From: Propionibacteriaceae bacterium
GTDB lineage: Bacteria > Actinomycetota > Actinomycetes > Propionibacteriales > Propionibacteriaceae
NCBI GenBank assembly: GCA_009780915.1
Contig: WQZD01000011.1
Coordinates: 1-64,000 of the forward strand
DNA: 64,000 nucleotides
Direction of reading: 5' to 3'
Program-made: the position numbers and the translations under genes
The notes under the pieces: model-generated
Seen by the model: the letters and a program-made list of their open reading frames with translations, nothing else
What the model was told of the DNA's origin: nothing
Database searches by the model: none
In this document: positions 1 through 64,000 of the stretch, one piece after another
Layout of the letters: the number at the start of each line of letters is the position of its first letter
Numbering within the stretch: position 1 is the first letter of the stretch

Positions 1-433
<433 letters not shown>

Positions 434-670
434 AAATTTATCCTTCCACCGACGAGTCGGTGGAAGGTCAACTTAGGGTTTGACATTCCTGACATATCTT
501 ATTTGCTGGATATATCAATATATCAAAGGAACCGTTCTTGATCTGATTCATCAGTCAAGATCGGGGCACTGTATTTGTACATATAGTGCATTATTTGGCA
601 TTGACTTAAAGTACGCTGTTGAGTTCTCAAGGTTCAGGTGCGTCCTTCGCTTTGGCTCTCACCGCCGCTT
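434..670 (-). promoter_or_regulatory. rrn operon leader region
   Basis: AT-rich stretch between the promoters and mature 16S. On the minus strand it holds TTGAGAACTCAACAGCGTAC (611-630), a block very similar to the conserved actinobacterial rrn leader element associated with antitermination and 16S precursor processing. No protein-coding potential is evident: the short open frame here has no ribosome binding site or recognisable product. Confidence 0.7.
442..467 (-). other. Perfect inverted repeat just before 16S 5' end
   Basis: Twelve-base arms (CCTTCCACCGAC and its complement) meet almost without a loop. In RNA this gives a 10-11 bp hairpin about 10 nt upstream of the mature 16S end. It is probably part of the rRNA precursor processing structure. 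It has no U-tract, so terminator function is unlikely. Confidence 0.6.
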
Positions 671-685
671 GGGGCAACTTGATCA

Positions 686-714
686 ACTTTACCGGGGTTT
701 TTGACCTCAGTCAA
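686..714 (-). promoter_or_regulatory. rrn promoter proximal to 16S
   Basis: Reading leftward, TTGACT (709-714), a 17-nt spacer, and TAAAGT (686-691). It is the repeat copy closest to 16S and differs from the other two in the last base of the -35. Confidence 0.8.
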
Positions 715-855
715 ATCCGGATTTTTGATCCATCCTCCCTAGTTTCTAGCAAGGAAACTTTGTTTCTCTCGCTATTCTTCTAGCTTGGTTTGCCCTTCTG
801 ACAAGCGGTTTTAGCTTCTCGCTCTTCCGCTTGCCCGTTTGGGGCAACTTGATCA

Positions 856-884
856 ACTTTACCGGGGTTTTTGACTCGTGTCAA
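856..884 (-). promoter_or_regulatory. rrn promoter, second tandem copy
   Basis: TTGACA (879-884), 17-nt spacer, TAAAGT (856-861) on the minus strand: a perfect -35 with optimal spacing. Confidence 0.82.
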
Positions 885-1024
885 ATCCGGATTTTTGATC
901 CTTCCTCTCCGGGTTTTTCAAGAGATCTTTGTTTCTCTCGATATTCCTCTGGATCGGAAACCCCTTCTGACAAGCGGTTTTAGCTTCTCGCTCTTCCGCT
1001 TGCCCGTTTGGGGCAACTTGATCA

Positions 1025-1053
1025 ACTTTACCGGGGTTTTTGACTCGTGTCAA
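1025..1053 (-). promoter_or_regulatory. rrn promoter, third tandem copy
   Basis: TTGACA (1048-1053), 17-nt spacer, TAAAGT (1025-1030). The core is identical to the second copy, showing recent duplication or strong constraint. Confidence 0.82.
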
Positions 1054-1189
1054 ATCCGGATTTTTGATCCGACCTCTCTGAGGTTTATCAAGGGAAGTTT
1101 CCTTCTCGTGATATTCCATTGGATTGGAAACCCTTGCTGACAAGCACTTTTAGCATTTCTGCTCGGTGCTCGCCCCCTCGGGCTAGATA

Positions 1190-1219
1190 AACTTAGCCCT
1201 CTTCGGGACCCCCTGTCAA
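1190..1219 (-). promoter_or_regulatory. rrn promoter, distal divergent copy
   Basis: TTGACA (1214-1219), 18-nt spacer, TAAGTT (1190-1195). The sequence around it no longer matches the repeat well but lies where a fourth unit would start. Confidence 0.65.
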
Positions 1220-1270
1220 ATCGGGGGTCGGGGAGGCCTCCCACTCGCGCGCGTAGGAACATATAGTGGG

Positions 1271-1288
1271 CCGTCGGCTCGCCGACGG
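1271..1288. promoter_or_regulatory. Inverted repeat between rrn promoters and helD-like gene
   Basis: CCGTCGGC and GCCGACGG arms meet at the centre. The site lies between the distal rrn promoter and the start of the RNA polymerase ATPase gene, about 70 nt before its start codon. It could be an operator or a hairpin in a 5' leader. I found no match to a known regulator consensus. Confidence 0.4.
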
Positions 1289-1358
1289 TGGTCGCGGCCC
1301 ACACGCATGCTCGTTTAGGGTAAACTTATAGGCTGTTATTTTCCGGGAGAGGAGACCC

Positions 1359-3482
1359 TTGCCTACGCAGTCTTCCTTGGAGAAAGAACTCCAAGTAGAA
1401 CAGGCCCACGTCGACCTTGTGATCACCCACTTGCGTCGGGCGGTGGCCTCGGCGAAAGACCTCGCGCAGGAGTCCAAGGCGCGCTACTCGTCTGACCGAG
1501 ACTCGTGGCTCCGGGAAGAGGACGGCACGGCTTTGTTCGAGCGCGACGCCTTCGCGTTCCTGGCCGCACGACGCATGGCGGTCCTCGACGGGGAGCACGA
1601 GGGCCTGGTCTTCGGCCGGCTGGACTTCCGCGACGCGGAGAAGAACTACATCGGACGCCTGGGTGTGCGTACCCCTGACTACGAGCCTCTCGTCATCGAT
1701 TGGCGCGCCCAAGCCGCCGAGCCGTTCTACCGGGCCACCCCTGTCCAGCCCATGGGAGTCCTGCGTCGCCGCGTCCTCTCGTCACGCGACGACCGGGTCA
1801 CCGGCATCGAGGACGACGTGCTCATGCCCATGGACATCCCCGACGACATGACGGTGATCGGGGACGGGGCTCTCATGCGCGCCCTCGAGCGTGCCCGTGG
1901 ACCGAAGATGCAGGACATCGTCGCCACCATCCAGGCGGAGCAGGACGAGGTCATCCGGGCGCCGTACCAGGGCTTCACCCTGATCACAGGCGGTCCAGGG
2001 ACGGGGAAGACCGTCGTCGGCCTGCACCGGGTCGCCTTCCTGCTCTACACCCATCGACGTCGGTTCACGAACGGTGGAGTGCTCGTCCTGGGCCCCTCGT
2101 CGATCTTCATGGACTATATCGAGCGTGTGCTGCCCTCTCTGGGAGAGGAGTCGGTCACCCTGCGCTCGATGGGGCAGGTCGCCAGCGACGTCCTGAACTT
2201 CTCCTCCACGGTGCGAGGGAGCGAGGACGCCTGGTGCGTCAAGGGCTCCTTGGGCATGGTGGACCAACTCCGCTCCCTCGTGGACCGTCCTCGGTGCGAG
2301 ATCCGTCCCCTCACCGTCCTGGTCAAGGGAGAGCCGATCACCATCGGCGTGGACTCCCTCGCCCGGCTGAGGAGGGACGCCCTGTCTCGGGCGGCGTACA
2401 ACGAGGCGCGCCCGATCGTCGAGAACGAGATCGTCTCCACCCTGTGGGCCAGCGGCGAGGGGCGTGTGGACGTCGACGACCGACACCAATTCGAGGATCT
2501 CGTCCGCGACTCGTGGGCGTTCACCACCTTCATGGACCAGTGGTGGCCCCCGCTGCGCCCCACGCAGGTCCTGGCTTGGTTGGCCGACCCCGCCATGACC
2601 GATCTGCGCGGCCTCGACGCGGACCAGGCCGCGATCCTGCGCTCCTCCATCGATCCCGACCAGTGGACCATCGCCGACATCCCCCTCCTGGACGAGTTGG
2701 CGCGCATCCTCGGCCCCGTGCCCCCCGAGGAGGACGCGGAGACTCTCTTCTTCCCCGACGGCATCGACGAAGTGGTGACCATCTCGGAACGGCTGACCGA
2801 CCATCGCACTCTGGAGACGGGGACCCCCCACACGACGTACGCCCACATCCTCGTCGACGAGGCCCAAGACATCACACCCATGCAATGGAGGATGATCCAC
2901 CGCCGTGGCGCCAACGCGTCCTGGACCATCGTCGGCGACCCGGCTCAGTCGAGCTGGCCTGACAAGGACGAGCCGGCGCGAGCGTTGACGGCGCTCATCG
3001 GGTCACGCGAGAGGCGGTCCTTCCGACTGTCGACCAACTACCGCTCGCCTCAAGAGGCCTACGAGTTGGCGACGGCGTACATCCGCACGGTCCAGCCCGA
3101 CTCCGACATCCCTCAGGCGGTTCGCGCGACCGGTGTCGCTCCCCGTCTGCTCCAGTCCTCCCGCGAGGAGTTGGGCCGGGTCCTCGCCGAGGAAGTCGCG
3201 CGGGCCAGTCAGGCGGTCGAAGGGTCTGTGGGCGTCATCGCCGAACCAGAGTGGGCCGATCTCGCCCGTGCGGCGCTGCCTGAGGATCCGCGACTGATCC
3301 TGCTCGATCCCCTGTCGTCCAAGGGCCTGGAGTTCGACGCCGTCATCGTGATCGACCCCGACGGCATCGCCGCGTCGGCCGCCAGCGGTCCACGTACCCT
3401 CTACGTGGCCCTGACACGGCCCACGCAGATCCTGGTCACCATCGACGTCGACGCCCCCGGCGCGTGGCGTCCCCAGGCGTGA
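1359..3482 (+). CDS. HelD/HelR-type RNA polymerase recycling ATPase
   Basis: A 707-residue UvrD/Rep-like superfamily 1 protein of the HelD class. These bind RNA polymerase, remove nucleic acid from stalled enzyme and recycle it; the actinobacterial HelR branch also protects against rifampicin. Visible: an N-terminal coiled-coil (residues 5-60) typical of HelD, a Walker A GGPGTGKT at 211-218, Walker B LVDEAQD near residue 505, and a C-terminal helicase motif with LSSKGLEFDAVIVIDPDG near 650. The start is TTG, chosen because GAGAGGAG lies 4 nt upstream and the coiled-coil begins directly. It is divergent from the rRNA operon promoters. Assignment to HelD rather than a DNA helicase rests on length and domain order. 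Confidence 0.85.
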   Translation: MPTQSSLEKELQVEQAHVDLVITHLRRAVASAKDLAQESKARYSSDRDSWLREEDGTALFERDAFAFLAARRMAVLDGEHEGLVFGRLDFRDAEKNYIGRLGVRTPDYEPLVIDWRAQAAEPFYRATPVQPMGVLRRRVLSSRDDRVTGIEDDVLMPMDIPDDMTVIGDGALMRALERARGPKMQDIVATIQAEQDEVIRAPYQGFTLITGGPGTGKTVVGLHRVAFLLYTHRRRFTNGGVLVLGPSSIFMDYIERVLPSLGEESVTLRSMGQVASDVLNFSSTVRGSEDAWCVKGSLGMVDQLRSLVDRPRCEIRPLTVLVKGEPITIGVDSLARLRRDALSRAAYNEARPIVENEIVSTLWASGEGRVDVDDRHQFEDLVRDSWAFTTFMDQWWPPLRPTQVLAWLADPAMTDLRGLDADQAAILRSSIDPDQWTIADIPLLDELARILGPVPPEEDAETLFFPDGIDEVVTISERLTDHRTLETGTPHTTYAHILVDEAQDITPMQWRMIHRRGANASWTIVGDPAQSSWPDKDEPARALTALIGSRERRSFRLSTNYRSPQEAYELATAYIRTVQPDSDIPQAVRATGVAPRLLQSSREELGRVLAEEVARASQAVEGSVGVIAEPEWADLARAALPEDPRLILLDPLSSKGLEFDAVIVIDPDGIAASAASGPRTLYVALTRPTQILVTIDVDAPGAWRPQA

Positions 3483-3495
3483 CCGTCACCCGTCC

Positions 3496-4368
3496 TCAGG
3501 GCTGACGCAGGCTCTTCCAGATGGCTTGCGTGGCCATCGACTTGTTCTGGGTGAAGAAATGCAGCCCGGGAGCGCCCCGGTCGATGAGCTCCTGGGCGAG
3601 CTCCGACGCGATCTGCGCGCCCACGCTCCTCACCTGACCAGGATCGTGCGACACCTCGTCGAGACGGTCACGGATCGCCTGGGGGATCTCGGCGCCGCTC
3701 ATCTGCGCGAACGTCAGCACCTGGGACACCATGGTGATCGGCATGATCCCCGGGATGATCGGGATGTCGCACCCCAACGACCTGACCCGATCTACCAGAG
3801 CGACATAGGAGTCGACGGAGAAGAACAACTGGGTGATGGCGAAGTCGGCGCCGGCCTCCCACTTGTCTTTGAGGATCCTGGCGTCCAGGTCGGCGTCGTG
3901 GGCCGATGGATGCGGATCGGGGAACGCCGCCACCCCGACGCAGAAATCCCCCTGCGAGCGGATGAGTTCGACCAGCTGGGTCGCGTTGGCCAGTCCGTCG
4001 GGATGGGCGTGCCAGGGGACGGTCGGGCCGCCGGGCATGTCGCCACGGATGGCGAGGATGTCTTGGATGCCGTGGTCGGCGTACGCGCGGATGACGCGGG
4101 CGAGGTCGGCCGTCGACTGGTCCACGCAGGTCAGGTGCGCCATGGTCCGGATGCCGGTGAGGGCGCTGATACGTGTGGTCACCTCGATGGTGCGTTCCCT
4201 GCTGGAACCGTTGGCGCCATAGGTCACCGAGACGAAGTCCGGCGCCATCGGGGCGAGCCGATGGAGGGTCTGCCACAGATGCTCTTGGCCGGCGTCGTCC
4301 TTGGGCGGGAAGAACTCGAAGGACCACACGGGAGACGTGGCGTGGGCCAGAAGGTCGGAGATCCTCAT
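3496..4368 (-). CDS. metF: Methylenetetrahydrofolate reductase
   Basis: A 290-residue flavoprotein reducing 5,10-methylene-THF to 5-methyl-THF for methionine synthesis. The N-terminal SFEFFPPKDDAGQEHLW and the later VTYGANGSSRERT, ILAIRGDMPGG and FAITQLFFSVDSY segments are family signatures of a TIM-barrel MTHFR. The length is normal for the bacterial enzyme. Its ATG overlaps the TGA of the upstream prenyl synthase (ATGA), so the two are co-transcribed and translationally coupled. It converges on the HelD-like gene, with only 13 bp between stops. Confidence 0.93.
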   Translation of the reverse strand: MRISDLLAHATSPVWSFEFFPPKDDAGQEHLWQTLHRLAPMAPDFVSVTYGANGSSRERTIEVTTRISALTGIRTMAHLTCVDQSTADLARVIRAYADHGIQDILAIRGDMPGGPTVPWHAHPDGLANATQLVELIRSQGDFCVGVAAFPDPHPSAHDADLDARILKDKWEAGADFAITQLFFSVDSYVALVDRVRSLGCDIPIIPGIMPITMVSQVLTFAQMSGAEIPQAIRDRLDEVSHDPGQVRSVGAQIASELAQELIDRGAPGLHFFTQNKSMATQAIWKSLRQP

Positions 4369-5456
4369 GACGTGCGCTCCACGGCGGCGTGGACGAGTGT
4401 CATGAGGGCGTCGGTCCCCTCGGCGGACAAGTCGAGGCGGTGGAGGTGGCGCATGCCGGCGGAGGCCTCGGCCATGATCGCCTTCTCCGTCGCGTCCACG
4501 GCCCCGGAGTCGGTGAGGATCTGTCGTGCCACCTCGATGTCGTCCATGGACAGGTCAGGATCGCCCAGCATCCGCTTCAGCGTCGCCCCCTGACGAGGGG
4601 TCGCCCCCTGCAACGCGTACCCGATCAGGACGGTCTTCTTCCCCGCACGGATGTCGTCGCCCGTCGGCTTCCCCGTCACCTCGGGGTCCCCGAAGACGCC
4701 GAGCATGTCGTCCCTCATCTGGAAGGCGCGCCCCACATGGGTGCCGAAACGCCCCAACCCGTGTTGGACGTCGTCGGACACCAATCCCAGCGCGGCGCCG
4801 ATCTGGACCGGACGAGCGACCGTGTACTTCGCGGTCTTGAACTCCATGACCAGCCTCGCGTTGGGGATGACGTCCTCGTCCTGAGAAGGGGCGAACTGAT
4901 GGACCAGGTCGAGGAACTGTCCTGCCAGGACTTCGGTGCGCATCGCGTCCAGGTACGGCCGTGCCCGCTTCAGCCTCTCGGACGGCATGGACGACTGCTC
5001 GACCATGGAGACCGACCATGTCAGCAACAGGTCCCCGAGCAGGACCGCCATACTGCGGCCGAAGTGCGGAGACTCCCCGGGCCACTTCTGCTCCCGGTGA
5101 TAGGCCTCCAGGGCACGATGGGCAGACGGGGCCCCTCGGCGGGTGTCGGAATCATCGATGAGATCGTCGTGGACGAGGGCGGACAGGTGGAGCAAGTCGA
5201 GGCTCGCCGCGATGTCGATCACGGCCGTCGGGGGCTCGTCGGCGGCGCCGGCGGCGGCGACGTACCCCCAATAGCAGAACGCGGGGCGCATGCGTTTCCC
5301 ACCCCGAGCCAGGTGACGCGCCTGGTCCCACACCAGGTCGAGCGTGTCGCCCGTCTGGGCCAAAAGGTCGCGTTGGGTGTCGAAGAAATGGTCCACCCTG
5401 GTCTGGACCATCGACAAGAACTCCGGCGAGAGGGGTTGGTGAGGGTCGAGTCTCAT
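4365..5456 (-). CDS. Polyprenyl (geranylgeranyl-type) diphosphate synthase
   Basis: A 363-residue all-helical trans-prenyltransferase condensing isopentenyl diphosphate onto allylic primers for menaquinone side chains, carotenoids or other isoprenoids. First aspartate-rich motif: LVHDDLIDDSDTRRG (about residues 100-114). The second is RDDMLGVFGDP, where the final Asp of DDxxD is Gly, as is common in actinobacterial relatives. The ATG at 5456 is preferred over a frame open to 5621 because GGGGGAGGAG precedes it and the extra N-terminus is low-complexity. It is coupled to metF by a 4-bp overlap. Chain length cannot be predicted from sequence alone. Confidence 0.88.
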   Translation of the reverse strand: MRLDPHQPLSPEFLSMVQTRVDHFFDTQRDLLAQTGDTLDLVWDQARHLARGGKRMRPAFCYWGYVAAAGAADEPPTAVIDIAASLDLLHLSALVHDDLIDDSDTRRGAPSAHRALEAYHREQKWPGESPHFGRSMAVLLGDLLLTWSVSMVEQSSMPSERLKRARPYLDAMRTEVLAGQFLDLVHQFAPSQDEDVIPNARLVMEFKTAKYTVARPVQIGAALGLVSDDVQHGLGRFGTHVGRAFQMRDDMLGVFGDPEVTGKPTGDDIRAGKKTVLIGYALQGATPRQGATLKRMLGDPDLSMDDIEVARQILTDSGAVDATEKAIMAEASAGMRHLHRLDLSAEGTDALMTLVHAAVERTS

Positions 5457-5829
5457 CTCGCTCCTCCCCCGGCTGACGCTGGTCGGCGGCTCGCCCATGG
5501 ATCGGTGGCGACGCACGCCCCGATCAGACGATGGATCCGTGACTGATCTCCCACTCTTCCTGCTCCTTGCCTCATCGCCTTCCGCCCCTCCCTGCACCGG
5601 CGCCCTCGGAATCTGAATCACACCATATCAGGTGTTCCTGCCAGCGCCGCGACGAGGGACCCTCTCGGAAACCGGACGCAACCTCGGTGCGCCTCACGGA
5701 ATCCACCTGGTATGCTCCTACACTCGATCATGGATTCTATGGAAACCTCTGGGTGATCATGCGCTGTCCTCACGGGCGATGCGCACAGCATCAGTCAGTG
5801 CTTCCTTGTCATCACCCTCAGGAGTTCGC

Positions 5830-7836
5830 GTGGCCGTCACACAACCCGACAACCTCATCGGTTCTGTTGTGGGCGGACGGTACGAGATCATCGCCCGCGT
5901 GAATCGGGGCGGCACAGCAGTCGTCTACCGTGGGATCGACCGCCGCCTCGGGCGGACGGTGGCCATCAAGGTCATCCATTCCGACTTGTCAGGCGACGCC
6001 GACTACGTGAAGCGGTTCGATCGTGAGGCCCGCGCGGCGGCCATCTTGTCCCACCCCAACATCGTGGCCGTCTTCGACCAGGGCCATGCCGGCGACCGTC
6101 CGTACATCGTCATGGAGTACGTCCACGGGCAGTCCCTGAGGTCGATCATCTCCGCCTCGGCGCCCCTGCCCGTGCCGTTGGCGTTGTTCTACGCCGACGA
6201 GGTCGCCAAAGCCTTGGCCGCGGCCCACGACGCCGGCATCATCCATCGCGACATCAAACCCGAGAACGTGTTGATCACGAATGACGGCCAGGTCAAAGTC
6301 ACGGACTTCGGGTTGGCGAAGACCATCAGTTCGCAGACGTCGACCGCGTCCCACGGCGTCCTCATGGGGACCATGAGCTACATCGCCCCGGAGATCCCCC
6401 AATCGGGATCGGCGGCGAAGACCTCGGACATCTATTCCACCGGGGTGATGATGTACGAGATGCTCACCGGGAAGAAGCCCCATGTCGGGGAGGACCTCTC
6501 CCAGGTCTTGTACAAGCATGTCCACGTGGACATCCCGCCCCCGTCCCAGGCGCTGACTGGGCAGGCCAGGGCGAAGGTCCCCGATTACGTGGACGCCCTC
6601 GTCACCGCCTGCACCTCGCGCGACCAGGCCAACCGTCCGGCGGACGGGCGTGTCCTGCAGGACCGGATCGCCCGCGCGCGACGCAGCCTCGACGCCGGTT
6701 TGATGCACGACGCGGACCTGATCCACCAGATCACCCTCAGTCCGCAATCGGTGGAGCGGACCCCCGTGGCCCCCCACCATCTGGAGGTCACCTCCTCGGA
6801 CCAGGCCGGACGCAAAGAGCACACCCCCGTCCACGGGACCACCGTGTCGGCGACCAGGCTGACCAAGGCCTCGGCCACGTCGCGGCCGGCCGTGACCTAC
6901 CCCGCCCCTCGCCGGACACGGCCCAAGCGTCGTCTGGTCGGACTCGTCATCGTCGTGGCGACCGTCCTGGTCGCCAGTCTGCTCGGGTGGTGGCTGGCCG
7001 TCGGCCGGTGGACGACCGTGCCCGTGATGGCGGGGATGCCCGAGCAAGACGCCCGGTCGGCCGCCGTGGCCCAGTCCCTGACATGGTCGACCCCGCTCCA
7101 GGCGTACTCGGAGACCGTGCCGGTCGGTGCCGTGATCCGTACCGACCCGGCCGAGGGCGATCGGGTGAAAAAGGGGTCCGCCGTCACGGCCTACATCTCC
7201 AAGGGGCCCGAGCGCTACGCCATGCCCACCGTCGTCGGCCTGTCCCAGGACGAGGCCAAAGCGGCCATCTTGACCGCCCACCTCGCCGTGGGCACCGTGA
7301 CCCAGGACTGGAGCGACGACTCCCCGGTGGGCCAAGTCGTCTCGGTGTCTCAGGAGCCGGGCGCCTCCCTGCCGCCCAACACGGCGATCGATCTGGTCGT
7401 GTCCAAGGGGCCACAGCCCATCACCATCGACTCGTACGTGGGCCAGGCCGGGGACGCCGCCTCCCAGGCGCTGTCGGACGCCGGTTTCCAGGTCACGACC
7501 TCGCAAGCCACCTCCTGCACAGTCGCCGCCGGCCAGGTGATCAGTCAGTCTCCTGACGCCGGCACGGGCAGCGACGGCTCGCCGCTCACCGGACACCGCG
7601 GGGACACGATCACGCTCACGATCTCGACGGGGACGCCGATGGCCACAGTGCCCGACGTACGCGGCAACACTCGTGCGTCTGCCCTGCAGAAGCTGGGGGA
7701 CGCCGGATTCGTGTCCGACGCCATCGAGGTCCGCAACGTCAATCCCATGGGTCTTCCCTTGGGATTGGTCACCAGCACCGACCCAGGACCCGGAGGCCTC
7801 GTCTCCGCGTGTTCCATCGTCGTGAACATCGTCTGA
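5830..7836 (+). CDS. PASTA-domain Ser/Thr protein kinase (PknB-like)
   Basis: A 668-residue transmembrane kinase sensing peptidoglycan fragments. The kinase domain (about residues 16-275) has [12 protein letters not shown], the catalytic lysine in [20 protein letters not shown] and DFGLAK. A basic linker and one membrane span ([20 protein letters not shown], about 370-390) follow, then four extracellular PASTA repeats ending at the C-terminus. Start GTG 5830 has AGGAG 5 nt upstream; the frame stays open leftward but that extension is not kinase-like. Likely role: control of cell-wall synthesis and division. No phosphatase or FtsW/PBP neighbours are present, so this is probably a second PASTA kinase outside the usual pknB-pstP cluster. 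Confidence 0.92.
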
Positions 7837-7858
7837 CAGGCCCCGCCAGGATCCGTCC

Positions 7859-8887
7859 TCAGGCCGGCTGCGCCTCCTGAAGAATCTCGGCCAGGACACG
7901 TCCTGCCTCCACGCACTCCGGCGCGCTGACATCGAGGTGGGTGACGGCCCGCACCTGCGTCGAGGAGAGCTTGGACAGCCTCAGACCCCGCTCCTCGGCC
8001 TGCGCGACCACCAGGTCGGCGTCCATGGTCCCGGTGTCGACGACGACGATGTTCGTGGCGATCTGATCGGGCACGGCCCATGCGGCCCCGCGACGCACTT
8101 CCTGCGCGAAAGCCCTCGCCGACTCATGGTCCTCGGCCAATCTGTCGACGTTGTTCTCCAAGGCGTAGATGCCGGCGGCCGCGAGGATGCCCGCCTGCCG
8201 CCACCCGGCGCCCAGGCGCTTGCGCTGGACCCGGGCCCGCGCGATCCGGTCGGGAGTGGAGGCCAGGAGGGTGCCCACCGGCGCCCCCAACCCCTTGGAC
8301 AGGCACAGGGTCACGGTGGTGGCGAGGCTGCCGTAGTCTGCCAGGGATGCGCCCGTCGCCACGCAGGCGTTGGCGAGGCGGGCGCCGTCGATGTGCAGGC
8401 CCAGCCCGTGGTCATGGCAGTACGCGGAGATCTGACGGACCTGATCCAGGGGCTGGATGGCGCCGCCGGCGAAGTTCATTGTGTTCTCCACCTCGACGCC
8501 GGCCGTCCTGACCAAGTGGCCCGAGTCGAAGGAGACCATGGGTTCGATGTCCTCCACCCGCGCGACACCGTCGGGGGTGGACCAGGTCCTGGTCGTGATG
8601 CCGTGCAGGGCGCCATGAGCGCCCATCTCGGCCCTGACGATATGCGCCTTAGCGTCGCACAGGACCTCCTCGCCTCGCTCGGCGAGAAGCCAAACTCCCA
8701 AGAGGTTCGCCAGCGAGCCTGTGACGCAGAACAGGGCGGCCTCCTGGCCCAACAGGGCTGCGCCCATGGCTTCGAGCTCAAGAATCGTGGGGTCTTCCCC
8801 ATAGACGTCGTCGCCGACCGGGGCCTGAGCCATGGCGTCGCGCATTGCCGGTGTGGGCATGGTCACAGTATCGCTTCGTAGATCCAT
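7859..8887 (-). CDS. ltaE: Low-specificity L-threonine aldolase
   Basis: A PLP enzyme of fold type I (342 residues) cleaving L-threonine or allo-threonine to glycine and acetaldehyde. MDLRSDTVTMPTPAMRDAM at the start, VGDDVYGEDPT, the substrate/PLP region LHIDGARLANACVATG and the lysine-bearing TLCLSKGLGAPVG match the family. Start 8887 is preferred: a -10-like TAGGCT (8895-8900) sits exactly 7 nt upstream, so the mRNA may be leaderless, and MDLRSDT is the usual N-terminus. An upstream GTG would add seven residues. It converges with the kinase gene. Confidence 0.9.
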   Translation of the reverse strand: MDLRSDTVTMPTPAMRDAMAQAPVGDDVYGEDPTILELEAMGAALLGQEAALFCVTGSLANLLGVWLLAERGEEVLCDAKAHIVRAEMGAHGALHGITTRTWSTPDGVARVEDIEPMVSFDSGHLVRTAGVEVENTMNFAGGAIQPLDQVRQISAYCHDHGLGLHIDGARLANACVATGASLADYGSLATTVTLCLSKGLGAPVGTLLASTPDRIARARVQRKRLGAGWRQAGILAAAGIYALENNVDRLAEDHESARAFAQEVRRGAAWAVPDQIATNIVVVDTGTMDADLVVAQAEERGLRLSKLSSTQVRAVTHLDVSAPECVEAGRVLAEILQEAQPA

Positions 8888-8966
8888 GATCGGAAGCCTA
8901 GCACTCACATCTTGTCTACCTGCGCTGTGGTCCACCATCGGGTCGAGGACGCTGTCCCAGCGAGTG

Positions 8967-10373
8967 TCAGAAATCCATGCCTACGAAATCCATGGGGCGC
9001 CGCTCCATGGCCGACAGCCGATCCGCCACCATGAAGGCCAGTTCGAGGGACTGGGTACGGTTCAACCGCGGATCGCAGAGGGTCTCGTAGCGGTGGGCCA
9101 GGTCTTCCTCTTTCAGCTCGCCCACTCCCCCGACGCATTCGGTGACGTCGTCGCCGGTCAGTTCCACGTGGATGCCTCCCGGCCACGTCCCCAGACTGGC
9201 GTGGACGTCGAAGAAGCCGTCGACCTCCTCGGTGACGTCGGCGAACGACCGGGTCTTGTACCCGTTGGCCGACGAGAAGGTGTTGCCGTGCATGGGATCG
9301 CACACCCAGCACACCTTGCGTCCGGTCGCCTCCACCGCCTCGATGATGGGGGGCAGCGCCGACCTGACCTGGCTCGCGCCCATACGGCAGATCAGCGTCA
9401 ACCGGCCCGGCTCGTGGTCAGGATCCAGGGCCTCGACCAACGCGACGACGTCGGCGGGGCTCGCGCTGGGACCGACTTTGACCCCCAGCGGGTTGCGCAG
9501 GGCTTTCATCAGTTCCACATGGGCGCCGTCCAATTGGCGGGTGCGGTCGCCGATCCACAGCAGATGGCCGCCCACGTTGTACGCCGAGGCCGTGCGGGAG
9601 TCGATCCGGGTCAGCGCGTGCTCGTAGTCGATGAGAAGGGCCTCATGGCTGGCATAGAAGTCGACCGTGCGGAAGGCGTCGTCCTCCACACCGCAGGCGA
9701 TCATGAACGCGAGGGCCCGATCGATCTCGGCGGTGATCTGTTCGTACCGCGCCGACACATGGGCCGTACGGACGAAGTCCGCGTTCCAGGAGTGCATGGA
9801 CCGCAGATCGGCGAACCCCCCCTTGGTGAAGGCGCGCACGAGGTTCAAGGTCGCCGCCGACGCGTTGTACACCTGGAGGAGCCGGCCTGGGTCGTTGCGG
9901 CGGGCTTCCACAGTGAAGTCGAAGCCATTCACCGCGTCTCCGCGGTACGCGGGCAACGTGACGTCGCCGCGTGTCTCCCATTCCGCCGACCGGGGTTTCG
10001 CGAACTGTCCCGCGATGCGCCCGATCTTGACGACGGGGACCTCGGCCGCGTAGGTCAGGACGACAGCCATCGACAGCAGGACCCTCAACCGTCCCCTGAT
10101 CGAGGACGCCGTGACCGCATCGAAGGTCTCGGCGCAGTCCCCGCCTTGGAGGATGAACGCACGCCCTTGCGCCGCCTCGGCCAGTTTGGCCTTCAAGTCG
10201 TCGCATTCCCCGGCGAAGACCAAGGGAGGCAGGCTCCGCAGCTGGCCCAAGACCTTGTCCACAGCCTCCGGGTCGTCATAGACCGGCTGTTGGACGGGAC
10301 GAAGCGCGTGCAGGGCGTCGAGGGAGGGTACGGTGTCGGTCACAGCATCAACAGTAACGGTCTTCGGCCTCAC
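8967..10373 (-). CDS. 3-deoxy-7-phosphoheptulonate synthase, class II (plant type)
   Basis: The first enzyme of the shikimate pathway, joining PEP and erythrose 4-phosphate. The 468-residue length and the segments PPLVFAGECDDLK, FILQGGDCAETF, RIAGQFAKPRS, YNVGGHLLWIGDRTRQLDGAH, KVGPSASPADV, DPMHGNT and GGIHVELTGDDVTEC identify the class II enzyme used by actinobacteria. Start GTG 10373 overlaps the TGA of the upstream acyltransferase (GTGA), indicating coupled translation. Feedback regulation cannot be read from the sequence. Confidence 0.94.
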   Translation of the reverse strand: MRPKTVTVDAVTDTVPSLDALHALRPVQQPVYDDPEAVDKVLGQLRSLPPLVFAGECDDLKAKLAEAAQGRAFILQGGDCAETFDAVTASSIRGRLRVLLSMAVVLTYAAEVPVVKIGRIAGQFAKPRSAEWETRGDVTLPAYRGDAVNGFDFTVEARRNDPGRLLQVYNASAATLNLVRAFTKGGFADLRSMHSWNADFVRTAHVSARYEQITAEIDRALAFMIACGVEDDAFRTVDFYASHEALLIDYEHALTRIDSRTASAYNVGGHLLWIGDRTRQLDGAHVELMKALRNPLGVKVGPSASPADVVALVEALDPDHEPGRLTLICRMGASQVRSALPPIIEAVEATGRKVCWVCDPMHGNTFSSANGYKTRSFADVTEEVDGFFDVHASLGTWPGGIHVELTGDDVTECVGGVGELKEEDLAHRYETLCDPRLNRTQSLELAFMVADRLSAMERRPMDFVGMDF

Positions 10374-11086
10374 CGGTGGTCTCTTCTCGATGGATGGCTC
10401 CCGCCCGAGGGCCGATAGGAGTACTCATCCACCATCTCCTGGCCGGTGATGGCCTGGATGTGGCGCATGACCTCGTCGGTGGCCTCGCGCAGGATGGCAT
10501 GGGCCTGCTCACGATCGGCAGCGGTCAGATAGGCCTGGCGCATCTCCTCGGGGAAGGTGAAGGGGTCGCCCATGCGCAGCTCGGGATGGTACAGCCAGGG
10601 GAAGGGCAGCCACTTGCGGGTGAACCGCGTGTTGAAGCACCCGAAGGGCACGATGGGGGCGCCCACGGCGAGGGCGAGTCGTGCGACCCCCGTGCGCCCC
10701 TTGTAGAGGCGTCCGTCGGGCGAGCGATGGCCTTCGGGGTGGAACGCCACGTACCCGCCCTGGCGCAGGTGGTCCTCGGCCGTCCCCATGGCGTCGGCCG
10801 ACGCTTCCCCGCCCGAGCGGTCCATGGGGACCTGATGCATGGCTCTCAAGAACCAACCGGCGAATCGGCGCCAGAGGGTGTCGGTGCGGAACAGCTCCTT
10901 CTTGGCGGCGAAGGTGACGTCGACGGGAGCGAGCGCCCACAGGATGAAGGTCTCCCCCGTGCCCAGATGGTTGCCGGCGAGGATGGCCGGTCCCGGGACG
11001 GGGATGTTCTGCTTGCCCTTCACTGTGGGCCAGAACACGGCAGTGATCAGTATCCGTCCAATGGCTTTCATCACGCGATAGAACAT
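10370..11086 (-). CDS. 1-acylglycerol-3-phosphate acyltransferase family (PlsC-like)
   Basis: A 238-residue membrane-associated lysophospholipid acyltransferase. The catalytic NHx4D motif appears as NHLGTGE (about residues 38-44), with Glu for Asp. The substrate block is FHPEGHRSPDGRLYKGRTGVA. A hydrophobic N-terminus could anchor it. ATG 11086 has AAGGGAG upstream. It is translationally coupled to the DAHP synthase gene downstream, an arrangement without an obvious metabolic logic. The Glu variant is conservative and I expect activity, but it should be noted. Confidence 0.85.
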   Translation of the reverse strand: MFYRVMKAIGRILITAVFWPTVKGKQNIPVPGPAILAGNHLGTGETFILWALAPVDVTFAAKKELFRTDTLWRRFAGWFLRAMHQVPMDRSGGEASADAMGTAEDHLRQGGYVAFHPEGHRSPDGRLYKGRTGVARLALAVGAPIVPFGCFNTRFTRKWLPFPWLYHPELRMGDPFTFPEEMRQAYLTAADREQAHAILREATDEVMRHIQAITGQEMVDEYSYRPSGGSHPSRRDHR

Positions 11087-11247
11087 CGAGCTCCCTTATC
11101 TCCCACACCCCGCCAGTGTGTCTGAACCAACCTTACGACAGATCTCAAGGAGCGAGGATATCCGGCACGGGCGCATCCGGGCGCGGTCTGGCCCCGCGCG
11201 CGTGACGATGAGTGTCATGCGCGCCGACGACCACTATGATCGTCGAT

Positions 11248-11631
11248 ATGCGTGACGAGGATCAGGCTTTCGCGAAGATCGTGGCGGAGGAGTTCCACGA
11301 GCAGTGGAAGCCGCCCGTCGATCCGCCGGCGCCTGCGCCTGCGCCGACACCCGATCCGGGACCGGCGCCCGATTTCCACCTCGACCTCTTCGACGATGAC
11401 GAGAGTTACCGCCAGGTGGCCCATGGGTCGTGGAGGATGTCGCCCTCGATGTGGTGGGGCCTAGGGCTGATCGCCCTGGGATTGGTCATCACCATCGCCA
11501 AGATCCTGCCCTGGCGCCTGCCCACGTGGGTCGGATGGATCGCCATCGCATCCTTCGTCGCAGGAGTGTCCTTGAGCCTCTGGCACCTCACACGCCACCC
11601 GCACCCCCCGGACGAGGACGGCGAAGTCTGA
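11248..11631 (+). CDS. Small two-span membrane protein, unknown function
   Basis: 127 residues: an acidic N-terminus, a proline-alanine-rich linker (about residues 25-45), and two membrane spans (about 66-82 and 92-110) ending in an acidic tail. I do not recognise the family. Start ATG 11248 is chosen because a TATGAT -10 box ends 7 nt before it, the pattern of leaderless genes in this window; an in-frame GTG at 11212 would place the -10 inside the gene. It is preceded by about 160 bp of non-coding DNA next to the acyltransferase gene. Confidence 0.6.
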   Translation: MRDEDQAFAKIVAEEFHEQWKPPVDPPAPAPAPTPDPGPAPDFHLDLFDDDESYRQVAHGSWRMSPSMWWGLGLIALGLVITIAKILPWRLPTWVGWIAIASFVAGVSLSLWHLTRHPHPPDEDGEV

Positions 11632-11652
11632 CGTCAGGGGGTGAGCGTATGG

Positions 11653-11684
11653 GCCTCCCGCCACGAGACCCGTGGCAGGGGGGC
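11653..11684. terminator. Hairpin between convergent genes
   Basis: GCCTCCCGCCACG and CGTGGCAGGGGGGC pair around a 5-nt loop, located between the stop of the small membrane protein and the stop of the NlpC/P60 gene. There is no T-tract on either side, as in many actinobacterial terminators, so bidirectional termination is inferred from position. Confidence 0.5.
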
Positions 11685-11689
11685 TCAGG

Positions 11690-12703
11690 TCAGAGGTACC
11701 GGCGCGCGCCGACGAACGGCATCCCGACGTCGATGCTCGAGTACACGACCCCGACACGCTCGTTGCGCGCGTCGACGATCATCCCGCCGCCGACGTAGAT
11801 TCCCACGTGGCCGGGACCGGAGTAGAAGAAGACGAGGTCGCCGGGCTGGAGGTCGGCTTTCGCGACCGGAGTGCCCAGGTTGAACTGGCCACCGGCGCCG
11901 TGGGGCAGTCTGATGCCCACTGTCGCGAACGCGGCCATCGTGAAGCCCGAGCAGTCGTACGAGTTGGGGCCGGCGCCTCCGTACACGTACGGGAGGCCGA
12001 CGCGGGCCATCGCCCACGCGACGATCGCGGCAGCGGCCGGACCGTTCTGGACGGGGGGCGGCGGCGCGTAGTTGGCGTTCTTGTTGGGTCCGTTCGCCAA
12101 TCCAGCGGCGTTGCCGAGGAGGGCGGCCTGCTGGGCCGCCGTGAGGCGGTCGACGAGGCTCTGGGCCTGCTGGACCTTCAGCGAGGCCTGGCTCTTCAGA
12201 TCCAGCGCCTTCTGCTCGTCAGCCGCGATGGAATCGACGGTGGCCTGCTGCTCGCGTTGCAGGTCGGCCAGCGTCGCCTGGCTCAACTGGTAGTTCTGCA
12301 GCAGAGCCGTGGTCGTGTCGGCGACCATGGTGGACATGATGATGCGGTTGAGAGCCTCGTCCTGGTTGGCGGCGGTGAACAACGCCGTCGTGGACGTGAT
12401 CCCCCGGTCCTGGAACTGCTGGAGGCTGACGATGGCCACCTGCTGACGCAAGGCCTCGACCTTGGATTGCTGGGAGGCGATGTCGTCCTGCGTCTGCGTC
12501 AGTTTGGTCTGCGCAGCCGTCAGACTGGCCTGCACCTGGTTGTACTGCTCGTCCGCTTGGCTGGCCTCCCCTTGGAGGGTGACCAACTGCGCTTGCGCGT
12601 CGGTCAAGTCGTCCGCCTGGGACGACGGCTGGCCCATCCACACGACACTAGCCGTGAGGAGGGTTGCGAAAAGCGCCACCGCCGATTTCTTCACGCGCGA
12701 CAT
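11690..12703 (-). CDS. Secreted coiled-coil NlpC/P60 peptidoglycan endopeptidase
   Basis: 337 residues: signal peptide (about 1-30), a long coiled-coil with a hinge region (about 32-200), a short Pro-rich linker, then a C-terminal NlpC/P60 domain (about 222-337) cleaving stem peptides. Catalytic Cys in SYDCSGF and His in GPGHVGIYVG are present. The layout is that of RipC/RipA-type hydrolases controlled by FtsEX-like partners. The coiled-coil is clearly related to that of the adjacent M23 protein (both carry LQQ(F/Y)QDRG followed by a similar segment), so the two are domain-swapped sisters. SD GGAGGTGG precedes the ATG. Its promoter resembles that of the M23 gene. Confidence 0.9.
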   Translation of the reverse strand: MSRVKKSAVALFATLLTASVVWMGQPSSQADDLTDAQAQLVTLQGEASQADEQYNQVQASLTAAQTKLTQTQDDIASQQSKVEALRQQVAIVSLQQFQDRGITSTTALFTAANQDEALNRIIMSTMVADTTTALLQNYQLSQATLADLQREQQATVDSIAADEQKALDLKSQASLKVQQAQSLVDRLTAAQQAALLGNAAGLANGPNKNANYAPPPPVQNGPAAAAIVAWAMARVGLPYVYGGAGPNSYDCSGFTMAAFATVGIRLPHGAGGQFNLGTPVAKADLQPGDLVFFYSGPGHVGIYVGGGMIVDARNERVGVVYSSIDVGMPFVGARRYL

Positions 12704-12718
12704 TGTCCACCTCCAACT

Positions 12719-12758
12719 TCCTGAGGAAATTCTAAGCGAAACTCAGCAAATGGGCCAA
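12719..12758 (-). promoter_or_regulatory. Promoter and shared operator of the NlpC/P60 gene
   Basis: TTGGCC (12753-12758), 18-nt spacer, TAGAAT (12729-12734). The 25 bp at 12719-12743 match 20 of 25 positions upstream of the M23 gene and contain a direct repeat GAGTTTC/GAATTTC at 12-bp spacing across the -10. A response-regulator binding site is the likeliest reading. Confidence 0.6.
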
Positions 12759-12895
12759 TCAGGGCGAGCGCCCATCCGTGCTCCGCGACTGTGTTTCTGG
12801 ATTCTCGCCCACGTCGTGCCTTGTCACGGCAGCGAAGGTCGAGGATGGCCGACACAGGGACGGCTTTGCCAATAGTTTGCACGAACATGCTATCT

Positions 12896-13960
12896 TTACA
12901 GATAGTCGGCCGGGTTGACGATCTGACCGTCCGACCACACCATGTAGTGCAGGTGGCAGCCGGTGGACGTGCCCGTGGTTCCGACGAGGGCGATCACCTG
13001 TCCCTGCACGACGCTCGTGCCGGGCTTGGCGACTCCGCCAGACAAGTGGTTGTAGCTGGTGACGATATGGTGGCCGCCGATCATCCCGTTGTCCACCACC
13101 ATGCGGTTGCCGTAGCCCCCCGCCCAGTAGTAGTCCATCACGAAGCCGTTGCCCGGCGCGATCACGGGCTTGCCGCAGGCGGCGCCCATGTCGATGCCGT
13201 CATGGAACTGGTACGCGCCCGTGATGGGATGGATCCTCATCCCGAAATCCGAGGTGATCTTGTACGAGTCCAGCGGAGACGCCAGGGCGGGCGAGGGGTT
13301 GGGGACGACCTTGGTGGGGTCGGCCACGCCCGCGCCCACGGCGTTGGGGCCGGCCAGACTGCTGTTCTGCGCGGCCGCCGTGGCGGTCATGGCGTCCAGC
13401 ATGGTCGCCGCTTTGGCGATCTTGGCGGTGATGTCCGTGTTCAGCGAGGCCAGGGTGGACTGCTCGGCGGTGATCTGGGCGATGGCCGCCTGCTGGCTGC
13501 GTTCCAGGTCCGCCAGAGTCCCCTGCTGGATCTGGAGGGACGAGAAGAGGGAGTTGGCCGTGTCGGACACCTGCTGCATCGCGGTGATGTAGTTCAGCAG
13601 ATCGTCCGAGGACGTGCTGGAGATGATCATCGCCGTGGCGTTCAGCCCGCGGTCCTGGTACTGCTGGAGGGCGATCTGTCCGATCTGGGACTCCAAGCCG
13701 GACATACGCGCCTTCTGGTCGGCGATCTCCGTCCTGGTGGCTTCCACTTGGGTCTGGGCGGCGCTCAACCGATCACGGGATTCGGCCTGTTGGATGACGA
13801 GGTCCTGCTGCTGCTGCTGGAGGTCGTCGAGTTGCGCACGGATGTCGGCCATCGACATGCCGGTGGTGTTGTCGGCGTCGGCTGGAGCGGTTCCCGTGAA
13901 AACCGACAATCCAGCGATGGTGCACACCGCTACCGCGATCCGCGTCCATCTACTTGTCAT
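12896..13960 (-). CDS. Secreted coiled-coil M23 (LytM) endopeptidase
   Basis: 354 residues: signal peptide (about 1-30), coiled-coil (about 33-210) with a glutamine-rich first helix, then a LytM domain. Zinc ligands are intact: HDGID (H-x3-D) and GCHLHY (HxH), so it should be an active peptidoglycan hydrolase rather than a degenerate activator. The coiled-coil is homologous to that of the neighbouring NlpC/P60 protein. About 190 bp separate the two genes, each with its own promoter of the same design. Role: daughter-cell separation or wall turnover, inferred from family. Confidence 0.91.
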   Translation of the reverse strand: MTSRWTRIAVAVCTIAGLSVFTGTAPADADNTTGMSMADIRAQLDDLQQQQQDLVIQQAESRDRLSAAQTQVEATRTEIADQKARMSGLESQIGQIALQQYQDRGLNATAMIISSTSSDDLLNYITAMQQVSDTANSLFSSLQIQQGTLADLERSQQAAIAQITAEQSTLASLNTDITAKIAKAATMLDAMTATAAAQNSSLAGPNAVGAGVADPTKVVPNPSPALASPLDSYKITSDFGMRIHPITGAYQFHDGIDMGAACGKPVIAPGNGFVMDYYWAGGYGNRMVVDNGMIGGHHIVTSYNHLSGGVAKPGTSVVQGQVIALVGTTGTSTGCHLHYMVWSDGQIVNPADYL

Positions 13961-13988
13961 GCCAACCCTTTCATAACCCCTACTCAGA

Positions 13989-14028
13989 TCCTGAGAGAAC
14001 TCTAAATGAAACTTAGAAATCTTGTCAA
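13989..14028 (-). promoter_or_regulatory. Promoter and shared operator of the M23 gene
   Basis: TTGACA (14023-14028), 18-nt spacer, TAGAGT (13999-14004). The 25 bp at 13989-14013 are the counterpart of 12719-12743, with the same position relative to the -10 and a repeat AAGTTTC/GAGTTCT spaced 12 bp. Confidence 0.68.
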
Positions 14029-14112
14029 TCCCTCGCCCCAGCTCTGAATGTCCACTCTATTTTACTCGCATACGCAAATCAGATATATGGTGAGGGGCGG
14101 TCGGCACGCTCG

Positions 14113-15789
14113 TCACCGTCCTTCCGTCATCGCCTCTCGGGCCGCCTCGCGTCCCCACGCCGCCAGCCGTTTCTCGTCCGCCGCGCGGCTGCTCCTGTCG
14201 AGCACGGCACGCACGACACGCATGCCCGCGCCTGGTCGCGCCAGGGCTGTCGCAAGCCCGTCGGCGTCGGTCACCGTGGTGACAGGCACGCCGAAACCAC
14301 GGACGACCTGTTCCAGATCGACGGCCATGGGCACAGCGAACAAGCGCTCGAACCAGTCGGCGAGCTCTCCGATCTGACCGCGCGGGGCGCCATACTCCAG
14401 AGTCGAGAACAAGGAGCCCCCGTTGTCGTCCGCGACCACCACCGTCAGGTCGGCGCCGGTCTCGAGGGCGGGTCGGGCGAGGGAGCCGATGTCGTGCAGC
14501 GCCGTGAGATCGCCGATGAGGGCGGTGGTCGGCGCGCCCGATCCGAGAGCCACGCCACACGCGGTGGCGATCGTCCCGTCGATGCCGGCCAGCCCCCTGT
14601 TGGCGTACACCATGGGCGGGCGCGCGGCGATCGGGGCCAGGTCGGCGTCCCTGACCGTGTTCGAAGCGCCCAGGAAGAGGTGATCGGCGTCGGTCAGGGC
14701 GCCGAGCACCGTCGACGCGACCAGTTCGCCCGACCATGTCTGGGCGCGATCCATCCGTGCCCGCAACCCTCGGTCGGCCGACGCCCACAGAGCCATCCAC
14801 GACGGGTCCCCGAGCCCCAGCCCGATGGACTCCACGACGGTGGACACGGACCAGCCCGGATCGGGCCACTGGCCCCCCGCGGCGACGGCGATGATCTCGG
14901 CGTCCTTGCGGGACAACAGGGAGGTCACTGAGCGTGACAAGGTGGGCCGCCCGACCACGACGACACGCTCGATCATGGAGGCCATGCTGGGCAGAAGGTG
15001 GCGGTACGTCGACACGGCGGCGCCGCCTCGACGAGCATTGGAGGACGGCTCCGCCAGGAGGGGGATCCTGGCGCGTTCGGCTTCTTCGGCCCAGGCGCGT
15101 CCCTGCTCCGGGGGCAGGTCCCCGGCCACGACGACCGTCCGAGGGCCCGGATCGAGCAGGCGGGCTCGCGGCGGCGGGACGGGGTCGACCCGGAAGGGCA
15201 CCCCGGCGCTGATCCGACCCGGCTCGCCGAGCAGAGGGGGGGTGAGTTCGACGTTCACATGCACCGGGCCGGGACGGCGTGTCAGACGGCCTTCGCAGGT
15301 CACCACCGCGCGACGGATCCCCGCCCTCCAGGCGTCAGGGGGGGCGTCGGTCGAGGAGATGCGCACCTGGTCGAGAGGGATGCCGCCGAAGATGCCGACC
15401 TGATCCGCCGTCTGGTTGGCACCCGTGCCGACCAGGGTGGCTGGACGGTCCGCCGTCAGAGCGATGAGGGGCGCCTGTGCGTACCGGGCCTCGGCCATCG
15501 CCGGCGCGAGATTGGCCACGGCCGTCCCGGATGTCGTGATGACCGCGACAGCCCGACCCGTGGCCTTCGCCATACCCAGCGCCAGGAACCCGGCAGCCCT
15601 CTCGTCCAGACGCATGTGCAGGCGGACGCGTCCGTGCGCTTCCAGGCGGGCCGCCGCGTAGGCCAGGGGCGCGCTGCGCGACCCGGGACAGCACACCACG
15701 TCGGTGACGCCCATGGCGACCAGTTCGTCCAGACACACCGTCCCCGCCACGACCGATCCGGGCGTGGCCTGTGTGAAGAGGTCATCCAT
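14113..15789 (-). CDS. menD: SEPHCHC synthase (2-succinyl-5-enolpyruvyl-6-hydroxy-3-cyclohexene-1-carboxylate synthase)
   Basis: A thiamine diphosphate enzyme (558 residues) joining isochorismate and 2-oxoglutarate in menaquinone synthesis. N-terminal CCPGSRSAPLAYAA, the ERAAGFLALGMAKATGR glutamate region, TTSGTAVANLAPA, and the C-terminal GDLTALHDIGSL...VVADDNGGSLFSTLEYG ThDP/Mg binding block are clear. ATG 15789 follows AAGGAAGG and overlaps menC by 8 nt; the longer open frame to 15945 lies inside menC. It is last in the operon menE-menA-menC-menD. Confidence 0.94.
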   Translation of the reverse strand: MDDLFTQATPGSVVAGTVCLDELVAMGVTDVVCCPGSRSAPLAYAAARLEAHGRVRLHMRLDERAAGFLALGMAKATGRAVAVITTSGTAVANLAPAMAEARYAQAPLIALTADRPATLVGTGANQTADQVGIFGGIPLDQVRISSTDAPPDAWRAGIRRAVVTCEGRLTRRPGPVHVNVELTPPLLGEPGRISAGVPFRVDPVPPPRARLLDPGPRTVVVAGDLPPEQGRAWAEEAERARIPLLAEPSSNARRGGAAVSTYRHLLPSMASMIERVVVVGRPTLSRSVTSLLSRKDAEIIAVAAGGQWPDPGWSVSTVVESIGLGLGDPSWMALWASADRGLRARMDRAQTWSGELVASTVLGALTDADHLFLGASNTVRDADLAPIAARPPMVYANRGLAGIDGTIATACGVALGSGAPTTALIGDLTALHDIGSLARPALETGADLTVVVADDNGGSLFSTLEYGAPRGQIGELADWFERLFAVPMAVDLEQVVRGFGVPVTTVTDADGLATALARPGAGMRVVRAVLDRSSRAADEKRLAAWGREAAREAMTEGR

Positions 15790-16738
15790 GCCACACACCT
15801 TCCTTCTGGCAGCGACGCCGCCTGTCTTCCCACGCCAGGCGGGTCGGGGCGTCGGCTCGCACCGCCGCGAGGAGGCCGGCGTCGACCTCCACGTCTCGTA
15901 CGTGTATCCGTCCCTGGACCGCGACGAGGGGGTCGGCGACCACATCCGCCGACAAGAGCGGCACAGTGTTCAGGCCGCAGGCGAACGGCAGGCGTGGCAG
16001 AGCGGCCGCCAGAGCGATCCCGGCACGGATCCCGACGGAGGTCTCCACAGCCGACGACACCACGACATCCATGTCCAAGTCCTCGGCGAGTCGCAGGCAC
16101 GCCCGTACACCCCCCAAGGGTTGGACTTTGAGGACGGCCACGTCCGCCGCCTGACGCTTCTTCACCAGGAAGGGGTCCTCGGCCTTGCGGATCGACTCGT
16201 CCGCGGCGACACGCACTGATTGTCCATGGCTGCGCCGCACGGCGGCCAGGTCGTCCACGTCCGCGCAGGGCTGCTCGGCGTACTCCAACTCGAAGCGGGA
16301 CAGCTCTTTCAGCGCATGGACGGCTTCCTCCAGGGTCCAGCCCCCGTTGGCGTCCACCCGGACCGCGCCCGCAGGACCCATGGCGTCCCTGACCGCTTCG
16401 ACCCGCGCCAAGTCGTCGGCCAAGGTCTGGCCGTGCTCGGCGACCTTGACTTTCGCCGTGCGGCACCCGCTCTCGCGAGCCATGCGGAACGCGGTCTCGG
16501 GATCGGTGGCGGGGATGGTGGCGTTGACCTCGATGGAGTCCCGCACGGCGGGCGGGTACCCCTGGTCGGCGGCCTCGAGCGCCGCGGTCAACCAGTGCCT
16601 CGCCTCGGCGGGCGGGTACTCCAGGAAGGGACTCCACTCGGCCCAGCCCGCGTCGCCTCGGATGAGCATGCCCTCGCGACGCTCGATCCCCCGGAATCGC
16701 ACGGGCATCGAGATGGAGTAGACGTGCGTCTCAGCCAT
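15782..16738 (-). CDS. menC: o-Succinylbenzoate synthase
   Basis: An enolase-superfamily dehydratase (318 residues) making o-succinylbenzoate from SHCHC. Catalytic and metal residues appear in order: AKVKVAE (Lys), VRVDANGGW (Asp), ELEYAEQPC (Glu), RVAADESI (Asp/Glu) and VAVLKVQPLGG (Lys). Start ATG 16738 overlaps the menA stop by 8 nt. It belongs to the actinobacterial MenC subgroup that is shorter than the E. coli enzyme. Confidence 0.92.
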   Translation of the reverse strand: MAETHVYSISMPVRFRGIERREGMLIRGDAGWAEWSPFLEYPPAEARHWLTAALEAADQGYPPAVRDSIEVNATIPATDPETAFRMARESGCRTAKVKVAEHGQTLADDLARVEAVRDAMGPAGAVRVDANGGWTLEEAVHALKELSRFELEYAEQPCADVDDLAAVRRSHGQSVRVAADESIRKAEDPFLVKKRQAADVAVLKVQPLGGVRACLRLAEDLDMDVVVSSAVETSVGIRAGIALAAALPRLPFACGLNTVPLLSADVVADPLVAVQGRIHVRDVEVDAGLLAAVRADAPTRLAWEDRRRRCQKEGVWHG

Positions 16739-17765
16739 GGAACCATCCGATTCCCAGGCCCACGGCGAGGAGCACGGCGGTGGCGAGTTCGGACAGGCCC
16801 GTCCACTTCAGGACATGGATGAGGTCGCGGCCCGTGGCGCCGCGCATGACGCGGACGAGCGAGGGCAGGACCATGGCCGCGCCGAGCAGGGAGACGAGGG
16901 CGAACCAGGTGGTCCACCAGGAGATCACGACCAGCCCCACGACGCTCACGGCGATGAGGATGGCGTAGAAGACGCGCGTGCGACGGTCGCCCAACCGTAC
17001 CGGCAGGGTGATCTTGCCAGCCCTGGCGTCCGTGTCGAGGTCGCGCAGATTATTCGCGACGAGGACGGCCATGGCGAAGCAGCCCATCACCACGGCGGCG
17101 ACGAGCGTCGGACCCCAGGCGATCTGGCGTGGGCAGGCGATCCCGGCACCCGTCGCATCGGAGGCGCACACCGGCGGGGATTGGACGACCACGGTTCCGA
17201 CGGTGGCCACCACGCCGAAGAAGATGAAGACGAAGACCTCCCCGAGCCCCATGTACCCGTAGGGCTTCGCGCCGCCGGTGTAGAACCACGCCGCCACGAC
17301 GCAGGCCGCGCCCACCAGGATCACGAGGACGAAGGTGAGGACGGACACCGGGACGCGCGGAGCGCCCGGCGCATGGACCTGGAGCAGGCCGGCGGCCATG
17401 GACGCCAGGATCAGGCCGATCACGCCGGCGAGGGCGAAACTGATCCATGCGGCCCTCTTCACCGCCCCTGGGGGCGCGGCGCCGGAGCCCACCAGTCGCA
17501 TGGGCCCCACGCGATGGGTGTCCGTGCCTCGCACGCCATCGGAGTAGTCGTTGGAGAAGTTGCCCCCCACTTGAAGGGCGAGCCCGACGAGCAGACACAG
17601 GACGAAGGGCACGAGGCTGACGGCGAAGGAGGCCCACCCCGAGGCGTACGGAGGTTCGGCGCCCGTCACGGACCAGGCCACGCCCGTCCCGGCGAGCACC
17701 GGGGCGGTCGAGACCGACAAGGTCCTCAGGCGTGCCCCTTCCAGCCATTCACGCGCGGTCGCCAT
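16731..17765 (-). CDS. menA: 1,4-Dihydroxy-2-naphthoate polyprenyltransferase
   Basis: A UbiA-family membrane enzyme (344 residues, about eight to nine spans) attaching the prenyl chain to DHNA. The two Asp-rich motifs are [11 protein letters not shown] and [17 protein letters not shown] 17765 is preceded by GTGGAGG and overlaps the 3' end of menE by 17 nt; an upstream start at 17801 would lengthen the overlap without adding conserved sequence. The side chain may come from the prenyl synthase encoded at 4365-5456. Confidence 0.92.
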
Positions 17766-18840
17766 CCTGCCTCCACTTCTCAACCAAGCTCGCACGGTCA
17801 ATCTTGCCAGAGGTGGACAGCGGAACCGCGTCCACGCGCAGGAAGCCTCTCGGGCGCGCCGCCGAGGTGATGTGGGGCGCCAGAACGTCCAGGACGACGT
17901 CTCGACCAGGACCCGTGGACGCGACGATCACCGTCGACCCCCACACGGGATCCGGCACGGCGAAGCATGCCGTCTGGTGGGGGAAGCGGGCGTCGAGGAG
18001 GCGCTGCATCTGGGCCAGGTCCACGTTCGTCCCCCCTGACTGCACGACGTCGTCGACCCTGCCCAGGATCTCCAGGCGCGAGCCGACCAGGCGTCCCCGG
18101 TCGAATGTCCACAGGGACCCGTCCCGCCGCACGAGGGCGGTGTGGACGGGATCGCCCAGGTACCCCTCGAACAGGGTGGGGGTGGTGAGGAGGACGCGCC
18201 CGATCTCGTCGACGGGGTCTGCGATCTCCACGTGGACCCCGTCCAGGGGCGTCCCGTCGTAGACGACTCCCCCGCAGGTCTCGCTCATCCCGTAGGTGGT
18301 GACGACGCGTACCCCCGCCCGCTCGGCCTGGTCGCGCAGGGCGTGCCCCAGGGCCGACCCTCCGATCAGGACGGCCTCGTACCCCGCCAGGCGCTCGGCG
18401 AGCGCTGGGTCGGACAGGGCGCGGTGCAGGTGCGCGGGGACGAGGGAGATGTAACTGCGGGATCCCGGTCGGGGCAGGTCCTCCAGGTGGGGGGAGATCT
18501 GATGGTGGGCCGTGCCCGCGACCAGCGCTCGCACGCGGGTCATCAACCCCGCGACGTACCATCCTGGCAGGGGATTCACCCACACGCCTGGCCCGCCCAG
18601 ACGGGCGTGGACCGCGTCGGCCGCGACTATCAACGCCGCGCGTGACAGCATCACCGCTTTGGGCGTGCCGGTCGACCCGGAGGTGGGCACGATCACGCCG
18701 GTGAAACCCTCGGGGATCGCGGACTCGTCGACGGCGACGTCGGGGCCGCCCAGGCGGACCACCGAGCCGTCACCGGCCAGCATCGCCTCGATATCGCCGC
18801 CATCATCGCCTCGGCCCGTCACTCGCACACGCACATTCAC
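17749..18840 (-). CDS. menE: o-Succinylbenzoate-CoA ligase
   Basis: An ANL-superfamily adenylating enzyme (363 residues) activating o-succinylbenzoate. ATP-binding PTSGSTGTPKAVML (about residues 52-65), TTYGMSETCGG and the C-terminal hinge VDDVVQSGGTNVD are present. It is short compared with E. coli MenE, as usual in actinobacteria. GTG 18840 is first in the operon; CATAAT (18847-18852) ends 6 nt upstream, so the transcript is probably leaderless. Confidence 0.92.
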   Translation of the reverse strand: MNVRVRVTGRGDDGGDIEAMLAGDGSVVRLGGPDVAVDESAIPEGFTGVIVPTSGSTGTPKAVMLSRAALIVAADAVHARLGGPGVWVNPLPGWYVAGLMTRVRALVAGTAHHQISPHLEDLPRPGSRSYISLVPAHLHRALSDPALAERLAGYEAVLIGGSALGHALRDQAERAGVRVVTTYGMSETCGGVVYDGTPLDGVHVEIADPVDEIGRVLLTTPTLFEGYLGDPVHTALVRRDGSLWTFDRGRLVGSRLEILGRVDDVVQSGGTNVDLAQMQRLLDARFPHQTACFAVPDPVWGSTVIVASTGPGRDVVLDVLAPHITSAARPRGFLRVDAVPLSTSGKIDRASLVEKWRQDGDRA

Positions 18841-18846
18841 CAGATC

Positions 18847-18852
18847 ATTATG
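18847..18852 (-). promoter_or_regulatory. -10 box of the menaquinone operon
   Basis: CATAAT on the minus strand, 6 nt before the menE GTG. No convincing -35 is visible. Placement predicts a leaderless menE mRNA. Confidence 0.5.
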
Positions 18853-18996
18853 GCCGTTGCGGGCCCGGATCGCCCACCGCGAGGTTCACCAGGCGTGGGA
18901 AAAGGCGATCACTGACATTGGGTTGACGCCCCAGGAATTGGTAAACTCGGCTTACACATGACACACGCATCAGCGCTGAACCTCAAGGAGGCACCC

Positions 18997-19548
18997 GTGG
19001 CCAGTTCATTCCAGGCCCCCCGTATCGAACCCGCTCTCGTCTTCGACGTGACCATCGAAATCCCGAAGGGCACGAAGAACAAGTACGAGATGGACCACCA
19101 CACCGGCCGCATCCGCCTGGACCGCACACTGTTCACGTCCACCCAGTACCCCAACGACTATGGCTTCATCGAGGGCACCCTCGGCCAAGACGGCGACCCG
19201 CTGGACGCCATGGTGATCCTGCAGGAGCCCACCTTCCCCGGCGCCCTGATCCAGTGCCGCGCCATCGGCATGTTCCGGATGAGCGACGAGAAGGGCGGAG
19301 ACGACAAGGTGTTGTGCATCGCCACCGCCGACCAGCGTCAGGCCAACGTCCGTGAGATGACGGACCTGCCCGACCTGACCCTGCTGGAGATCGAGCACTT
19401 CTTCACCGTCTACAAGGACCTCGAGCCCGGCAAGTCGGTCGAAGGCGCCATCTGGGTCGGACGCGCCAACGCCGAGTCCGAGATCCGCGACTCCTGGGAG
19501 CGCGCACGGGGGACCTCGTACGCCAACGAGTTCACACCCGAATCCTGA
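18997..19548 (+). CDS. ppa: Inorganic pyrophosphatase (family I)
   Basis: A 183-residue soluble pyrophosphatase. [33 protein letters not shown] (metal-binding aspartates) and the later region with KDLEPGKSV are family hallmarks. Start GTG 18997 is chosen because AAGGAGG lies just upstream. An in-frame ATG at 18958 has no SD and would add a non-homologous leader. Divergent from menE and followed after 2 nt by clpS. Confidence 0.93.
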
Positions 19549-19550
19549 CC

Positions 19551-19835
19551 ATGACGACGATCGCGCCCCAGATCGGTGACGAGACGCGCACACGTGCCGT
19601 CCCCGCCACCGACTGGGTCACGATCGTCTGGGACGACCCGGTCAATTTGATGAGCTACGTCACCTACGTCTTCATGACCCATTTCGGGTACGCGCACGAG
19701 AAGGCCACGCAGTTGATGTTGACGGTCCATCATCATGGCCGGGCCGTCGTCTCCCAGGGGGCGCGCGAACGGATGGAGACCGACGCGCAGGCCATGCAGG
19801 GCTTCGGCCTGTGGGCCACTGTGGACCGAGCCTGA
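19551..19835 (+). CDS. clpS: ATP-dependent Clp protease adaptor ClpS
   Basis: 94 residues. [20 protein letters not shown] followed by [28 protein letters not shown] is the ClpS fold that binds N-degron substrates and the ClpA/ClpC N-domain. ATG lies 2 nt after the ppa stop and its stop overlaps the next start by one base, so it is expressed with ppa and the DUF2017 gene. ClpC itself is not in this window. Confidence 0.92.
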
Positions 19836-20383
19836 TGCTCGCTTTCCACCGTCACAGGGACCGGTTGACCACCACGCTGCAGCCTCAGGAAGCAGCCATC
19901 CTGCGCGACTTGGCCAGTCAGTTCATCGATCTGGTCCATCCCCTGGAACACGCCCGTGCCACGCCATGGCACGGCTCGCCCGGCGACTGGTCGCCTGACG
20001 ACCGGTCCGACGTCGACGATGTCGCGGACCCCGCCTTGGCCCGCCTGTTCCCCGACGCCTACCCTGACGACCCGGACGCCTCCGGAGAGTTCCGTCGTTA
20101 CACCCAATCCGATCAAGCCGCCGCCAAAGTCGAGGCCGCTCGCGTGATGATCGAGGACTTGGCCGCGTCCGACACCGGCCATCTGGACGTGCCCCTCGAC
20201 CACGTCCAGGCGTGGTTGATCACCGTGACCAACATCAGGCTCGTCCTGGCCGTACGCCTCGGCGTCACCCAGCCAGGCGACCAAGGGCTCGAGCACCTCA
20301 CCGCAGACGATCCCCGCCAGGTGACGGCGGAGGTGTACGACTGGTGCGCCTGGATCGTGGAAACCATGGTGGAGTGCTTGTGA
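19835..20383 (+). CDS. DUF2017 family protein
   Basis: 182 residues, soluble and acidic, with no catalytic motif. It contains the conserved helical segment TTTLQPQEAAILRDLASQFIDLV near the start and WLITVTNIRLVLAVRLG near residue 135. The family is characteristically encoded directly after clpS in actinobacteria, as here (TGATG overlap), suggesting a role in ClpS/ClpC proteolysis, but no function is established to my knowledge. Confidence 0.8.
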   Translation: MLAFHRHRDRLTTTLQPQEAAILRDLASQFIDLVHPLEHARATPWHGSPGDWSPDDRSDVDDVADPALARLFPDAYPDDPDASGEFRRYTQSDQAAAKVEAARVMIEDLAASDTGHLDVPLDHVQAWLITVTNIRLVLAVRLGVTQPGDQGLEHLTADDPRQVTAEVYDWCAWIVETMVECL

Positions 20384-20464
20384 GGGGTCAGCCGCCACCC
20401 TCGTCGACGACCACGCCAGGGCCCCGGTCGTCGCGGCATTGACACAGCGCCTACACTTGGTCGT

Positions 20465-20707
20465 ATGCTGCTGCGCGCTTTCCCGATCCTGCTCTTGGTG
20501 GCGTGCACCATTTTCACAGCGGTGCACGTCGTCCAGTCCAACTCGATGAAAGTTCGCGGGCTGCCCAAAGCCTTGTGGTTCATCATCGTGCTCATCGTGC
20601 CCGTGATCGGGATGATCGCCTGGTGGGTGGTCGGACGTCCCGTGCACATCCAGCCCCTCCCCCCGACGGCCCCCGACGACGACACGGATTTCCTCCGGCG
20701 CCTCTGA
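20465..20707 (+). CDS. Small PLDc_N-type membrane protein
   Basis: 80 residues with two membrane spans (about 3-22 and 37-58) separated by a short loop, and the WWVVGRP ending typical of the cardiolipin-synthase N-terminal (PLDc_N) domain, but no phospholipase domain. TACACT (20452-20457) ends 7 nt before the ATG and there is no SD, so it is likely leaderless. Function unknown. Confidence 0.75.
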   Translation: MLLRAFPILLLVACTIFTAVHVVQSNSMKVRGLPKALWFIIVLIVPVIGMIAWWVVGRPVHIQPLPPTAPDDDTDFLRRL

Positions 20708-20721
20708 GCCCCCGAGGGTCC

Positions 20722-21126
20722 TCAGTCGTCTCGCACGGTCAGCGCCCACGAGGTGTCCCCCAGGGCGTACGCTCCGTGCCATGCCCCCCGCTCGAAGAGC
20801 AAGCCCCCCGGCGCGTCCGCTGTGATCTGCCATCCCAGGCCCGGCAGGGTCTCTCGTAAGAACTCCTGGACGGTGTCCGACTGGTCCGCCGGCCCCACCC
20901 CGATCAGCAGATTGGGCTGGTCGGCGGTGTACGTGAGGATCGTGGAGCTCGGCAGCCAGATCTGGTCGGCCGGCGGGTGGGTGAACCCTCGCTGGGCGAG
21001 GGACTGGCCCTCCTGGGGGGTGACGACCGCCACAGACGGCGTGTCCTGGATCCCGACCGGCACCGCCGAGCACCCGGCCATCCCCAGGCAGACGACGACT
21101 GCACACAGCGCCCGTCGCACCTTCAC
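20722..21126 (-). CDS. Putative lipoprotein
   Basis: 134 residues with a lipoprotein signal: basic start, hydrophobic core and lipobox LGMAGC (Cys about residue 19). The mature part is a small domain with no recognised family. GTG 21126 is chosen because AAGGAG precedes it; the frame is open far upstream but without lipoprotein character. It converges with the PLDc_N-type gene. Confidence 0.72.
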   Translation of the reverse strand: MKVRRALCAVVVCLGMAGCSAVPVGIQDTPSVAVVTPQEGQSLAQRGFTHPPADQIWLPSSTILTYTADQPNLLIGVGPADQSDTVQEFLRETLPGLGWQITADAPGGLLFERGAWHGAYALGDTSWALTVRDD

Positions 21127-21244
21127 CGGGCTCTCCTTCCTCCGCAGTCGCCACACACATGACATCTTCTCACAGTAGCATCGAGGCGCCGCGGCGACGC
21201 GGTCATCCCCTATACTCGACCACGACTCGTCAACAGGAGAATCC

Positions 21245-22225
21245 ATGCCACTGATCGGTGCGATCATCTCATCCATGCCCGTCCCGAGATCCACGGATCT
21301 CCTCACGCCGGACCATCCCGTGCGCCCGTACCCCGCGGACCACCGCCTGCGCATGTCGCCGTGGGCGCGCCTGGCGGTCTTCGCTCTGGTCTTCATCGGC
21401 GTGGCCATCCTCATCATCTCGGCCATCACAGCGTCGACCTCCGACTTCTCCGTGCCGGACTGGTCCAAGCCCGTCGCCGAACTGGTCGGCGCCCTCGTCG
21501 CGTACGGGGTCGTGACCATGTACACCGAGGCTCGCATCCCTCCGTTCGAACTGGCGCCCAGAAGGGCTCTCGGCCTGGTCAAGGGCCTGGTCCTCGGGCT
21601 GGTCCTCGCCGGGGTGTGCGTGGGCATCCTCGCCGCGACTGGAACCTACACGATCACCGGCGTCAACTCCTCCTACTCCCCCTGGTCCGACCTGTTCGTC
21701 ATCGGCGTGGTGGCCGGCGTCGCCGAGGAGATCATGTTCCGCGGCGTGGTGTTCCGGCTCCTGGAAGAGGGCGTGGGGACCTGGGGCGCGGTGATCGTCT
21801 CCGCCGTCCTCTTCGGCGTCCTGCACCTGTCCAACCCGGACGGCACGTGGTGGGGCGCGGCGAGCATCGCCGTGGAGGCCGGGATCCTGTTCGCCGCCGT
21901 GTACGCGGTGACGCGGTCCCTGTGGTGGTGCGTCGGGCTCCACTTCGCCTGGAACGTCGCGGAGGGCCCGATCTTCGGATCAGCGGTGTCCGGCTCCGGG
22001 CACGTCAACAGCTGGCTCGTCAGCTCCTGGTCAGGCCCCGAGATCCTCACTGGCGGCTCTTTCGGCCTGGAGGCGTCCATCGTCCCCGTCGTCCTGCTGG
22101 GCGCCCTCGGCATCGCCCTCCTCGTGCTGGCTCAGCGCAAGGGGGCCATGGTGGCGCCGATGTGGACGCGGCGCCGCGTCCTCACCCACGGGCAAGCAGA
22201 TCCCCGCCGCGATCCTGCCATGTGA
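21245..22225 (+). CDS. CPBP (CAAX-like) intramembrane metalloprotease
   Basis: 326 residues with about eight membrane spans. The three family motifs are intact: EEIMFRGVVFR (EExxxR), FGVLHL (FxxxH) and LHFAWN (HxxxN). ATG 21245 follows AGGAG. A TATACT -10 (21211-21216) lies upstream without a clear -35. The last 44 nt overlap the 3' end of the convergent SprT-like gene. Substrate unknown. Confidence 0.87.
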   Translation: MPLIGAIISSMPVPRSTDLLTPDHPVRPYPADHRLRMSPWARLAVFALVFIGVAILIISAITASTSDFSVPDWSKPVAELVGALVAYGVVTMYTEARIPPFELAPRRALGLVKGLVLGLVLAGVCVGILAATGTYTITGVNSSYSPWSDLFVIGVVAGVAEEIMFRGVVFRLLEEGVGTWGAVIVSAVLFGVLHLSNPDGTWWGAASIAVEAGILFAAVYAVTRSLWWCVGLHFAWNVAEGPIFGSAVSGSGHVNSWLVSSWSGPEILTGGSFGLEASIVPVVLLGALGIALLVLAQRKGAMVAPMWTRRRVLTHGQADPRRDPAM

Positions 22226-22679
22226 CACGCCCTCGCACACCCCGTCTCGCGCAGGCGCCGCAGTAGGCCTTGCGCGCGGGGCGACGGTGGCGCAGGATCT
22301 CGTGGCCCATGGGGCACACCCCCAGCCATCGGGCCGACAGACGGGCTTCCGGCACGTCGATGGTGCGCCCACCCGTGTACCCCAGCGCCGCGGCCTGTCG
22401 CTGCCAGACCTTCCCATGCCCGGCTTCCGCTCCGACCAACCCGTGGGCGATCTCGTGGAGGATCACTTGTTCCACCTCGTCATCGGCCAGGTAGGCGATC
22501 AGGTAGGTCGAGCAGGTGATCTTCTTCTGATGGTAATGGCAGCACCCCAGACGCGTGCGGGCGTGGTCGAGGCCGAACGACCATCCTCGGGGCAGGAGGT
22601 CCCCCACCATCCGCGTCCCGGTGCTCACGGTCCATCCTGCTGTCGCCACGTCGCACAACTCTACCCGTGGGTCCCACAC
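22182..22679 (-). CDS. SprT-like zinc metalloprotein
   Basis: About 165 residues. The core has LHEIAHGLVG (HExxH), preceded by the short strand-helix region GWSFGLDHARTRLGCCHY and followed by a second zinc-knuckle-like pair, CPMGHE and YCGAC. This resembles the SprT/Spartan-like domain implicated in DNA-protein crosslink repair; the role here is inferred. The start is uncertain: GTG 22679 has GAGG 8 nt upstream, GTG 22628 also has an SD, and the frame runs on into aroQ. Immediately downstream of aroQ. Confidence 0.75.
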   Translation of the reverse strand: MWDPRVELCDVATAGWTVSTGTRMVGDLLPRGWSFGLDHARTRLGCCHYHQKKITCSTYLIAYLADDEVEQVILHEIAHGLVGAEAGHGKVWQRQAAALGYTGGRTIDVPEARLSARWLGVCPMGHEILRHRRPARKAYCGACARRGVRGRVTWQDRGGDLLARG

Positions 22680-22729
22680 CCGGACGGCCTCGGCGAGGTC
22701 GTGTCGGCGTCGAGGACGCGTCGGGCCGG

Positions 22730-23173
22730 TCAGATCCTGGAGTCGGCCGCCAGGGCGGCGATGTGCGCCAGGGCGAAGTCGTACCCCGCCAGGCCCAGAC
22801 CCGCGATGACCCCCGTGGCCACGCCCGAGATCACGGAATGGCGCCGGAACTCTTCCCGGGCATGGATGTTGGAGATGTGCACCTCGATCAGCAGCGGAAC
22901 CTCCCGCGCGGCGTCGGCGAGGGCGTACGAGTAGTGCGACCAGGCGCCGGGGTTGATCACCACAGGGACGCACCGGTCGGTCGCCTCGTGCAGCCACGCG
23001 ATCATGTCCGGCTCGGCGTCGGTCTGGCGCACGTCGACATCCAACCCCAGGCCCTCGCCCGTGCGGACCAGATGCTCGGCCAACTGGTCATGGGTGACCG
23101 TCCCGTACACCGCCGGCTCCCGGCGTCCCAGACGGGAGAGGTTGACCCCGTTGAGAACCCACACATCACGCAT
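22730..23173 (-). CDS. aroQ: 3-Dehydroquinate dehydratase, type II
   Basis: 147 residues, the normal length of the dodecameric type II enzyme of the shikimate pathway. VLNGVNLSRLGRREPAVYG carries the active-site Arg and Tyr, NPGAWSHYSYALADA the substrate-binding Asn, and EVHISNIHAREEFR the catalytic His. ATG 23173 follows AAAGGAG. It is separate from other aro genes in the window. Confidence 0.94.
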   Translation of the reverse strand: MRDVWVLNGVNLSRLGRREPAVYGTVTHDQLAEHLVRTGEGLGLDVDVRQTDAEPDMIAWLHEATDRCVPVVINPGAWSHYSYALADAAREVPLLIEVHISNIHAREEFRRHSVISGVATGVIAGLGLAGYDFALAHIAALAADSRI

Positions 23174-23222
23174 GGCGACTCCTTTCCGTCCCCAGCCTGG
23201 TGACACGACCGGGAAGAGGTTT

Positions 23223-24209
23223 CTATTCTCGCACGCTCGCGAGTTCCAGGTACGCCGCCGCGAACAACCCCTGATACAGCAACGAGGCGTATCGCAGGAC
23301 GGGGTTCGACTCGTCGGCCCGGATCCAGTCGACCCGGACGTTGCGGCTCTCGGCGATCCTGACGAGGTCGACGCCTGCCAAGGGATAGTCGCCGTCATCG
23401 AGGATCAGGACGCAGAACGTGATCGAGTCCCCCCGACTCTCGAAGGGGTCGGCGAAGAGGTCCCGGGGGCGTGAGCGGACGATCAGGGGCGCCAGCGCAT
23501 GGTCGTCGGCCGCCAAGGCCGGGAACCCCGTGGTCTCGCGTAGGGCTTCGGCCACACGGCGCGAGGCTCGCGCGGCGAGGGTGGAACCGCCCCACACCAG
23601 GGGGACGGCGTCGGCGAGGGCACAGGCCAGATTCTTGGCCGGATTGGCTTCCAGGCCGTGGCGGGGACCGCACTCGTCCGCCACCAGATCGAGGACGTCC
23701 GCGACCTGGTCCAAGTCGATGGCCGGCCCCAACCCCAGACGGTCGAGGACCTTCAGCGCCAACACGGCTGCCACGAAAGGATCGTCCTCGTGGGTCATGA
23801 GCATGGCCATGGCCCCGGCCTGGTCGTGGATGACCGACTCCCGGGGCGCCACGACGAACAGCAGCGACCCCCTCTTGAGGGCTTCACGGCACGCCGCGAG
23901 CAGGCGGTCGTCGGCGCCGGCCAGGATGACGACCATGTCGAGCGGCCCGGCCCACGCGGGGAGGGTTGTCATCGGCCAGGCCACGCAGGGGACGGGGCAC
24001 GAGGGCTCCAGCACCGCGCGGATCAGACGCGCCTCGGCGCCCATGACGAGCACGGACCGGGGCCGTACCCCCTCCAGAGGGGCCACGACGGCCGACATCT
24101 CGTCGGTGTGCTCGCCGCGGAGCCGGGCCCCGGTCAGAGCGAGGGCTCGCAACCGCTCGCCCCTGTCCCGCAGAACGGTGGCGTCGTCGAGCAAGGAGTC
24201 GTCGAACAT
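23223..24209 (-). CDS. SIS-domain phosphosugar isomerase-like protein
   Basis: 328 residues resembling the protein encoded beside manB in mycobacteria, related to bifunctional phosphoglucose/phosphomannose isomerases. Two Rossmann-like SIS halves are visible (SVLVMGAEARLIRAVLE and VVILAGADDRLL in the first; PLVWGGSTLAARASRRVAEAL in the second), followed by RGLFAAAYLELA-like C-terminal sequence. Enzymatic activity is not established. Context with Trm112-like, manB and manC suggests mannose-phosphate supply for envelope glycans. Confidence 0.72.
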   Translation of the reverse strand: MFDDSLLDDATVLRDRGERLRALALTGARLRGEHTDEMSAVVAPLEGVRPRSVLVMGAEARLIRAVLEPSCPVPCVAWPMTTLPAWAGPLDMVVILAGADDRLLAACREALKRGSLLFVVAPRESVIHDQAGAMAMLMTHEDDPFVAAVLALKVLDRLGLGPAIDLDQVADVLDLVADECGPRHGLEANPAKNLACALADAVPLVWGGSTLAARASRRVAEALRETTGFPALAADDHALAPLIVRSRPRDLFADPFESRGDSITFCVLILDDGDYPLAGVDLVRIAESRNVRVDWIRADESNPVLRYASLLYQGLFAAAYLELASVRE

Positions 24210-24225
24210 GATGCTGGCGCCCGTG

Positions 24226-24426
24226 TCAGGGACGGGGAGTCCTCAACCGCGTGTCCCGGGCCTCGTCCACCAGCATGATGGGGATGTTGTCTCGGATGGG
24301 GTAGGCCAGACCGCACGCCGCCGAGGTGCACACGAGCTCCTTCGCATCGTAATCGACGCTCAGATTGGCGTGGCACGCTGGGCAGGCCAGGATCCCCAAC
24401 AGAGTCGAGTCCAATTCCAATGCCAT
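24226..24426 (-). CDS. Trm112 family zinc-ribbon protein
   Basis: 66 residues. Two zinc-knuckles, LACPACHANL and CTSAACGLAYPIRDNIPIML, fit the Trm112/YcaR family, which acts as an adaptor for methyltransferases in other systems. Start ATG 24426 has AAGGAG and shares one base with the manB stop region. It lies between manB and the SIS gene. Confidence 0.85.
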   Translation of the reverse strand: MALELDSTLLGILACPACHANLSVDYDAKELVCTSAACGLAYPIRDNIPIMLVDEARDTRLRTPRP

Positions 24427-25778
24427 TATTTCTCCTTCACAAGGCTCAGGACGCGATCCCGAAGACTGACCATCATGTCCGGGTCACGCGCCTCGACGTT
24501 CAGTCGCAACAGAGGTTCGGTGTTCGAGGCGCGCAGGGACACCCACCAGCCGTCGCCGAGGATTTTCAGCCCGTCCTCCCAGGTGACCGTGGCGCCCTCC
24601 CCCACGACCTGGCCGACCAGGTCCATGGCGGCCTGCGTGTCGTGCACCGTGGAGTTGATCTCCCCGGAGGCCACGTACCGCGTGTAGGACCGCACGAGGT
24701 CGGAGAGGTTCCGACCCGACTTGCCCACAGCGCAGATCACGTGCAAGGCCGCGAGCATGCCGGTGTCGGCGCCGAAGAAATCACGGAAATAGTAATGGGC
24801 CGAGTGCTCGCCGCCGAAGACGGCCCCTTCGGACGCCATGAGCGCCTTCATGTACGTGTGCCCCACCCTCGACATGACGACTCGGCCATGGTGCTCCTCG
24901 ATGATCTCACGGGCAGCCGAGGAGGTGATCGTGTTGACGATGATCGTCCCTCCCGGCTCGTCCGCGAGCTCGTCGAGAGCGATCATGGTGGTGATCGCGG
25001 ACGGCGAGACGACGTCGCCTCGCTCGTCGATCAGGAAGACGCGGTCGGCGTCGCCGTCGAAGACGAGTCCGAGGTCCGCCCCGCACTCGCGCACGCGCCG
25101 GCGGGCGTCGACGAGATTCTCGGGCTCGAGAGGATTGGGCTGATGATTGGGGAAGGTCCCGTCGAGGTCCAGGTACAGGCCCACGACCTCGACGTCCAGG
25201 TGCGACAGGACGGCGGGGGCCGTGAGACCGCCCATGCCGTTGCCCGCGTCCACCACGATTCTCAGGTGTCGGAGCCCGGTGGCGTCCACCAGGCTCAGCA
25301 GGTACGCCACGTACTCGTCATGGATGTCGTGGACGGAGACCGTCCCGGGCTGGTCCGCCGTGGCCGCGTCGACCGTCCCGGCGTCGATGGCGCGGGCGAG
25401 GGCCGCCAGGTCGGTGAGGAATCCCTCGGTGACGGGTTTCGCCCCCTCCTGGCAGAACTTCATGCCGTTGTACGAGCTCGGGTTGTGGCTGGACGTGATC
25501 TGCACGCCCGGCAGATCCATCGACCCGGAAGCGAACCACAGCCCGTCGGTCGACGCCAGGCCCGCGTCCACCACGGACACCCCGCCGTGGACGAGGCCCC
25601 GCATGAAGGCTTCTTGGATGTCCGGACCAGTGACGCGCATGTCCCGGGTGACGACGACGCGGCGTTGCGGGACCAGAGCGGCGTAGGCGGCCCCGATGGC
25701 CCAGGCTCCGGCGGTGTCCCATTCGACACCGACAATCCCTCGGATGTCATTGGCTTTGAAGATCTGGGCGTGTAGCAC
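24426..25778 (-). CDS. manB: Phosphomannomutase/phosphoglucomutase
   Basis: 450 residues of the alpha-D-phosphohexomutase superfamily converting mannose-6-P to mannose-1-P. FKANDIRGI, the phosphoserine loop ITSSHNPSSYNGMKF, metal loop FDGDADRVFLID, sugar loop GGEHSAHYYFRD and phosphate loop RASNTEPLLRLN are all present. GTG 25778 is preceded by TAAGAT (25785-25790) at 6 nt and no SD, indicating a leaderless mRNA. With manC it forms GDP-mannose for glycoconjugates. Confidence 0.92.
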   Translation of the reverse strand: MLHAQIFKANDIRGIVGVEWDTAGAWAIGAAYAALVPQRRVVVTRDMRVTGPDIQEAFMRGLVHGGVSVVDAGLASTDGLWFASGSMDLPGVQITSSHNPSSYNGMKFCQEGAKPVTEGFLTDLAALARAIDAGTVDAATADQPGTVSVHDIHDEYVAYLLSLVDATGLRHLRIVVDAGNGMGGLTAPAVLSHLDVEVVGLYLDLDGTFPNHQPNPLEPENLVDARRRVRECGADLGLVFDGDADRVFLIDERGDVVSPSAITTMIALDELADEPGGTIIVNTITSSAAREIIEEHHGRVVMSRVGHTYMKALMASEGAVFGGEHSAHYYFRDFFGADTGMLAALHVICAVGKSGRNLSDLVRSYTRYVASGEINSTVHDTQAAMDLVGQVVGEGATVTWEDGLKILGDGWWVSLRASNTEPLLRLNVEARDPDMMVSLRDRVLSLVKEK

Positions 25779-25837
25779 AGGTCTATCTTAGTTCCTCTCG
25801 GTGCTCGCCCTGGCCCCCCACTCGCCGGACCCGCCTG

Positions 25838-26233
25838 TCAGTGGGCCCGGGCGGCGCCGTGCCCTCCTGAGTCGGCGACGACCCGCAGATGGGCTCGCGT
25901 GGCCAGCATCACGAGATTGGCCCGGCTGGAGAGGCTGTGTTCGGTGCCGTCCGGGGCGCCTGCGGCGGTCCCCAGGCCCACCCGCCGGATCTCGGCGGCG
26001 AGGGCGTCCATCTGCGTGGGTTCCAGGACACGAGAGACCACGTGCCCGGACCGGATCAGCGTCCACCCCTTCGGCGGGGTGAACTTGTCCAGGTGATCCT
26101 GACACATGATGATCGTGCCCGGAGCGCAGTCCGCCCGCAGGGGCGCGGCTTCCACCTCGGACAACGAGTATGAATAGCTCAGTTGAGCGACGGCACGGTT
26201 CACGCACCCGGGTCGTGAGCAAGTCTTGGACAC
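25838..26233 (-). CDS. DUF3499 family protein
   Basis: 131 residues. KTCSRPGCVNRAVAQLSY and MCQDHLDKFTPPKGW carry Cys/His that could form a zinc site, followed by a helical tail. The family is found in actinobacteria next to manB and whiB2. GTG 26233 is chosen because TAGAGT (26241-26246) ends 7 nt upstream and homologous start sequence begins here. Function unknown. Confidence 0.78.
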   Translation of the reverse strand: MSKTCSRPGCVNRAVAQLSYSYSLSEVEAAPLRADCAPGTIIMCQDHLDKFTPPKGWTLIRSGHVVSRVLEPTQMDALAAEIRRVGLGTAAGAPDGTEHSLSSRANLVMLATRAHLRVVADSGGHGAARAH

Positions 26234-26326
26234 GACCCCGACTCTATCGTCTCCGCATGGCAGGGGCCGTGCGCGACTCGTGCGCCGGGACAAAACTCGT
26301 CCCCTGATCTGGGTACACTTGGTCCC

Positions 26327-26749
26327 ATGCGTGATCGACATCGTCGGGGAATGCGAGGAATGCTGGCTCCTCCCAATTGCATCGCGGGGCAGATGCTGCG
26401 ACTGCGGCGACCGACATTGCCGTCCGCGTTCTTCTTCGAATGCGTCAACGAGGCGATCGACGCCATCGAAGACGCGGTCCCCGACGCGCTGACCCATGTG
26501 GACATCGGCGTCGAAGAGGTGCCTGACACCTCGGTGCTGTGGAGTTCGCACATGCCCTTGGCCGCGGCCGTGGACGCCGACGAGACCCACCTGGCCCAGA
26601 TCATCGTCTACCGGCGACCCATCGAGCTGAGAGCGTCCAGCCGGACGCAGATGCGCCAGATCGTCTTCGTGGCCCTCGTGGAACAGGTGGCCTCCGCCAC
26701 CGGGCTGAGCGTGGCCGCCCTCGACCCCACCAACATCCGCGGAGAGTGA
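26327..26749 (+). CDS. Zincin-like metallopeptidase-family protein without HExxH
   Basis: 140 residues matching the protein divergently encoded beside DUF3499 in mycobacteria and classed with metallopeptidase-like zincins. YRRPIELRASS and the C-terminal VASATGLSVAALDP fit. Where a zincin should have HExxH there is FVALVEQVA, so no catalytic zinc site is visible. ATG 26327 has TACACT (26314-26319) 7 nt upstream and no SD, so it is probably leaderless. Likely a structural or adaptor protein. Confidence 0.75.
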   Translation: MRDRHRRGMRGMLAPPNCIAGQMLRLRRPTLPSAFFFECVNEAIDAIEDAVPDALTHVDIGVEEVPDTSVLWSSHMPLAAAVDADETHLAQIIVYRRPIELRASSRTQMRQIVFVALVEQVASATGLSVAALDPTNIRGE

Positions 26750-26752
26750 CTC

Positions 26753-28030
26753 TCAGCCCAGGCCGGGCGCCAGGCGAGGAACCTCCACCGACGTGACGAT
26801 CCCCCCCGATGTGACGGGCAGGATGGACCATCCCGCGGCGGTCAACACCAACGACGCCCGCACGTCGGCGGAGTCGCAGGACACCTTCACGGATGTGCCG
26901 GTGGACGGGAAGGGGATGGACATGATCGATTGCGCCGGAACAGGGGTGTCCGTCGTCGACATGACCCCGGTCCCATCATCGTATCGAAGGCTGAGCGTGG
27001 CCGCGGCCGTCCCCGGGTTGGCCACCATGAGGGTGCCGCCCAGGGGAGGGAACAAGACGGTGCCGTTCAGGGCCTGTTGGGCTGAGATCGCGGCCACATC
27101 CGCGCTGGACACCATGACGGTCGCGGAGACGGGCAGCGTCGACGTCAGGTGCAGGGCGGAGTTCTGCCCGCCCAGAGCTTGAGTGAGATCCACGTTGACG
27201 ACCCGGGCCGGGGGGACCTCGATGGTCTCCAACCCCAGGGGGGCGAAGGGGCCGGTGTCGCCCATGACCTCGACGCTGATGGTCGCCTTGACCATCGGGT
27301 CGGTGTTCGTCACCGACAACGTCCTCAACCCGTCGCCGGAGGGGATGCCCGCGATCGTCAGGTCGGTGTCGGAGGACGTCTCGGGGAGTTGCCAGTCCAA
27401 CCCGGTCGATCCTGTGACGCGCATCAGCGCCAGGACCCGGCCCTTGGAGGCGCGGATCTGGACGGAGACCGGAGTGTCGGAGATGACGAGGTCGGGATCG
27501 ATGGGGAGGGCTTGGGTGGCGCCGGGCGCGATGGGGATGTCATGCAGGCCTGGCACCGGGAAAGGCCCCGACTGCCCGTACACGAACACGTCCACCACGG
27601 CCGACGTGGTGTCGACGTTGGTCATCACCAGGGTCGCGCCCGACGTGGTGGACACCCCGTTCCACATGCCTGTGGTCACCGGCGACGAGCAGGGGACGGC
27701 CATGCTGGCGTCGTCCTGGGTGTACACCGACACCCCTCCGACGGTCGCCGATCCGCGCACGACCACCGTCTTCGTCGGCGCGTCCAGCGTCGCGGTCGTC
27801 GTGGGATCCCCGGGGAGGGCGCCGAGCTCACCGGCGGTGAAGACGGTCTGGTCCGTGATGGAGACCGTGGTCTTGCCCATGAAGGGGTCCCCGACCGGGC
27901 AGGCCAAGAGCCGTGTGACCGGCAGGGAGATCGTCCGGGGCGCAGGCTGGGACAGCGGCAGGACGAGAGTCGCCGCGATGCCGAGCGCCGCGACGAGCGC
28001 CAGGACGAGGAAGCCTAGGTGATGTCTCAT
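26753..28030 (-). CDS. DUF5719 family secreted protein
   Basis: 425 residues: an N-terminal membrane span or uncleaved signal (about residues 4-26) followed by an all-beta extracellular region of repeated immunoglobulin-like character. No catalytic motif. ATG 28030 follows GAGGAGA and overlaps the TGA of the large glycosyltransferase gene (ATGA), so the two are made together. The pairing implies that it accompanies the glycosyltransferase at the envelope. Confidence 0.78.
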   Translation of the reverse strand: MRHHLGFLVLALVAALGIAATLVLPLSQPAPRTISLPVTRLLACPVGDPFMGKTTVSITDQTVFTAGELGALPGDPTTTATLDAPTKTVVVRGSATVGGVSVYTQDDASMAVPCSSPVTTGMWNGVSTTSGATLVMTNVDTTSAVVDVFVYGQSGPFPVPGLHDIPIAPGATQALPIDPDLVISDTPVSVQIRASKGRVLALMRVTGSTGLDWQLPETSSDTDLTIAGIPSGDGLRTLSVTNTDPMVKATISVEVMGDTGPFAPLGLETIEVPPARVVNVDLTQALGGQNSALHLTSTLPVSATVMVSSADVAAISAQQALNGTVLFPPLGGTLMVANPGTAAATLSLRYDDGTGVMSTTDTPVPAQSIMSIPFPSTGTSVKVSCDSADVRASLVLTAAGWSILPVTSGGIVTSVEVPRLAPGLG

Positions 28031-31000
28031 CGCGATCTCCTCAATTGGTACCTCGGCGCCTCGGACGCCCCCACCTGGTCGGTGAACGGGGGGAAGACGA
28101 AGATGACGAAGATGACGAACACCGCCAGCTGGGCCCAGGGCAGCCAGGGATGCTCGACAGACCACGTGACGGTGATCGCCCCCGACGCGGTTCCCAGCGA
28201 GTAGGCCGCCCTCCAGTCGCCCGAGCCTGTCGGGCGCACCTCGACTCCCCCGACGAAGACGTGCATGTCGGGGTCGGGAGGAGTGGCGACGACCAGGGTG
28301 CGCGGAGAGCCTGAGGGGACGCCGTCACGGGGGCTGACGAAGACCGCGGGCGCCCCGGGGTCGACCAAGGACCATCGCGTGGGCGAGGCGGACGCCAGTT
28401 GGACGTTCCAGATCTCGGTGACGCCACCGGTCGTGCCGCGCTGGAGGCCTGCCGTGGTGTCGAGGGCTGTGACGGTGTCGGAGTCTGGGTTCAGCACGAC
28501 GATGGTGGAGACCCCGAAGGCGGCCAGGTTCGCCACCACCGTGTCGTCGGAACGACCGGCGAGGGCCCGTGCGACGATCTGCTCCATGGCCGTGACGGCC
28601 GCGTCACTGGACAGGGGCCCGCTCGTGTAGGAGCCCTGACCCCACAGGGTCTGGCCGAAGTAGCGCAGGTCCCAGGTCCGCGCCGTCGCGTCGATGACGA
28701 GGGTGCCGGTGTCCAGATCGACCTCGTTCTGATGGAGGTACTCGGGGACCTGGGCGCTGCCGCCTCGGTTCACCTGGCTCATGCCGGCGTACGCGGCCCA
28801 CCCGCTTCCGAGGAGGAAGGCGCCGATCAACAGCAGGGAGAGCAGCGCGACCAGGGCCTGTCGCCCGCCGAAGTCGCTGCCTTCCAAGGACCCGAGCATG
28901 CCGTCGATCCAGGACACGAAGCAGAACATGATCATGGCGAACCCGATCAACATCCACGGGCTGGGGTCCGCGCGCACGGTCGTCAGAGCCACGGTCAGGC
29001 TCAGTCGCGTCAACGCCATGCCGACGCCGATGAGGAGGACGCCGAACACGGCGCACCAGCGGTGCCAGGAGCGTTGGGGAACCACGACGAGGACGCCGAG
29101 CCACAGCACGGAGAAGATCGCCAGCGAGAGCCACAGGGGCGGCAGCCCGATCTCCAGGGGCCTGCCGAAGAGCATCTGCCACGAGAGCTGGGGCGAGGCC
29201 AACATGGGCTCGGGGGTGAGGAGGAGACGGGCTGGGTTGCGCACGAGGGAGGGCACGGTGTGGGCCCAGAAGGCCAGCGGCGCCAGCAGCGCCACCACGA
29301 CGCGGATGATCTGGGCGACCCCGCCGACGCGCACGACGACGAAGAGCGCCACGCCCATCACCGGCAGCCACAGCACCGGCATGACGGCCACCAGCACCAC
29401 GCCAGACAGGCACACGCCCGCGAGGCTCTGCAACGACCGGGCGCCGGCCCAGGGCATGTCCAGGCGGGATATCCATTCGGCCGCGAACGGGAACACCAAG
29501 GCGCAGGCGACCAGCCACAGCGATCCCCTGTTGAGCCCGCCCATGAGGATGGGCAGCAGGGCGTACCCGGCGGCGGCCGCCCAGCGCAGCCCTGTGTGGC
29601 GGATCCGGTTGCGGCCGTACCACACACCCACGAACATGGTCAGCGGGAACGCCAGGACCAGGACGACGACGGGCATCCAGGAGGGATGGATGGACAACAC
29701 GGACGCCGCGGCGCTGATCAAGAGCCACGGCTCGGCGACTCCGGCCGGGGACAGCGCCTCGGTGAAGGCCTGCGTCCACGTGGCCGGGGCGCCCAAGAGA
29801 CCCGAGGCGGTCACCATGCCCGTGCGCATGATGGTACGGGCCATCACCGCCACCCCGGCGATGACGACCACGATCCACACCCCCACGGGGATCCTCTTGC
29901 GTCCCTCTCCCAGCCTGCGGGTGAACTCGTCGCCGAGCAGGTCGTCGAGGGTCATTTCGGCGTCTTGGCCGGGCGCCAGTTGATCATGGAACCATCGAGA
30001 GAACGACTGGTAGCCCTGATCCACGACGTTGCCGAGCGTGGGCCGGAGCGAGCGCACACGGTATTTCGCGGTGCTGCCTTTGGAGATGGTCCGGATCTTC
30101 TTCCTGAGCCTCGCAACGGGTTTGCGGCTGCGGAAGAGGAAGTCCGCCCACGCCTGGATCTCGTCCTTGGCATGGTCAGGGGCGCGGCCCAGCACGAAGC
30201 CGAGCGCGCTGAGCAGGCTCACGAGGGTCAGCCGCACCAGCATCGTCAACCGGCTGAGGCCATGCGAGTGGGCCGCCACCAGCCTCAACCCCATGAGGCG
30301 GTCCCACGACGCCTCGGAACGTCCAGCACGGGACGCGATGGTGCCTTGCCGGATCTCCGATCGTCCGGCTTGACGGTGGACGACACGGGCCGTGGGGCAG
30401 GTCAGCACCCATTGGTCGATCAGTTGGGCGCGCCATCCGAGGTCGACCCCGTCGCGGTAGCCCGAGATGCACCGGTCGAAACCGCCGATCTCGATCAGCG
30501 ACTCCCACTTGACGAGCATCCCGCAGGTCGATCCGCCCAACACGGAGGCCGAGTCGTACTGGCCCTGGGCCACCTCGTCCGGCTCCAGGTCGAGGATGCG
30601 TCGGCCCGATCCTGAGATGCTGGCGCCGATTTCCAGGGTACGGGCGGCGTGGTTGCGCCGGGAGGGACGCACGAGCAGGGGGACGGCGATGGCGAGACGG
30701 GGCGTGCGCGCCGCCAGGGTCACCAACTCGGTCAGCGCCGTGTGATGCGGGATCGCGTCGTCGTGGAGGAACCAGACCCATTGGGTGGGCGACTCCACCA
30801 CCGACAGGGCGCGCTCCACCGCCTGCCCGAAGGTGAACGTGGATTTGCCTCGCACGACCTGGTCGATCATGCCCGCGTCGTACGCGGCGTCCAAGAGCTC
30901 GCCGGTGTCGTCGCTGGACTCGTTGTCGACCGCCACGATGACATCGGGTCGCCGGTCGAGTTGTCCGATGCCCGCGAGCGTGGCGTTCAACCACGCGCCG

Positions 31001-31101
31001 GCGTTACGGCACACCAAGACGGCGGTCACGGTGTGCCCGCTCAGGTCAACGCGGTCGAGCTCAGGAGCGTCGAACCAACTCCAGCCATCGGTTTGTGTCA
31101 T
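28027..31101 (-). CDS. Large GT2-family glycosyltransferase fused to a polytopic membrane region
   Basis: 1024 residues. The N-terminal GT-A domain (about 25-260) has TAVLVCRNAGAWL, VAVDNESSDDTGE, the DxD-like FLHDDAIPHH and GYRDGVDLGWRAQL. A basic linker follows, then some twelve membrane spans (about 400-780), an extracytoplasmic beta-rich part and a final span near the C-terminus. This architecture occurs in actinobacterial cell-envelope glycosyltransferases beside whiB2 and manB. Acceptor and donor are unknown; GDP-mannose or a nucleotide sugar is plausible from context. Start ATG 31101 has only a weak SD. Confidence 0.82.
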   Translation of the reverse strand: MTQTDGWSWFDAPELDRVDLSGHTVTAVLVCRNAGAWLNATLAGIGQLDRRPDVIVAVDNESSDDTGELLDAAYDAGMIDQVVRGKSTFTFGQAVERALSVVESPTQWVWFLHDDAIPHHTALTELVTLAARTPRLAIAVPLLVRPSRRNHAARTLEIGASISGSGRRILDLEPDEVAQGQYDSASVLGGSTCGMLVKWESLIEIGGFDRCISGYRDGVDLGWRAQLIDQWVLTCPTARVVHRQAGRSEIRQGTIASRAGRSEASWDRLMGLRLVAAHSHGLSRLTMLVRLTLVSLLSALGFVLGRAPDHAKDEIQAWADFLFRSRKPVARLRKKIRTISKGSTAKYRVRSLRPTLGNVVDQGYQSFSRWFHDQLAPGQDAEMTLDDLLGDEFTRRLGEGRKRIPVGVWIVVVIAGVAVMARTIMRTGMVTASGLLGAPATWTQAFTEALSPAGVAEPWLLISAAASVLSIHPSWMPVVVLVLAFPLTMFVGVWYGRNRIRHTGLRWAAAAGYALLPILMGGLNRGSLWLVACALVFPFAAEWISRLDMPWAGARSLQSLAGVCLSGVVLVAVMPVLWLPVMGVALFVVVRVGGVAQIIRVVVALLAPLAFWAHTVPSLVRNPARLLLTPEPMLASPQLSWQMLFGRPLEIGLPPLWLSLAIFSVLWLGVLVVVPQRSWHRWCAVFGVLLIGVGMALTRLSLTVALTTVRADPSPWMLIGFAMIMFCFVSWIDGMLGSLEGSDFGGRQALVALLSLLLIGAFLLGSGWAAYAGMSQVNRGGSAQVPEYLHQNEVDLDTGTLVIDATARTWDLRYFGQTLWGQGSYTSGPLSSDAAVTAMEQIVARALAGRSDDTVVANLAAFGVSTIVVLNPDSDTVTALDTTAGLQRGTTGGVTEIWNVQLASASPTRWSLVDPGAPAVFVSPRDGVPSGSPRTLVVATPPDPDMHVFVGGVEVRPTGSGDWRAAYSLGTASGAITVTWSVEHPWLPWAQLAVFVIFVIFVFPPFTDQVGASEAPRYQLRRSR

Positions 31102-31135
31102 AGAGCCCTAACAAAAATCAGCGAAAACGCGCGTG

Positions 31136-31396
31136 TCACGCGCGACGCTTCAGCTTACGCCGTTCGCGCTCGCTGAGGCCACCCCAGATGCCATATCTCT
31201 CGTCGTGGGCGAGAGCGTACTCCAGGCACTCCTGTCTCACGTCGCACACTTTGCAGACGCTCTTCGCTTCACGTGTGGATCCGCCCTTCTCGGGGAAGAA
31301 TGCCTCGGGATCTGTTTGCGCGCACAGTGCGCTCGCCTGCCAGGCGCTCGCATCTTCTTCTTCTGCTCCTGAAATCAGCGTCAACAAACTAGACAT
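31136..31396 (-). CDS. whiB2: WhiB-family iron-sulfur transcription factor (WhiB2/WhmD type)
   Basis: 86 residues with the four cluster-binding cysteines (ALCAQ, SVCKVCDVRQEC), the GIWGG turn and the basic C-terminus SERERRKLKRR. WhiB proteins act with the primary sigma factor; WhmD/WhiB2 is needed for septation in mycobacteria. SD GGAAGG precedes ATG 31396. Position beside manB/manC and the envelope glycosyltransferase matches the mycobacterial whiB2 locus, which is why I name it. Confidence 0.9.
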   Translation of the reverse strand: MSSLLTLISGAEEEDASAWQASALCAQTDPEAFFPEKGGSTREAKSVCKVCDVRQECLEYALAHDERYGIWGGLSERERRKLKRRA

Positions 31397-31406
31397 CTCA
31401 ACCTTC

Positions 31407-31468
31407 CCATCGCCACATGTGGATATGGACTAACAGAAATTACATCAGTGTGACTTAGGCTTCGTCAA
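31407..31468 (-). promoter_or_regulatory. whiB2 promoter with downstream 22-bp palindrome
   Basis: TTGACG (31463-31468), 18-nt spacer and TGTAAT (31439-31444) form a strong promoter reading leftward. Between it and the SD lies CCAT-N2-CCACATGTGG-N2-ATGG (31407-31428), a perfect dyad. It could be an operator or a leader hairpin near the ribosome binding site. Confidence 0.65.
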
Positions 31469-31510
31469 CTCCACGCGGGCAAATCATGGGACAGTTCTTG
31501 TTTTTGTGAG

Positions 31511-31897
31511 CTATTTCTCAGGATTCGCCAGATCTGCGGCCCTCATCCAGGCGTAACCGCGCGCCTCATCAGCGGGGACGACGGGTTGGTGATCGGGGGC
31601 GGCCTGTGCGTTCTGGTCCGGGTACGGCGGGTCCAGGTCCTGCTCCACGCCGGCGTTGTCGACGGCTGCGACAGGTCGCGGCCGCGACCATCGCGCCACG
31701 ACGAGGGCGACGACGAGCAGGACGAGGGACACCCCGCCGGCGGCCACGATCGTCCACCGGGTCAGATCGTCACCGACCAGCCCACGCCGACCGACGACGT
31801 CACGGACGACGACCCAGCATGCCGTCCCAGCGAGGACGCACACGGCCACCAGGACCAGCGCCACGGCCGCGCCAGGGAACCGGCGGCGCTCAGGCAT
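31511..31897 (-). CDS. Small membrane protein coupled to manC
   Basis: 128 residues with two membrane spans (about 9-30 and 44-66) and a polar, Pro/Ala-rich cytoplasmic or external tail. No known domain. Its ATG overlaps the manC stop by 8 nt, so it is expressed with manC. Function not recognised. Confidence 0.65.
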   Translation of the reverse strand: MPERRRFPGAAVALVLVAVCVLAGTACWVVVRDVVGRRGLVGDDLTRWTIVAAGGVSLVLLVVALVVARWSRPRPVAAVDNAGVEQDLDPPYPDQNAQAAPDHQPVVPADEARGYAWMRAADLANPEK

Positions 31898-32963
31898 AGC
31901 GGTCGCCCCGCTCCCTCGCCATCTGGACGAGCTTCTTCACTTTCTCGGCGTAGTCCTTGGGACACACCAGCGTCACGTCGTCGTCTTGGACGACGATCAT
32001 GTCTTTCAGGCCGTACGCGGCCACCAGCCGGCCGTCCTCAGTGCGGTTGAGGATCAGGCTGGACGAGCAGTCCAGGGCCACCACGGAACCCTCGATGGCG
32101 TTGCCGTCCTCATCGGCGAGGTACCTGGCCAGCGCCTGGTAGCCGCCGATGTCCGCCCAGTCGGCTCGCAGGCCCACGGCGAGGATATGCGCCGTGGACG
32201 CTCCTGCCGACACCGGTTCCATGATCGCGTAGTCCACCGAGACCTTGGGCAACCGTGGATAGATCTCGCCGATCACGTCCGGGGATGCGACGATGCGATC
32301 GACACCGTCCGCCATGTCGGGCGCGAAATCACGGACCTGCTCCAAGAATGTGCGGGCGTTCCAGCAGAACATCCCTGAGTTCCACCACCAGCCCCCATCG
32401 GCCAGGTAGGCCTGCGCCAAGTCGCGGTTCGGCTTCTCAGCGAAGCGAGTGACGTGGAACACAGTCCCGGTCGAGTCCGAGGGTTCTCCCACGTGGAGGT
32501 ACCCGTACCCGGTGTGCGCGCTGGTCGGCACCACCCCACAGGTGACCAGCGCCCGGCGATCCTGGGCGGCCACGTCGAGGGCGTGGCGCACGGTCGCGGT
32601 GAACTCGGCTTGCGGGGCGATGATCTGGTCAGCCGTCAGGATCGCGACGACGGCGTCGGGATCTCGTGCGGCAGCTGTGGCGACCGACCATGTCACGGCC
32701 GCCAGCGAGTCCCGGCCCACGGGTTCGGCCAAGAGGTTGGCCGCGGGAAGGTCGGGCAACTGGGCGTGGATGACGTCGGCGTGGGCCCTTCCTGCGCAGA
32801 CCAGCACATGGTCGGGATCCACGAGGGTGGTCGCACGCTCGAAAGCCAGTTGCAACAGAGAGCGTCCCTGAATGACGCCCAACAACTGCTTGGGCATCCC
32901 CCGACGGGACAATGGCCACAAGCGTGTCCCCGACCCGCCCGCCATGATCACGGCGAAATCCAT
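31890..32963 (-). CDS. manC: Mannose-1-phosphate guanylyltransferase
   Basis: 357 residues. VIMAGGSGTRLWPLSRRGMPKQLL is the nucleotidyltransferase signature, with FAEKPNRD, WWWNSGMFCWNA and SVDYAIMEP further on. It makes GDP-mannose from mannose-1-P and GTP. ATG 32963 with AAAGG upstream is preferred; the open frame beyond it contains a long hairpin and no homologous residues. Lacks the C-terminal isomerase domain of bifunctional enzymes. Confidence 0.92.
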   Translation of the reverse strand: MDFAVIMAGGSGTRLWPLSRRGMPKQLLGVIQGRSLLQLAFERATTLVDPDHVLVCAGRAHADVIHAQLPDLPAANLLAEPVGRDSLAAVTWSVATAAARDPDAVVAILTADQIIAPQAEFTATVRHALDVAAQDRRALVTCGVVPTSAHTGYGYLHVGEPSDSTGTVFHVTRFAEKPNRDLAQAYLADGGWWWNSGMFCWNARTFLEQVRDFAPDMADGVDRIVASPDVIGEIYPRLPKVSVDYAIMEPVSAGASTAHILAVGLRADWADIGGYQALARYLADEDGNAIEGSVVALDCSSSLILNRTEDGRLVAAYGLKDMIVVQDDDVTLVCPKDYAEKVKKLVQMARERGDRYA

Positions 32964-32987
32964 GAGGTCTGCCTTTCGCGTAATGAC

Positions 32988-33029
32988 ATCATTGTGTCTG
33001 GCCTGTCGGAACAGGCCAGACACAATGAT
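32988..33029 (-). terminator. 19-bp perfect hairpin between the coiled-coil operon and manC
   Basis: Arms 32988-33006 and 33011-33029 are exact complements around a 4-base loop, with a GC-rich upper half (TGGCCTGT / ACAGGCCA). It lies about 58 nt after the DivIVA-like stop and 25 nt before manC. No U-tract follows, so a hairpin-only terminator or an mRNA end-protecting stem is inferred. A second 8-bp hairpin (33050-33072) precedes it. Confidence 0.55.
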
Positions 33030-33086
33030 CGAGATAGAGACCAAGGACGATGAGGAGCAGGAAACTCCTCATGTCCATTCAGCGGA

Positions 33087-34058
33087 TCACTGCCAGTCGT
33101 CGCCCTCGTCGACGGCTTCTTCGGCAACCTCTTCGGATTCCGGAAGATCAGTGATCTGCGGGGCGACGCCCATGGTGGCGAGCATCTGGCGCACGTTGGA
33201 CAGCTGGAGGGTGATCGCGTCACGACGAGCGGACGCAGCCTGCACCTCGCGCTCGGACTCGCGACGAATCCTCTCCGCCGACGCCTTCGCCTGCTTGAGG
33301 ATCTCGCTGGCCTGGCTGTTGGCGTCCTTGATGGCCGCGTCAGCCTGCTCTTGGGCCTCGATCTTGTAGTGCTCGGCTTCTTCCTGGATCGCGTACAGAG
33401 ACTCCTCGGCGCGCTGCATAGCCTCGTCCTGAGCCTTCATCTGAGCTGCGAAGTCCTTGGCCGCCTCGTCGCGACGCTCTGCCAACGTCTTCTCGAAGTC
33501 AGCCGCCGCCACAGCCGCGCGTGCACGCTGGTTCTCATAAATGGCCTCGGCCTCTTCGCGACGCGCCAACGCCTCACGATCAGCCTGGTCCAAAATCTCT
33601 TCCGCCTCACGCTGTGCCTGCGTGATGATACGGGTCGCTTCCGCGTCCGCCTTGCTGCGGACCTCGCCAGCGTACGCCTCGGCTTCGGTGCGAGACTGCT
33701 CCGCTGCGGTCTGGGTCTCGGCGGTCAGCTTCTCCGCGTCCCGCTTCGCACTCGTGCGCACGTCGTCGCTCTCTGCCTGAGCCAACGACAGCATCTGGGA
33801 GATGCGCGATCCCAAGTCTTCGAACGTGGGCGCCTTGGGCGCCTGCGTGACGCGCTCTTCCAGGTCGGCGGTGTACAGCGACATCTCGTCCAGCTCTTGC
33901 TGAAGCTGGTCGATGGTGGCCTGCAACTCGCTGGAATCAGCGTCATGGCTCACCGGAACCCCGGCGCGAGCAGCTTCGAGTTCCTTCGTCAGGTCCTCGA
34001 ATGCGGCGTTGACTTCTTCAGGATCATATCCCCGAAGGACATTCCGAAATGTGGGCAT
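33087..34058 (-). CDS. DivIVA-domain coiled-coil protein
   Basis: 323 residues. PTFRNVLRGYDPEEVNAAF at the N-terminus matches the membrane-binding DivIVA motif. Residues 60-300 are almost unbroken coiled-coil rich in Ala, Glu, Arg and Gln with repeated AEAxR/A patterns, followed by an acidic tail. This resembles polar-growth or cytoskeletal proteins such as DivIVA/FilP relatives. It follows another long coiled-coil gene by 26 nt with SD GAGG, indicating a two-gene operon. Confidence 0.8.
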   Translation of the reverse strand: MPTFRNVLRGYDPEEVNAAFEDLTKELEAARAGVPVSHDADSSELQATIDQLQQELDEMSLYTADLEERVTQAPKAPTFEDLGSRISQMLSLAQAESDDVRTSAKRDAEKLTAETQTAAEQSRTEAEAYAGEVRSKADAEATRIITQAQREAEEILDQADREALARREEAEAIYENQRARAAVAAADFEKTLAERRDEAAKDFAAQMKAQDEAMQRAEESLYAIQEEAEHYKIEAQEQADAAIKDANSQASEILKQAKASAERIRRESEREVQAASARRDAITLQLSNVRQMLATMGVAPQITDLPESEEVAEEAVDEGDDWQ

Positions 34059-34084
34059 GTGTCCTCAATCTCTTTCTGTAGTAG

Positions 34085-35380
34085 TTAATTGCCAGCCGGA
34101 TTTTCCGGCACAGCAAGAGCTTCGATAACCCCTGACAACTGACCCAGTTGCGCAGCGATATTATCTCTGCGACGTGCTAGCGTGGCGGCTTCCATGCGAG
34201 CACGTTCCATGTATTCGCGCACCTCGTTACGGATGGCATCGGCGTCTTGTCTCGCCTGTGCGACGACGTCGATGGCATCCTGACGTGACCTCCCAGCCCG
34301 TTCGGCGACACTGCGCTGCAACTCTTCCATCTCCGCCATGGCGCGTGCGCGGGCCTCTGCCGCCACGCTCTCCTGACGGGCCACCCTCTCTTCGACCTGG
34401 GCTTTCAACGCCATAGCGTCGTTGCGCGCCCGGGCGAGGATGGATTCTCCCTCGGCATTGGCTTCCTTCCGGATGGTGTCCGAATCGGTTTTCGCACGAT
34501 TCATGATCGCCTGGAAGGTTTCATTGAGTTCGGATCTCTTCGCGGAGACCTCGAGATTGGCCTCACGGCGGATGGCGTCAGCCTCGGCTTGGGCGCCGAT
34601 CACGAGGGCCTGCATGGACTCCTGCGTGGCGGCGACCTGTTCGGCCACCCGGTCCAGCCTCTCCTGGGCTTGGACGCGGCCGTCCGCGAGGATCGACTCG
34701 AACTCCTCTTGGGCCTCCCTGCGCAAGGTGGCCACTTCTAGCTCGGCCTCGGACCGTGAGGTGTCGATGGCCGTGCATGCCGACTCCATCTCCGCCTGCA
34801 TGGCGTCCCAGAGCCGTTCCAATTCTTGTTCGACCCCGACCCATGTGTCGGAGACCTGACGATCCAACTCAGCACGACGCTGCTTGGCTTCTTCTTCCAA
34901 CGCGGTCTTCATGGAGATCAGCTCCGCTTCGACGGCGGCGCGATACTCCCCGATACGGCCATAGGCGTCGGCCTCGAAGTCGGAGACCACCGAGAAGATG
35001 GCCTTCTCCCTCTCTTGGGCCCGCGTCTGAGCCTCGGAGACTTCCCCGCGAGCGCGATCCAAGACGTCTTGGACGAAGCCTTCGGCTTCGCGGGCGATGC
35101 CGCGCGCTTTCTCGGCGGAGTCTTTGACGATCGATTCTCCGGCGGACTGCGCCAGGTCGATGGCGGCCAAGACCACAGTCTCAGACTCGCGACGGCGTTG
35201 CTCCAGCAACGCGGCCGCGCTGCGATTGTCTTCCATCAGCCGTTCCCAGCGCGTCTGGGCGGTGAGCAGTTCTGCTTCAGTTTCTTCCTTGAGACGATCG
35301 GCGAGGTTCTGGGCGTGCGTCAGCACGTCGTACATCCCCTCTCTCTCCTCAGGAAGAGCAGGAGGCAAGGTGTCGCTCAT
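34085..35380 (-). CDS. Long coiled-coil protein (Scy/FilP-like)
   Basis: 431 residues that are coiled-coil nearly throughout, rich in Ala/Glu/Arg, with no transmembrane segment or catalytic motif. It lacks the DivIVA N-terminal motif seen in its neighbour but shares the periodic REAxxEAExI-like repeats. ATG 35380 follows AAAGGAG. A possible TTGACA lies about 130 bp upstream. Likely a filament-forming polarity or division protein, by analogy only. Confidence 0.72.
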   Translation of the reverse strand: MSDTLPPALPEEREGMYDVLTHAQNLADRLKEETEAELLTAQTRWERLMEDNRSAAALLEQRRRESETVVLAAIDLAQSAGESIVKDSAEKARGIAREAEGFVQDVLDRARGEVSEAQTRAQEREKAIFSVVSDFEADAYGRIGEYRAAVEAELISMKTALEEEAKQRRAELDRQVSDTWVGVEQELERLWDAMQAEMESACTAIDTSRSEAELEVATLRREAQEEFESILADGRVQAQERLDRVAEQVAATQESMQALVIGAQAEADAIRREANLEVSAKRSELNETFQAIMNRAKTDSDTIRKEANAEGESILARARNDAMALKAQVEERVARQESVAAEARARAMAEMEELQRSVAERAGRSRQDAIDVVAQARQDADAIRNEVREYMERARMEAATLARRRDNIAAQLGQLSGVIEALAVPENPAGN

Positions 35381-35599
35381 ACGAACCCCTACTCCTTTCG
35401 CCAGTGATTCCGCTCACGTGCTCCGTGACGGAAGACCGTCTTACCGATGAAGGAAAACCGTCGTGGCTTCCTTGTACAAGGATTATGCCACATATGCTGT
35501 TCCCATCTGGAGTTATCCTACATGACACGACAGTCGAGATTGTCAAGGCTTTCCAACGCAGGTCATTCTAGTACCTCCCGAAGTGGTGTCCACCCCATG

Positions 35600-38500
35600 T
35601 CACGGGGTGAAGACGGCCCGCAGCACCGCGCTTGCCCATTGCAGCAATTCCTCGTTCTTCGCCGGCTCCCTCGACGAGTCCCGGCTAGTGGGAGCCGGTA
35701 TCAGGACATGGCCTTCCGGTTTGACCACGCTGGCGGGGTACAACCTCGCCAACCGCGCCCGCCGGGAGTCCGGCACGGGCTCGGAGGGGGTGAACCGGAT
35801 GTATTTGCCCTGTGCGACCACCTCGGTGACGCCCACATTGCGGGCATCGATACGGAAATTCGCCACGTCCACCAAGGCCCTCACCACCTCCGGGGGCTCC
35901 CCGTAGCGGTCGGTCAACTCGTCGACCACCTCGTCCATCTGGACGTGGGTCTCGGCCTGCGCGATACGCCGGTACATCTCGAGACGCAGCCTCTCGGAGT
36001 CGACATAATCGCCGGGCAGATGGGCCTCGACCGGGATCTCGATCCTCATCTCGACCTCCGGGACGGCCTGCGTGCCGGATTTGAACTCGGTGACGGCTTC
36101 GCCGACAAGTCTCAGGTAGAGGTCGAAACCCACGTCCGCGATGTGGCCTGACTGCTCGGCGCCTAGGAGGTTCCCCGCGCCACGGATCTCCAGGTCCCTC
36201 ATGGCGATTCTCATCCCCGCCCCGAGGTCGGTGTTGGCGGCCATGGTCGCCAGCCTGTCATGGGCGGTCGAGGTCAGTTCCTTGTCCCGAGGGTAGAAGA
36301 AGTACGCGTACCCTCGGTCCCGTCCGCGGCCGACGCGGCCCCGGATCTGGTGCAACTGGCTCAAGCCCATCGCGTCGGCCCTGTCGATGATCAGCGTGTT
36401 GGCCGTGGAGATGTCCAAGCCGGACTCGACGATCGTGGTGCACACCAGCACGTCGAAGCGACGCTCGACGAAATCGAGCATGGCCTGCTCCAGGCGGCGC
36501 TCCCCCATCTTCCCGTGGGCCACCCCGACCGTCGCCTCCGGCACGAGTTCCATGATGTGGTGGGCGACCTTGTCGATGGACTCCACCCGGTTGTGCAGGA
36601 AGTACACCTGGCCCTCACGGGCGAGCTCGCGGCGGATGGCGGCCGTCACCTGGCCCTCGTCGTACACGCCCGCGAACGTGAGTACCGGGTGACGCTCCTC
36701 GGGAGGCGTCGTGATGACCGAGAGCTCCCGGATGCCGGTCACCGCCATCTCGAGGGTGCGCGGGATGGGCGTGGCCGACATGGCGAGCACGTCGGCGTCC
36801 AGGCGCAGCTTCTTCAGTGCCTCCTTGTGCTCGACGCCGAATCTCTGCTCCTCGTCGATGATGACCAGGCCCAGGTCCTTGAACACGACGTCCTGGCTGA
36901 GCAGGCGATGGGTGCCGATGACCACGTCGACCGATCCGTCCTCCAGCCCTGCGAGGGTCTTCTTCTCTTGGGCGGGGGTCTGGAAGCGGGACAGGGGCGC
37001 CAGAGTCAGGGGGAAGCCGGCGAACCGGGAGGCGAAGGTGGCGAAATGCTGTTGGACGAGCAGGGTCGTGGGCACGAGGACCGCCACCTGCTTGCCGTCC
37101 ATCGCCGCCTTGAACGCGGCGCGGACCGCGATCTCCGTCTTGCCGTAGCCCACGTCCCCGCACACGAGTCGGTCCATGGGCGTGATCGCCTCCATGTCGT
37201 GCTTCACGTCGTCGATGCAGGCCAGCTGATCGGGGGTCTCCACGTAGCTGAAGGAGTCTTCCATCTCCTGCTGCCATTCCGTGTCAGCCGAGAAGGCGAA
37301 GCCCTGGGCCGCCTGCCGGGCCGCGTACAACTGCACCAGCTCCCGTGCGATCTCGCGCACAGCCTTGCGGGCCCGGGCTTTGCGTTTGGTCCAATCGGCC
37401 CCGCCCAGCCGGTCGAGGGTCGGGTCCTGGCCCCCCACATAGCGCGTGACCAGGTTGAGCTGGTCCATGGGGACGTACAACCGGTCGCCGGGCTGGCCCC
37501 GCTTGGACGGGGCGTACTCGATGACCAGGTACTCCCTCTCGATCCCGGAGACGACCCGGGTGGCCATCTCCTGGTACCGGCCGACGCCGTGCGAGTCGTG
37601 GACCACCAGGTCCCCCTTGCTCAAAGTGAGGGGGTCGATCTCCTTCTTGCGTCGTGTCGGTAGCCGCCGGTCGGCCTTGTCGACGGGCTGGGACCCGGCG
37701 ACTTCCGCCGACGTCAACAGGACCAGGTTCAACGAGGGCATGGAGAATCCCCGCGTGAAACTGCCTGTCATGATGCAGGCCATCCCCGGCTGGGGCTCTG
37801 TGGCGACCTGATCGAAGATGTGCGCGGGGGTGCCCTGCTCGGTCATCAGGTCGTGGAACCGTTGCGCCAGGCCCCGGCCTTCGGTGGTGAAGACGACGGT
37901 CTGTCCGGCCGCCACGGCGTCGCTGACCTGGTCGATCCCATGACCCGCCGGCAGCGCCTGGCCGGGCTCGGCGTGGATCTGGACGGCCTCGTCGTCGGGG
38001 GCGGGCCCGAACGGCGACAGGGTCCACCATCCCACGCCTCTGGCCATCGCCGCCAGACGTACCTCCCGCAGGGACTTGTACGCGGCCGCGCCCAAGTCGA
38101 TGGGCGCCTGCCCGCCACCGGCGGCCGCCCATGACGCGCGCAGGAACTCCTCGGACGTCGCCGTGAGGTCCTGGGCGCGCGAGCTGATCAACTCGGGGTC
38201 GCACATGAGCACGACCGTCGACGGGTCGATGACATCGGTGAACATCTCCATGCCGTCGGTCAGAGCCGGGGCCAGGGCCTCCATCCCGTCCACGGCATGG
38301 CCGTCCGCGATGCGGTCCAGCATGTCGGTGAGTTCGGGATGATGGGGAAGGAGCGCCTTCGCGCGGTCGCGCACCTGGTCCGTCAGGCGCATCTCGCGGC
38401 AGGGGGTCGCGACGACGTGGTCGACCACCGTCGTGGACGAGCGTTGGTCCCCGACGGAGAAACTGCGGATCTCTTCCACCGTGTCGCCGAAGAAGTCGAT

Positions 38501-39076
38501 GCGCACCGGCGCGGGGGCTGTCGGGGTGAACAGATCGACGATCCCGCCCCTCACGGCGAACTCTCCGCGCCTCTCCACGAGGTCGGTGCGCACGTATCCC
38601 GCCTGCACCAGCGACAGGGCCAGGTGGTCGATGTCCATGTCCTGGCCCACACGGATCGTCACCTCGCTCATATGGCCCAGACCCTTGACCTGGGGCTGGA
38701 GCAGGGATCTGATCGGGGCCACGACCACGCGGGGAGGGGGGAGCTCGTCGTTGCCGACGAGGCGGCGCAGGACCTCCAGACGCCTGCCCACGGTGTCCGA
38801 CCGTGGACTGAGCCGCTCATGGGGCAAGGTCTCCCATGCCGGGAAGTAGGCCACGTCGCCAGGCCCGAGCAAGGATTCCAGCGCCGCGACCATGGTCTCG
38901 GCCTCACGATAGGTGGAGGTGACCACGAGCAGGGGCTTCGACCCCGCCAGGGCGGCGATCACGAAGGGACGGATCTCCTGGATGCAGACGATGTCGCCTG
39001 TGGATCTCCTCGTCGCCTCGGTGACCGCGCGTAGAACAGATTCCTCGCGGGAGATCAGACGAGTCAGGCCATGCAC
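35600..39076 (-). CDS. mfd: Transcription-repair coupling factor
   Basis: 1158 residues, full length. An N-terminal UvrB-like region (VVTSTYREAETM, YFPAWETLPHERLSPR), the RNA polymerase interaction domain (SKGDLVVHDSHGVGRYQEM), and a RecG-like translocase with GDVGYGKTEIAVRAAF, DEEQRFGV, SATPIPRTLEMA and the C-terminal QIRGRVGRGRDRGYAYFFY plus TRD-type domain. It displaces stalled RNA polymerase at lesions and recruits UvrA. Notably the window also contains a HelD-type polymerase remover. Confidence 0.96.
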   Translation of the reverse strand: MHGLTRLISREESVLRAVTEATRRSTGDIVCIQEIRPFVIAALAGSKPLLVVTSTYREAETMVAALESLLGPGDVAYFPAWETLPHERLSPRSDTVGRRLEVLRRLVGNDELPPPRVVVAPIRSLLQPQVKGLGHMSEVTIRVGQDMDIDHLALSLVQAGYVRTDLVERRGEFAVRGGIVDLFTPTAPAPVRIDFFGDTVEEIRSFSVGDQRSSTTVVDHVVATPCREMRLTDQVRDRAKALLPHHPELTDMLDRIADGHAVDGMEALAPALTDGMEMFTDVIDPSTVVLMCDPELISSRAQDLTATSEEFLRASWAAAGGGQAPIDLGAAAYKSLREVRLAAMARGVGWWTLSPFGPAPDDEAVQIHAEPGQALPAGHGIDQVSDAVAAGQTVVFTTEGRGLAQRFHDLMTEQGTPAHIFDQVATEPQPGMACIMTGSFTRGFSMPSLNLVLLTSAEVAGSQPVDKADRRLPTRRKKEIDPLTLSKGDLVVHDSHGVGRYQEMATRVVSGIEREYLVIEYAPSKRGQPGDRLYVPMDQLNLVTRYVGGQDPTLDRLGGADWTKRKARARKAVREIARELVQLYAARQAAQGFAFSADTEWQQEMEDSFSYVETPDQLACIDDVKHDMEAITPMDRLVCGDVGYGKTEIAVRAAFKAAMDGKQVAVLVPTTLLVQQHFATFASRFAGFPLTLAPLSRFQTPAQEKKTLAGLEDGSVDVVIGTHRLLSQDVVFKDLGLVIIDEEQRFGVEHKEALKKLRLDADVLAMSATPIPRTLEMAVTGIRELSVITTPPEERHPVLTFAGVYDEGQVTAAIRRELAREGQVYFLHNRVESIDKVAHHIMELVPEATVGVAHGKMGERRLEQAMLDFVERRFDVLVCTTIVESGLDISTANTLIIDRADAMGLSQLHQIRGRVGRGRDRGYAYFFYPRDKELTSTAHDRLATMAANTDLGAGMRIAMRDLEIRGAGNLLGAEQSGHIADVGFDLYLRLVGEAVTEFKSGTQAVPEVEMRIEIPVEAHLPGDYVDSERLRLEMYRRIAQAETHVQMDEVVDELTDRYGEPPEVVRALVDVANFRIDARNVGVTEVVAQGKYIRFTPSEPVPDSRRARLARLYPASVVKPEGHVLIPAPTSRDSSREPAKNEELLQWASAVLRAVFTP

Positions 39077-39151
39077 CCGTACAGATTACTCCTGAAATCA
39101 CTCGTCCCCGGGAGCCGGCGCGGCGTCGGGGGATTCAGGCGGGATGGGTGG

Positions 39152-39751
39152 TCACGAATTGTAGGCGGCCTGCGCTTGCTCGAGGCCGCGTGTGACGAGG
39201 CACTCCACGGCGTCGGCCGCTCGTGTCACCATCCTTGACAGGGTCTCTTTCTCGGCGGAGGAGAAACCGGTCAGGACCCAGTCGGTGACCTCCATCCTCC
39301 CCGACGGGCGCCCGATCCCCACGCGCACCCGATAGTAGTCCCCCGTGCCCGTCATGGCACGGATGGACTTCAAGCCGTTGTGGCCATTGTCCCCGCCGGC
39401 GAGCTTCGTGCGCACCTGGCCCAGGTCGATGTCCAACTCGTCGTGGACGACGACGAGATGGTCGGGACGCACGCGCAGGTCCGAGAGCAGGTTGCGCACG
39501 GGGATCCCCGACTGGTTCATGTACGTGCGCGTGGTCGCCAGGATGACCCTCTCGGCCTCATGGGAGGGGACTCCCGTCCCCTGGGGACCCACCCTCACCT
39601 CGGCGGTGTCCGCCTTGAGCATGCGGTGGGCCTTCCACGTGGACGAGCCGCGCTTGGCGAGCTCATGGACGACCATCGCCCCCACATTGTGGCGATGGGA
39701 AGCGTAGGTCGGGCCTGGATTGCCAAGCCCGACCACAAGCCACGACGCCAC
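39152..39751 (-). CDS. pth: Peptidyl-tRNA hydrolase
   Basis: 199 residues. VVGLGNPGPTYASHRHNVG, TYMNQSG, VVHDELDIDLG and GGDNGHNGLKSI are the family signatures, including the catalytic His and Asp. GTG 39751 starts 4 nt after the rplY stop, so both are co-transcribed, a frequent bacterial arrangement. Confidence 0.95.
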   Translation of the reverse strand: MASWLVVGLGNPGPTYASHRHNVGAMVVHELAKRGSSTWKAHRMLKADTAEVRVGPQGTGVPSHEAERVILATTRTYMNQSGIPVRNLLSDLRVRPDHLVVVHDELDIDLGQVRTKLAGGDNGHNGLKSIRAMTGTGDYYRVRVGIGRPSGRMEVTDWVLTGFSSAEKETLSRMVTRAADAVECLVTRGLEQAQAAYNS

Positions 39752-39754
39752 GGA

Positions 39755-40363
39755 TCAGGCCTGACTCGCCTCGGAGGCTTCAGTCTCGCCCGACTCTTCG
39801 CCGACCGTCTCGCCCATGTCCTTGGCCTGCGGGGCCTGGATGGACAAGATGAGGTCCTCGGGCTCGCCGGTGAAGACGGCGCCCTTGGGCAGGGTCAGAT
39901 CTTGGGCGAGGATCACGGCGCCCACTTCGAGGCCGTCGATGTCGATGTCGATGTGCGCGGGGATGTGCGTGGCCTCGACCTCGAGGGTGATCGTGGTCTG
40001 GTCCTGGATGATGACCGCGGAGCCCTTGACCTCGCCGACGATCTGCAGGGGCACCTCGACGTGGACCTTCTCGCCACGCTTGACGACGAGCAGGTCGACG
40101 TGCTCGATGGTGTCACGCACCGGGTCGCGCTGAATCTGCTTGGGCAGGGCGAGCTGGGGCTTGTGCCCCTCCAGGGCGATGTCCAGCAGCGCGTTCGCCG
40201 TGCGCAGGGCCAGCGTCGTCACGTGGGCCGGGAGCGCCACATGGATGGGCTCGCCGCCATGGCCGTACAACACAGCCGGAATCATATTGTCGCGGCGCAG
40301 CCGACGGGCCGCACCCTTACCGAACTCGTCACGCAGTTGTGCCGTGATGACAATCTGGGCCAT
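39755..40363 (-). CDS. rplY: 50S ribosomal protein L25 / general stress protein Ctc
   Basis: 202 residues: an N-terminal L25 5S-rRNA-binding domain (about 1-95, with GKGAARRLRRDNMIPAVLYG) and the C-terminal TL5/Ctc beta domain, then an acidic tail. ATG 40363 follows AAAGGAG. First gene of rplY-pth. Confidence 0.94.
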   Translation of the reverse strand: MAQIVITAQLRDEFGKGAARRLRRDNMIPAVLYGHGGEPIHVALPAHVTTLALRTANALLDIALEGHKPQLALPKQIQRDPVRDTIEHVDLLVVKRGEKVHVEVPLQIVGEVKGSAVIIQDQTTITLEVEATHIPAHIDIDIDGLEVGAVILAQDLTLPKGAVFTGEPEDLILSIQAPQAKDMGETVGEESGETEASEASQA

Positions 40364-40539
40364 CGTTCTCCTTTACCTTGGTCAGTTCATGCACGCAGCC
40401 TCGACCAAGGGCCGTCGATAACGGGAATAATCCCCTCGCCGGGCAACCCTGACAGTGTACTACCCCGATCCACGCCTTCGCATCTGGCGTGGGGGCGGCT
40501 CTGCCCGACGTGCTTGGGCCCCGCGCGCCCCAGGCACAC

Positions 40540-40567
40540 TTGTCGGGTGTCGGTGGAAAGATATACC
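40540..40567 (+). promoter_or_regulatory. Promoter of the Cys-His-Cys protein gene
   Basis: TTGTCG (40540-40545), 16-nt spacer, TATACC (40562-40567), about 34 nt before the start codon at 40601. Confidence 0.45.
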
Positions 40568-40600
40568 GTAAGGCGCATTGGTATGGACGAGGAGAGCCTG

Positions 40601-41494
40601 ATGAGCATGGAGCCTACGCACGCGAGGATCACACGATTCGGCGCGTTGGGCCACGGGTCGACGCCACCGTCGACCGCGTTCGACGACCTGCCCGCCCGGG
40701 TGTCGGAACGGTTGGCCCACGGGGAGTACGACGCGGCGGCCCGGTCGGCGACGGCGGCCACATGCATCGACCGTCGGCCGCGCGTGGACGGGACCGACCC
40801 CCTCCTGCCCAATGTCGGCGGGGGGTTCTTCGGCATCCTGACGGCTGTGCGTGCCGTACGCCCCAGCTTCGACCCGGACCTGCTCACGGCCGACGGTCTC
40901 GCGAAAGCCCTGATCAGTCAGGGCCTGCCGGTCTTCGTCCACATCGACCAGAACTTCGCCGTCGGCAAGAAATCCGGGTGCGCCTTCAACGACCACCTGC
41001 CTGAGATCTCGGCTCACGTGCACCAGATCGTCGACGAGGCCATGGCCGTGTTCGGCATCGACCCCGACGCGCCGGGCGACGGCTCGACGACGCTGCGCGA
41101 CATGGCGGAGCGACTTCTGGCCATGAGCCAGGCCGACGACCTGCGAGAGGACGCCTTCTCGCGACTGTCAGCCGCACAGGACATGGGCGCGACGACGGAG
41201 ATCCTCCAGGGCACGGACCCTGGCGTGGGCGCCGACTTCAGCTTCCACGACGGGCACACGTTGTCGCGCATGGACGTCCTGGCTGACGGGCCGTGGCAGT
41301 TCTTCCACGTCGACGCGTGGAGCTTCGAACCCACCGCCGTGACGCTGGCGAGAATCCTCCCTCGCAGCCACGCCCAAGCCGAGCTGACCGAGGAATCCCT
41401 GGTGTGGCAGCTTCAGACGGCCATGTTCCTCAGCAGCGTCGCGGCCGTGTCCCTGCTGTGCGGGCCCGAGTCCACGTTGGTGATCAGGCCCTGA
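40601..41494 (+). CDS. Conserved protein with a Cys-His-Cys metal-site pattern
   Basis: 297 residues, soluble, no close family that I can name with certainty. Striking residues: C55 in TCIDRRP, H114 in VFVHIDQN and C127 in KSGCAFNDH, with PNVGGGFFGI between them. Spacing and flanking acidic residues recall the cadmium carbonic anhydrase-like (CDCA repeat) fold, where Cys-His-Cys binds Zn or Cd. This is inference. ATG 40601 has GGAGAG 4 nt upstream; the frame is open far leftward antisense to pth and rplY, which is not coding. The 3' end overlaps the convergent SDR gene by 11 nt. Confidence 0.68.
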   Translation: MSMEPTHARITRFGALGHGSTPPSTAFDDLPARVSERLAHGEYDAAARSATAATCIDRRPRVDGTDPLLPNVGGGFFGILTAVRAVRPSFDPDLLTADGLAKALISQGLPVFVHIDQNFAVGKKSGCAFNDHLPEISAHVHQIVDEAMAVFGIDPDAPGDGSTTLRDMAERLLAMSQADDLREDAFSRLSAAQDMGATTEILQGTDPGVGADFSFHDGHTLSRMDVLADGPWQFFHVDAWSFEPTAVTLARILPRSHAQAELTEESLVWQLQTAMFLSSVAAVSLLCGPESTLVIRP

Positions 41495-42380
41495 CCGCGC
41501 CCTCGCTCCCCCATGCGGCACGGATGGCGCCGACCACGTCCGTGTGCTCGAACTGGAATCCGGCGTCGAGCAGCGCCGTGGGCGCCACGCGTTGGGACGC
41601 CAGGAGCAGTTCGTCGGCGCCTCCCAGCACGGATCGCAGGACGACGGCGGGCACACGCATCACATGGGGACGACGCAAGATCCGCGCCACGGCACGGCTG
41701 ATGTCGTGCGCCCTGGCCGGCACGGGGGAGACGATGTCGATCGGCCCCGCGAGGGACGTGGCCCCCAGAGCGAACTCCATGGCGCGCACCTCGTCGGCGA
41801 GGGACACCCAGGGCCACCACTGGGCGCCCGACCCCAGCCGTGCCCCCAACCCGACGCGGGTCACAGCGGCCAAGGGTTTGAGAGCGCCCTCCGGGCCTAA
41901 CACGATGCCTGTGCGTGCCCAGACGACCCGAGTGTGGCCGAGGGCGGGTCGGGCGGCCTGCTCCCATGCCTGGACGACCGTCGCCAGAAAGCTGTCGCCG
42001 GGCGGCGACGACTCGTCCACCTGCTCCTCGCCGCGATCGCCGTAGAACCCGACGGCCGATCCCGACACCCACACCGACGGAGGATTCTCACAGTCCCGGA
42101 CGGCCTGCGCCAGCGCCGCCGTGGCGTCCACCCGGGACGACTCGATCAGGCGGCGGTAGGCGGCGGTCCAGGGCAGGTGGGTCAGGCTGGCCCCGTTGAG
42201 CGACACCAGAGCGTCGGCCCAGTCCACCGCCTCCCCAGGGACCGAACCAGGCAGGGCGGTCCATTGATAGTCGCCCCCCGGCGACCTCGTCAGGCACCGC
42301 ACCTGGTGCCCATGATCGGCCAGTTCGGTCTTCAGCGCCGTGCCGATCATCCCAGACGCTCCCGCTAACAGGACCTTCAT
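41484..42380 (-). CDS. TIGR01777-type epimerase (SDR family)
   Basis: 298 residues. VLLAGASGMIGTALKTEL is the Rossmann motif, followed by LVSLNGASL, SGSAVGFYGDRG (Tyr of the SDR catalytic pair) and a C-terminal DUF1731-like segment (RRPHVMRVPAVVLRSVLG). Substrate unknown. TAGGCT (42387-42392) ends 6 nt before ATG 42380, so it is likely leaderless and divergent from the leaderless hydrolase gene beyond. Confidence 0.86.
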   Translation of the reverse strand: MKVLLAGASGMIGTALKTELADHGHQVRCLTRSPGGDYQWTALPGSVPGEAVDWADALVSLNGASLTHLPWTAAYRRLIESSRVDATAALAQAVRDCENPPSVWVSGSAVGFYGDRGEEQVDESSPPGDSFLATVVQAWEQAARPALGHTRVVWARTGIVLGPEGALKPLAAVTRVGLGARLGSGAQWWPWVSLADEVRAMEFALGATSLAGPIDIVSPVPARAHDISRAVARILRRPHVMRVPAVVLRSVLGGADELLLASQRVAPTALLDAGFQFEHTDVVGAIRAAWGSEGAVRA

Positions 42381-42465
42381 GGTCGAAGCCTACGCCCGAG
42401 GGGCTGGCCCGGCTGGCCCGGCTCACGAGCCGAAGAAAGAGGAGGGTGGTGAGTACACTGAATCC

Positions 42466-43149
42466 ATGCTTCTTCGATCGGCTGCCTGCGGCGTCTTGCA
42501 AAATAACTGTTTCATCCTCGCTGACAAGGAAGGCAGCGAGTGCGTCATCATCGATCCGGGCATGGACGCCGTCGCCGCTGTGAGGTCCCTGGTCGCCCAG
42601 CACGACCTGACACCGGTCGCCGTCCTGGCCACCCACGGCCATGTCGACCACATCGCCGACGCGGCGCCGGTCGCCGACGGGTACTCGATCCCGGTGTGGA
42701 TACGCTCCGAAGACAGGCGCCTGCTCGCGGACGCGGCCGCCGGCATGGGGCCCGAGGACCTCGACTGGCTGGCCATGTACGTGCCCGAGCCGTTGAAAGA
42801 CCCCGCCCGCGTGGAACTCCTGGACGGGGTGGACCGCCTCGATCTGGCGAACCTCGCCATCACCGTGATCCATGCCCCCGGCCACACTCCCGGCAGCGTC
42901 TTGTTCCGGGTCGACGACCCGGACACCGCCACGACGGTCGTCTTCACCGGCGACGTGCTGTTCGCCGGGTCGGTCGGTCGTACCGACCTGCCCGGCGGGG
43001 ACCAGACGACCATGATGGCCACGTTGCGGGGACCCGTCCTGGGCCTTCCTGACGCGGCTCGCGTCCTGCCCGGCCACGGCAGAAGCTCCACGATGTCGGC
43101 CGAGCGCGCCACCAACCCCTACCTTCAGCCCTTCTTCCTCGACCGCTGA
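42466..43149 (+). CDS. Metallo-beta-lactamase-fold hydrolase (glyoxalase II-like)
   Basis: 227 residues. THGHVDHIADAAPVA holds the HxHxDH motif, with HAPGHTPGSV, FTGDVLFAGSVGRTDL and LPGHGRSSTMSAERATNPYL supplying the remaining metal ligands, as in hydroxyacylglutathione hydrolase-like enzymes. The glutathione-binding helical domain is short, so the physiological thiol may differ. TACACT (42454-42459) ends 6 nt before the ATG; the GGAGG further up would lie outside a leaderless message. Confidence 0.88.
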   Translation: MLLRSAACGVLQNNCFILADKEGSECVIIDPGMDAVAAVRSLVAQHDLTPVAVLATHGHVDHIADAAPVADGYSIPVWIRSEDRRLLADAAAGMGPEDLDWLAMYVPEPLKDPARVELLDGVDRLDLANLAITVIHAPGHTPGSVLFRVDDPDTATTVVFTGDVLFAGSVGRTDLPGGDQTTMMATLRGPVLGLPDAARVLPGHGRSSTMSAERATNPYLQPFFLDR

Positions 43150-43244
43150 CCCGAGGGCGGACCCGGTCGGGCCCGGTCCGTGTCGTGAGGCCGGGGCGTG
43201 GGCGAGGAGCGTGGGCCCGGAGCGTTCGTGGCATGATGGCTGGC

Positions 43245-44165
43245 ATGACACGCATTTCCATCATCGGCCTGGGCGCGATGGGGGCGTCGTACGCCGCCAA
43301 ACTCCATGGCGTCCCCGACACGCAGATCCGTGTGATCGCCTCAGGCGAACGAGCCGAGCGGCTGAGACGCGATGGCGTGATCGTCAACGGCGTGCGACAC
43401 GACTTCGAGGTCGTCTCCCCCGACCAGGACCTGCCTGCCGCCGACCTGGTGATCGTCGGGGTCAAGTACACCGGGTTCGTCCAGGCCTTGGAGGACATCC
43501 GTCATCACATGGGCGATCAGACCATCGTCCTGTCCCTCCTGAACGGGATCACCTCCGAGGCAGAGATCGCCGCGGCGTACCCCACCTGCCATCCGCTGCT
43601 GTCGATCACCTTCGGCGTGGACGCGGTGCGTCACGGCCAGGAGGTCACGTACTCCTCCCTGGGGATCATGGAGTTCGGCGAGGCCTCGAACACATCCGAT
43701 CTCTCCTGGCAGGCGCAGTGGGTGGCCCGGCTCTTCGACGCCGCCGGGTTGGCGTACGAGATCCCCCCAGACATGACGAAACGCCTGTGGTGGAAGTTCA
43801 TGATCAACACGGGGGTGAACCAGGTCACAGCCGTCCTGGAGTGCCCCTACGCCGTCGTCCAGGACAGCCGCTCCCCCGCCCATGATCTGATGATCGCCGC
43901 CCAGCGCGAAGTCGTCGCTGTCGCCCAAGCGCGCGGCATCCGCCTCGACGAGACCGACATCGACGCGTGGATCACGGTGTTGAACGCCCTGGGACCTCGG
44001 CAATACACGTCGATGGCCCAAGACGTCCTGGCCCACCGGCCCACCGAGGCCGAGATCTTCTCCGGCGCCATGCGACGCATGGGGGACGAGGAAGGGGTCC
44101 CCGTGCCCGTCAACACCTGCCTGCACCAGATCCTTCTCGCCAAGGAAATCGTGTGGCGCGGATGA
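43245..44165 (+). CDS. Ketopantoate reductase family (ApbA/PanE) protein
   Basis: 306 residues: N-terminal NAD(P)-binding SIIGLGAMGASYAAKL, VKYTGFVQALEDI, LLNGITSEAEIA, then a C-terminal helical domain with KRLWWKFMINTGVNQVTAV carrying the catalytic Lys. It may be 2-dehydropantoate reductase for pantothenate synthesis or another hydroxy-acid reductase. CATGAT (43232-43237) ends 7 nt before ATG 43245, indicating a leaderless transcript. Confidence 0.86.
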   Translation: MTRISIIGLGAMGASYAAKLHGVPDTQIRVIASGERAERLRRDGVIVNGVRHDFEVVSPDQDLPAADLVIVGVKYTGFVQALEDIRHHMGDQTIVLSLLNGITSEAEIAAAYPTCHPLLSITFGVDAVRHGQEVTYSSLGIMEFGEASNTSDLSWQAQWVARLFDAAGLAYEIPPDMTKRLWWKFMINTGVNQVTAVLECPYAVVQDSRSPAHDLMIAAQREVVAVAQARGIRLDETDIDAWITVLNALGPRQYTSMAQDVLAHRPTEAEIFSGAMRRMGDEEGVPVPVNTCLHQILLAKEIVWRG

Positions 44166-44197
44166 CCCCCGAAGACTGAAACTGATTGCTTGATAGT

Positions 44198-44248
44198 TTG
44201 CAGACATCACATCCTTAGGATATAGTTGCTTACCGCAAGCAACTATAT
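44198..44248 (+). promoter_or_regulatory. marR-efflux promoter and palindromic operator
   Basis: TTGCAG (44198-44203), 17-nt spacer, TATAGT (44221-44226). A perfect inverted repeat, ATATAGTTGCTT - 5 nt - AAGCAACTATAT (44220-44248), covers the -10 and reaches the ribosome binding site. Binding of the MarR product here would block transcription. Confidence 0.78.
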
Positions 44249-44259
44249 GGAGGCGATGG

Positions 44260-44769
44260 ATGGTGCCCGAGCTCCCCCGACAGGTGGAAACGACGAGTCG
44301 AGACGCGGAGGCGTCTCACCCACGGACGCCGACCCGCGAATTATCGGACGCCCTGATGGAGTTCGCACGCCTGTCACGGTCCTTCGCGGACAGTGAGACC
44401 TTCCGGGTCAACCAGGTGCAGTACGCGATCCTGTCCTATCTGAGCGGTCGTGACGACATCAGGCTGACCGCCATGTCCGAGAAGATGGGGTACGACCTGT
44501 CCGTCCTGTCCCGTCAGGCGTCGGCGCTGGCCGAGCAAGGCCTTGTGACACGCACCAAGGACCCCCACGACGGTCGGGCGTGGATCCTCACGCTCACCGA
44601 CCAGGGACTCACCTGTCTCGTCCATGCGCGCGCCAAGCGCCTGGACGTCCTCCAGACCTCGCTCGCAGCATACTCGGACCAGGAGCGTGACTCCGCGGCC
44701 CGCATCCTCATCTCGCTCAACCAGGTCCTCAAGGACACACTCAAACGCAAAGGCATACCCCTGGGATGA
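44260..44769 (+). CDS. MarR-family transcriptional regulator
   Basis: 169 residues with the winged-helix core: VNQVQYAILSYLSG, IRLTAMSEKMGYDLSVLSRQASAL (recognition helix) and the wing VTRTKDPHDGRAWILTLT. ATG 44260 follows TGGAGGCG. Directly upstream of an EmrB-type efflux gene (54 nt between stop and start) and immediately downstream of a perfect palindrome, so it probably represses this operon and is released by a drug or phenolic ligand. Confidence 0.92.
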   Translation: MVPELPRQVETTSRDAEASHPRTPTRELSDALMEFARLSRSFADSETFRVNQVQYAILSYLSGRDDIRLTAMSEKMGYDLSVLSRQASALAEQGLVTRTKDPHDGRAWILTLTDQGLTCLVHARAKRLDVLQTSLAAYSDQERDSAARILISLNQVLKDTLKRKGIPLG

Positions 44770-44822
44770 CCAGGCGGCGCCCTCAGGTTGCGCACCCGAA
44801 CCAGAAGATACGAAAGGACACA

Positions 44823-46559
44823 ATGACTACATCCGACACGCTAGAGCTTCCAGAGGCTGACCACCCAGACACGTCCAGCGCGAAGCCGGGGCCCGTCTTC
44901 CCAGAATTGAGCCATGCCCAGATTCTGGAGATCCTCTCGGGCCTGCTCATAGCGTTGTTCGTGGCGAACCTCGCCGGCACCATCACAGGCACCGCCTTGC
45001 CGAGAATCACGGCAGCCCTGAAAGCCGACGAGCAGCAGTACATGTGGGTCGTCACCGCCACGCTGCTGGCGTCCACCGCGTCCACACCCATCTGGGGCAA
45101 ACTCGCCGACCTGTTCAACAAGAAGAAGTTGCTCATGGCCGGATTGGTGATCTTCATCGCCGGGTCCGCGTTGTCGGGCTCCGCCACCGATCCCCTCTTC
45201 CTGATCGGCTCCCGTGCCGTTCAGGGCATCGGGCTGGGGGCCATGATGGCCCTGGTCCAGGCGATCATCGGCACCATCATCCCGCCTCGTCAGCGGGGGC
45301 GGTACATGGCGTACACGGGCGCCACCATGGCCATCGCCACCGTCATCGGACCCCTCGTCGGAGGCTTCCTCGTGGACGCCCCCCATCTGGGATGGCGTTG
45401 GTGCTTCTGGTCGGCCGTGCCGATCGCCGTCATCGCGCTGGTCATCCTCCAGCTCAAACTCGAAGTCCCTCTCTTCCGCCGCGAGGGCGCGAAGGTCGAC
45501 TGGGTGGGCGCAGGCCTGATCACCGCGGCCGTGTCCAGCCTGTTGGTCTGGATCTCCTTCGTCACCAAGGACTACGACTGGATCTCCTGGCAGACCTTCG
45601 CCCTGGTGGGCTTCACCCTCGTCGCCGCCGTCGTGCTCGTCTTCGTCGAGTCGAAGGTCCATGACCCCATCATCCCCCTGAAGATCGTCACCACCCGTAC
45701 GACCGCTTTGGCCATCCTGGCGTCCATGTCGGTGGGCGTGGGCATGTTCGGCGCCTCCGTCTTCCTCTCCCAGTACTTCCAACTGGGTCGTGGCATGACC
45801 CCCACGGCATCCGGCCTGATGAACACCCCCATGATGGCCGGAGTCCTCATCTCCTCCCTGGTCATCGGCCGTCTCGTGACCCGCTTCGGGGTATGGAAGC
45901 CCTTCGTCGTCCTCGGATCGATCCTGTTGACCGTCGGATTCGGGCTCCTGTCCACCATCACCGCCACCACGTCGTACTGGGCCATCGGAGGCTTCATGGT
46001 CCTCGCCGGGTTGGGCTTGGGCATGACCATGCAGAACCTGGTGTTGGCCGTGCAGAACTCCATCTCGATCCACGACGTCGGCGCAGCCACCGCCTCGGTG
46101 ACCTTCTTCCGCTCCTTGGGCGGCGCGGTGGGGATCCAGGTCCTCGGCTTCTTCTTCGAGACCCGCTTGAAGAGCCTGATCACCTCCGGGTCCCCCGACG
46201 TGGTCACGCAGGCGGTCATGACGGACGTGACGGCCGATCCGTCGCTCGCGGCGACCTGCTCAGGTTTCGCGACGGCCACACCGGAGCAACTCGTCCAGAT
46301 CGAGGCGTCATGCCCGAACACCAGCGAGCTTCTGCACGACCTGTCGATGGTGCAGAACGCCGGTGGGACCTCCATGGACCTCAGCCAGTTCCAGTACGTC
46401 CCCTTCCGCACCCTGATCGAGCAGTCGATCGGCAACACGATCGGCCATCTCTTCCTGATCGGGGCCATCGTGTCGGGACTGTCCATCATCGCCATCGCGT
46501 TCATGCGCTCCACCAAGCTGCGCACCCGTTTCGAGGACTCGTCGGCCAAGGAACACTGA
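44823..46559 (+). CDS. DHA2-family (EmrB/QacA-type) multidrug efflux transporter
   Basis: 578 residues with about fourteen membrane spans. WGKLADLFNKKKLLMAGLVIF matches the MFS loop 2-3 motif and VQGIGLGAMMALVQAIIG motif C-like sequence. A soluble loop lies between the last spans (about residues 450-525). ATG 44823 follows AAAGGA; an in-frame start at 44766 overlaps marR. Proton-driven export of toxic compounds under control of the upstream MarR protein. Confidence 0.9.
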   Translation: MTTSDTLELPEADHPDTSSAKPGPVFPELSHAQILEILSGLLIALFVANLAGTITGTALPRITAALKADEQQYMWVVTATLLASTASTPIWGKLADLFNKKKLLMAGLVIFIAGSALSGSATDPLFLIGSRAVQGIGLGAMMALVQAIIGTIIPPRQRGRYMAYTGATMAIATVIGPLVGGFLVDAPHLGWRWCFWSAVPIAVIALVILQLKLEVPLFRREGAKVDWVGAGLITAAVSSLLVWISFVTKDYDWISWQTFALVGFTLVAAVVLVFVESKVHDPIIPLKIVTTRTTALAILASMSVGVGMFGASVFLSQYFQLGRGMTPTASGLMNTPMMAGVLISSLVIGRLVTRFGVWKPFVVLGSILLTVGFGLLSTITATTSYWAIGGFMVLAGLGLGMTMQNLVLAVQNSISIHDVGAATASVTFFRSLGGAVGIQVLGFFFETRLKSLITSGSPDVVTQAVMTDVTADPSLAATCSGFATATPEQLVQIEASCPNTSELLHDLSMVQNAGGTSMDLSQFQYVPFRTLIEQSIGNTIGHLFLIGAIVSGLSIIAIAFMRSTKLRTRFEDSSAKEH

Positions 46560-46568
46560 CAGCGAGGG

Positions 46569-46780
46569 TCCCGGGGTCGGGCTGACCTCGGGGCAGGCTG
46601 ACCCCGGGATCGCACTGACCCCGGGGTCGCGCTGTTCCCGGGGTCGCGCTGTTCCCGGGGTCGCGCTGTTCCCGGGGTCGCCCTGTTCCCGGGTCGCCCT
46701 GTTCCCGGGTCGGACAGACCTGGGGGTCGCACCGATCGCGCGGTCGCACTGATCGTGGGTCGGACGGACGGCGCGGTCGG
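46569..46780. repeat. GC-rich minisatellite of about thirteen 16-17 bp units
   Basis: Units of the form CCCGGGGTCGCGCTGTT are repeated, two of them identical in the centre (about 46621-46655), decaying towards both ends into variants such as CCCGGGTCGCCCTGTT and TCGCGCGGTCGCACTGA. It fills the space between the efflux gene stop and the holA promoter. Each unit has a CCCGGG core that can form short hairpins. No ORF is preserved by the repeat. Confidence 0.85.
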
Positions 46781-46802
46781 ATCGTACGGCATACTTAGAC
46801 GC

Positions 46803-47783
46803 GTGGCGCATGACATGTACGGACGACTGACCCTCATCACAGGGCCGGAGCAGTTCCTCGCCGAGCGGGAGATGGCGCGGTGTGTGACCCAGGCACAGGC
46901 CCAATCGCCCGACGCGGCGGTGACCACGGCCTCCGCGGCGGATCTGGATCCGGCCATGCTGGAGCAGATGACGGGGACCGACCTGTTCTCGTCCATGTCG
47001 ATCGCGTGCGTCACCGGTGCGGAGAAGACCCCCAAGGATATCGAGCCCCGGCTCACCGCCCTCCTGGCCCAGATTCCGGACAACACGGCCCTGATCGTGA
47101 CGCACGCCGGAGGCAACCAGGGCAAGGCCCTGCTCATGGCGCTGACCAAGGCTGCCGGCGCCATCCTCGAGTGCCCCGCGATCAAGCCGGGGAAACTGGC
47201 GAGTTTCGTCGACCAAGAGGTACGCGCGGGCGGCAAGCGGATCGGGGCGGACGCGGCACAGAGCCTCGTCGACTCCGTCGGCCAGGACACGCGCAGCCTG
47301 GCCGCGGCCGTGTCCCAACTGACCTCCGACACCGACGAGGACCTGATCTCCTTGGCGGTCGTGAATCAGTACTTCGCCGGACGTGCGACGGTGACCTCCT
47401 ACGCGGTCAGCGACGACGCCCTGGCCGGCAAAGTCGGGGAAGCCATCTTCAAACTACGCTGGGCCCTGTCCACTGGCGTGAGCCATGTCCTGATCACCTC
47501 CGCCCTGGCTGCCTCCTTGCGGCAGACAGGCCGATACCTGGCTCTGTCCCGGACCGGTCGCCCGTCTCCGGACGAGGTCGGCGTCCCGGCATGGAAGATG
47601 AGGACCATCTCCGCCGTGGCCAGTTCCTGGTCGGAACGCAGTGTGGCAGCCGCCATCCGGGCCGTCAGCCAGGCCGACGCCCAGATCAAGGGAGCAGCTC
47701 AGGACCCTGATTTCGCCCTGGAGCGACTGATCATCCGTCTGGCGTCCATCCGACGCGCATCCCATCAGTCTCCGACCCCCTGA
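46803..47783 (+). CDS. holA: DNA polymerase III delta subunit
   Basis: 326 residues of the clamp-loader delta family: N-terminal LTLITGPEQFLAERE, the AAA+-like domain with LTALLAQIPDNTALIVTH, a helical region AAQSLVDSVGQDTRSLAAAVSQL, and C-terminal collar helices. GTG 46803 with CATACT (46790-46795) ending 7 nt before indicates a leaderless mRNA; an upstream ATG at 46755 lies in repeat DNA. It converges with comEC, as holA often lies near comEA/comEC in bacteria. Confidence 0.9.
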   Translation: MAHDMYGRLTLITGPEQFLAEREMARCVTQAQAQSPDAAVTTASAADLDPAMLEQMTGTDLFSSMSIACVTGAEKTPKDIEPRLTALLAQIPDNTALIVTHAGGNQGKALLMALTKAAGAILECPAIKPGKLASFVDQEVRAGGKRIGADAAQSLVDSVGQDTRSLAAAVSQLTSDTDEDLISLAVVNQYFAGRATVTSYAVSDDALAGKVGEAIFKLRWALSTGVSHVLITSALAASLRQTGRYLALSRTGRPSPDEVGVPAWKMRTISAVASSWSERSVAAAIRAVSQADAQIKGAAQDPDFALERLIIRLASIRRASHQSPTP

Positions 47784-47855
47784 GGCCACCACCCGAGCCG
47801 CATGCCCCGCGCACACACCTGAACGCCCCACACGTCCGCGGAGAGCAGATCCTTG

Positions 47856-50183
47856 TCATTTCCCGGTGGTGATCGACCACGAGGACTCGTGCGCGATCGC
47901 CATGGACCCATGTTCATCGGTTCGTACCACCTCCATCCCATCGTTGACCAGCTCCTTCACGGTCTTGTCCGCTGGATGCCCGTAGGGGTTGCCCGCCCCC
48001 ACACCGATCAGAGCGATCGTGGCGCCCGTCGCCCGGAGGAAATCCGGGTCTTGCCGAGAAGACCCGTGATGGGGAACTTTGAGAATGTCCACTTTCAACT
48101 CATCTCCATAGGCCAAGGCGGCTCGCTGTCCATCCACCTCGACGTCCCCGGTGTCGAGGAGGCTCATCTGGGGGGTGTCGAACCTGAGTATCAGGGACTC
48201 GTTGTTCTCCGCCGAGGACTCCTCACCGTTGCTGGCCGAACCGGTCGACTGCCACGCCGACACGACCGTGACATGGACCTGCCCCACCTGGGCCGTCATC
48301 CCCGTGAACCCCACCGTCACCGGAATGCCCCGTTTCTGCGCCTGCGCCCTCACGTCCGTGTCATCACCCCCGCCACGAGGGACGAGGAGCGACCCCACGG
48401 CGAACGCGTCCAGCACCTCCCGCAGCGCTCCGGCGTGGTCGGCGTGGAAATGAGTGAGCACCAGGACGGGAATCTCGTGGATCCCCAATCGGCTCAGGCA
48501 CCCCACCACGGACCCCCCTTCAGGCCCCACGTCGATCACCAGGGCCTGATCGCCCCCGGAGTGGACGGCGACCGCGTCGCCTTGTCCGACGTCACAGGCG
48601 GCGACCGTCCACGCCTGGCCCGGCCAGCCCGGTTGGAACGGCGGCACCAGCATCCCCGCCACCATGACGGCCGTGGCCGTGGCGACGGTCCACAGCCGGC
48701 TCAGCACGACCGGCATGAGCCAGGCCACCACCCCACAGACGAGGGTGACCACGACCAACCCGGCCACACTCGTGGGCCAGGGATGCGAGGCGCCCGGAAG
48801 GACGGCCAAGTGATGGGCCACGCTCAGGATCGGCTGCGCGCACCAGCCTGCGACGTACCCGGCCCAGGACGCGACCGTGGCGCTGACCGGTGACGTGATG
48901 GCGGCCACCAGCCCGATCACCGTGGCGGGCGCCACCCAGGGGCTCGCTGCGGCGTTGGCCGCCAATCCAGCGATGCTGACGCTGCCCGACAACCAACAGA
49001 TGACTGGTTGGGTGGCCACCTGCGCCGCCAACGGGATCGCCATGGCCTCAGCCGCCCACAGCGGCAGCCACCGGTTGAGGACGGCCGTCCATCGGCGACC
49101 CCACACGATGATTCCCACGCACGCCAGCACCGACAGGCAGAAACCCACCGATCGGCTCATCCACGGATCGATCCAGCACAAACCGGTGACGGCCAGGCAC
49201 GCAGCGGCGATGCCCGACCCCGAGCCTCGTCCCACTGCCATCAACGTCACGACCCCCATGGCCGCCGCCCTCAGCACGCTCGGTTCCGAGTGGCACAAGG
49301 CGATGAACACCACCACACCGATGACTGACACGAGCGTGAGCCACCTCCCACGCACCCCACATCGACGAGCCAGCACCGAGAGGAAGGACAACAGGATCGC
49401 CAGATTGGCCCCCGACACCGCCATGAGATGGAGCAGACCCGTGACACGGAACTCGTCGTTCATGGAGGTGGAGATGGCGGAGACGTCGCCCACCACCAAG
49501 GCCGGCACCAACGACGCCTGGTCAGGAGGGTTGCCTCCCATGGCGTCGCTCAACCCGCTCCTCATGGACTCGATGACGCGTTGCCACAGCGGAGGGCCCC
49601 GTATGAGGTGAGACTGCGACACCGGGGACAGCACGGCCGCCGTCCCGTCACTGACATCGGAGACTCCCAGACGCACGGTGACGTCCACGACGGACCCTGG
49701 CGCGTACTCCAGCCACTGCTGAGCGAAAGAGCTGGGGACCAGCAGGACGACGGGTTGGCGCATGGTCATCGCGTCACCGGCGACAACGCCCCGCAGACAC
49801 ACGGCGTTCACCACGGCCATGCCCCAGGATGGGGACGCCCGAGAGGATTGGACGTCGACCCACACGTCGACCACGGATCGCGACTGAGCGCCCTTCGCCA
49901 AGGGACTATGCTCCAGACTCAGCACTCGTTCCCCGCCCACGACGGCGCACGACGCCAGCATCACGGCGGCCACCAGCACGCGCAGGGCCCGACCACGGGC
50001 GGCGCCGGAACGAGGCGCTCCACGCGCGAGGACACCGGCCAGCACGCCGGCGGCGAGAGCGCCCGCCCCGACGACCTCCGCCCCCCATACCCACCCGGTG
50101 ACCACCCACATCCCCGCCCACACGGCGCAGGCCGGGACGAGCATCCGCAGATCCCACGCCGTCACAGATCGAGTCTCATCCAT
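47856..50183 (-). CDS. comEC: ComEC/Rec2 DNA-uptake channel protein
   Basis: 775 residues: N-terminal spans and OB-like region (about 1-190), the Competence domain with LLHLMAVSGANLAILLSFLSVL and further spans (about 230-500), then a C-terminal metallo-beta-lactamase domain with LTHFHADHAGALREV and HHGSSRQDPDF. It forms the inner-membrane channel for single-stranded DNA. ATG 50183 has GAGG upstream and lies 8 nt after comEA. The MBL ligands look intact, so nuclease activity is possible. Confidence 0.92.
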   Translation of the reverse strand: MDETRSVTAWDLRMLVPACAVWAGMWVVTGWVWGAEVVGAGALAAGVLAGVLARGAPRSGAARGRALRVLVAAVMLASCAVVGGERVLSLEHSPLAKGAQSRSVVDVWVDVQSSRASPSWGMAVVNAVCLRGVVAGDAMTMRQPVVLLVPSSFAQQWLEYAPGSVVDVTVRLGVSDVSDGTAAVLSPVSQSHLIRGPPLWQRVIESMRSGLSDAMGGNPPDQASLVPALVVGDVSAISTSMNDEFRVTGLLHLMAVSGANLAILLSFLSVLARRCGVRGRWLTLVSVIGVVVFIALCHSEPSVLRAAAMGVVTLMAVGRGSGSGIAAACLAVTGLCWIDPWMSRSVGFCLSVLACVGIIVWGRRWTAVLNRWLPLWAAEAMAIPLAAQVATQPVICWLSGSVSIAGLAANAAASPWVAPATVIGLVAAITSPVSATVASWAGYVAGWCAQPILSVAHHLAVLPGASHPWPTSVAGLVVVTLVCGVVAWLMPVVLSRLWTVATATAVMVAGMLVPPFQPGWPGQAWTVAACDVGQGDAVAVHSGGDQALVIDVGPEGGSVVGCLSRLGIHEIPVLVLTHFHADHAGALREVLDAFAVGSLLVPRGGGDDTDVRAQAQKRGIPVTVGFTGMTAQVGQVHVTVVSAWQSTGSASNGEESSAENNESLILRFDTPQMSLLDTGDVEVDGQRAALAYGDELKVDILKVPHHGSSRQDPDFLRATGATIALIGVGAGNPYGHPADKTVKELVNDGMEVVRTDEHGSMAIAHESSWSITTGK

Positions 50184-50191
50184 CGTCGACC

Positions 50192-50971
50192 TCACACGCT
50201 CACGTACGGCTCGATCTGGGCGAAGGTCTTGGGACCGATCCCGTCCACCTCCTGGAGTTGGGTCACGGACGCGAACGCCCCGTTCTTGGCCCTCCACGCC
50301 AGGATGGCTTTGGCCGTCACAGGCCCCACGCCGGGGAGAGTCTCCAACTGTGCTTGGGTGGCCTGGTTGAGGTTGACCATCGGCGAGGCCGCGGTCGTGG
50401 ACACCCCGGGAGCATCCCCCGCGACCCCCTGTCTGACTTGCCCGAGAGGGTGGCTCGTGGTTCCGATCTGGATCTGGCATCCGTCCACCAGCACGGCGGC
50501 CAGGTTCAGGTCGTCCGGATCGGCGTCGGGCGCGAACCCGCCCGCGGCGTTGATCGCGTCGATGACCCGGGCGCCGACGGGCACGGTGATCACCCCCGGG
50601 CGCTGCACCGCGCCGACGACATGCACGAACCACATCGCCGTCGGGGTGGCCGGAAGGGTTGGCGACGCCTCGGCCCATGTCGGGGTGGCGACCGGCTCGT
50701 CGACCGACACGGCCCTCGCCCGCATCACCGTCCACGTGGCCAGGATGACAGCCGCCAACGCCAAGGCTGACACGACCTTCATGTGTTGTCCCGTGAAATG
50801 GCGGACACGACCAGCCACCCCCGTCGCCCCACGCCGCGCATGCTCCGGCTCATGGTGGTCATGAGAGTCACGAGGCGCCCGACCTGACGGGTCCGAGCGC
50901 TCCAGGTCGTCGAATTGCAGGCCCAAGCGAGCCACATAGGAATGCGGCTGAGGCTCCTGGTTCGTCTTCAC
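50192..50971 (-). CDS. comEA: ComEA-type DNA-binding competence protein
   Basis: 259 residues: cytoplasmic N-terminus, one span (about 64-84), an SLBB-like domain (VVGAVQRPGVITVPVGARVIDAINAAGG) and a C-terminal helix-hairpin-helix pair (NLNQATQAQLETLPGVGPVTAKAIL; FASVTQLQEVDGIGPKTFAQIEPY). It captures double-stranded DNA for ComEC. GTG 50971 lies 6 nt after CATAGT, predicting a leaderless mRNA. Upstream there is an element shared with the DUF4192 gene. Confidence 0.93.
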   Translation of the reverse strand: MKTNQEPQPHSYVARLGLQFDDLERSDPSGRAPRDSHDHHEPEHARRGATGVAGRVRHFTGQHMKVVSALALAAVILATWTVMRARAVSVDEPVATPTWAEASPTLPATPTAMWFVHVVGAVQRPGVITVPVGARVIDAINAAGGFAPDADPDDLNLAAVLVDGCQIQIGTTSHPLGQVRQGVAGDAPGVSTTAASPMVNLNQATQAQLETLPGVGPVTAKAILAWRAKNGAFASVTQLQEVDGIGPKTFAQIEPYVSV

Positions 50972-50977
50972 ACCAGG

Positions 50978-51060
50978 ACTATGGTCGCCGAGACACCGGA
51001 AGTGTCAGGATCACGCCCATCTGTGGATAACTTGGCACACGTCCATCATCCCTGTGGACA
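50978..51060 (-). promoter_or_regulatory. comEA-comEC promoter with paired DnaA-like boxes
   Basis: -10 CATAGT (50978-50983), no good -35. TGTGCCAAGTTATCCACA (51022-51039, minus strand) contains a perfect DnaA box TTATCCACA, and CTGTCCACA-like sequence lies at 51052-51060. The 18-mer recurs upstream of the DUF4192 gene at the same distance (51 nt) from the start codon, with 38 nt to the -10 in both. Confidence 0.7.
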
Positions 51061-51125
51061 GAGACACCTGCGCCGACGGGCACAGCCGACCCTGTCACCC
51101 ACGTGACAAGGATCGACGCAAGACG

Positions 51126-53600
51126 TCAGCCCTCGGGGACGATCGACACCATCTTGGGCGCACGGACGATGATCTTGGCCACGGGACGATCCGCGAGGAA
51201 CTTCCTCACGTTCTCGTCGGCCAGCGCCACTCGTTCGGCCTCCTCATCGGTGATGTCGGCCGCCACGTCGATCTTGGCCCGTACCTTCCCCTGGACCTGG
51301 ACCGCCATCGTCACCGTCAGCGCAGCCCGCAACTGGGGATCCACCTGCGGCCAGGACGCCTGTGCCACCGACGGACGGTGCCCCAGGATCTCCCACATCT
51401 CCTCGGCGACGTAGGGAGCGAACAAGGACAAGGCGATCGCCGTCCATTCGACGGCCTCGCGCACGGCGGGGTCGGCCCCGCCGACGCCGGAGTCGATCGC
51501 TTTCCGGGTGGCGTTGACCAACTCCATCAGCCTCGCCACACACACGTTGAAACGTCGCATGTCGAGCAGGTCGGTCACCTCGCCTAGGACCCGGTGGGTG
51601 ACGCGGCGCATGTCCTGGTCACCCGTGGCCGGGTCGACGCCCGCCTCGGACGTGACGTCGCCCGCCAGGCGCCAGGCCCGTTGGAGGAACCGCAGAGTCG
51701 CCGACGGAGACACGTCCGCCCAGTCGATGTCGTCCTCGGGCGGGCCCGCGAAGACGACGGTGGTCCGGATGGCGTCGACGCCGTACTGGTCGATCTGGGC
51801 GCCCAAGTCCACGCCGTTGCCCAAGGACTTGGACATGGCCTTGCCCTGGTTGATGACCTGCCCTTGGTTCATCAAGCGCGTGAACGGCTCGGTGAAGTCG
51901 ATGAGCTTCAGGTCGTACAACACCTTGGTGAAGAAACGGGAGTACAGGAGGTGCAGGATCGCGTGCTCGACCCCGCCCACGTACTGGTCGACAGGCATCC
52001 AGCGTGCCACGTCCGCCCGCTCGAAAGCGTTGCTCGTGTCGCGCGGGGAGCAGTACCGATAGTAGTACCAGGAGGAGTCGACGAAGGTGTCCATGGTGTC
52101 GGCGTCCCGGGTGGCCGGCCCCCCGCAGGTCGGGCAGGTGGTCGTGACCCAGTCAGTGGCGCCGGCCAGGGGGGAGATCCCCTTCGGGGCCAGTTCGGCG
52201 CCCCGCAAGTCCGGCAGTTCGACAGGCAACTGATCGAGGGGGACGGGAACCTCCCCGTCGACGGGACAGTGGATGATCGGGATGGGGCAGCCCCAGAAGC
52301 GCTGACGAGACAACAGCCAGTCGCGCAGGCGATACGTGACCGCCCGCCGGCCAGTGCCGTCGCGCTCCAGCTTCTCGCCGATCACCGCGATTCCGGACTT
52401 CTTGTCCGCCAGGCCGTCCAGGTCGCCGGAGTTGACGTACACCCCGTTACCAGCGGTGGCGATGCCCGATTCGCACGGGTCGGCCTCGCCGGTGTCGATG
52501 ACCATGCGGACCGTGAGCCCGTGCGCGGTGGCGAAATCCAGGTCACGCTGGTCATGCGCGGGCACAGCCATGATCGCGCCTGTGCCGTACTCGCTCAAGA
52601 CGTAGTCAGCCGCCCACATGGGGATCGACTCCCCCGTCAACGGATTGATCGCGTGGCGGCCGAGGAAGACGCCCGTCTTCGGCCTGTCCGTGGACTGGCG
52701 CTCGATCTCGGTCACCTGTTTGGTCTTGTCGAGATAGACCTCGAAGTCAGCGCGGCAGTCGTCCGAGACGAGTTCGGCGGCGAGTTCGCTGTCAGGCGCC
52801 ACCACCATGAAGGTCGCGCCGTACAGGGTGTCAGGACGTGTGGTGAACACCGTCACCGGCTCGTCCCTGCCCTCCACGGGGAAGTCGACGTACGCGCCCT
52901 CGGAGCGCCCGATCCAGTTGCGTTGCATGGCGAGCACCCGGTCCGGCCATTTCCCTTCCAACTCGACCATGTCGTCGAGCAGGCGCTGGGCGTAGGCCGT
53001 GATCTTGAAGTACCACTGAGTCAACTGCCGTTTCGTCACCGCGGAGTGGCACCTCTCGCACTCCCCTTGGACGACCTGTTCGTTGGCCAGGACCGTCTGG
53101 CAACTCGGACACCAGTTGACGTAACTGGCCTTGCGATAGGCCAGTCCCATCTCATGGAATTTCAGGAAGAGCCACTGCGTCCATCGGTAGTACTCGGCGT
53201 CAGAGGTGTGCAAACGCCTCGACCAGTCCACCGACAGGCCGTATCGACGGAAGGATCGCGCCTGGGTCTCGATGTTGGCATAGGTCCATTCGGAAGGATG
53301 GGTCCCATGGGCGATGGCGGCGTTCTCGGCCGGCAGGCCGAAGGAGTCCCACCCCAGGGGATGGAGGACGTCGAACCCCTGCAACTTCCAGTACCGGGCG
53401 ACGATGTCGCCCATGACGAAGGCTTCGGCATGGCCCATGTGCAAGTCGCCCGAGGGGTACGGGAACATGTCGAGAACGTACTTGCGCCGTTTCGTCCCGT
53501 CGTCGAGCGGGCGGAAAGTCTGGTGCTCGGACCAGTACGCCTGCCACTTCTCCTGGGCCGCCTGCGCGTCGTATTCTGCCGGAGCGGTCTGGTCGCTCAC
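51126..53600 (-). CDS. leuS: Leucyl-tRNA synthetase
   Basis: 824 residues, bacterial type. HIGH-like [13 protein letters not shown], the CP1 editing domain (about 220-420, with [19 protein letters not shown]), the zinc-like [25 protein letters not shown] and KMSKS in [16 protein letters not shown] 53600 follows AAGGAGAGGAC; the longer frame to 53699 has no homologous sequence. TAGAAT (53706-53711) may be the -10 of a leader of about 100 nt. No T-box is apparent in it. Confidence 0.95.
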
Positions 53601-53849
53601 GTCCTCTCCTTCCGTCGACAAGGTGTGAAACCTCGTTTCCCACCGGGACTTGGGGCGGCGACGGCATCTCCACGGACGCCTGGGCGCCGACCGGCCCACC
53701 GGGTGATTCTACTGCCCCACGCACATCCTGGTGGATTCCGTCTGGAGAGCGAAGCCCCTGGACACGAGCGCCGACCCGCCCAGACGACGCCAGGATCGGC
53801 AAGGCTACCCTTGGTTGAACACGCGCATATTCGGGATCACCATAGAGGC

Positions 53850-54539
53850 ATGACCGACAGGTCGACCACGTTGTTCTCCAAACTGAACTGGTTGCGCGCG
53901 GGTGTCTTGGGGGCCACCGATGGCATCGTGTCCATCGCTGGAATCGTCATGGGCATGGCCGCGGCCACGTCCAACTCATCCGCGCTGTTCATCGCCGGAC
54001 TCGCAGGCCTGGTCGCGGGAGCGTTGTCCATGGCAGGCGGGGAATACGTCTCGGTCTCCAGCCAGAAGGACACCGAACTGGCAGCCGTGGAGAAGGTGCG
54101 CGACATCCTCGCCGAGGATCCCGACCAAGCCTTGTCCGACCTGGCCCACTCCTTTCAAGCCCAAGGCCTGAGCCCTGACCTGGCCGCCCAGGTCGCCCAA
54201 TCCTTGTCAGACCACGACGCCGTCACGGCGCAGACCCAGGCTCGCTACGGCATCTCCGCGCACGAACAGAACTCGCCCTGGATGGCGGCCCTCGCGTCCT
54301 TCAGCTCCTTCGTCGTGGGCGCGGTGATCCCCCTCCTCGCGATGGTGTGCTCCCCCGCCCGTGCTCGGATCCCTGCGACGATCGTCGCCGTCATGGTCGC
54401 GCTCGCCCTCACCGGGTGGATCTCGGCATGGCTGGGCCAGTCCAGCATCCCCAAAGCGCTCGCGCGCAACTGCGTCGTGGGCGCGGCGACCATGGCGATC
54501 ACGTACATCGTGGGAAACATGGTGGGGATCCACCTGTGA
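53850..54539 (+). CDS. VIT family transporter (Fe/Mn vacuolar transporter-like)
   Basis: 229 residues. N-terminal RAGVLGATDGIVSIAGIVMGMAAA and GALSMAGGEYVSVSSQKDTE, the cytosolic metal-binding helix region with AVEKVRDILAEDPD, and three C-terminal spans match the CCC1/VIT1 family of iron or manganese exporters. ATG 53850 follows the only plausible initiation site but its SD (GAGG) is too close, so the start is not certain. Convergent with DUF4192. Confidence 0.88.
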   Translation: MTDRSTTLFSKLNWLRAGVLGATDGIVSIAGIVMGMAAATSNSSALFIAGLAGLVAGALSMAGGEYVSVSSQKDTELAAVEKVRDILAEDPDQALSDLAHSFQAQGLSPDLAAQVAQSLSDHDAVTAQTQARYGISAHEQNSPWMAALASFSSFVVGAVIPLLAMVCSPARARIPATIVAVMVALALTGWISAWLGQSSIPKALARNCVVGAATMAITYIVGNMVGIHL

Positions 54540-54547
54540 CGTGATCC

Positions 54548-55519
54548 TCATCCGACGACGGCCTGCGCTGGATTCTCGCCCGTCGGCTTCATGACCTCTT
54601 CCCACCACTGGGGTGGCACACAGGACCGGGATATCTGCTCCAACAAGGCGATCAGAGGGTACTCCGGGTCGCTCGACATCGCCTCCTCCAGACAGATGTT
54701 CATCACGGCGCCTTCCCCCGCGATCCACGCGACCATCCCCGTGACGCCGAGGATGGGCGTCCGCAACCCTGTCACCGTCCTCGACAAGACCTCGACCCAG
54801 AAGGGCAGACACTCCTTCGCTGTGTGCAGAGTCATCCCCTTCCAGATCTCGTCTCGCACCAACCCCGAACCGATCGCCACCCCGGCGCACAGGAAGTCCT
54901 CGTCGGACACGACCTCCCCAGCCGCCCAGCGTGACATCGCGTCCTGCACCATCTCGGCCGCGCTGCGAGGATCCTCGTCGCCCACCCGATCCAGGCACGC
55001 CATGAAGCAGGTCAGCAAGTCATCTTCCCTGGCCCCGACCGGGGCCGCCATCGTCTGCGCCAGCGCCGATCGGCTCGCCACCACGGGACCCCCCATGGCG
55101 GCGGAGACAGGGCCCGGATCCGGCAGAGGCCTGCCGAGGGTCGAGCCCGCTTCATCGAGGAAGCACCACTGGCCGTGGGACACCACGATGGCGTCGAGCA
55201 CCCGTCGGCCCAGTCGGTCGGAGATGTCCTCCAAGACCGAGCGCGCCTTGGCCCGATCCCCGTAGGCGGCCAGGAAGACGGTCGTGCCGTCCACGGGGTT
55301 CCCCCGGGCATCGCACGTCAGCCTCTCAGTCAGCCAGGCGGCAGCCTGGGGGTCCTCGAAGGCGTCCAGATCTTCATGCGCGGTCACAGCCACCTGACTG
55401 TGCCGGACCACGACCGCGACGAGCGCGTCACAGGGGTGGAAGCCGATCAGATGAGGGATCGCTTCGAGCAGGTGCTCCGGCGACCGTAGTGTGGGAATGG
55501 CGGTGGTTGTAGTTCTCAT
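54548..55519 (-). CDS. DUF4192 family protein
   Basis: 323 residues, soluble. The N-terminus TLRSPEHLLEAIPHLIGFHPCDALVAVVV is the family signature, followed by AYGDRAKARSVLEDISDRLG and a helical C-terminal half. Function not known to me. ATG 55519 has CATTGT (55526-55531) ending 6 nt upstream and no SD, so it is probably leaderless. It shares a regulatory element with comEA-comEC. Confidence 0.82.
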   Translation of the reverse strand: MRTTTTAIPTLRSPEHLLEAIPHLIGFHPCDALVAVVVRHSQVAVTAHEDLDAFEDPQAAAWLTERLTCDARGNPVDGTTVFLAAYGDRAKARSVLEDISDRLGRRVLDAIVVSHGQWCFLDEAGSTLGRPLPDPGPVSAAMGGPVVASRSALAQTMAAPVGAREDDLLTCFMACLDRVGDEDPRSAAEMVQDAMSRWAAGEVVSDEDFLCAGVAIGSGLVRDEIWKGMTLHTAKECLPFWVEVLSRTVTGLRTPILGVTGMVAWIAGEGAVMNICLEEAMSSDPEYPLIALLEQISRSCVPPQWWEEVMKPTGENPAQAVVG

Positions 55520-55525
55520 GCTGAG

Positions 55526-55607
55526 ACAATGGGCATCCGATCCCCTGTGTTGCTGGCGGCCGACGAAAATGTGGATAACTTGGCACAGATCGCCCCACCT
55601 GTGGACA
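55526..55607 (-). promoter_or_regulatory. DUF4192 promoter with paired DnaA-like boxes
   Basis: -10 CATTGT (55526-55531), no good -35. TGTGCCAAGTTATCCACA at 55570-55587 is identical to the comEA element and 51 nt from the start codon. The second box, TTGTCCACAG (55599-55608), matches the DnaA-box form common in high-GC actinobacteria. Confidence 0.7.
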
Positions 55608-55692
55608 ACTCGTCCCCGACCCGCGACGGACTCGCCGATCGCCGCCCGACCAGCCCCACCCCCAAGGCGGAAATCCCGTATCCTGGTCAGTG

Positions 55693-56397
55693 ATGGCAAC
55701 TCCTCACACCCCCAGCACCGGCCCGCGCCGGTCGGCCCCTGGACCGCAGACCAGTCCCACGGGCGCGCCCCGGCGCGCGTACACGCCCGAGGAGACACAA
55801 CCCATCATGTCGGGGTACACCTACCAGCCCCACACCGATCAACCGACGACCTTCGCCCCCGAGACGTCCGCCCCCTTGGCGCCGATCCAACCGGGCTCAG
55901 ACTCGATCGACAACTACAAACCCAAGAAACGCATCGGCTGGGTCATCGTGGTGGCTGTGGTCCTCGTGGCCGGCATCGTCGGCGGGATCGTCCTGAACAA
56001 CCTCCCCCGCCCCACGGCGTCGCCCACGGCCAGCCAGTCCCCCGCCGTGTCGTACCCCACCCCGTCGCGCACAGGAGGACAGGCCTTCGAGGACGCGACG
56101 GTGTCCGGGTACTGGAAGATCACCAACACGGTGTGGGGCGCCTCGGGGGTGCAGTTGACCGTCGAGATCACGGTGGACACAGGGCTCTTGCACTACGCGT
56201 TCTACGCCTACGCCAACGACGGATCGACCCAGGTCGATCCCGTCGAGACCGCCCCCACGGCGTTGGTGCCTGGCTTCGCCGCGCCCGGGGACACCATCGT
56301 CGGCACGCTCACATTCGAACTCACCCGACAGCCCATGACGCTGGTCATGGTCTCCGGTAGTCAGACCCAACTATCGGCACTTGCGGTTGAAGGGTGA
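55693..56397 (+). CDS. Single-span membrane protein with Pro/Thr-rich N-terminus
   Basis: About 234 residues: a Pro-rich disordered cytoplasmic part (1-80), one span (about 84-104), a short Ser/Pro linker and an extracytoplasmic beta domain with no known catalytic motif. The layout mirrors the larger protein encoded at 58162-59637 but sequence similarity is limited. TATCCT (55679-55684) ends 8 nt before ATG 55693 or 5 nt before GTG 55690. Function unknown. Confidence 0.65.
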   Translation: MATPHTPSTGPRRSAPGPQTSPTGAPRRAYTPEETQPIMSGYTYQPHTDQPTTFAPETSAPLAPIQPGSDSIDNYKPKKRIGWVIVVAVVLVAGIVGGIVLNNLPRPTASPTASQSPAVSYPTPSRTGGQAFEDATVSGYWKITNTVWGASGVQLTVEITVDTGLLHYAFYAYANDGSTQVDPVETAPTALVPGFAAPGDTIVGTLTFELTRQPMTLVMVSGSQTQLSALAVEG

Positions 56398-56418
56398 GAA
56401 GAAGGTAAGATACCGTTA

Positions 56419-56434
56419 CCTACGCAACCGTAGG
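56419..56434 (+). promoter_or_regulatory. Inverted repeat upstream of fadD
   Basis: CCTACG-CAAC-CGTAGG, perfect 6-bp arms, within GTTACCTACGCAACCGTAGG. It lies just downstream of a TAAGAT box (56406-56411) and 27 nt before the fadD start. TetR-type fatty-acid regulators use palindromes of this kind; the assignment is inferred. Confidence 0.5.
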
Positions 56435-56460
56435 TTCTCCGGGAATGTTGGGAGGCACTC

Positions 56461-58131
56461 ATGAACTATTCATCCTTCTACCAGCCGGGCGTCCCCGCCA
56501 AGATCGAGCTGCCCAGGACATCCCTGGTGGAGATGTGCGAGACAGCGGTGGCGCAGGCTAAAGACGCGATCGCCCTGGAATTCTTCGGTCGGACCACCAC
56601 GTACGCCACCCTGGGCGACCAGATCTCCCGGGCAGCCGAAGGATTGCGCCGCCTGGGCGTCTCCCGAGGCGACCGCGTGGCAGTCGTCCTCCCGAACTGC
56701 CCCCAACACATGGTCGCCTTCTACGCCATCCTGCGCCTCGGCGCCATCGTCGTGGAACACAACCCCTTGTACACCTCCCGCGAGCTGCGCCACATGTTCG
56801 AGGACCACGCCGCCAGGGTCGTCATCGCCTGGGACGTCGCCGTGGAGAAGCTGCGCGCCCAACCGGGCGACATCGAGCTGGACCACATCATCTCCGTCAA
56901 CCTCCTCACCGAGTTCCCGCTGAGCAAGCGCCTCGCCTTGAAGCTTCCGCTGCCGAACCTGAGGGCCACCCGCAAGAAGCTGACGACCAAGGTTCGGCAC
57001 ACCATCGAATGGACCGACCTGCTCGCCCACCACCCCCTGAAGAAATCCCACCCCAGGCCCAGCGTGAACGACATCGCCATGATCCAGTACACCTCGGGCA
57101 CGACGGGACTGCCCAAGGGCGCCATCCTCACCCATCTCAACATCTATTCCAACGCCCTCCAGGGCGCCGCCTGGATGCCCGACACCCGCACACGCGCAGA
57201 GACCTTCTACGCCATCCTGCCCTTCTTCCACGCCTTCGGGACGACCATGTTCGTGATCTACGGCATCTTGAAGCAGGCCCACATCGTCCTCTTCCCGACC
57301 TTCGACCTGTCGCTGGTCATGGCCGCGGCCAAGAAGAACCCGCCGACCGTGTTCTGCGCCGTGCCTCCGATCTTCGAAGCCATCGCGATCGCCTCGAAGA
57401 AGCGTCGGATCTCCTTCCGCTCCGCGAAGGTGTGCATGTCCGGCGCCATGTCGCTGCCCCTGTCCACCATCGAGTTGTGGGAGTCCGTCTCGGGGGGACC
57501 CCTGGTCGAGGGGTACGGCATGACCGAGGCCTCCCCCGTGGCGCTGGGGAACCCCTTCCACACGACGCGCCGCCCCGGCACGGTCGGCCTGCCGTTCCCG
57601 TCCACCGAGATCAAGGTCGTCGACATCGACGATCCCACCGTGGAGGTACGCCAAGGCGAGCGCGGAGAATTGCTCGTGCGCGGCCCCCAGGTCTTCAGCG
57701 GGTACTGGAACAATCCGGAGGAGACGGCGCGTACCCTCCTGCCCGGAGGGTGGCTCGCCAGCGGAGACATCGTCGTGCAGGACGAGGACGGCTTCACCAC
57801 CATCGTCGACCGGAAGAAAGAGCTCATCATCACGTCGGGGTTCAACGTCGCCCCCACCGAGGTGGAACTCGTCCTCAAATCCCATCCGTCGGTCGCCGAC
57901 GCGGCCGTGGTGGGGATGCCCAACCAGCACTCCGGCGAGGAAGTGGTCGCTGCCATCGTGACCCACCCAGGCCACCGGCTCAACACCGACGAGCTCCGCG
58001 CCTTCTGCCGGGCCCGTCTGGCCGCGTACAAGGTCCCCCGCAAGTTCTACCCGGTGGAAGACCTGCCCAAGTCCTTGCTGGGCAAAGTGCTGCGCAACCA
58101 GGTACGCGAGGAGTTGGCGCGGCTGAGGTGA
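56461..58131 (+). CDS. fadD: Long-chain fatty-acid-CoA ligase
   Basis: 556 residues of the ANL superfamily. The P-loop is MIQYTSGTTGLPKGAILTH (about residues 205-223), then VEGYGMTEASPVALGN, and the hinge and C-terminal lysine region DRKKELIITSGFNVAPTEVE with LGKVLRNQVREEL. It activates free fatty acids for beta-oxidation or lipid synthesis. ATG follows GGGAGG. Divergent-type palindrome upstream suggests fatty-acid-responsive control. Confidence 0.9.
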   Translation: MNYSSFYQPGVPAKIELPRTSLVEMCETAVAQAKDAIALEFFGRTTTYATLGDQISRAAEGLRRLGVSRGDRVAVVLPNCPQHMVAFYAILRLGAIVVEHNPLYTSRELRHMFEDHAARVVIAWDVAVEKLRAQPGDIELDHIISVNLLTEFPLSKRLALKLPLPNLRATRKKLTTKVRHTIEWTDLLAHHPLKKSHPRPSVNDIAMIQYTSGTTGLPKGAILTHLNIYSNALQGAAWMPDTRTRAETFYAILPFFHAFGTTMFVIYGILKQAHIVLFPTFDLSLVMAAAKKNPPTVFCAVPPIFEAIAIASKKRRISFRSAKVCMSGAMSLPLSTIELWESVSGGPLVEGYGMTEASPVALGNPFHTTRRPGTVGLPFPSTEIKVVDIDDPTVEVRQGERGELLVRGPQVFSGYWNNPEETARTLLPGGWLASGDIVVQDEDGFTTIVDRKKELIITSGFNVAPTEVELVLKSHPSVADAAVVGMPNQHSGEEVVAAIVTHPGHRLNTDELRAFCRARLAAYKVPRKFYPVEDLPKSLLGKVLRNQVREELARLR

Positions 58132-58161
58132 CCCCTCAGGCCACCGCTCACACGCTAGACC

Positions 58162-59637
58162 TCACAGTCCCAGGCCGACCGTCACCGGCTGGGCCGACCC
58201 CACGCCGATCACCAGGACCGACCCCGACACGTTGGACTGGTCCACCGCGAAGATGAGCGCTCCTGAGAGCGTGTGCCCGCCGGAGAGGGTGGGCGCCCAC
58301 AGGGGATTGTCCGAACCGTCGGGCAGCGTGTAGAACATCTCCGCGCCGGAGTCGGTCTCATAGGTCGTGCCATCGGGGCCCATCAGCATGATGTCGGCGT
58401 TGGGGTCCGCGAAACCGATCGTCCCCGAGATCAACGTCATCGTCACATCGACGATGACGAAGGTCCGCCCGGGGTCAGGCGTGTAGAAACTGGCGATGCT
58501 CGTCGCCGTCTGCGCCGGACCCGTGACGGTGTACTCCACCGAGTCACCGTTGTCTTGCGTGAGAGTCACGGTCTGTCCGATCCCGGCGGTCGTGCCCCCC
58601 GTCCCGGGGGCAGTGGGGCCTGCGGTGCTCGACTGCGTGGGCGCCGCCGAGGAGGTCGGGCGGGGTGTGTAGATCGGGTTCGGCCCCTTGGACGCGGTCG
58701 TGGCCGCGGGCTGGGGAGTCCCAGAGGTACGGTTGGTCATCCAGACGACCCCCACCACGAGCAGAGCCACAACGATGACGCCGACCACGATGCCGACGAC
58801 CATGCCAGTCTTCTTCTTCTTGGGTGGCCCGCCAGGCGCGGGCTGCCCCCACCCCGGCGGTGGATAGGACTGGGAGTACATAGGCTGGGGCGCGTACCCC
58901 TGTGGGGGGTACGGGGCCGACAGGGGAGGCTGGCCGGGGTACGCCTGCGTGTCGAAGGGCGTAGCGGCGCCGTACCCCCCGCCAGGGGGCGGGTACGGTT
59001 GCCCGGCGCCGGGATAGAGTCCGCCCGTTCCGGGGTACGGCAGGCCGGGCGCCGGAGGGGCCGAGGGGTATGGCTGGGCGGATGTCGGGGGCGCCGGGGG
59101 GTACGGTTGGCCGGATTCCGGGGGCGCCGGGGGGTAGGGTTGACCGGTCGCCGAAGGGTACGGTTGACCGGACCCTGGGGGTGCCAGAGGGCCTGGTTGA
59201 CCAGACTCCGGGGGCGCCGAAGGGCCTGGCGCCTGTTGACCGGGGTACGAGAAGGACCCCGCCCAGCCGGACCCTGGGTACGCCTGGCCTGGCGCGGGAT
59301 AGGCGCCATCCATCCCAGCCGGTGGCACAGGCGTCGGCGGCTCGACAGGTGGCTGTGGCGGCTGCGGCGGCTCGATGGGCGGCTCGACCGGCGGCTGAGG
59401 CGGCTCGACCGGCATCTGTGGCGGTGTCACCGGCGGCTGCATCGGCTCCACAGGGGGCTGAGGCGGCCAAGGTTGCGGTTGCGGCGGCTGCCATGCCGGT
59501 GGCTGCGGCGCTGATTCGACCGGTTCGGTTGGCACCGCGTGGCCCTCGTCGGGCGTCGGGACGTGACCCGCGTCGGGCGCCGATGGTTCGTGCGGCTCTG
59601 GTTGAGTTCCGAAGTTCTGACTCCAAGTGTCGTTCAT
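58162..59637 (-). CDS. Pro-rich single-span membrane protein with DUF4352-like domain
   Basis: 491 residues: a long Pro/Gln/Tyr-rich N-terminus (1-315) with runs of QPYPPAPPESG-type repeats, a basic motif KKKK, one span (about 322-345), a Thr/Ser linker and an extracytoplasmic beta domain of DUF4352-like look. Only the domain layout supports this call. ATG 59637 follows GAGGACG. About 355 nt separate the start from the promoter at 59999-60027, leaving a long structured leader. Confidence 0.7.
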   Translation of the reverse strand: MNDTWSQNFGTQPEPHEPSAPDAGHVPTPDEGHAVPTEPVESAPQPPAWQPPQPQPWPPQPPVEPMQPPVTPPQMPVEPPQPPVEPPIEPPQPPQPPVEPPTPVPPAGMDGAYPAPGQAYPGSGWAGSFSYPGQQAPGPSAPPESGQPGPLAPPGSGQPYPSATGQPYPPAPPESGQPYPPAPPTSAQPYPSAPPAPGLPYPGTGGLYPGAGQPYPPPGGGYGAATPFDTQAYPGQPPLSAPYPPQGYAPQPMYSQSYPPPGWGQPAPGGPPKKKKTGMVVGIVVGVIVVALLVVGVVWMTNRTSGTPQPAATTASKGPNPIYTPRPTSSAAPTQSSTAGPTAPGTGGTTAGIGQTVTLTQDNGDSVEYTVTGPAQTATSIASFYTPDPGRTFVIVDVTMTLISGTIGFADPNADIMLMGPDGTTYETDSGAEMFYTLPDGSDNPLWAPTLSGGHTLSGALIFAVDQSNVSGSVLVIGVGSAQPVTVGLGL

Positions 59638-59827
59638 GACGTCGTCCTCGTCTAGGTATCTTGCCCCTATGGTAGCGCGATCACCTTGCGGGCGGGGGAA
59701 TGGTCTCACGGTGTGCGACACCTGCGGACGCGCCCGCCGTCGACCCCGAATACGACGAGGTGGATCATAGGGACGCAGACACAGGAGCATGGCGTGTGGT
59801 GGCGTGATTTTCTGGATCATGGATCCT

Positions 59828-59992
59828 GATCATGAGTACCGGGCCGGCCGGCGGGTTGGGGGGAAAGCCCGTCGGCCGACCCTCATGATCCCTAGGGCAA
59901 TTTTCCTCAGAGGGGGGTAACTGAGTTGCCCTTCGCGTACGATCCATCGGACCGTAGGCCCCTCCAGTGGTGGATCCCGCACCGGAGGCGAT
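59828..59992 (-). ncRNA. Candidate structured leader RNA with four stem-loops
   Basis: Starting a few nt after the predicted transcription start, four stems follow one another: 59961-59988 (9 bp), 59938-59956 (8 bp), 59894-59932 (outer 7 bp, inner 5 bp) and 59828-59890 (8 bp plus 15 bp with one mismatch). In the first two, the one imperfect position is a G-U pair on the minus strand but an A-C clash on the plus strand. It could be a riboswitch-like leader of the 58162-59637 gene or a free small RNA. No known RNA family was recognised. Confidence 0.5.
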
Positions 59993-59998
59993 ATGAAG

Positions 59999-60033
59999 AA
60001 TCTAGCACCCACAATCGATTGAGTCAAACGTTT
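59999..60033 (-). promoter_or_regulatory. Strong leftward promoter overlapped by a LacI-type operator
   Basis: TTGACT (60022-60027), 17-nt spacer, TAGATT (59999-60004) on the minus strand. The palindrome AAACGTTT (60026-60033), with a central CpG as in LacI-family operators, overlaps the -35. It lies about 80 bp upstream of the LacI-type gene, so repression or autoregulation by that protein is likely. Confidence 0.65.
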
Positions 60034-60109
60034 TGGGAAAACCATTGGGTTATAACAAGCCTTTCGTGTAAATTTGTTTCTGCTATGAATCGCAGCGATA
60101 GGGGGTATC

Positions 60110-61207
60110 GTGCTAGCTCGCGTCAACCATCGTCCCACTCAACGAGAGATCGCCGCCCAGGTCGGCGTGAGCGTGACGACCGTGTCCCGAATCCTCAACC
60201 CATCCGAGCTCCATCCCAACCGCTGGGCCTCGGAACACACGGTGGCCGCCATCCAAGCGGCGGCGGCCTCGATGGGGTACCGCCACAACGCCCTGGCCGT
60301 GTCTCTGCGCACATCACGCACCCAGACCGTCGGCGTCCTCGTCCCCATGGTGGGGGATTACGTCCTCGCGTCCATCTACTCAGGGATCGACGAGGTCGCC
60401 CGCGAGCATGGGATCACCGCATTGACCGCGTCGACCCTGGACGAGCCCGCCGTGCGTGCAGAACGTACCTTCTCGATGCTGGACCACCTGGTGGACGGCA
60501 TGATCTTCGCCGACGCCCACCTCGACGAGCACTTCCTCGACTCCATCGCCGAGCAGGGAGTCGCCTTCACCCTCGTCCATCGCCGGCATGACCGCCACGC
60601 GAGCGTCTCGTCCGACGACCTCACCGCCGGACGGCTGGCCGCGCAGCATTTCATCAGCCTCGGCCGCAAGCGTCTGGCCGTCATCACCGGACGACGCTTC
60701 ATGTCCACCGGCAGCGACCGTACCCAGGGATTCATCGACGCCGCCCTGGAGGCTGGCCTCGAGGAGCCGAGGATCATCGAGGCCGGCTTCGACGTCGACG
60801 CGGGCCGGGAGGCCGGACTGGCCATCCTGACCACCTCCCCACTGCCCGACGCCATCTTCGCCATCCATGATCGCGCCGCGTTGGGCGTCATCAGCATCCT
60901 CGGCCTGCATGGCGTGATCATCCCGGACGACGTGGCGGTCATCGGCTTCTACGACACGCCCGTCTCGTTGGCCACCGACCTGACGTCCATCAGCACCCCC
61001 CTGCACCAGATGGGTCGGCGGTCCCTGGAACTGCTCTTGGACCGCCTCAATGGAGAGCCGATCGAGTCCGAGGTCTTCCCGACGACCTTGACCGTCCGCG
61101 GCTCCACGGATCCGTCCCACTCAGTGGGAATGAATCTCGCCGCCTCCAGCGCGAATCCCCTGTCCGGCCAGTGGGCTCGTTTGAAGCGATCCCCGCGGCC
61201 GGCCTGA
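60110..61207 (+). CDS. LacI-family transcriptional regulator
   Basis: 365 residues. HTH (QREIAAQVGVSVTTVSRILN), the hinge helix NALAVSLRTSRT, then a periplasmic-binding-type sensor domain with SDDLTAGRLAAQHFISLGRKRLAVITG and DLTSISTPLHQMGRRSLELLLDRL. GTG 60110 has AGGGGG upstream and begins at the expected N-terminus. Ligand unknown. No sugar-uptake genes adjoin it, so it may act on the leftward structured transcript or remote genes. Confidence 0.9.
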   Translation: MLARVNHRPTQREIAAQVGVSVTTVSRILNPSELHPNRWASEHTVAAIQAAAASMGYRHNALAVSLRTSRTQTVGVLVPMVGDYVLASIYSGIDEVAREHGITALTASTLDEPAVRAERTFSMLDHLVDGMIFADAHLDEHFLDSIAEQGVAFTLVHRRHDRHASVSSDDLTAGRLAAQHFISLGRKRLAVITGRRFMSTGSDRTQGFIDAALEAGLEEPRIIEAGFDVDAGREAGLAILTTSPLPDAIFAIHDRAALGVISILGLHGVIIPDDVAVIGFYDTPVSLATDLTSISTPLHQMGRRSLELLLDRLNGEPIESEVFPTTLTVRGSTDPSHSVGMNLAASSANPLSGQWARLKRSPRPA

Positions 61208-61321
61208 CATCACGACCCCGGCGTCGGAGCGACTCCCACCCTGCGGCACACCTGTTGGACATTGTCTGTCACCATATGCAACAATCGAATTGCACATCAG
61301 CAATGAAGCTCAATGCTAGCC

Positions 61322-61402
61322 ATACTTCGTCTCGAGATAGTCCCCTCGAGGCGGACACAGGGTCGCTCCCCTCGCCAGTCGGCGGGAGCGGCCCTTTTCT
61401 TT
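61322..61402 (+). ncRNA. 6C-like small RNA (two hairpins and terminator)
   Basis: A 9-bp hairpin with a C-rich loop (CGTCTCGAG - ATAGTCCC - CTCGAGGCG, 61328-61353) is followed 6 nt later by a second hairpin with U-tract. The two-hairpin plan with C-runs at the loops resembles the actinobacterial 6C RNA, but only four consecutive Cs are present in each. The 5' end is approximate and no clear promoter was identified. Confidence 0.45.
61360..61402 (+). terminator. Rho-independent terminator
   Basis: Stem GGGTCGCTCCC / GGGAGCGGCCC (61360-61370, 61384-61394), one G-U pair, then TTTTCTTT. The best intrinsic terminator in the window. It ends the putative small RNA and any lacI read-through. Confidence 0.85.
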
Positions 61403-61499
61403 CGGGCATCACGGCCATGGATGCGTGTGCCGGACGTGTCGGGAGGTCGGGTCGCACGAACAGGCGGACGTGGTCAGTGACCGGCTCTCAGAGGCCGGG

Positions 61500-61832
61500 T
61501 CACAGATAGAGCCCGGCATGCCCCTCGTCGAGACGGGTCGTGGCGACGGCATGGAGGTCGCGTTCGCGCAACAGGATGTACACCTCGGCGTGCAACTCGA
61601 CTTCCGCCACCTCGTCAGGATCGAAGAGGACCCGGTCCCCATTCTTCACCGAGCGGACATTCGGCCCGATGGCGACGACGGTCGCCCATGCCAAACGGCG
61701 ACCCATTTTCACGGTCGCCGGGATGAGGATCCCGCCCCCAGACTTGCGTTCCCCCTCGATCTCGGACGAGACCAGGATACGGTCATGCAGCATGTGGATC
61801 GGCAGGGGCTCCTCAGTCGTCCTCTTCGCCAT
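61500..61832 (-). CDS. GroES-family co-chaperonin-like protein
   Basis: 110 residues. LHDRILVSSEIEGERKSGGGILIPATV is the GroES core with the mobile-loop position, followed by ATVVAIGPNVRSVKNGDRVLFDPDEVAEVE. No groEL lies nearby. It is encoded 9 nt after the DUF3618 gene and in the same operon. It may be an alternative co-chaperonin or a GroES-like protein of different role. Confidence 0.8.
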   Translation of the reverse strand: MAKRTTEEPLPIHMLHDRILVSSEIEGERKSGGGILIPATVKMGRRLAWATVVAIGPNVRSVKNGDRVLFDPDEVAEVELHAEVYILLRERDLHAVATTRLDEGHAGLYL

Positions 61833-61841
61833 GGTCGCTGG

Positions 61842-62150
61842 TCACTTCTTCTTGGTCAGCACAAGGATGGCGACGACGGCGACCGCGGTTCCAGCGGCGA
61901 CGGCCACCGATCCGATCCTCCACCCCGACTCGTCCTTGAAATACTTCTTCACATGGCCGACGGACTCGTGGACGATCCTCTTCCCTTCGTCCACCGCCTC
62001 ACGCGCCTGTTTCTTGCCTTCGAGGACGGTACGGTGGACGACGACCTTGGGATGCACCTGCGTGATCAACTCGGAGAGGTTGTCGGCCAAGCGCTGCCGA
62101 GCTTCCGCCAGATCACGCTCGATCTGATCGGGTGTACGTGCATCGGCCAT
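61842..62150 (-). CDS. DUF3618 family membrane protein
   Basis: 102 residues. The N-terminal TPDQIERDLAEARQRLADNLSEL helix is the DUF3618 signature, followed by a charged amphipathic region and one C-terminal span (about 78-97). ATG 62150 follows GAGGAGG. It is divergent from bcp, a pairing also seen in mycobacteria. Function unknown. Confidence 0.85.
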   Translation of the reverse strand: MADARTPDQIERDLAEARQRLADNLSELITQVHPKVVVHRTVLEGKKQAREAVDEGKRIVHESVGHVKKYFKDESGWRIGSVAVAAGTAVAVVAILVLTKKK

Positions 62151-62293
62151 GGTTCCTCCTCAAGGGGTCAACAGCACAAGTGTAGCGCCCCCGTGCCCGT
62201 CGCTGCTGGGCCATGTGCCGTGCCCCCACCCACCGGCCCAGGGGCGTCACCCACGCCCGACCGCCGTCGGAGAATGCCTGCTATCATCGACCT

Positions 62294-62773
62294 ATGGCCA
62301 CACTCGCACCAGGTGACGCAGCACCTGATTTCCGCTTGCAGGACGCCACCCAGGCATGGGTGTCACTGAAAGATTGTGCGTCACGGGCGCTCATCCTCTA
62401 CTTCTATCCGGCCGCCCTCACTCCTGGATGCACCGTCGAAGCCCAGGACTTCACCACGGCGACACCGGTCTTCGACGCGGCAGGGTACACGATCATGGGC
62501 GTCTCACCGGACGCCCCATCGACGTTGGCGAGGTTCATCGAGCGACACGACCTCACCCTCAGGCTGCTGTCCGATCCCGACAGGGAGACGCTGAAAGCCT
62601 ACGGCGCCTGGGGAGACCGGATGTTGTACGGCAAGGTCGTCACCGGTGTGATTCGCACCACGTTCGTCATCGACGTCGACGCCCTGGGTCACGGCACGAT
62701 CCGCGAAGCCCACTACAACGTTCGCGCCACGGGCCACGTCAAGCGCCTGCGCGCGTCCCTCGGCTTGGACTAA
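62294..62773 (+). CDS. bcp: Peroxiredoxin, BCP/PrxQ family
   Basis: 159 residues. YFYPAALTPGCTVEAQDF contains the peroxidatic Cys; the resolving Cys normally five residues on (CTxEAC) is Gln here, so the enzyme should be one-Cys type. DRETLKAYGAWG and VIRTTFVID fit the fold. TATCAT (62282-62287) ends 6 nt before ATG 62294, predicting leaderless mRNA. Confidence 0.9.
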   Translation: MATLAPGDAAPDFRLQDATQAWVSLKDCASRALILYFYPAALTPGCTVEAQDFTTATPVFDAAGYTIMGVSPDAPSTLARFIERHDLTLRLLSDPDRETLKAYGAWGDRMLYGKVVTGVIRTTFVIDVDALGHGTIREAHYNVRATGHVKRLRASLGLD

Positions 62774-62818
62774 GACGCATCCCTGACAAGAAGGTGTCGA
62801 GGGAGCGAAGCGACCGAG

Positions 62819-62900
62819 TACCGGAGAAGAGACTTGAACTCTCACCCCTCACGGGACAGGAACCTAAATCCTGCGTGTCTGCCAATTCCACCACTCCGGC
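62819..62900 (-). tRNA. tRNA-Leu (anticodon TAG)
   Basis: Reading leftward: GCCGGAG acceptor, a D-arm, anticodon stem CAGGA-TTTAGGT-TCCTG, a long variable arm (CCGTGAGGGGT region) and T-arm GAGTTCAAGTCTC, closing with CTCCGGT plus discriminator A. The long variable arm and anticodon identify tRNA-Leu. CCA is not encoded. Confidence 0.95.
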
Positions 62901-63009
62901 TGGGTCGCCCATCGCACAGTTTCCAGCGGGACAGACAGGCGTGTGTGGACACGTCCCATCGTCCCCATCGGGAAACGAGCACACCCAGGATATACGACCA
63001 GCCGGTCAG

Positions 63010-63816
63010 TTAGCCAAACCCATCTGACCCCGTGACGACACCCGTGGCGCCGGACACCGGCCCCGGCCCGACGCGGTACCAATACGAATAGACCGGCTGG
63101 AAACCGAGGTGGGTGTACAACCCGACAGCCACGTGATTGCCCTCGGAGACCTGGAGATAACAGGTGTGAGCGCCGTGCTCTGTGGCCCTGCGGATCACCT
63201 CCTCGCAGGCGGCTCGTCCGTACCCCTCCCCTCGCCGACCTTCCGACACGACGATGTTGAACAGGCCGGCGTACCCGCGCTCGAAGATGACCTGGCCACA
63301 GGCGACAGTCTCCTGGTCGAGGACCAGGCGCACAGTCGCCATGGGCTCTCGGACGCCGTCGAGGATCGCCCGCGCGGCCGTCGGGTCCTCGGGACGCCCC
63401 GAGCGGGAGAGCCGCCAGTACTCCTGGAACCACTCGTCGTCGACATGGTCGCTCACCCGGACGTCGAGACGCGGCTCCACGCCGCGAAGGCGCACGGCGT
63501 CGATCGGCACGGACATGACGAAGGTGGGCTCCACTTTCTCGTACCCCCGCTGCTCCAGGAGGGCGTCGATGGCGTCGTCACGGTCCTGGATGACTTTGAC
63601 GATCGTCGGAAGCCCCTGCTGCGCGTACCGTCGCTCGCACTCGGCGATCGTGACCAGGGGATCTAAAGCGGACGGGTAGAGCATCTGGATCGAATTGGAC
63701 CGTTTCGTGTGCCCCTGGGCGAATCTCAGCACCCACCCGTCCACGAACTGTGTGTGTTCCGCAGGATGGGCGTTGAGCCCCAACTCCTCGTAGAGTCTGA
63801 TCACCTGAGGGTCCAT
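63010..63816 (-). CDS. GNAT-family N-acetyltransferase
   Basis: 268 residues with two GNAT-like halves: the N-terminal one degenerate and the C-terminal one (about 140-265) with the acetyl-CoA loop VSEGRRGEGYGRAACEEVI and VSEGNHVAVGLYTHLGFQPVYSYWYR. Substrate unknown. ATG 63816 follows AGAAGGGGG; the frame stays open 33 nt further. Between tRNA-Leu and tRNA-Lys. Confidence 0.82.
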   Translation of the reverse strand: MDPQVIRLYEELGLNAHPAEHTQFVDGWVLRFAQGHTKRSNSIQMLYPSALDPLVTIAECERRYAQQGLPTIVKVIQDRDDAIDALLEQRGYEKVEPTFVMSVPIDAVRLRGVEPRLDVRVSDHVDDEWFQEYWRLSRSGRPEDPTAARAILDGVREPMATVRLVLDQETVACGQVIFERGYAGLFNIVVSEGRRGEGYGRAACEEVIRRATEHGAHTCYLQVSEGNHVAVGLYTHLGFQPVYSYWYRVGPGPVSGATGVVTGSDGFG

Positions 63817-63913
63817 CGCCCGCCCCCTTCTATGGTCGCGTCCACTCACCGTACCGCACCTGCGGAGCGGGGCAATTTAGCCACCACAACCTGGAACGAC
63901 TACACTAATCCAT

Positions 63914-63985
63914 GCCCCTATAGCTCAGCGGTAGAGCTGCGGACTTTTAATCCGTAGGTCGCGGGTTCGAATCCCGCTGGGGGCA
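63914..63985 (+). tRNA. tRNA-Lys (anticodon TTT)
   Basis: Acceptor GCCCCTA / TGGGGGC, D-arm GCTCAGCGGTAGAGC, anticodon arm CGGA-CTTTTAA-TCCG, T-arm GCGGGTTCGAATCCCGC, discriminator A. CCA is not encoded. The 3' end is followed by a tandem duplicate of its last bases. Confidence 0.96.
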
Positions 63986-64000
63986 CCGCTGGGGGCACCG
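63977..64000 (+). repeat. 12-bp tandem duplication at the tRNA-Lys 3' end
   Basis: CTGGGGGCACCG occurs at 63977-63988 and again at 63989-64000, the first copy being the acceptor strand end. The window stops here, so more copies or an att-like arrangement cannot be judged. Confidence 0.8.

Follow-up and report, generated by a model that had tools for sequence, protein, structure and literature searches.

A DnaA-type box at a fixed place before DNA uptake, pilus, and DUF4192 genes of actinobacteria suggests a tie between competence and chromosome replication

A DnaA-like box recurs at one fixed place before DNA uptake, pilus, and DUF4192 genes in many actinobacteria, a pattern which suggests that uptake is tied to chromosome replication. 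The conserved unit is the DnaA-type 9-mer TTRTCCACA. Its end lies some 50 nt upstream of a start of the leaderless type, another box often stands roughly 30 bp beyond it, and the unit appears to define a conserved competence/Tad regulon of which DUF4192 is a member. The element is probably a competence-regulon control site whose most likely regulator is DnaA. To the question of how competence is switched on in the Actinobacteria, the element would bring a regulon, a site that can be mutated, and a candidate regulator that actinobacteria share.

Results

Paired elements before comEA and DUF4192

In the window (the whole stretch of DNA that was analyzed, 64,000 nucleotides), the 18-mer TGTGCCAAGTTATCCACA occurs on the minus strand at 51022-51039 and 55570-55587, and a search allowing three mismatches returned those two copies alone (shuffle expectation, 0.01). 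Between its last base and the start codon lie 50 nt both at comEA (GTG at 50971) and at DUF4192 (ATG at 55519), confirming the sequence-only reading, which had reported an identical 18-mer with identical spacing before comEA-comEC and DUF4192. The gene names given there also hold, with profile matches for an HHH/SLBB ComEA, for PF03772 in ComEC, and for PF13830 in the DUF4192 protein (126.6 bits against a cutoff of 27.8). The features, all on the minus strand, are as follows.

47856-50735 (-): comEC reading frame (true start internal), adjoining comEA; PF03772 Competence
50192-50971 (-): comEA (SLBB plus helix-hairpin-helix), profile matches
50978-50983 (-): -10-like CATAGT of comEA, 6 nt before the GTG; leaderless start predicted
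51003-51008 (-): -35-like CTGACA of comEA, 19 bp 5' of CATAGT
51022-51030 (-): proximal box of comEA, DnaA-type TTATCCACA; its end is 50 nt 5' of the start codon
51022-51039 (-): 18-mer of comEA, made up of the proximal box and TGTGCCAAG, the latter part not kept in relatives
51053-51061 (-): distal box of comEA, DnaA-type CTGTCCACA; start-to-start distance to the proximal box, 31 bp
54548-55519 (-): DUF4192 gene (PF13830), profile match over the curated cutoff
55526-55531 (-): -10-like CATTGT of DUF4192, 6 nt before the ATG
55570-55578 (-): proximal box of DUF4192, DnaA-type TTATCCACA; its end is 50 nt 5' of the ATG
55600-55608 (-): distal box of DUF4192, DnaA-type TTGTCCACA; distance to the proximal box, 30 bp

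Both -10 elements lie where they had first been placed, 6 nt before the codon. A second box is indeed present upstream at both loci, but its gap to the 18-mer is 13 and 12 nt instead of the 11 to 12 originally given. The earlier statement that neither promoter has a usable -35 is too strong for comEA with its CTGACA. When the promoters of the genome are aligned by eye, 7 of 10 carry GACA (six) or GTCA (one) at the -35-like place, and DUF4192 has neither.

Ten promoters of the genome share C/A/T-AT-A/G/T-GTC close to the start, a sequence absent from tadZ and from the plus-strand prepilin peptidase side. Such a CATRGTC-like -10 could mean that an alternative sigma factor defines the regulon, leaving the boxes a modulating role. 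Over the family and class, however, the box persists, whereas only the A at -11 and the T at -7 of the -10 stand out and -12 differs (C or A in the family sets, T in the class sets); we therefore regard the box as the lasting part and the sigma factor explanation as highly improbable.

Sites across the genome

Searching the whole genome (about 99% complete) for the 18-mer with up to three mismatches gave nine matches, against none for a reversed-pattern control. A profile search returned seven sites at E <= 1.6e-6, one of them new and six of them those from which the profile had been built; the next match (E 0.009) is at the dnaA locus. The seven precede comEA-comEC, DUF4192, ssb, a cpaB-like gene, a Flp pilin gene, yraN-comM, and a prepilin peptidase gene, and weaker box pairs precede tadZ and the genes for a LysM protein and an M23 peptidase. 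The proposal that the element be sought genome-wide at pilus and other com genes is therefore answered by its presence at Tad/Flp, cpaB-like, prepilin peptidase, ssb, and yraN-comM loci. We assume from common gene order that dprA lies 3' of comM. In this genome and its relatives, one cis element is common to DNA uptake, pilus, and single-stranded DNA-handling genes. Of 16 paired sites in the genome, 10 are regulon promoters and 6 have no gene context assigned, a distribution unlike the random scatter that had been named as counterevidence. The same 9-mer is found at the dnaA locus, and a cluster of four boxes precedes dnaB.

Conservation in genus, family, and class

Profile matches occur in 10 of 18 relatives within the genus, and 23 of the 26 sites fetched from the 35 matches listed carry a relative of a protein of the regulon. 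Loss of the element in close relatives had been put forward as grounds for rejection; comEA keeps it in most of the 16 genus genomes that have the gene, but one (G003) shows no box and another (G017) only a TCCCCA. The boxes at comEA in a diverged subclade of the genus are of the TTATCCCCA/TTGTCCCCA type. Among dnaA loci of the genus, those of this subclade keep TTATCCACA, with TTATCCCCA there too in three genomes (G010, G013, and G014).

Across the family, a box ends 49 to 53 nt before the start in 50 of 64 comEA, 45 of 70 DUF4192, and 42 of 50 tadZ upstream regions, leaving 14, 25, and 8 without one, compared with 0 of 55 genomes for the leuS control and shuffle means of 0.1 to 0.35; the genomes are related, so that these counts are not independent, and start codons were chosen among in-frame candidates. 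The comEA set covers 64 of 78 family genomes, the remainder being 6 from the genus, which were treated separately, and 8 whose upstream regions were not retrieved. The DUF4192 set covers 70 of 75 and the tadZ set 50 of 76, the genus contributing 2 and 6, respectively, and the 50 including one tadZ locus that is clipped and misanchored (G026).

The identical 18-mers lie 4.5 kb apart, as they might if chance or a recent local duplication had made the two copies alike. The flanking sequence nevertheless differs between the loci, and further copies of the element stand before unlinked genes and occur in numerous genera. Chance is rejected by the shuffles and the leuS control and local duplication is refuted by conservation in the family, which leaves this explanation practically negligible.

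Although the 18-mer is real in the window, what relatives keep is the 9-mer, often with a second 9-mer 28 to 32 bp away. A reading of TGTGCCAAGTTATCCACA as a palindromic activator site (TGTG..CACA) was rejected, since the sites of relatives, inspected by eye, do not retain the TGTGCCAAG half. Same-strand pairs 28 to 32 bp apart occur at comEA in 24 of 64 family genomes (shuffle mean, 0.025) and at DUF4192 in 21 of 70, 13 of the latter spacings being exactly 30; a further 37 DUF4192 pairs are spaced from 10 to 200 bp outside that interval, with a smaller peak at 39 to 43. Among the comEA matches listed, examined by eye, the distal box is mostly inverted in four genera (g3, g8, g10, and g12) and a fifth (g15) has only the proximal box, and for this reason an obligatory direct-orientation pair was also rejected.

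In loci from named records, the box stands at 50 to 52 nt in 63 of 80 with up to one mismatch and in 32 of 80 with none, compared with 0.2 and 0 in shuffles and with 21 of 1,728 other open reading frames; Micrococcus luteus is outside these 80. Over the class, 73 of 109 comEA genes have a box 48 to 66 nt before the start (109 of 145 genes, comprising 29 loci and 80 fetched stretches, two of them shorter than intended), and 7 of 29 class families (f6, f7, f8, f25, f26, f30, and f33, with 1 to 4 genomes each) show none in that interval of comEA. In Gordonia, Williamsia, Nocardia, and Mycolicibacterium the box is at 62 to 64 nt in 8 of 9 named loci, about one helical turn further out.

This conservation makes the element almost certainly functional. 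One function might be to bind DnaA mainly for titration or for sensing fork passage, any effect on com transcription being secondary; in model bacteria, DnaA can be titrated by sites that it binds away from oriC (available text of PMC7738170). Against this, three transcription units distinct from one another have the box at a fixed distance from the start, and the neighboring leuS has 0 of 55, which points to promoter function; the displaced placement in Gordonia and its companions is itself a promoter-type constraint. Titration or fork sensing as the main role is very improbable. Occurrence at pilus and other com genes and retention in the family support the earlier proposal that a single regulator, DnaA itself or another competence regulator, may turn on DNA uptake and DUF4192 together.

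Discussion

DnaA as the candidate regulator

When TCCACA alone is fixed (56 of 64 family genomes), the three preceding bases are T in 73%, T in 80%, and G in 71% against a GC-rich background, so that the motif restores TTGTCCACA, to which only a G after it adds much. The available text of PMC4285127 lists TTGTCCACA as a high-affinity DnaA box for Mycobacterium tuberculosis and Streptomyces coelicolor; family members thus carry boxes of this host consensus at a fixed promoter position. A search for Bac_DnaA_C (PF08299) at E <= 0.1 matched one protein of the genome, DnaA itself, and a DnaA paralogue as the binder was rejected, no second such protein having been found in the 99%-complete genome. 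Since the box equals the actinobacterial high-affinity DnaA box and the search turned up no Bac_DnaA_C protein but DnaA, DnaA appears to be the best candidate regulator, and on these grounds it probably binds the element.

A dedicated competence activator other than DnaA might read TTRTCCACA, its likeness to a DnaA box being convergent or the protein competing with DnaA. The DnaA maps, made in vitro for M. tuberculosis and by ChIP-seq for M. smegmatis, give five regions in the available text of PMC7738170, none of them at comEA, and "comEA" and "Rv2415" have no matches in its main text; binding upstream of dnaB is reported there for mycobacterial DnaA. In genomes beyond the family, conservation of the two leading bases of the box is weaker (T 63% and T 55%), which would fit either a weaker DnaA site or another protein. 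In M. luteus, moreover, a small HTH_17 protein, Mlut_14660, encoded beside a cpaB/SAF gene, affects comEA/EC promoter activity (PMC8467076, in part). Yet the recovered motif is the DnaA box with hardly anything added, a motif private to one regulator should have drifted across an entire class, and no second Bac_DnaA_C protein was found. We consider a dedicated regulator the less likely alternative.

If DnaA does bind, activation is the likely outcome, as the box lies upstream of the -35. In the model that we favor, the start codon is taken as the point where transcription begins, and the regulator would bind a TTRTCCACA box whose center is some 55 bp upstream of that point; a further box is often present about three helical turns beyond. 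The promoter would be leaderless, its -10 spanning -12 to -7 and its -35 weak or missing. This regulator, most likely DnaA, would jointly set the Tad/Flp uptake pilus, ComEA-ComEC, SSB, YraN-ComM, and DUF4192, and competence would then track how much of the replication initiator is present or which nucleotide it carries. DNA uptake would in that case be wired directly to replication initiation. With the box at -50 of comEA in much of the class, the chances are about even that DnaA is the ancestral master regulator of competence in Actinomycetes, coupling the Tad pilus, ComEA-ComEC, SSB, ComM, and DUF4192, as a new competence protein, to the state of replication initiation.

Comparison with known systems

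ComK and SigX in Bacillota and CRP/Sxy in Gammaproteobacteria act through a short cis element common to the genes for the uptake pilus, comEA/comEC, ssb, and DNA processing. The arrangement here is alike in placing one short cis element over uptake and DNA-processing genes and differs in that the site is a DnaA-type box. The competence regulators of both groups are mentioned in PMC8467076 (available text). DnaA itself has a transcriptional regulon, comprising autoregulation of dnaA and other targets in Escherichia coli, Bacillus subtilis, and Caulobacter (PMC8203912, in part); its 9-mer boxes upstream of promoters are matched here, where the dnaA locus and dnaB carry boxes too, whereas the present site defines a DNA uptake regulon with one fixed geometry. 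The word "competence" has no match in the main text of that review. In Streptococcus pneumoniae, the level of DnaA influences competence, with a link to replication stress (available text of PMC8394987), a tie between DnaA and competence that is paralleled here by DnaA as a candidate from sequence.

The actinobacterial precedent is M. luteus, in which the Flp/Tad pilus, comEA/EC, and a cpaB/SAF gene have been linked to competence (available texts of PMC8467076, PMC6667448, and PMC12849477), the same kinds of genes as in the box-bearing set. The leads from that work are (p)ppGpp (PMC6667448) and, in PMC8467076, mutations at a small HTH gene; the available texts of these two papers name no DNA site for competence control, and "dnaa" has no match in the main texts of the three. 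The literature that we searched, which left most subscription papers outside, yielded no actinobacterial com motif or link between DnaA and competence. The element also provides a way to predict competence genes from sequence.

The DUF4192 protein

For DUF4192, a family named in one paper only within the literature searched, the element would assign a process, competence. No Foldseek match at E <= 0.001 was obtained with its AlphaFold2 model, which has a mean pLDDT of 91.1. A comparison of the N-terminal domain of the model with RadC (2qlc_A) gave a weak hint of a RadC/JAB fold (Z 8.2, rmsd 3.3, 112 aligned, 9% identity).

The element at the comEA and DUF4192 promoters

On the evidence of sequence and position, the element described here is a feature of comEA promoters in a large part of the class; within Propionibacteriaceae, it marks a competence/Tad regulon with DUF4192 as a member. 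The sequence-only reading placed the 18-mer TGTGCCAAGTTATCCACA correctly: two copies occur in the window, both on the minus strand (0.01 expected from shuffles), and each ends 50 nt from a start codon, GTG at comEA and ATG at DUF4192. CATAGT (comEA) and CATTGT (DUF4192) each lie 6 nt upstream of the start codon. A second, distal box does stand upstream at both genes, but the gap, claimed to be 11 to 12 bp, measures 13 nt at comEA (CTGTCCACA) and 12 nt at DUF4192 (TTGTCCACA). The common element is confirmed, as are the gene identities by Pfam: ComEA (SLBB, HHH), ComEC (PF03772), and DUF4192, with LeuS encoded between comEA-comEC and DUF4192. For an ORF beyond comEC (46755-47783), no Pfam match was found at E ≤ 0.001; from its position and sequence, it may be holA.

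Sites across the genome

The genome-wide search for the 18-mer that the earlier reading had proposed, here allowing up to three mismatches, returned nine matches in 2.78 Mb and none in a reversed control; AGTTATCCACA is intact in eight of the nine. A profile was built from an alignment of six own-genome sites with two clear boxes. It found seven sites at E ≤ 1.6e-6, six of which match by construction while the seventh is new, then the dnaA/oriC region (0.009), and then nine matches at 0.15 or above, three of the weak matches carrying paired boxes at 30- to 31-bp spacing. Independently of the profile, the pattern TCCACA-N22-26-TCCACA occurs 16 times in the genome versus twice in the reversed control, and 10 of the 16, those given gene context, are regulon promoters.

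Sites of the element in the genome
Profile site, upstream of comEA-comEC
Profile site, upstream of DUF4192
Profile site, upstream of the SSB gene
Profile site, upstream of yraN-comM (UPF0102, Mg_chelatase)
Profile site, upstream of a cpaB-like gene (no Pfam match; named by eye)
Profile site, upstream of a Flp-pilin/TadE cluster (named by eye)
Profile site, new, G000:C1:55895-55939 (locus L016, 1501-1545), flanked by a Phd-type antitoxin ORF on one side and an A24 prepilin peptidase on the other
Weak match with paired boxes, upstream of tadZ (ParA/CbiA-type protein)
Weak match with paired boxes, upstream of a LysM protein gene
Weak match with paired boxes, G000:C2:122765-122801 (locus L021), upstream of an M23 peptidase
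Single-box site, upstream of a DUF559-type gene (named by eye)

The proposal that one regulator, DnaA or a competence regulator, turns on comEA-comEC and DUF4192 is supported and widened to pilus genes, ssb, and yraN-comM, with the binder itself suggested by sequence. At the new site, a clear -10 is oriented towards the Phd ORF. The M23 peptidase has a signal-like start, with CATGGT 6 nt upstream of its ATG, and is possibly a wall hydrolase belonging to the regulon.

Conservation in the genus and family

At E ≤ 0.01, the profile matched 11 of 19 genus genomes, or 10 of 18 relatives, and found no match in the other 8. Among the 35 matches listed in relatives, 26 were fetched, and at 23 of these the site encodes a relative of an own-regulon protein (DUF4192, comEA, ssb, cpaB, tadZ, flp/tadE, LysM, or DUF559 type); in relative G017, cpaB and DUF4192 are divergent, with one site between them. 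One of the remaining three is upstream of a PDDEXK_2 nuclease-transposase (L047, 1501-1544). In a second relative, the element stands upstream of a protein without a Pfam match that is possibly similar to it (L052, 550-590). Boxes of the types GTTATCCACAG and AGTTATCCACAGAT are mostly conserved among relatives; there is no such conservation for the middle part of the 18-mer, its TGTG half. The comEA promoters of a diverged subclade carry either boxes like TTATCCCCA and TTGTCCCCA, 30 to 31 bp apart, or single degenerate boxes.

Gene-by-gene tests in the family were made without the profile. comEA is present in 78/78 family genomes, and among the upstream regions from 64 genomes outside the genus, same-strand boxes stand 28 to 32 bp apart in 24, from 14 of 25 genera (shuffle mean, 0.025; maximum, 1 in 40 runs), with only six pairs spaced otherwise within 10 to 200 bp. 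DUF4192 (75/78 genomes) has such a pair in 21 of 70 upstream regions, 13 of them spaced exactly 30 bp; a further 37 pairs are spaced differently, and among these 39 to 43 forms a smaller peak. Loss at com genes of close relatives, named in the sequence-only reading as evidence against it, occurs in part: upstream of comEA, no box was found in G003 and only TCCCCA in G017, but across the family a box ends 49 to 53 nt upstream of an in-frame comEA start in 50/64 genomes. The same test places DUF4192 in the regulon alongside tadZ, at a somewhat lower share (45/70, two genus genomes included, versus 42/50, a set with six genus genomes, ours being one, in which a clipped, misanchored locus was scored as a miss). 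Shuffle means were 0.1 to 0.35, and leuS, which adjoins comEA and served as control in named loci, had no box at this distance in 55 cases. Of the two boxes, the proximal one varies less: several genera retain it while their distal box is inverted or missing. In genera g3, g8, g10, and g12 (e.g., L141 and L145), the distal comEA box is mostly inverted, facing a proximal box that is in place.

Conservation across the class

In 80 loci from named records (Propionibacteriaceae, Nocardioides, Marmoricola, Aeromicrobium, Gordonia, Williamsia, Nocardia, Mycolicibacterium, Pseudonocardia, and others), a box with at most one mismatch lies 50 to 52 nt upstream of an in-frame comEA start in 63, 32 of the 80 without mismatch. 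Shuffles gave 0.2 (0 without mismatch), and the remaining long ORFs at these loci, some of them spurious frames, gave 21/1728. DUF4192 was recognised in 28 loci, 18 with a box 44 to 60 nt upstream of a start. In Gordonia, Williamsia, Nocardia, and Mycolicibacterium (L320, L322, L326, L329, L331, L336, L339, L343, and L347), the comEA distance is 62 to 64 nt in eight of nine loci, about one helical turn more than elsewhere, and 55 in L320.

A class draw of 148 genomes (145 with comEA; 109 upstream regions examined) gave a box at 48 to 66 nt in 73/109, with distances peaking at 50 to 53 and distal boxes at 80 to 82; none was found in this range in 7 of 29 families (f6, f7, f8, f25, f26, f30, and f33). 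When promoters were lined up by their start codons, A at -11 and T at -7 stood out, as in leaderless promoters, and we infer leaderless transcription from them.

The DUF4192 protein

In the confident model of DUF4192 (window 54548-55519; mean pLDDT, 91.1), the N-terminal domain is alpha/beta and the C-terminal half helical. RadC (Z 8.2, rmsd 3.3, 112 residues), which matched the N-terminal domain best in a second look, is a weak hint, and the C-terminal half is similar to many TPR proteins; neither modelled likeness tells what DUF4192 does.

What binds the box

With only TCCACA fixed at the right distance, the rest of the motif was recovered in the family (56/64 genomes: T 73%, T 80%, G 71% before; G 93% after) and in the class set (76/109: T 63%, T 55%, G 59% before). 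In the available portion of PMC4285127, TTGTCCACA is given as a DnaA box of high affinity for both M. tuberculosis and S. coelicolor; for Caulobacter, TCCCCA is described as a weak DnaA W-box. In our genome, DnaA is the sole Bac_DnaA_C protein found. The recovered motif, the published box, and this sole protein make DnaA the simplest binder, and it likely reads the element.

Against DnaA count the maps in M. tuberculosis (in vitro) and M. smegmatis (ChIP-seq), for which the available portion of the report gives five regions, oriC, rpmH-dnaA, upstream of dnaB, Rv0010c-Rv0011c, and Rv3843c-RVnc0040, and not comEA (PMC7738170). A weak or conditional comEA site could have been missed there, because the ChIP cells were in exponential growth (PMC7738170) and the box varies in class family f5, which resembles the named mycobacteria-type loci in its 62- to 63-nt spacing and mostly keeps the A before TCCACA while the base preceding that A is variable; this is an excuse for DnaA. 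Elsewhere, in accounts available in part, deletion of two (p)ppGpp synthetase genes in M. luteus lowered transformation nearly 100-fold (PMC6667448), and excess DnaA induced competence in S. pneumoniae, which the authors attributed to initiation rate (PMC8394987).

Perfect TTRTCCACA boxes number 58 in the genome versus 24 in the control. The 29 copies of TTATCCACA fall at regulon promoters (13), the dnaA locus (5), dnaB/a resuscitation-factor-like gene (2), and elsewhere (9). Between dnaB and the resuscitation-promoting-factor-like gene, two genes named by eye, lie four perfect DnaA boxes (G000:C1:73466-73700; L241 and L244), a cluster reminiscent of mycobacteria, for which a DnaA site upstream of dnaB has been reported.

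Follow-up and report, generated by a model that had tools for sequence, protein, structure and literature searches.

A conserved four-hairpin RNA element beside a lacI-family gene in Propionibacteriaceae: a candidate LacI-controlled small RNA

Introduction

What is encoded in the gap between a lacI-family gene and the gene of a proline-rich membrane protein in a Propionibacteriaceae bacterium? The window analysed here (the whole stretch of 64,000 nucleotides, positions 1 to 64,000 of contig WQZD01000011.1) contains in this gap a leftward promoter followed by a row of stem-loops. An earlier note on this DNA had proposed an undescribed structured RNA under a LacI-type operator, and offered two readings: a cis-regulatory leader of the proline-rich protein, possibly ligand-binding, or a small RNA controlled by LacI. 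We compared the locus with genomes of related bacteria, which are referred to below by G-numbers. The features of the locus are given in Table 1.

Structure of the element in the window

The minimum-free-energy fold predicted for the minus strand consists of four consecutive stem-loops, P1 to P4, in agreement with the earlier note, which had counted four over about 165 nt. A 361-nt stretch of the minus strand folds with z = -3.4 and none of 100 shuffled sequences was as stable. The 152-nt core alone has a z of -2.7, with two of 200 shuffles reaching the same stability. G-U pairs were also said to favour the minus strand, and this held: such pairs are present in each of P1, P2 and P4, and the minus strand folds better against shuffles. 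P4 is prolonged by an outer stem in the predicted fold, and this extension is probably the 3′ end region of the RNA. Analogous outer stems of other sequence occur in G010 and G014, and none was seen in the G016 and G018 sequences. The scan for intrinsic terminators gave none with a T-run in the window, so the 3′ end of the RNA is ill-defined and transcription may read through towards the proline-rich gene. In G010, a T-rich tail lies downstream of P4.

Table 1. Features of the locus, in positions of the window
Feature	Position	Strand or placement	Basis
Proline-rich membrane protein gene (downstream neighbour), weak DUF4352-like end	58162..59637	minus	
P4 outer extension, GAUCAUGA (59890-59883) with UCAUGAUC (59835-59828)	59828..59890	minus	predicted fold
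Structured RNA element (P1 to P4), forming the core of the putative small RNA	59839..59990	minus	covariance model R1, covariation
Hairpin P4, loop CUUUCCCCCCAA with C6 at 59858-59863 on a long GC stem	59841..59882	minus	stem kept with changes
Hairpin P3, loop UUACCCCCCU, C6 at 59912-59917	59894..59932	minus	predicted fold, alignment
Hairpin P2, UACGGUCC/GGAUCGUA	59938..59956	minus	five two-sided changes, plain MAFFT alignment
Hairpin P1, base CTCC/GGAG invariant, covariation in the inner pairs	59962..59987	minus	alignments
Promoter TTGACT-17-TAGATT	59999..60027	minus	near-consensus, sequence scan
LacI-type dyad 2, CAATCGATTG	60012..60021	in -35/-10 spacer	sequence; conserved
LacI-type dyad 1, AAACGTTT	60026..60033	overlaps -35	sequence; conserved
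lacI-family regulator gene, divergent from the RNA	60110..61207	plus	Pfam LacI, Peripla_BP_3

Conservation and covariation in the genus

A DNA search of 58 relatives brought up three more places with the element, all in the same genus, and tracking the lacI orthologue extended the set to seven genomes in total. The seven lacI neighbourhoods are syntenic, with an acyl-CoA ligase gene, the proline-rich membrane protein gene (not in G010), a gap and lacI. The gap holds the same RNA element in five of the seven (the genome of the window, G016, G018, G010 and G014). The covariance model R1 scored 163 bits in the window and 81-162 bits in the four other species, always as a single copy per genome. 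No other credible match was obtained from the 199 family genomes searched with R1; matches in other genera (G191, G133, G207, G090 and others) stayed at or below 29 bits, had poor stems or covered P4 only, and were judged to be chance. A search of a plasmid collection for the element gave no match.

The relatives also show that the helices covary, as the earlier note had asked to be checked. In a plain MAFFT alignment, made independently of the structure, two-sided changes occur in 11 of 43 pairs, against 4.8 +/- 1.6 in shuffles (none of 500 reached this number), and only 1-4 two-sided pairs are left when the partners are slid; the model structure was taken from the window sequence and the alignment has five homologues only, two of them near-identical. 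A hand-made structural alignment, which is fitted to the structure, gives two-sided changes for 20 of 41 pairs, and 97.5% of its cells are paired. The minus strand folds with z between -2.7 and -3.3 in the five species and the opposite strand with -0.4 to -2.1, although the minimum-energy fold predicted for G016 and G018 differs in the 5′ half. In the P4 loop, a run of 5-8 C is found in all five homologues while the stem sequence changes, and the stretches GGAGGG.CCUACG and ACGCGAAGG outside the C loop are near-invariant. The C run of the P3 loop is variable, with six C in the window and G014, four in G016 and G018 and none in G010.

Could such a pattern arise from a DNA-level feature, such as nested palindromes or the end of a mobile element, or from chance folding without any RNA function? 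P4 is indeed near-palindromic as DNA, and the covariance model weakly matches it on the opposite strand. However, the element is present once per genome, several separate hairpins covary, the G-U pairs favour one strand and the promoter stands at a fixed distance, and we consider this explanation very improbable. Even less can be said for a small protein gene. The window has a 60-codon frame behind GGAGGGG at 59947, a sequence resembling a ribosome-binding site with an ATG 12 nt on, but G016, G018 and G010 have no usable start at the corresponding place, and in the homologues stop codons interrupt the frame and indels of lengths not divisible by three disrupt it. This frame is not conserved and what the sequence changes preserve are base pairs instead, so a coding function is hardly credible. 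Judged from these comparisons, the element is a conserved structured RNA gene for which no Rfam family reaches its cut-off (see below).

Promoter and operators

The near-consensus leftward promoter of the earlier note (TTGACT, 17 nt, TAGATT) was recovered on the minus strand from 60027 to 59999. It is among the two promoter-like sites found in a 3 kb scan, for which shuffles give 0.2. The predicted start of the RNA is at about 59992, some 5 nt ahead of P1. The AAACGTTT dyad described as overlapping the -35 was found at 60026-60033, and a second dyad, CAATCGATTG, had been missed. Both have a central CG and are placed over the promoter of the RNA element. The adjoining LacI gene was correctly recognised: its product has the Pfam domains LacI and Peripla_BP_3, and falls under every NCBIfam equivalog cut-off, with RbsR as the top match. 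Beside lacI, at 61503-61832 of the window, a diverged GroES/Cpn10-like protein is encoded, which is below all NCBIfam cut-offs; genes similar to it are found at the same place in G002 and G014.

All five RNA-bearing species keep the -35 and the -10, and the distance from the -10 to P1, read from the sequences, is 11 nt in each of them. The double-operator pattern SGWTTGNSNNAAWCGWTTG has exactly seven matches in 19 genomes of the genus, one per genome. All of them are situated at the RNA/lacI locus, and the genomes concerned are precisely the seven that have the lacI orthologue; the exact double site was not found elsewhere in the 19 genomes. This LacI may have further targets with a single site. 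The central-CG dyads over the promoter are thus conserved together with the regulator, and the protein encoded by lacI is the probable repressor of the RNA promoter. In the two genomes without the RNA (G002 and G006) the dyads are retained, and the -10 is absent at the position where the others have one. Because these genomes keep the dyads yet lack both -10 and RNA, the comparison indicates that promoter and RNA are gained or lost together, and that the operator travels with lacI. As covariation, conserved promoter and operators and the absence of any Rfam family over its cut-off all apply, the general claim that an undescribed structured RNA lies under a LacI-type operator stands.

Relation to the downstream gene

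The distance from the predicted RNA start (about 59992) to the ATG of the proline-rich gene at 59637 is 355 nt, as the earlier note had estimated. The two are on the same strand, this stretch is untranslated with no strong terminator between them, and the proline-rich gene follows the RNA in four of the five species, all of which would suit a cis-acting 5′ leader (an attenuator or a riboswitch). However, G010 has the RNA, and the proline-rich gene was not found in its available genome sequence; in the contiguous sequence, a convergent acyl-CoA ligase gene (fadD) ends about 15 nt past the RNA. G002 and G006 represent the reverse case, with the gene and without the RNA. Downstream of the RNA, the spacer before the gene measures about 35 nt in G014, 200 in the window genome, 380 in G016 and 530 in G018, and its sequence is unconserved. 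The element therefore does not always precede the same gene, and these three observations contradict a leader, ligand-binding or not, which we consider improbable. We judge that the proline-rich membrane protein gene is not part of the function of the RNA. The element instead shows what is expected of a small RNA gene, i.e. its own promoter, a conserved non-coding structure and independence from the neighbour. Of the two readings of the earlier note, the LacI-controlled small RNA is thus the better supported.

Two neighbouring regions deserve mention. The acyl-CoA ligase gene adjoining the RNA in G010 (L038, 1450-3141) is split into two frames, so that it is either disrupted or wrongly assembled. 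The intergenic region between lacI and the proline-rich gene in G006 (L039, 3640-4960) measures about 1 kb and is enlarged by a long direct repeat in at least two copies.

Comparison with known RNA families

At the gathering threshold, the Rfam matches in the window were limited to rRNA and tRNAs, with no family on the element, so the reading as undescribed stands. With relaxed thresholds, the elements of the window and G014 likewise gave no family at its cut-off. The closest relations are to two actinobacterial families, which have the GC stem with a C loop in common with the element; 6C is the nearer of them in style. The 6C RNA (RF01066) reached 21.2 bits on the window element, short of the cut-off of 47, and had no match listed up to E = 10 on the G014 element. 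This cut-off is strict, as no relative or control genome passes it, C. glutamicum included; because even this control falls below it, the element may be a distant relation of 6C. Like 6C/B11, the element is actinobacterial and has hairpins with C-run loops; the 6C trait of two stem-loops with about six C each is present in the window and G014 but not in G016, G018 and G010, and the 3′ hairpin of 6C (long GC stem, UCCCCCC loop) aligns to P4. On the other hand, the element has four hairpins over about 165 nt and 6C has two over about 75-100 nt, and the C run of P3 is not conserved. The control differs as well, being of LacI type at this locus and linked to GlxR for 6C in C. glutamicum (PMC4046766).

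The best, yet weak, Rfam match was Scr3202 (RF02833), a small RNA of Streptomyces, with 23.5 bits on the window and 20.9 bits on the G014 element against a cut-off of 52. Scr3202 is built of two hairpins, the 3′ one with a C-rich loop, and it matches only the 3′ half of the element. Small RNAs of the RsaI and RoxS/RsaE type in Firmicutes use C-rich single strands to pair with ribosome-binding sites and are themselves controlled by sugar or redox regulators, RsaI being repressed by CcpA, a LacI-family protein. The parallel concerns the proposed mode of action and control. The regulator of our element is encoded next door and appears to be local.

Possible mode of action

The element is very probably a small RNA under LacI control. 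The best explanation, which we hold with fair confidence, is a stand-alone RNA that acts in trans by pairing through its C loop. It would be an independent unit of about 155-175 nt. A LacI-family regulator on both dyads, at the -35 and in the -35/-10 spacer, would block transcription (we infer repression and not activation), and a ligand would free the regulator, so that the RNA is made from a start about 5 nt before P1. The single-stranded C run of the P4 loop, in some species also that of P3, would then pair with G-rich ribosome-binding sites and block translation. In mycobacteria, the B11/6C RNAs have been shown to act in this way, their C-run loops binding to ribosome-binding sites and G tracts in the mRNAs that they target (PMC10470900). 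By analogy, base-pairing of the P4 loop with mRNAs that have G-rich ribosome-binding sites is likely.

Regarding targets, the situation was less clear. When GGGGGG-AA or GGGGG-AA before ATG was searched in RNA-bearing genomes, no target common to the window genome, G010 and G018 was recovered, and many of the G-rich matches in the scan were inside coding frames. Asparaginase was considered as a target and rejected: most RNA-bearing genomes are without a clear orthologue, and the gene in G018 is not preceded by a G run. G018 also has two nearby rubrerythrin-like paralogues (L252 and L253, named by eye), which both have GGGGGAAACAGTCTxGCGATG around their start. This sequence is complementary to the P4 loop and the pair are possible targets in the G018 lineage, which we regard as only a lead.

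The lack of a conserved mRNA target in the scan would also fit a structured RNA that binds a protein, as a titrating agent or scaffold, and does not pair via the C loop. Its four compact hairpins and the near-invariant stretches outside the C loop are in line with this. However, the C run of P4 is the most constant feature among the loops and fits antisense pairing with G-rich sites, and protein binding is in our opinion unlikely, though the least so of the alternatives to the trans-acting small RNA.

Origin of the LacI switch

The nearest relatives of lacI in other genera share 52% identity in G146 and 36-45% in others. They have a pair of CAAnCGnTTG dyads between lacI and the divergent gene, and in G146 and G044 the neighbouring dyads are 13 bp apart, the same as in the window. 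Since the relatives have the same arrangement, the dyads of the window are the putative operators of its LacI. The divergent gene encodes an asparaginase in G146 (PF00710) and, by sequence, in G044, a DUF1989 protein in G022 (PF09347) and, by sequence, in G229, and an amidase in G251 (PF01425). In the other genera lacI is thus divergent from a protein-coding gene and at the window locus from an RNA, which suggests that an RNA has taken the place of an enzyme gene as the target.

Transporters and a polysaccharide-deacetylase-like gene were also seen near the lacI relatives (L172 in G146, L173 in G022, L174 in G229, L175 in G251 and L176 in G044). Together with the asparaginase, DUF1989 and amidase genes, this neighbourhood suggests that the relatives regulate the use of amide or ureide nitrogen. 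We tentatively propose, at somewhat less than an even chance, that the lineage kept the pair of LacI operators and that a new four-hairpin C-loop small RNA replaced a protein-coding target of amide nitrogen metabolism (asparaginase, amidase or DUF1989); the root of the lacI tree is poorly resolved, which applies to the direction of this change and to gain or loss of the RNA relative to G002 and G006.

Significance

Apart from those of mycobacteria, corynebacteria and streptomycetes, few actinobacterial small RNAs have to our knowledge been characterised, and local pairs of one regulator and one RNA seem to be rare. If our reading is true, the locus would represent a compact and testable switch made of a LacI protein, two operators and one RNA. 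The RNA would be a second actinobacterial family of C-loop RNAs, comparable with 6C, and its locus a case in which a regulator has exchanged an enzyme gene for an RNA as its target.
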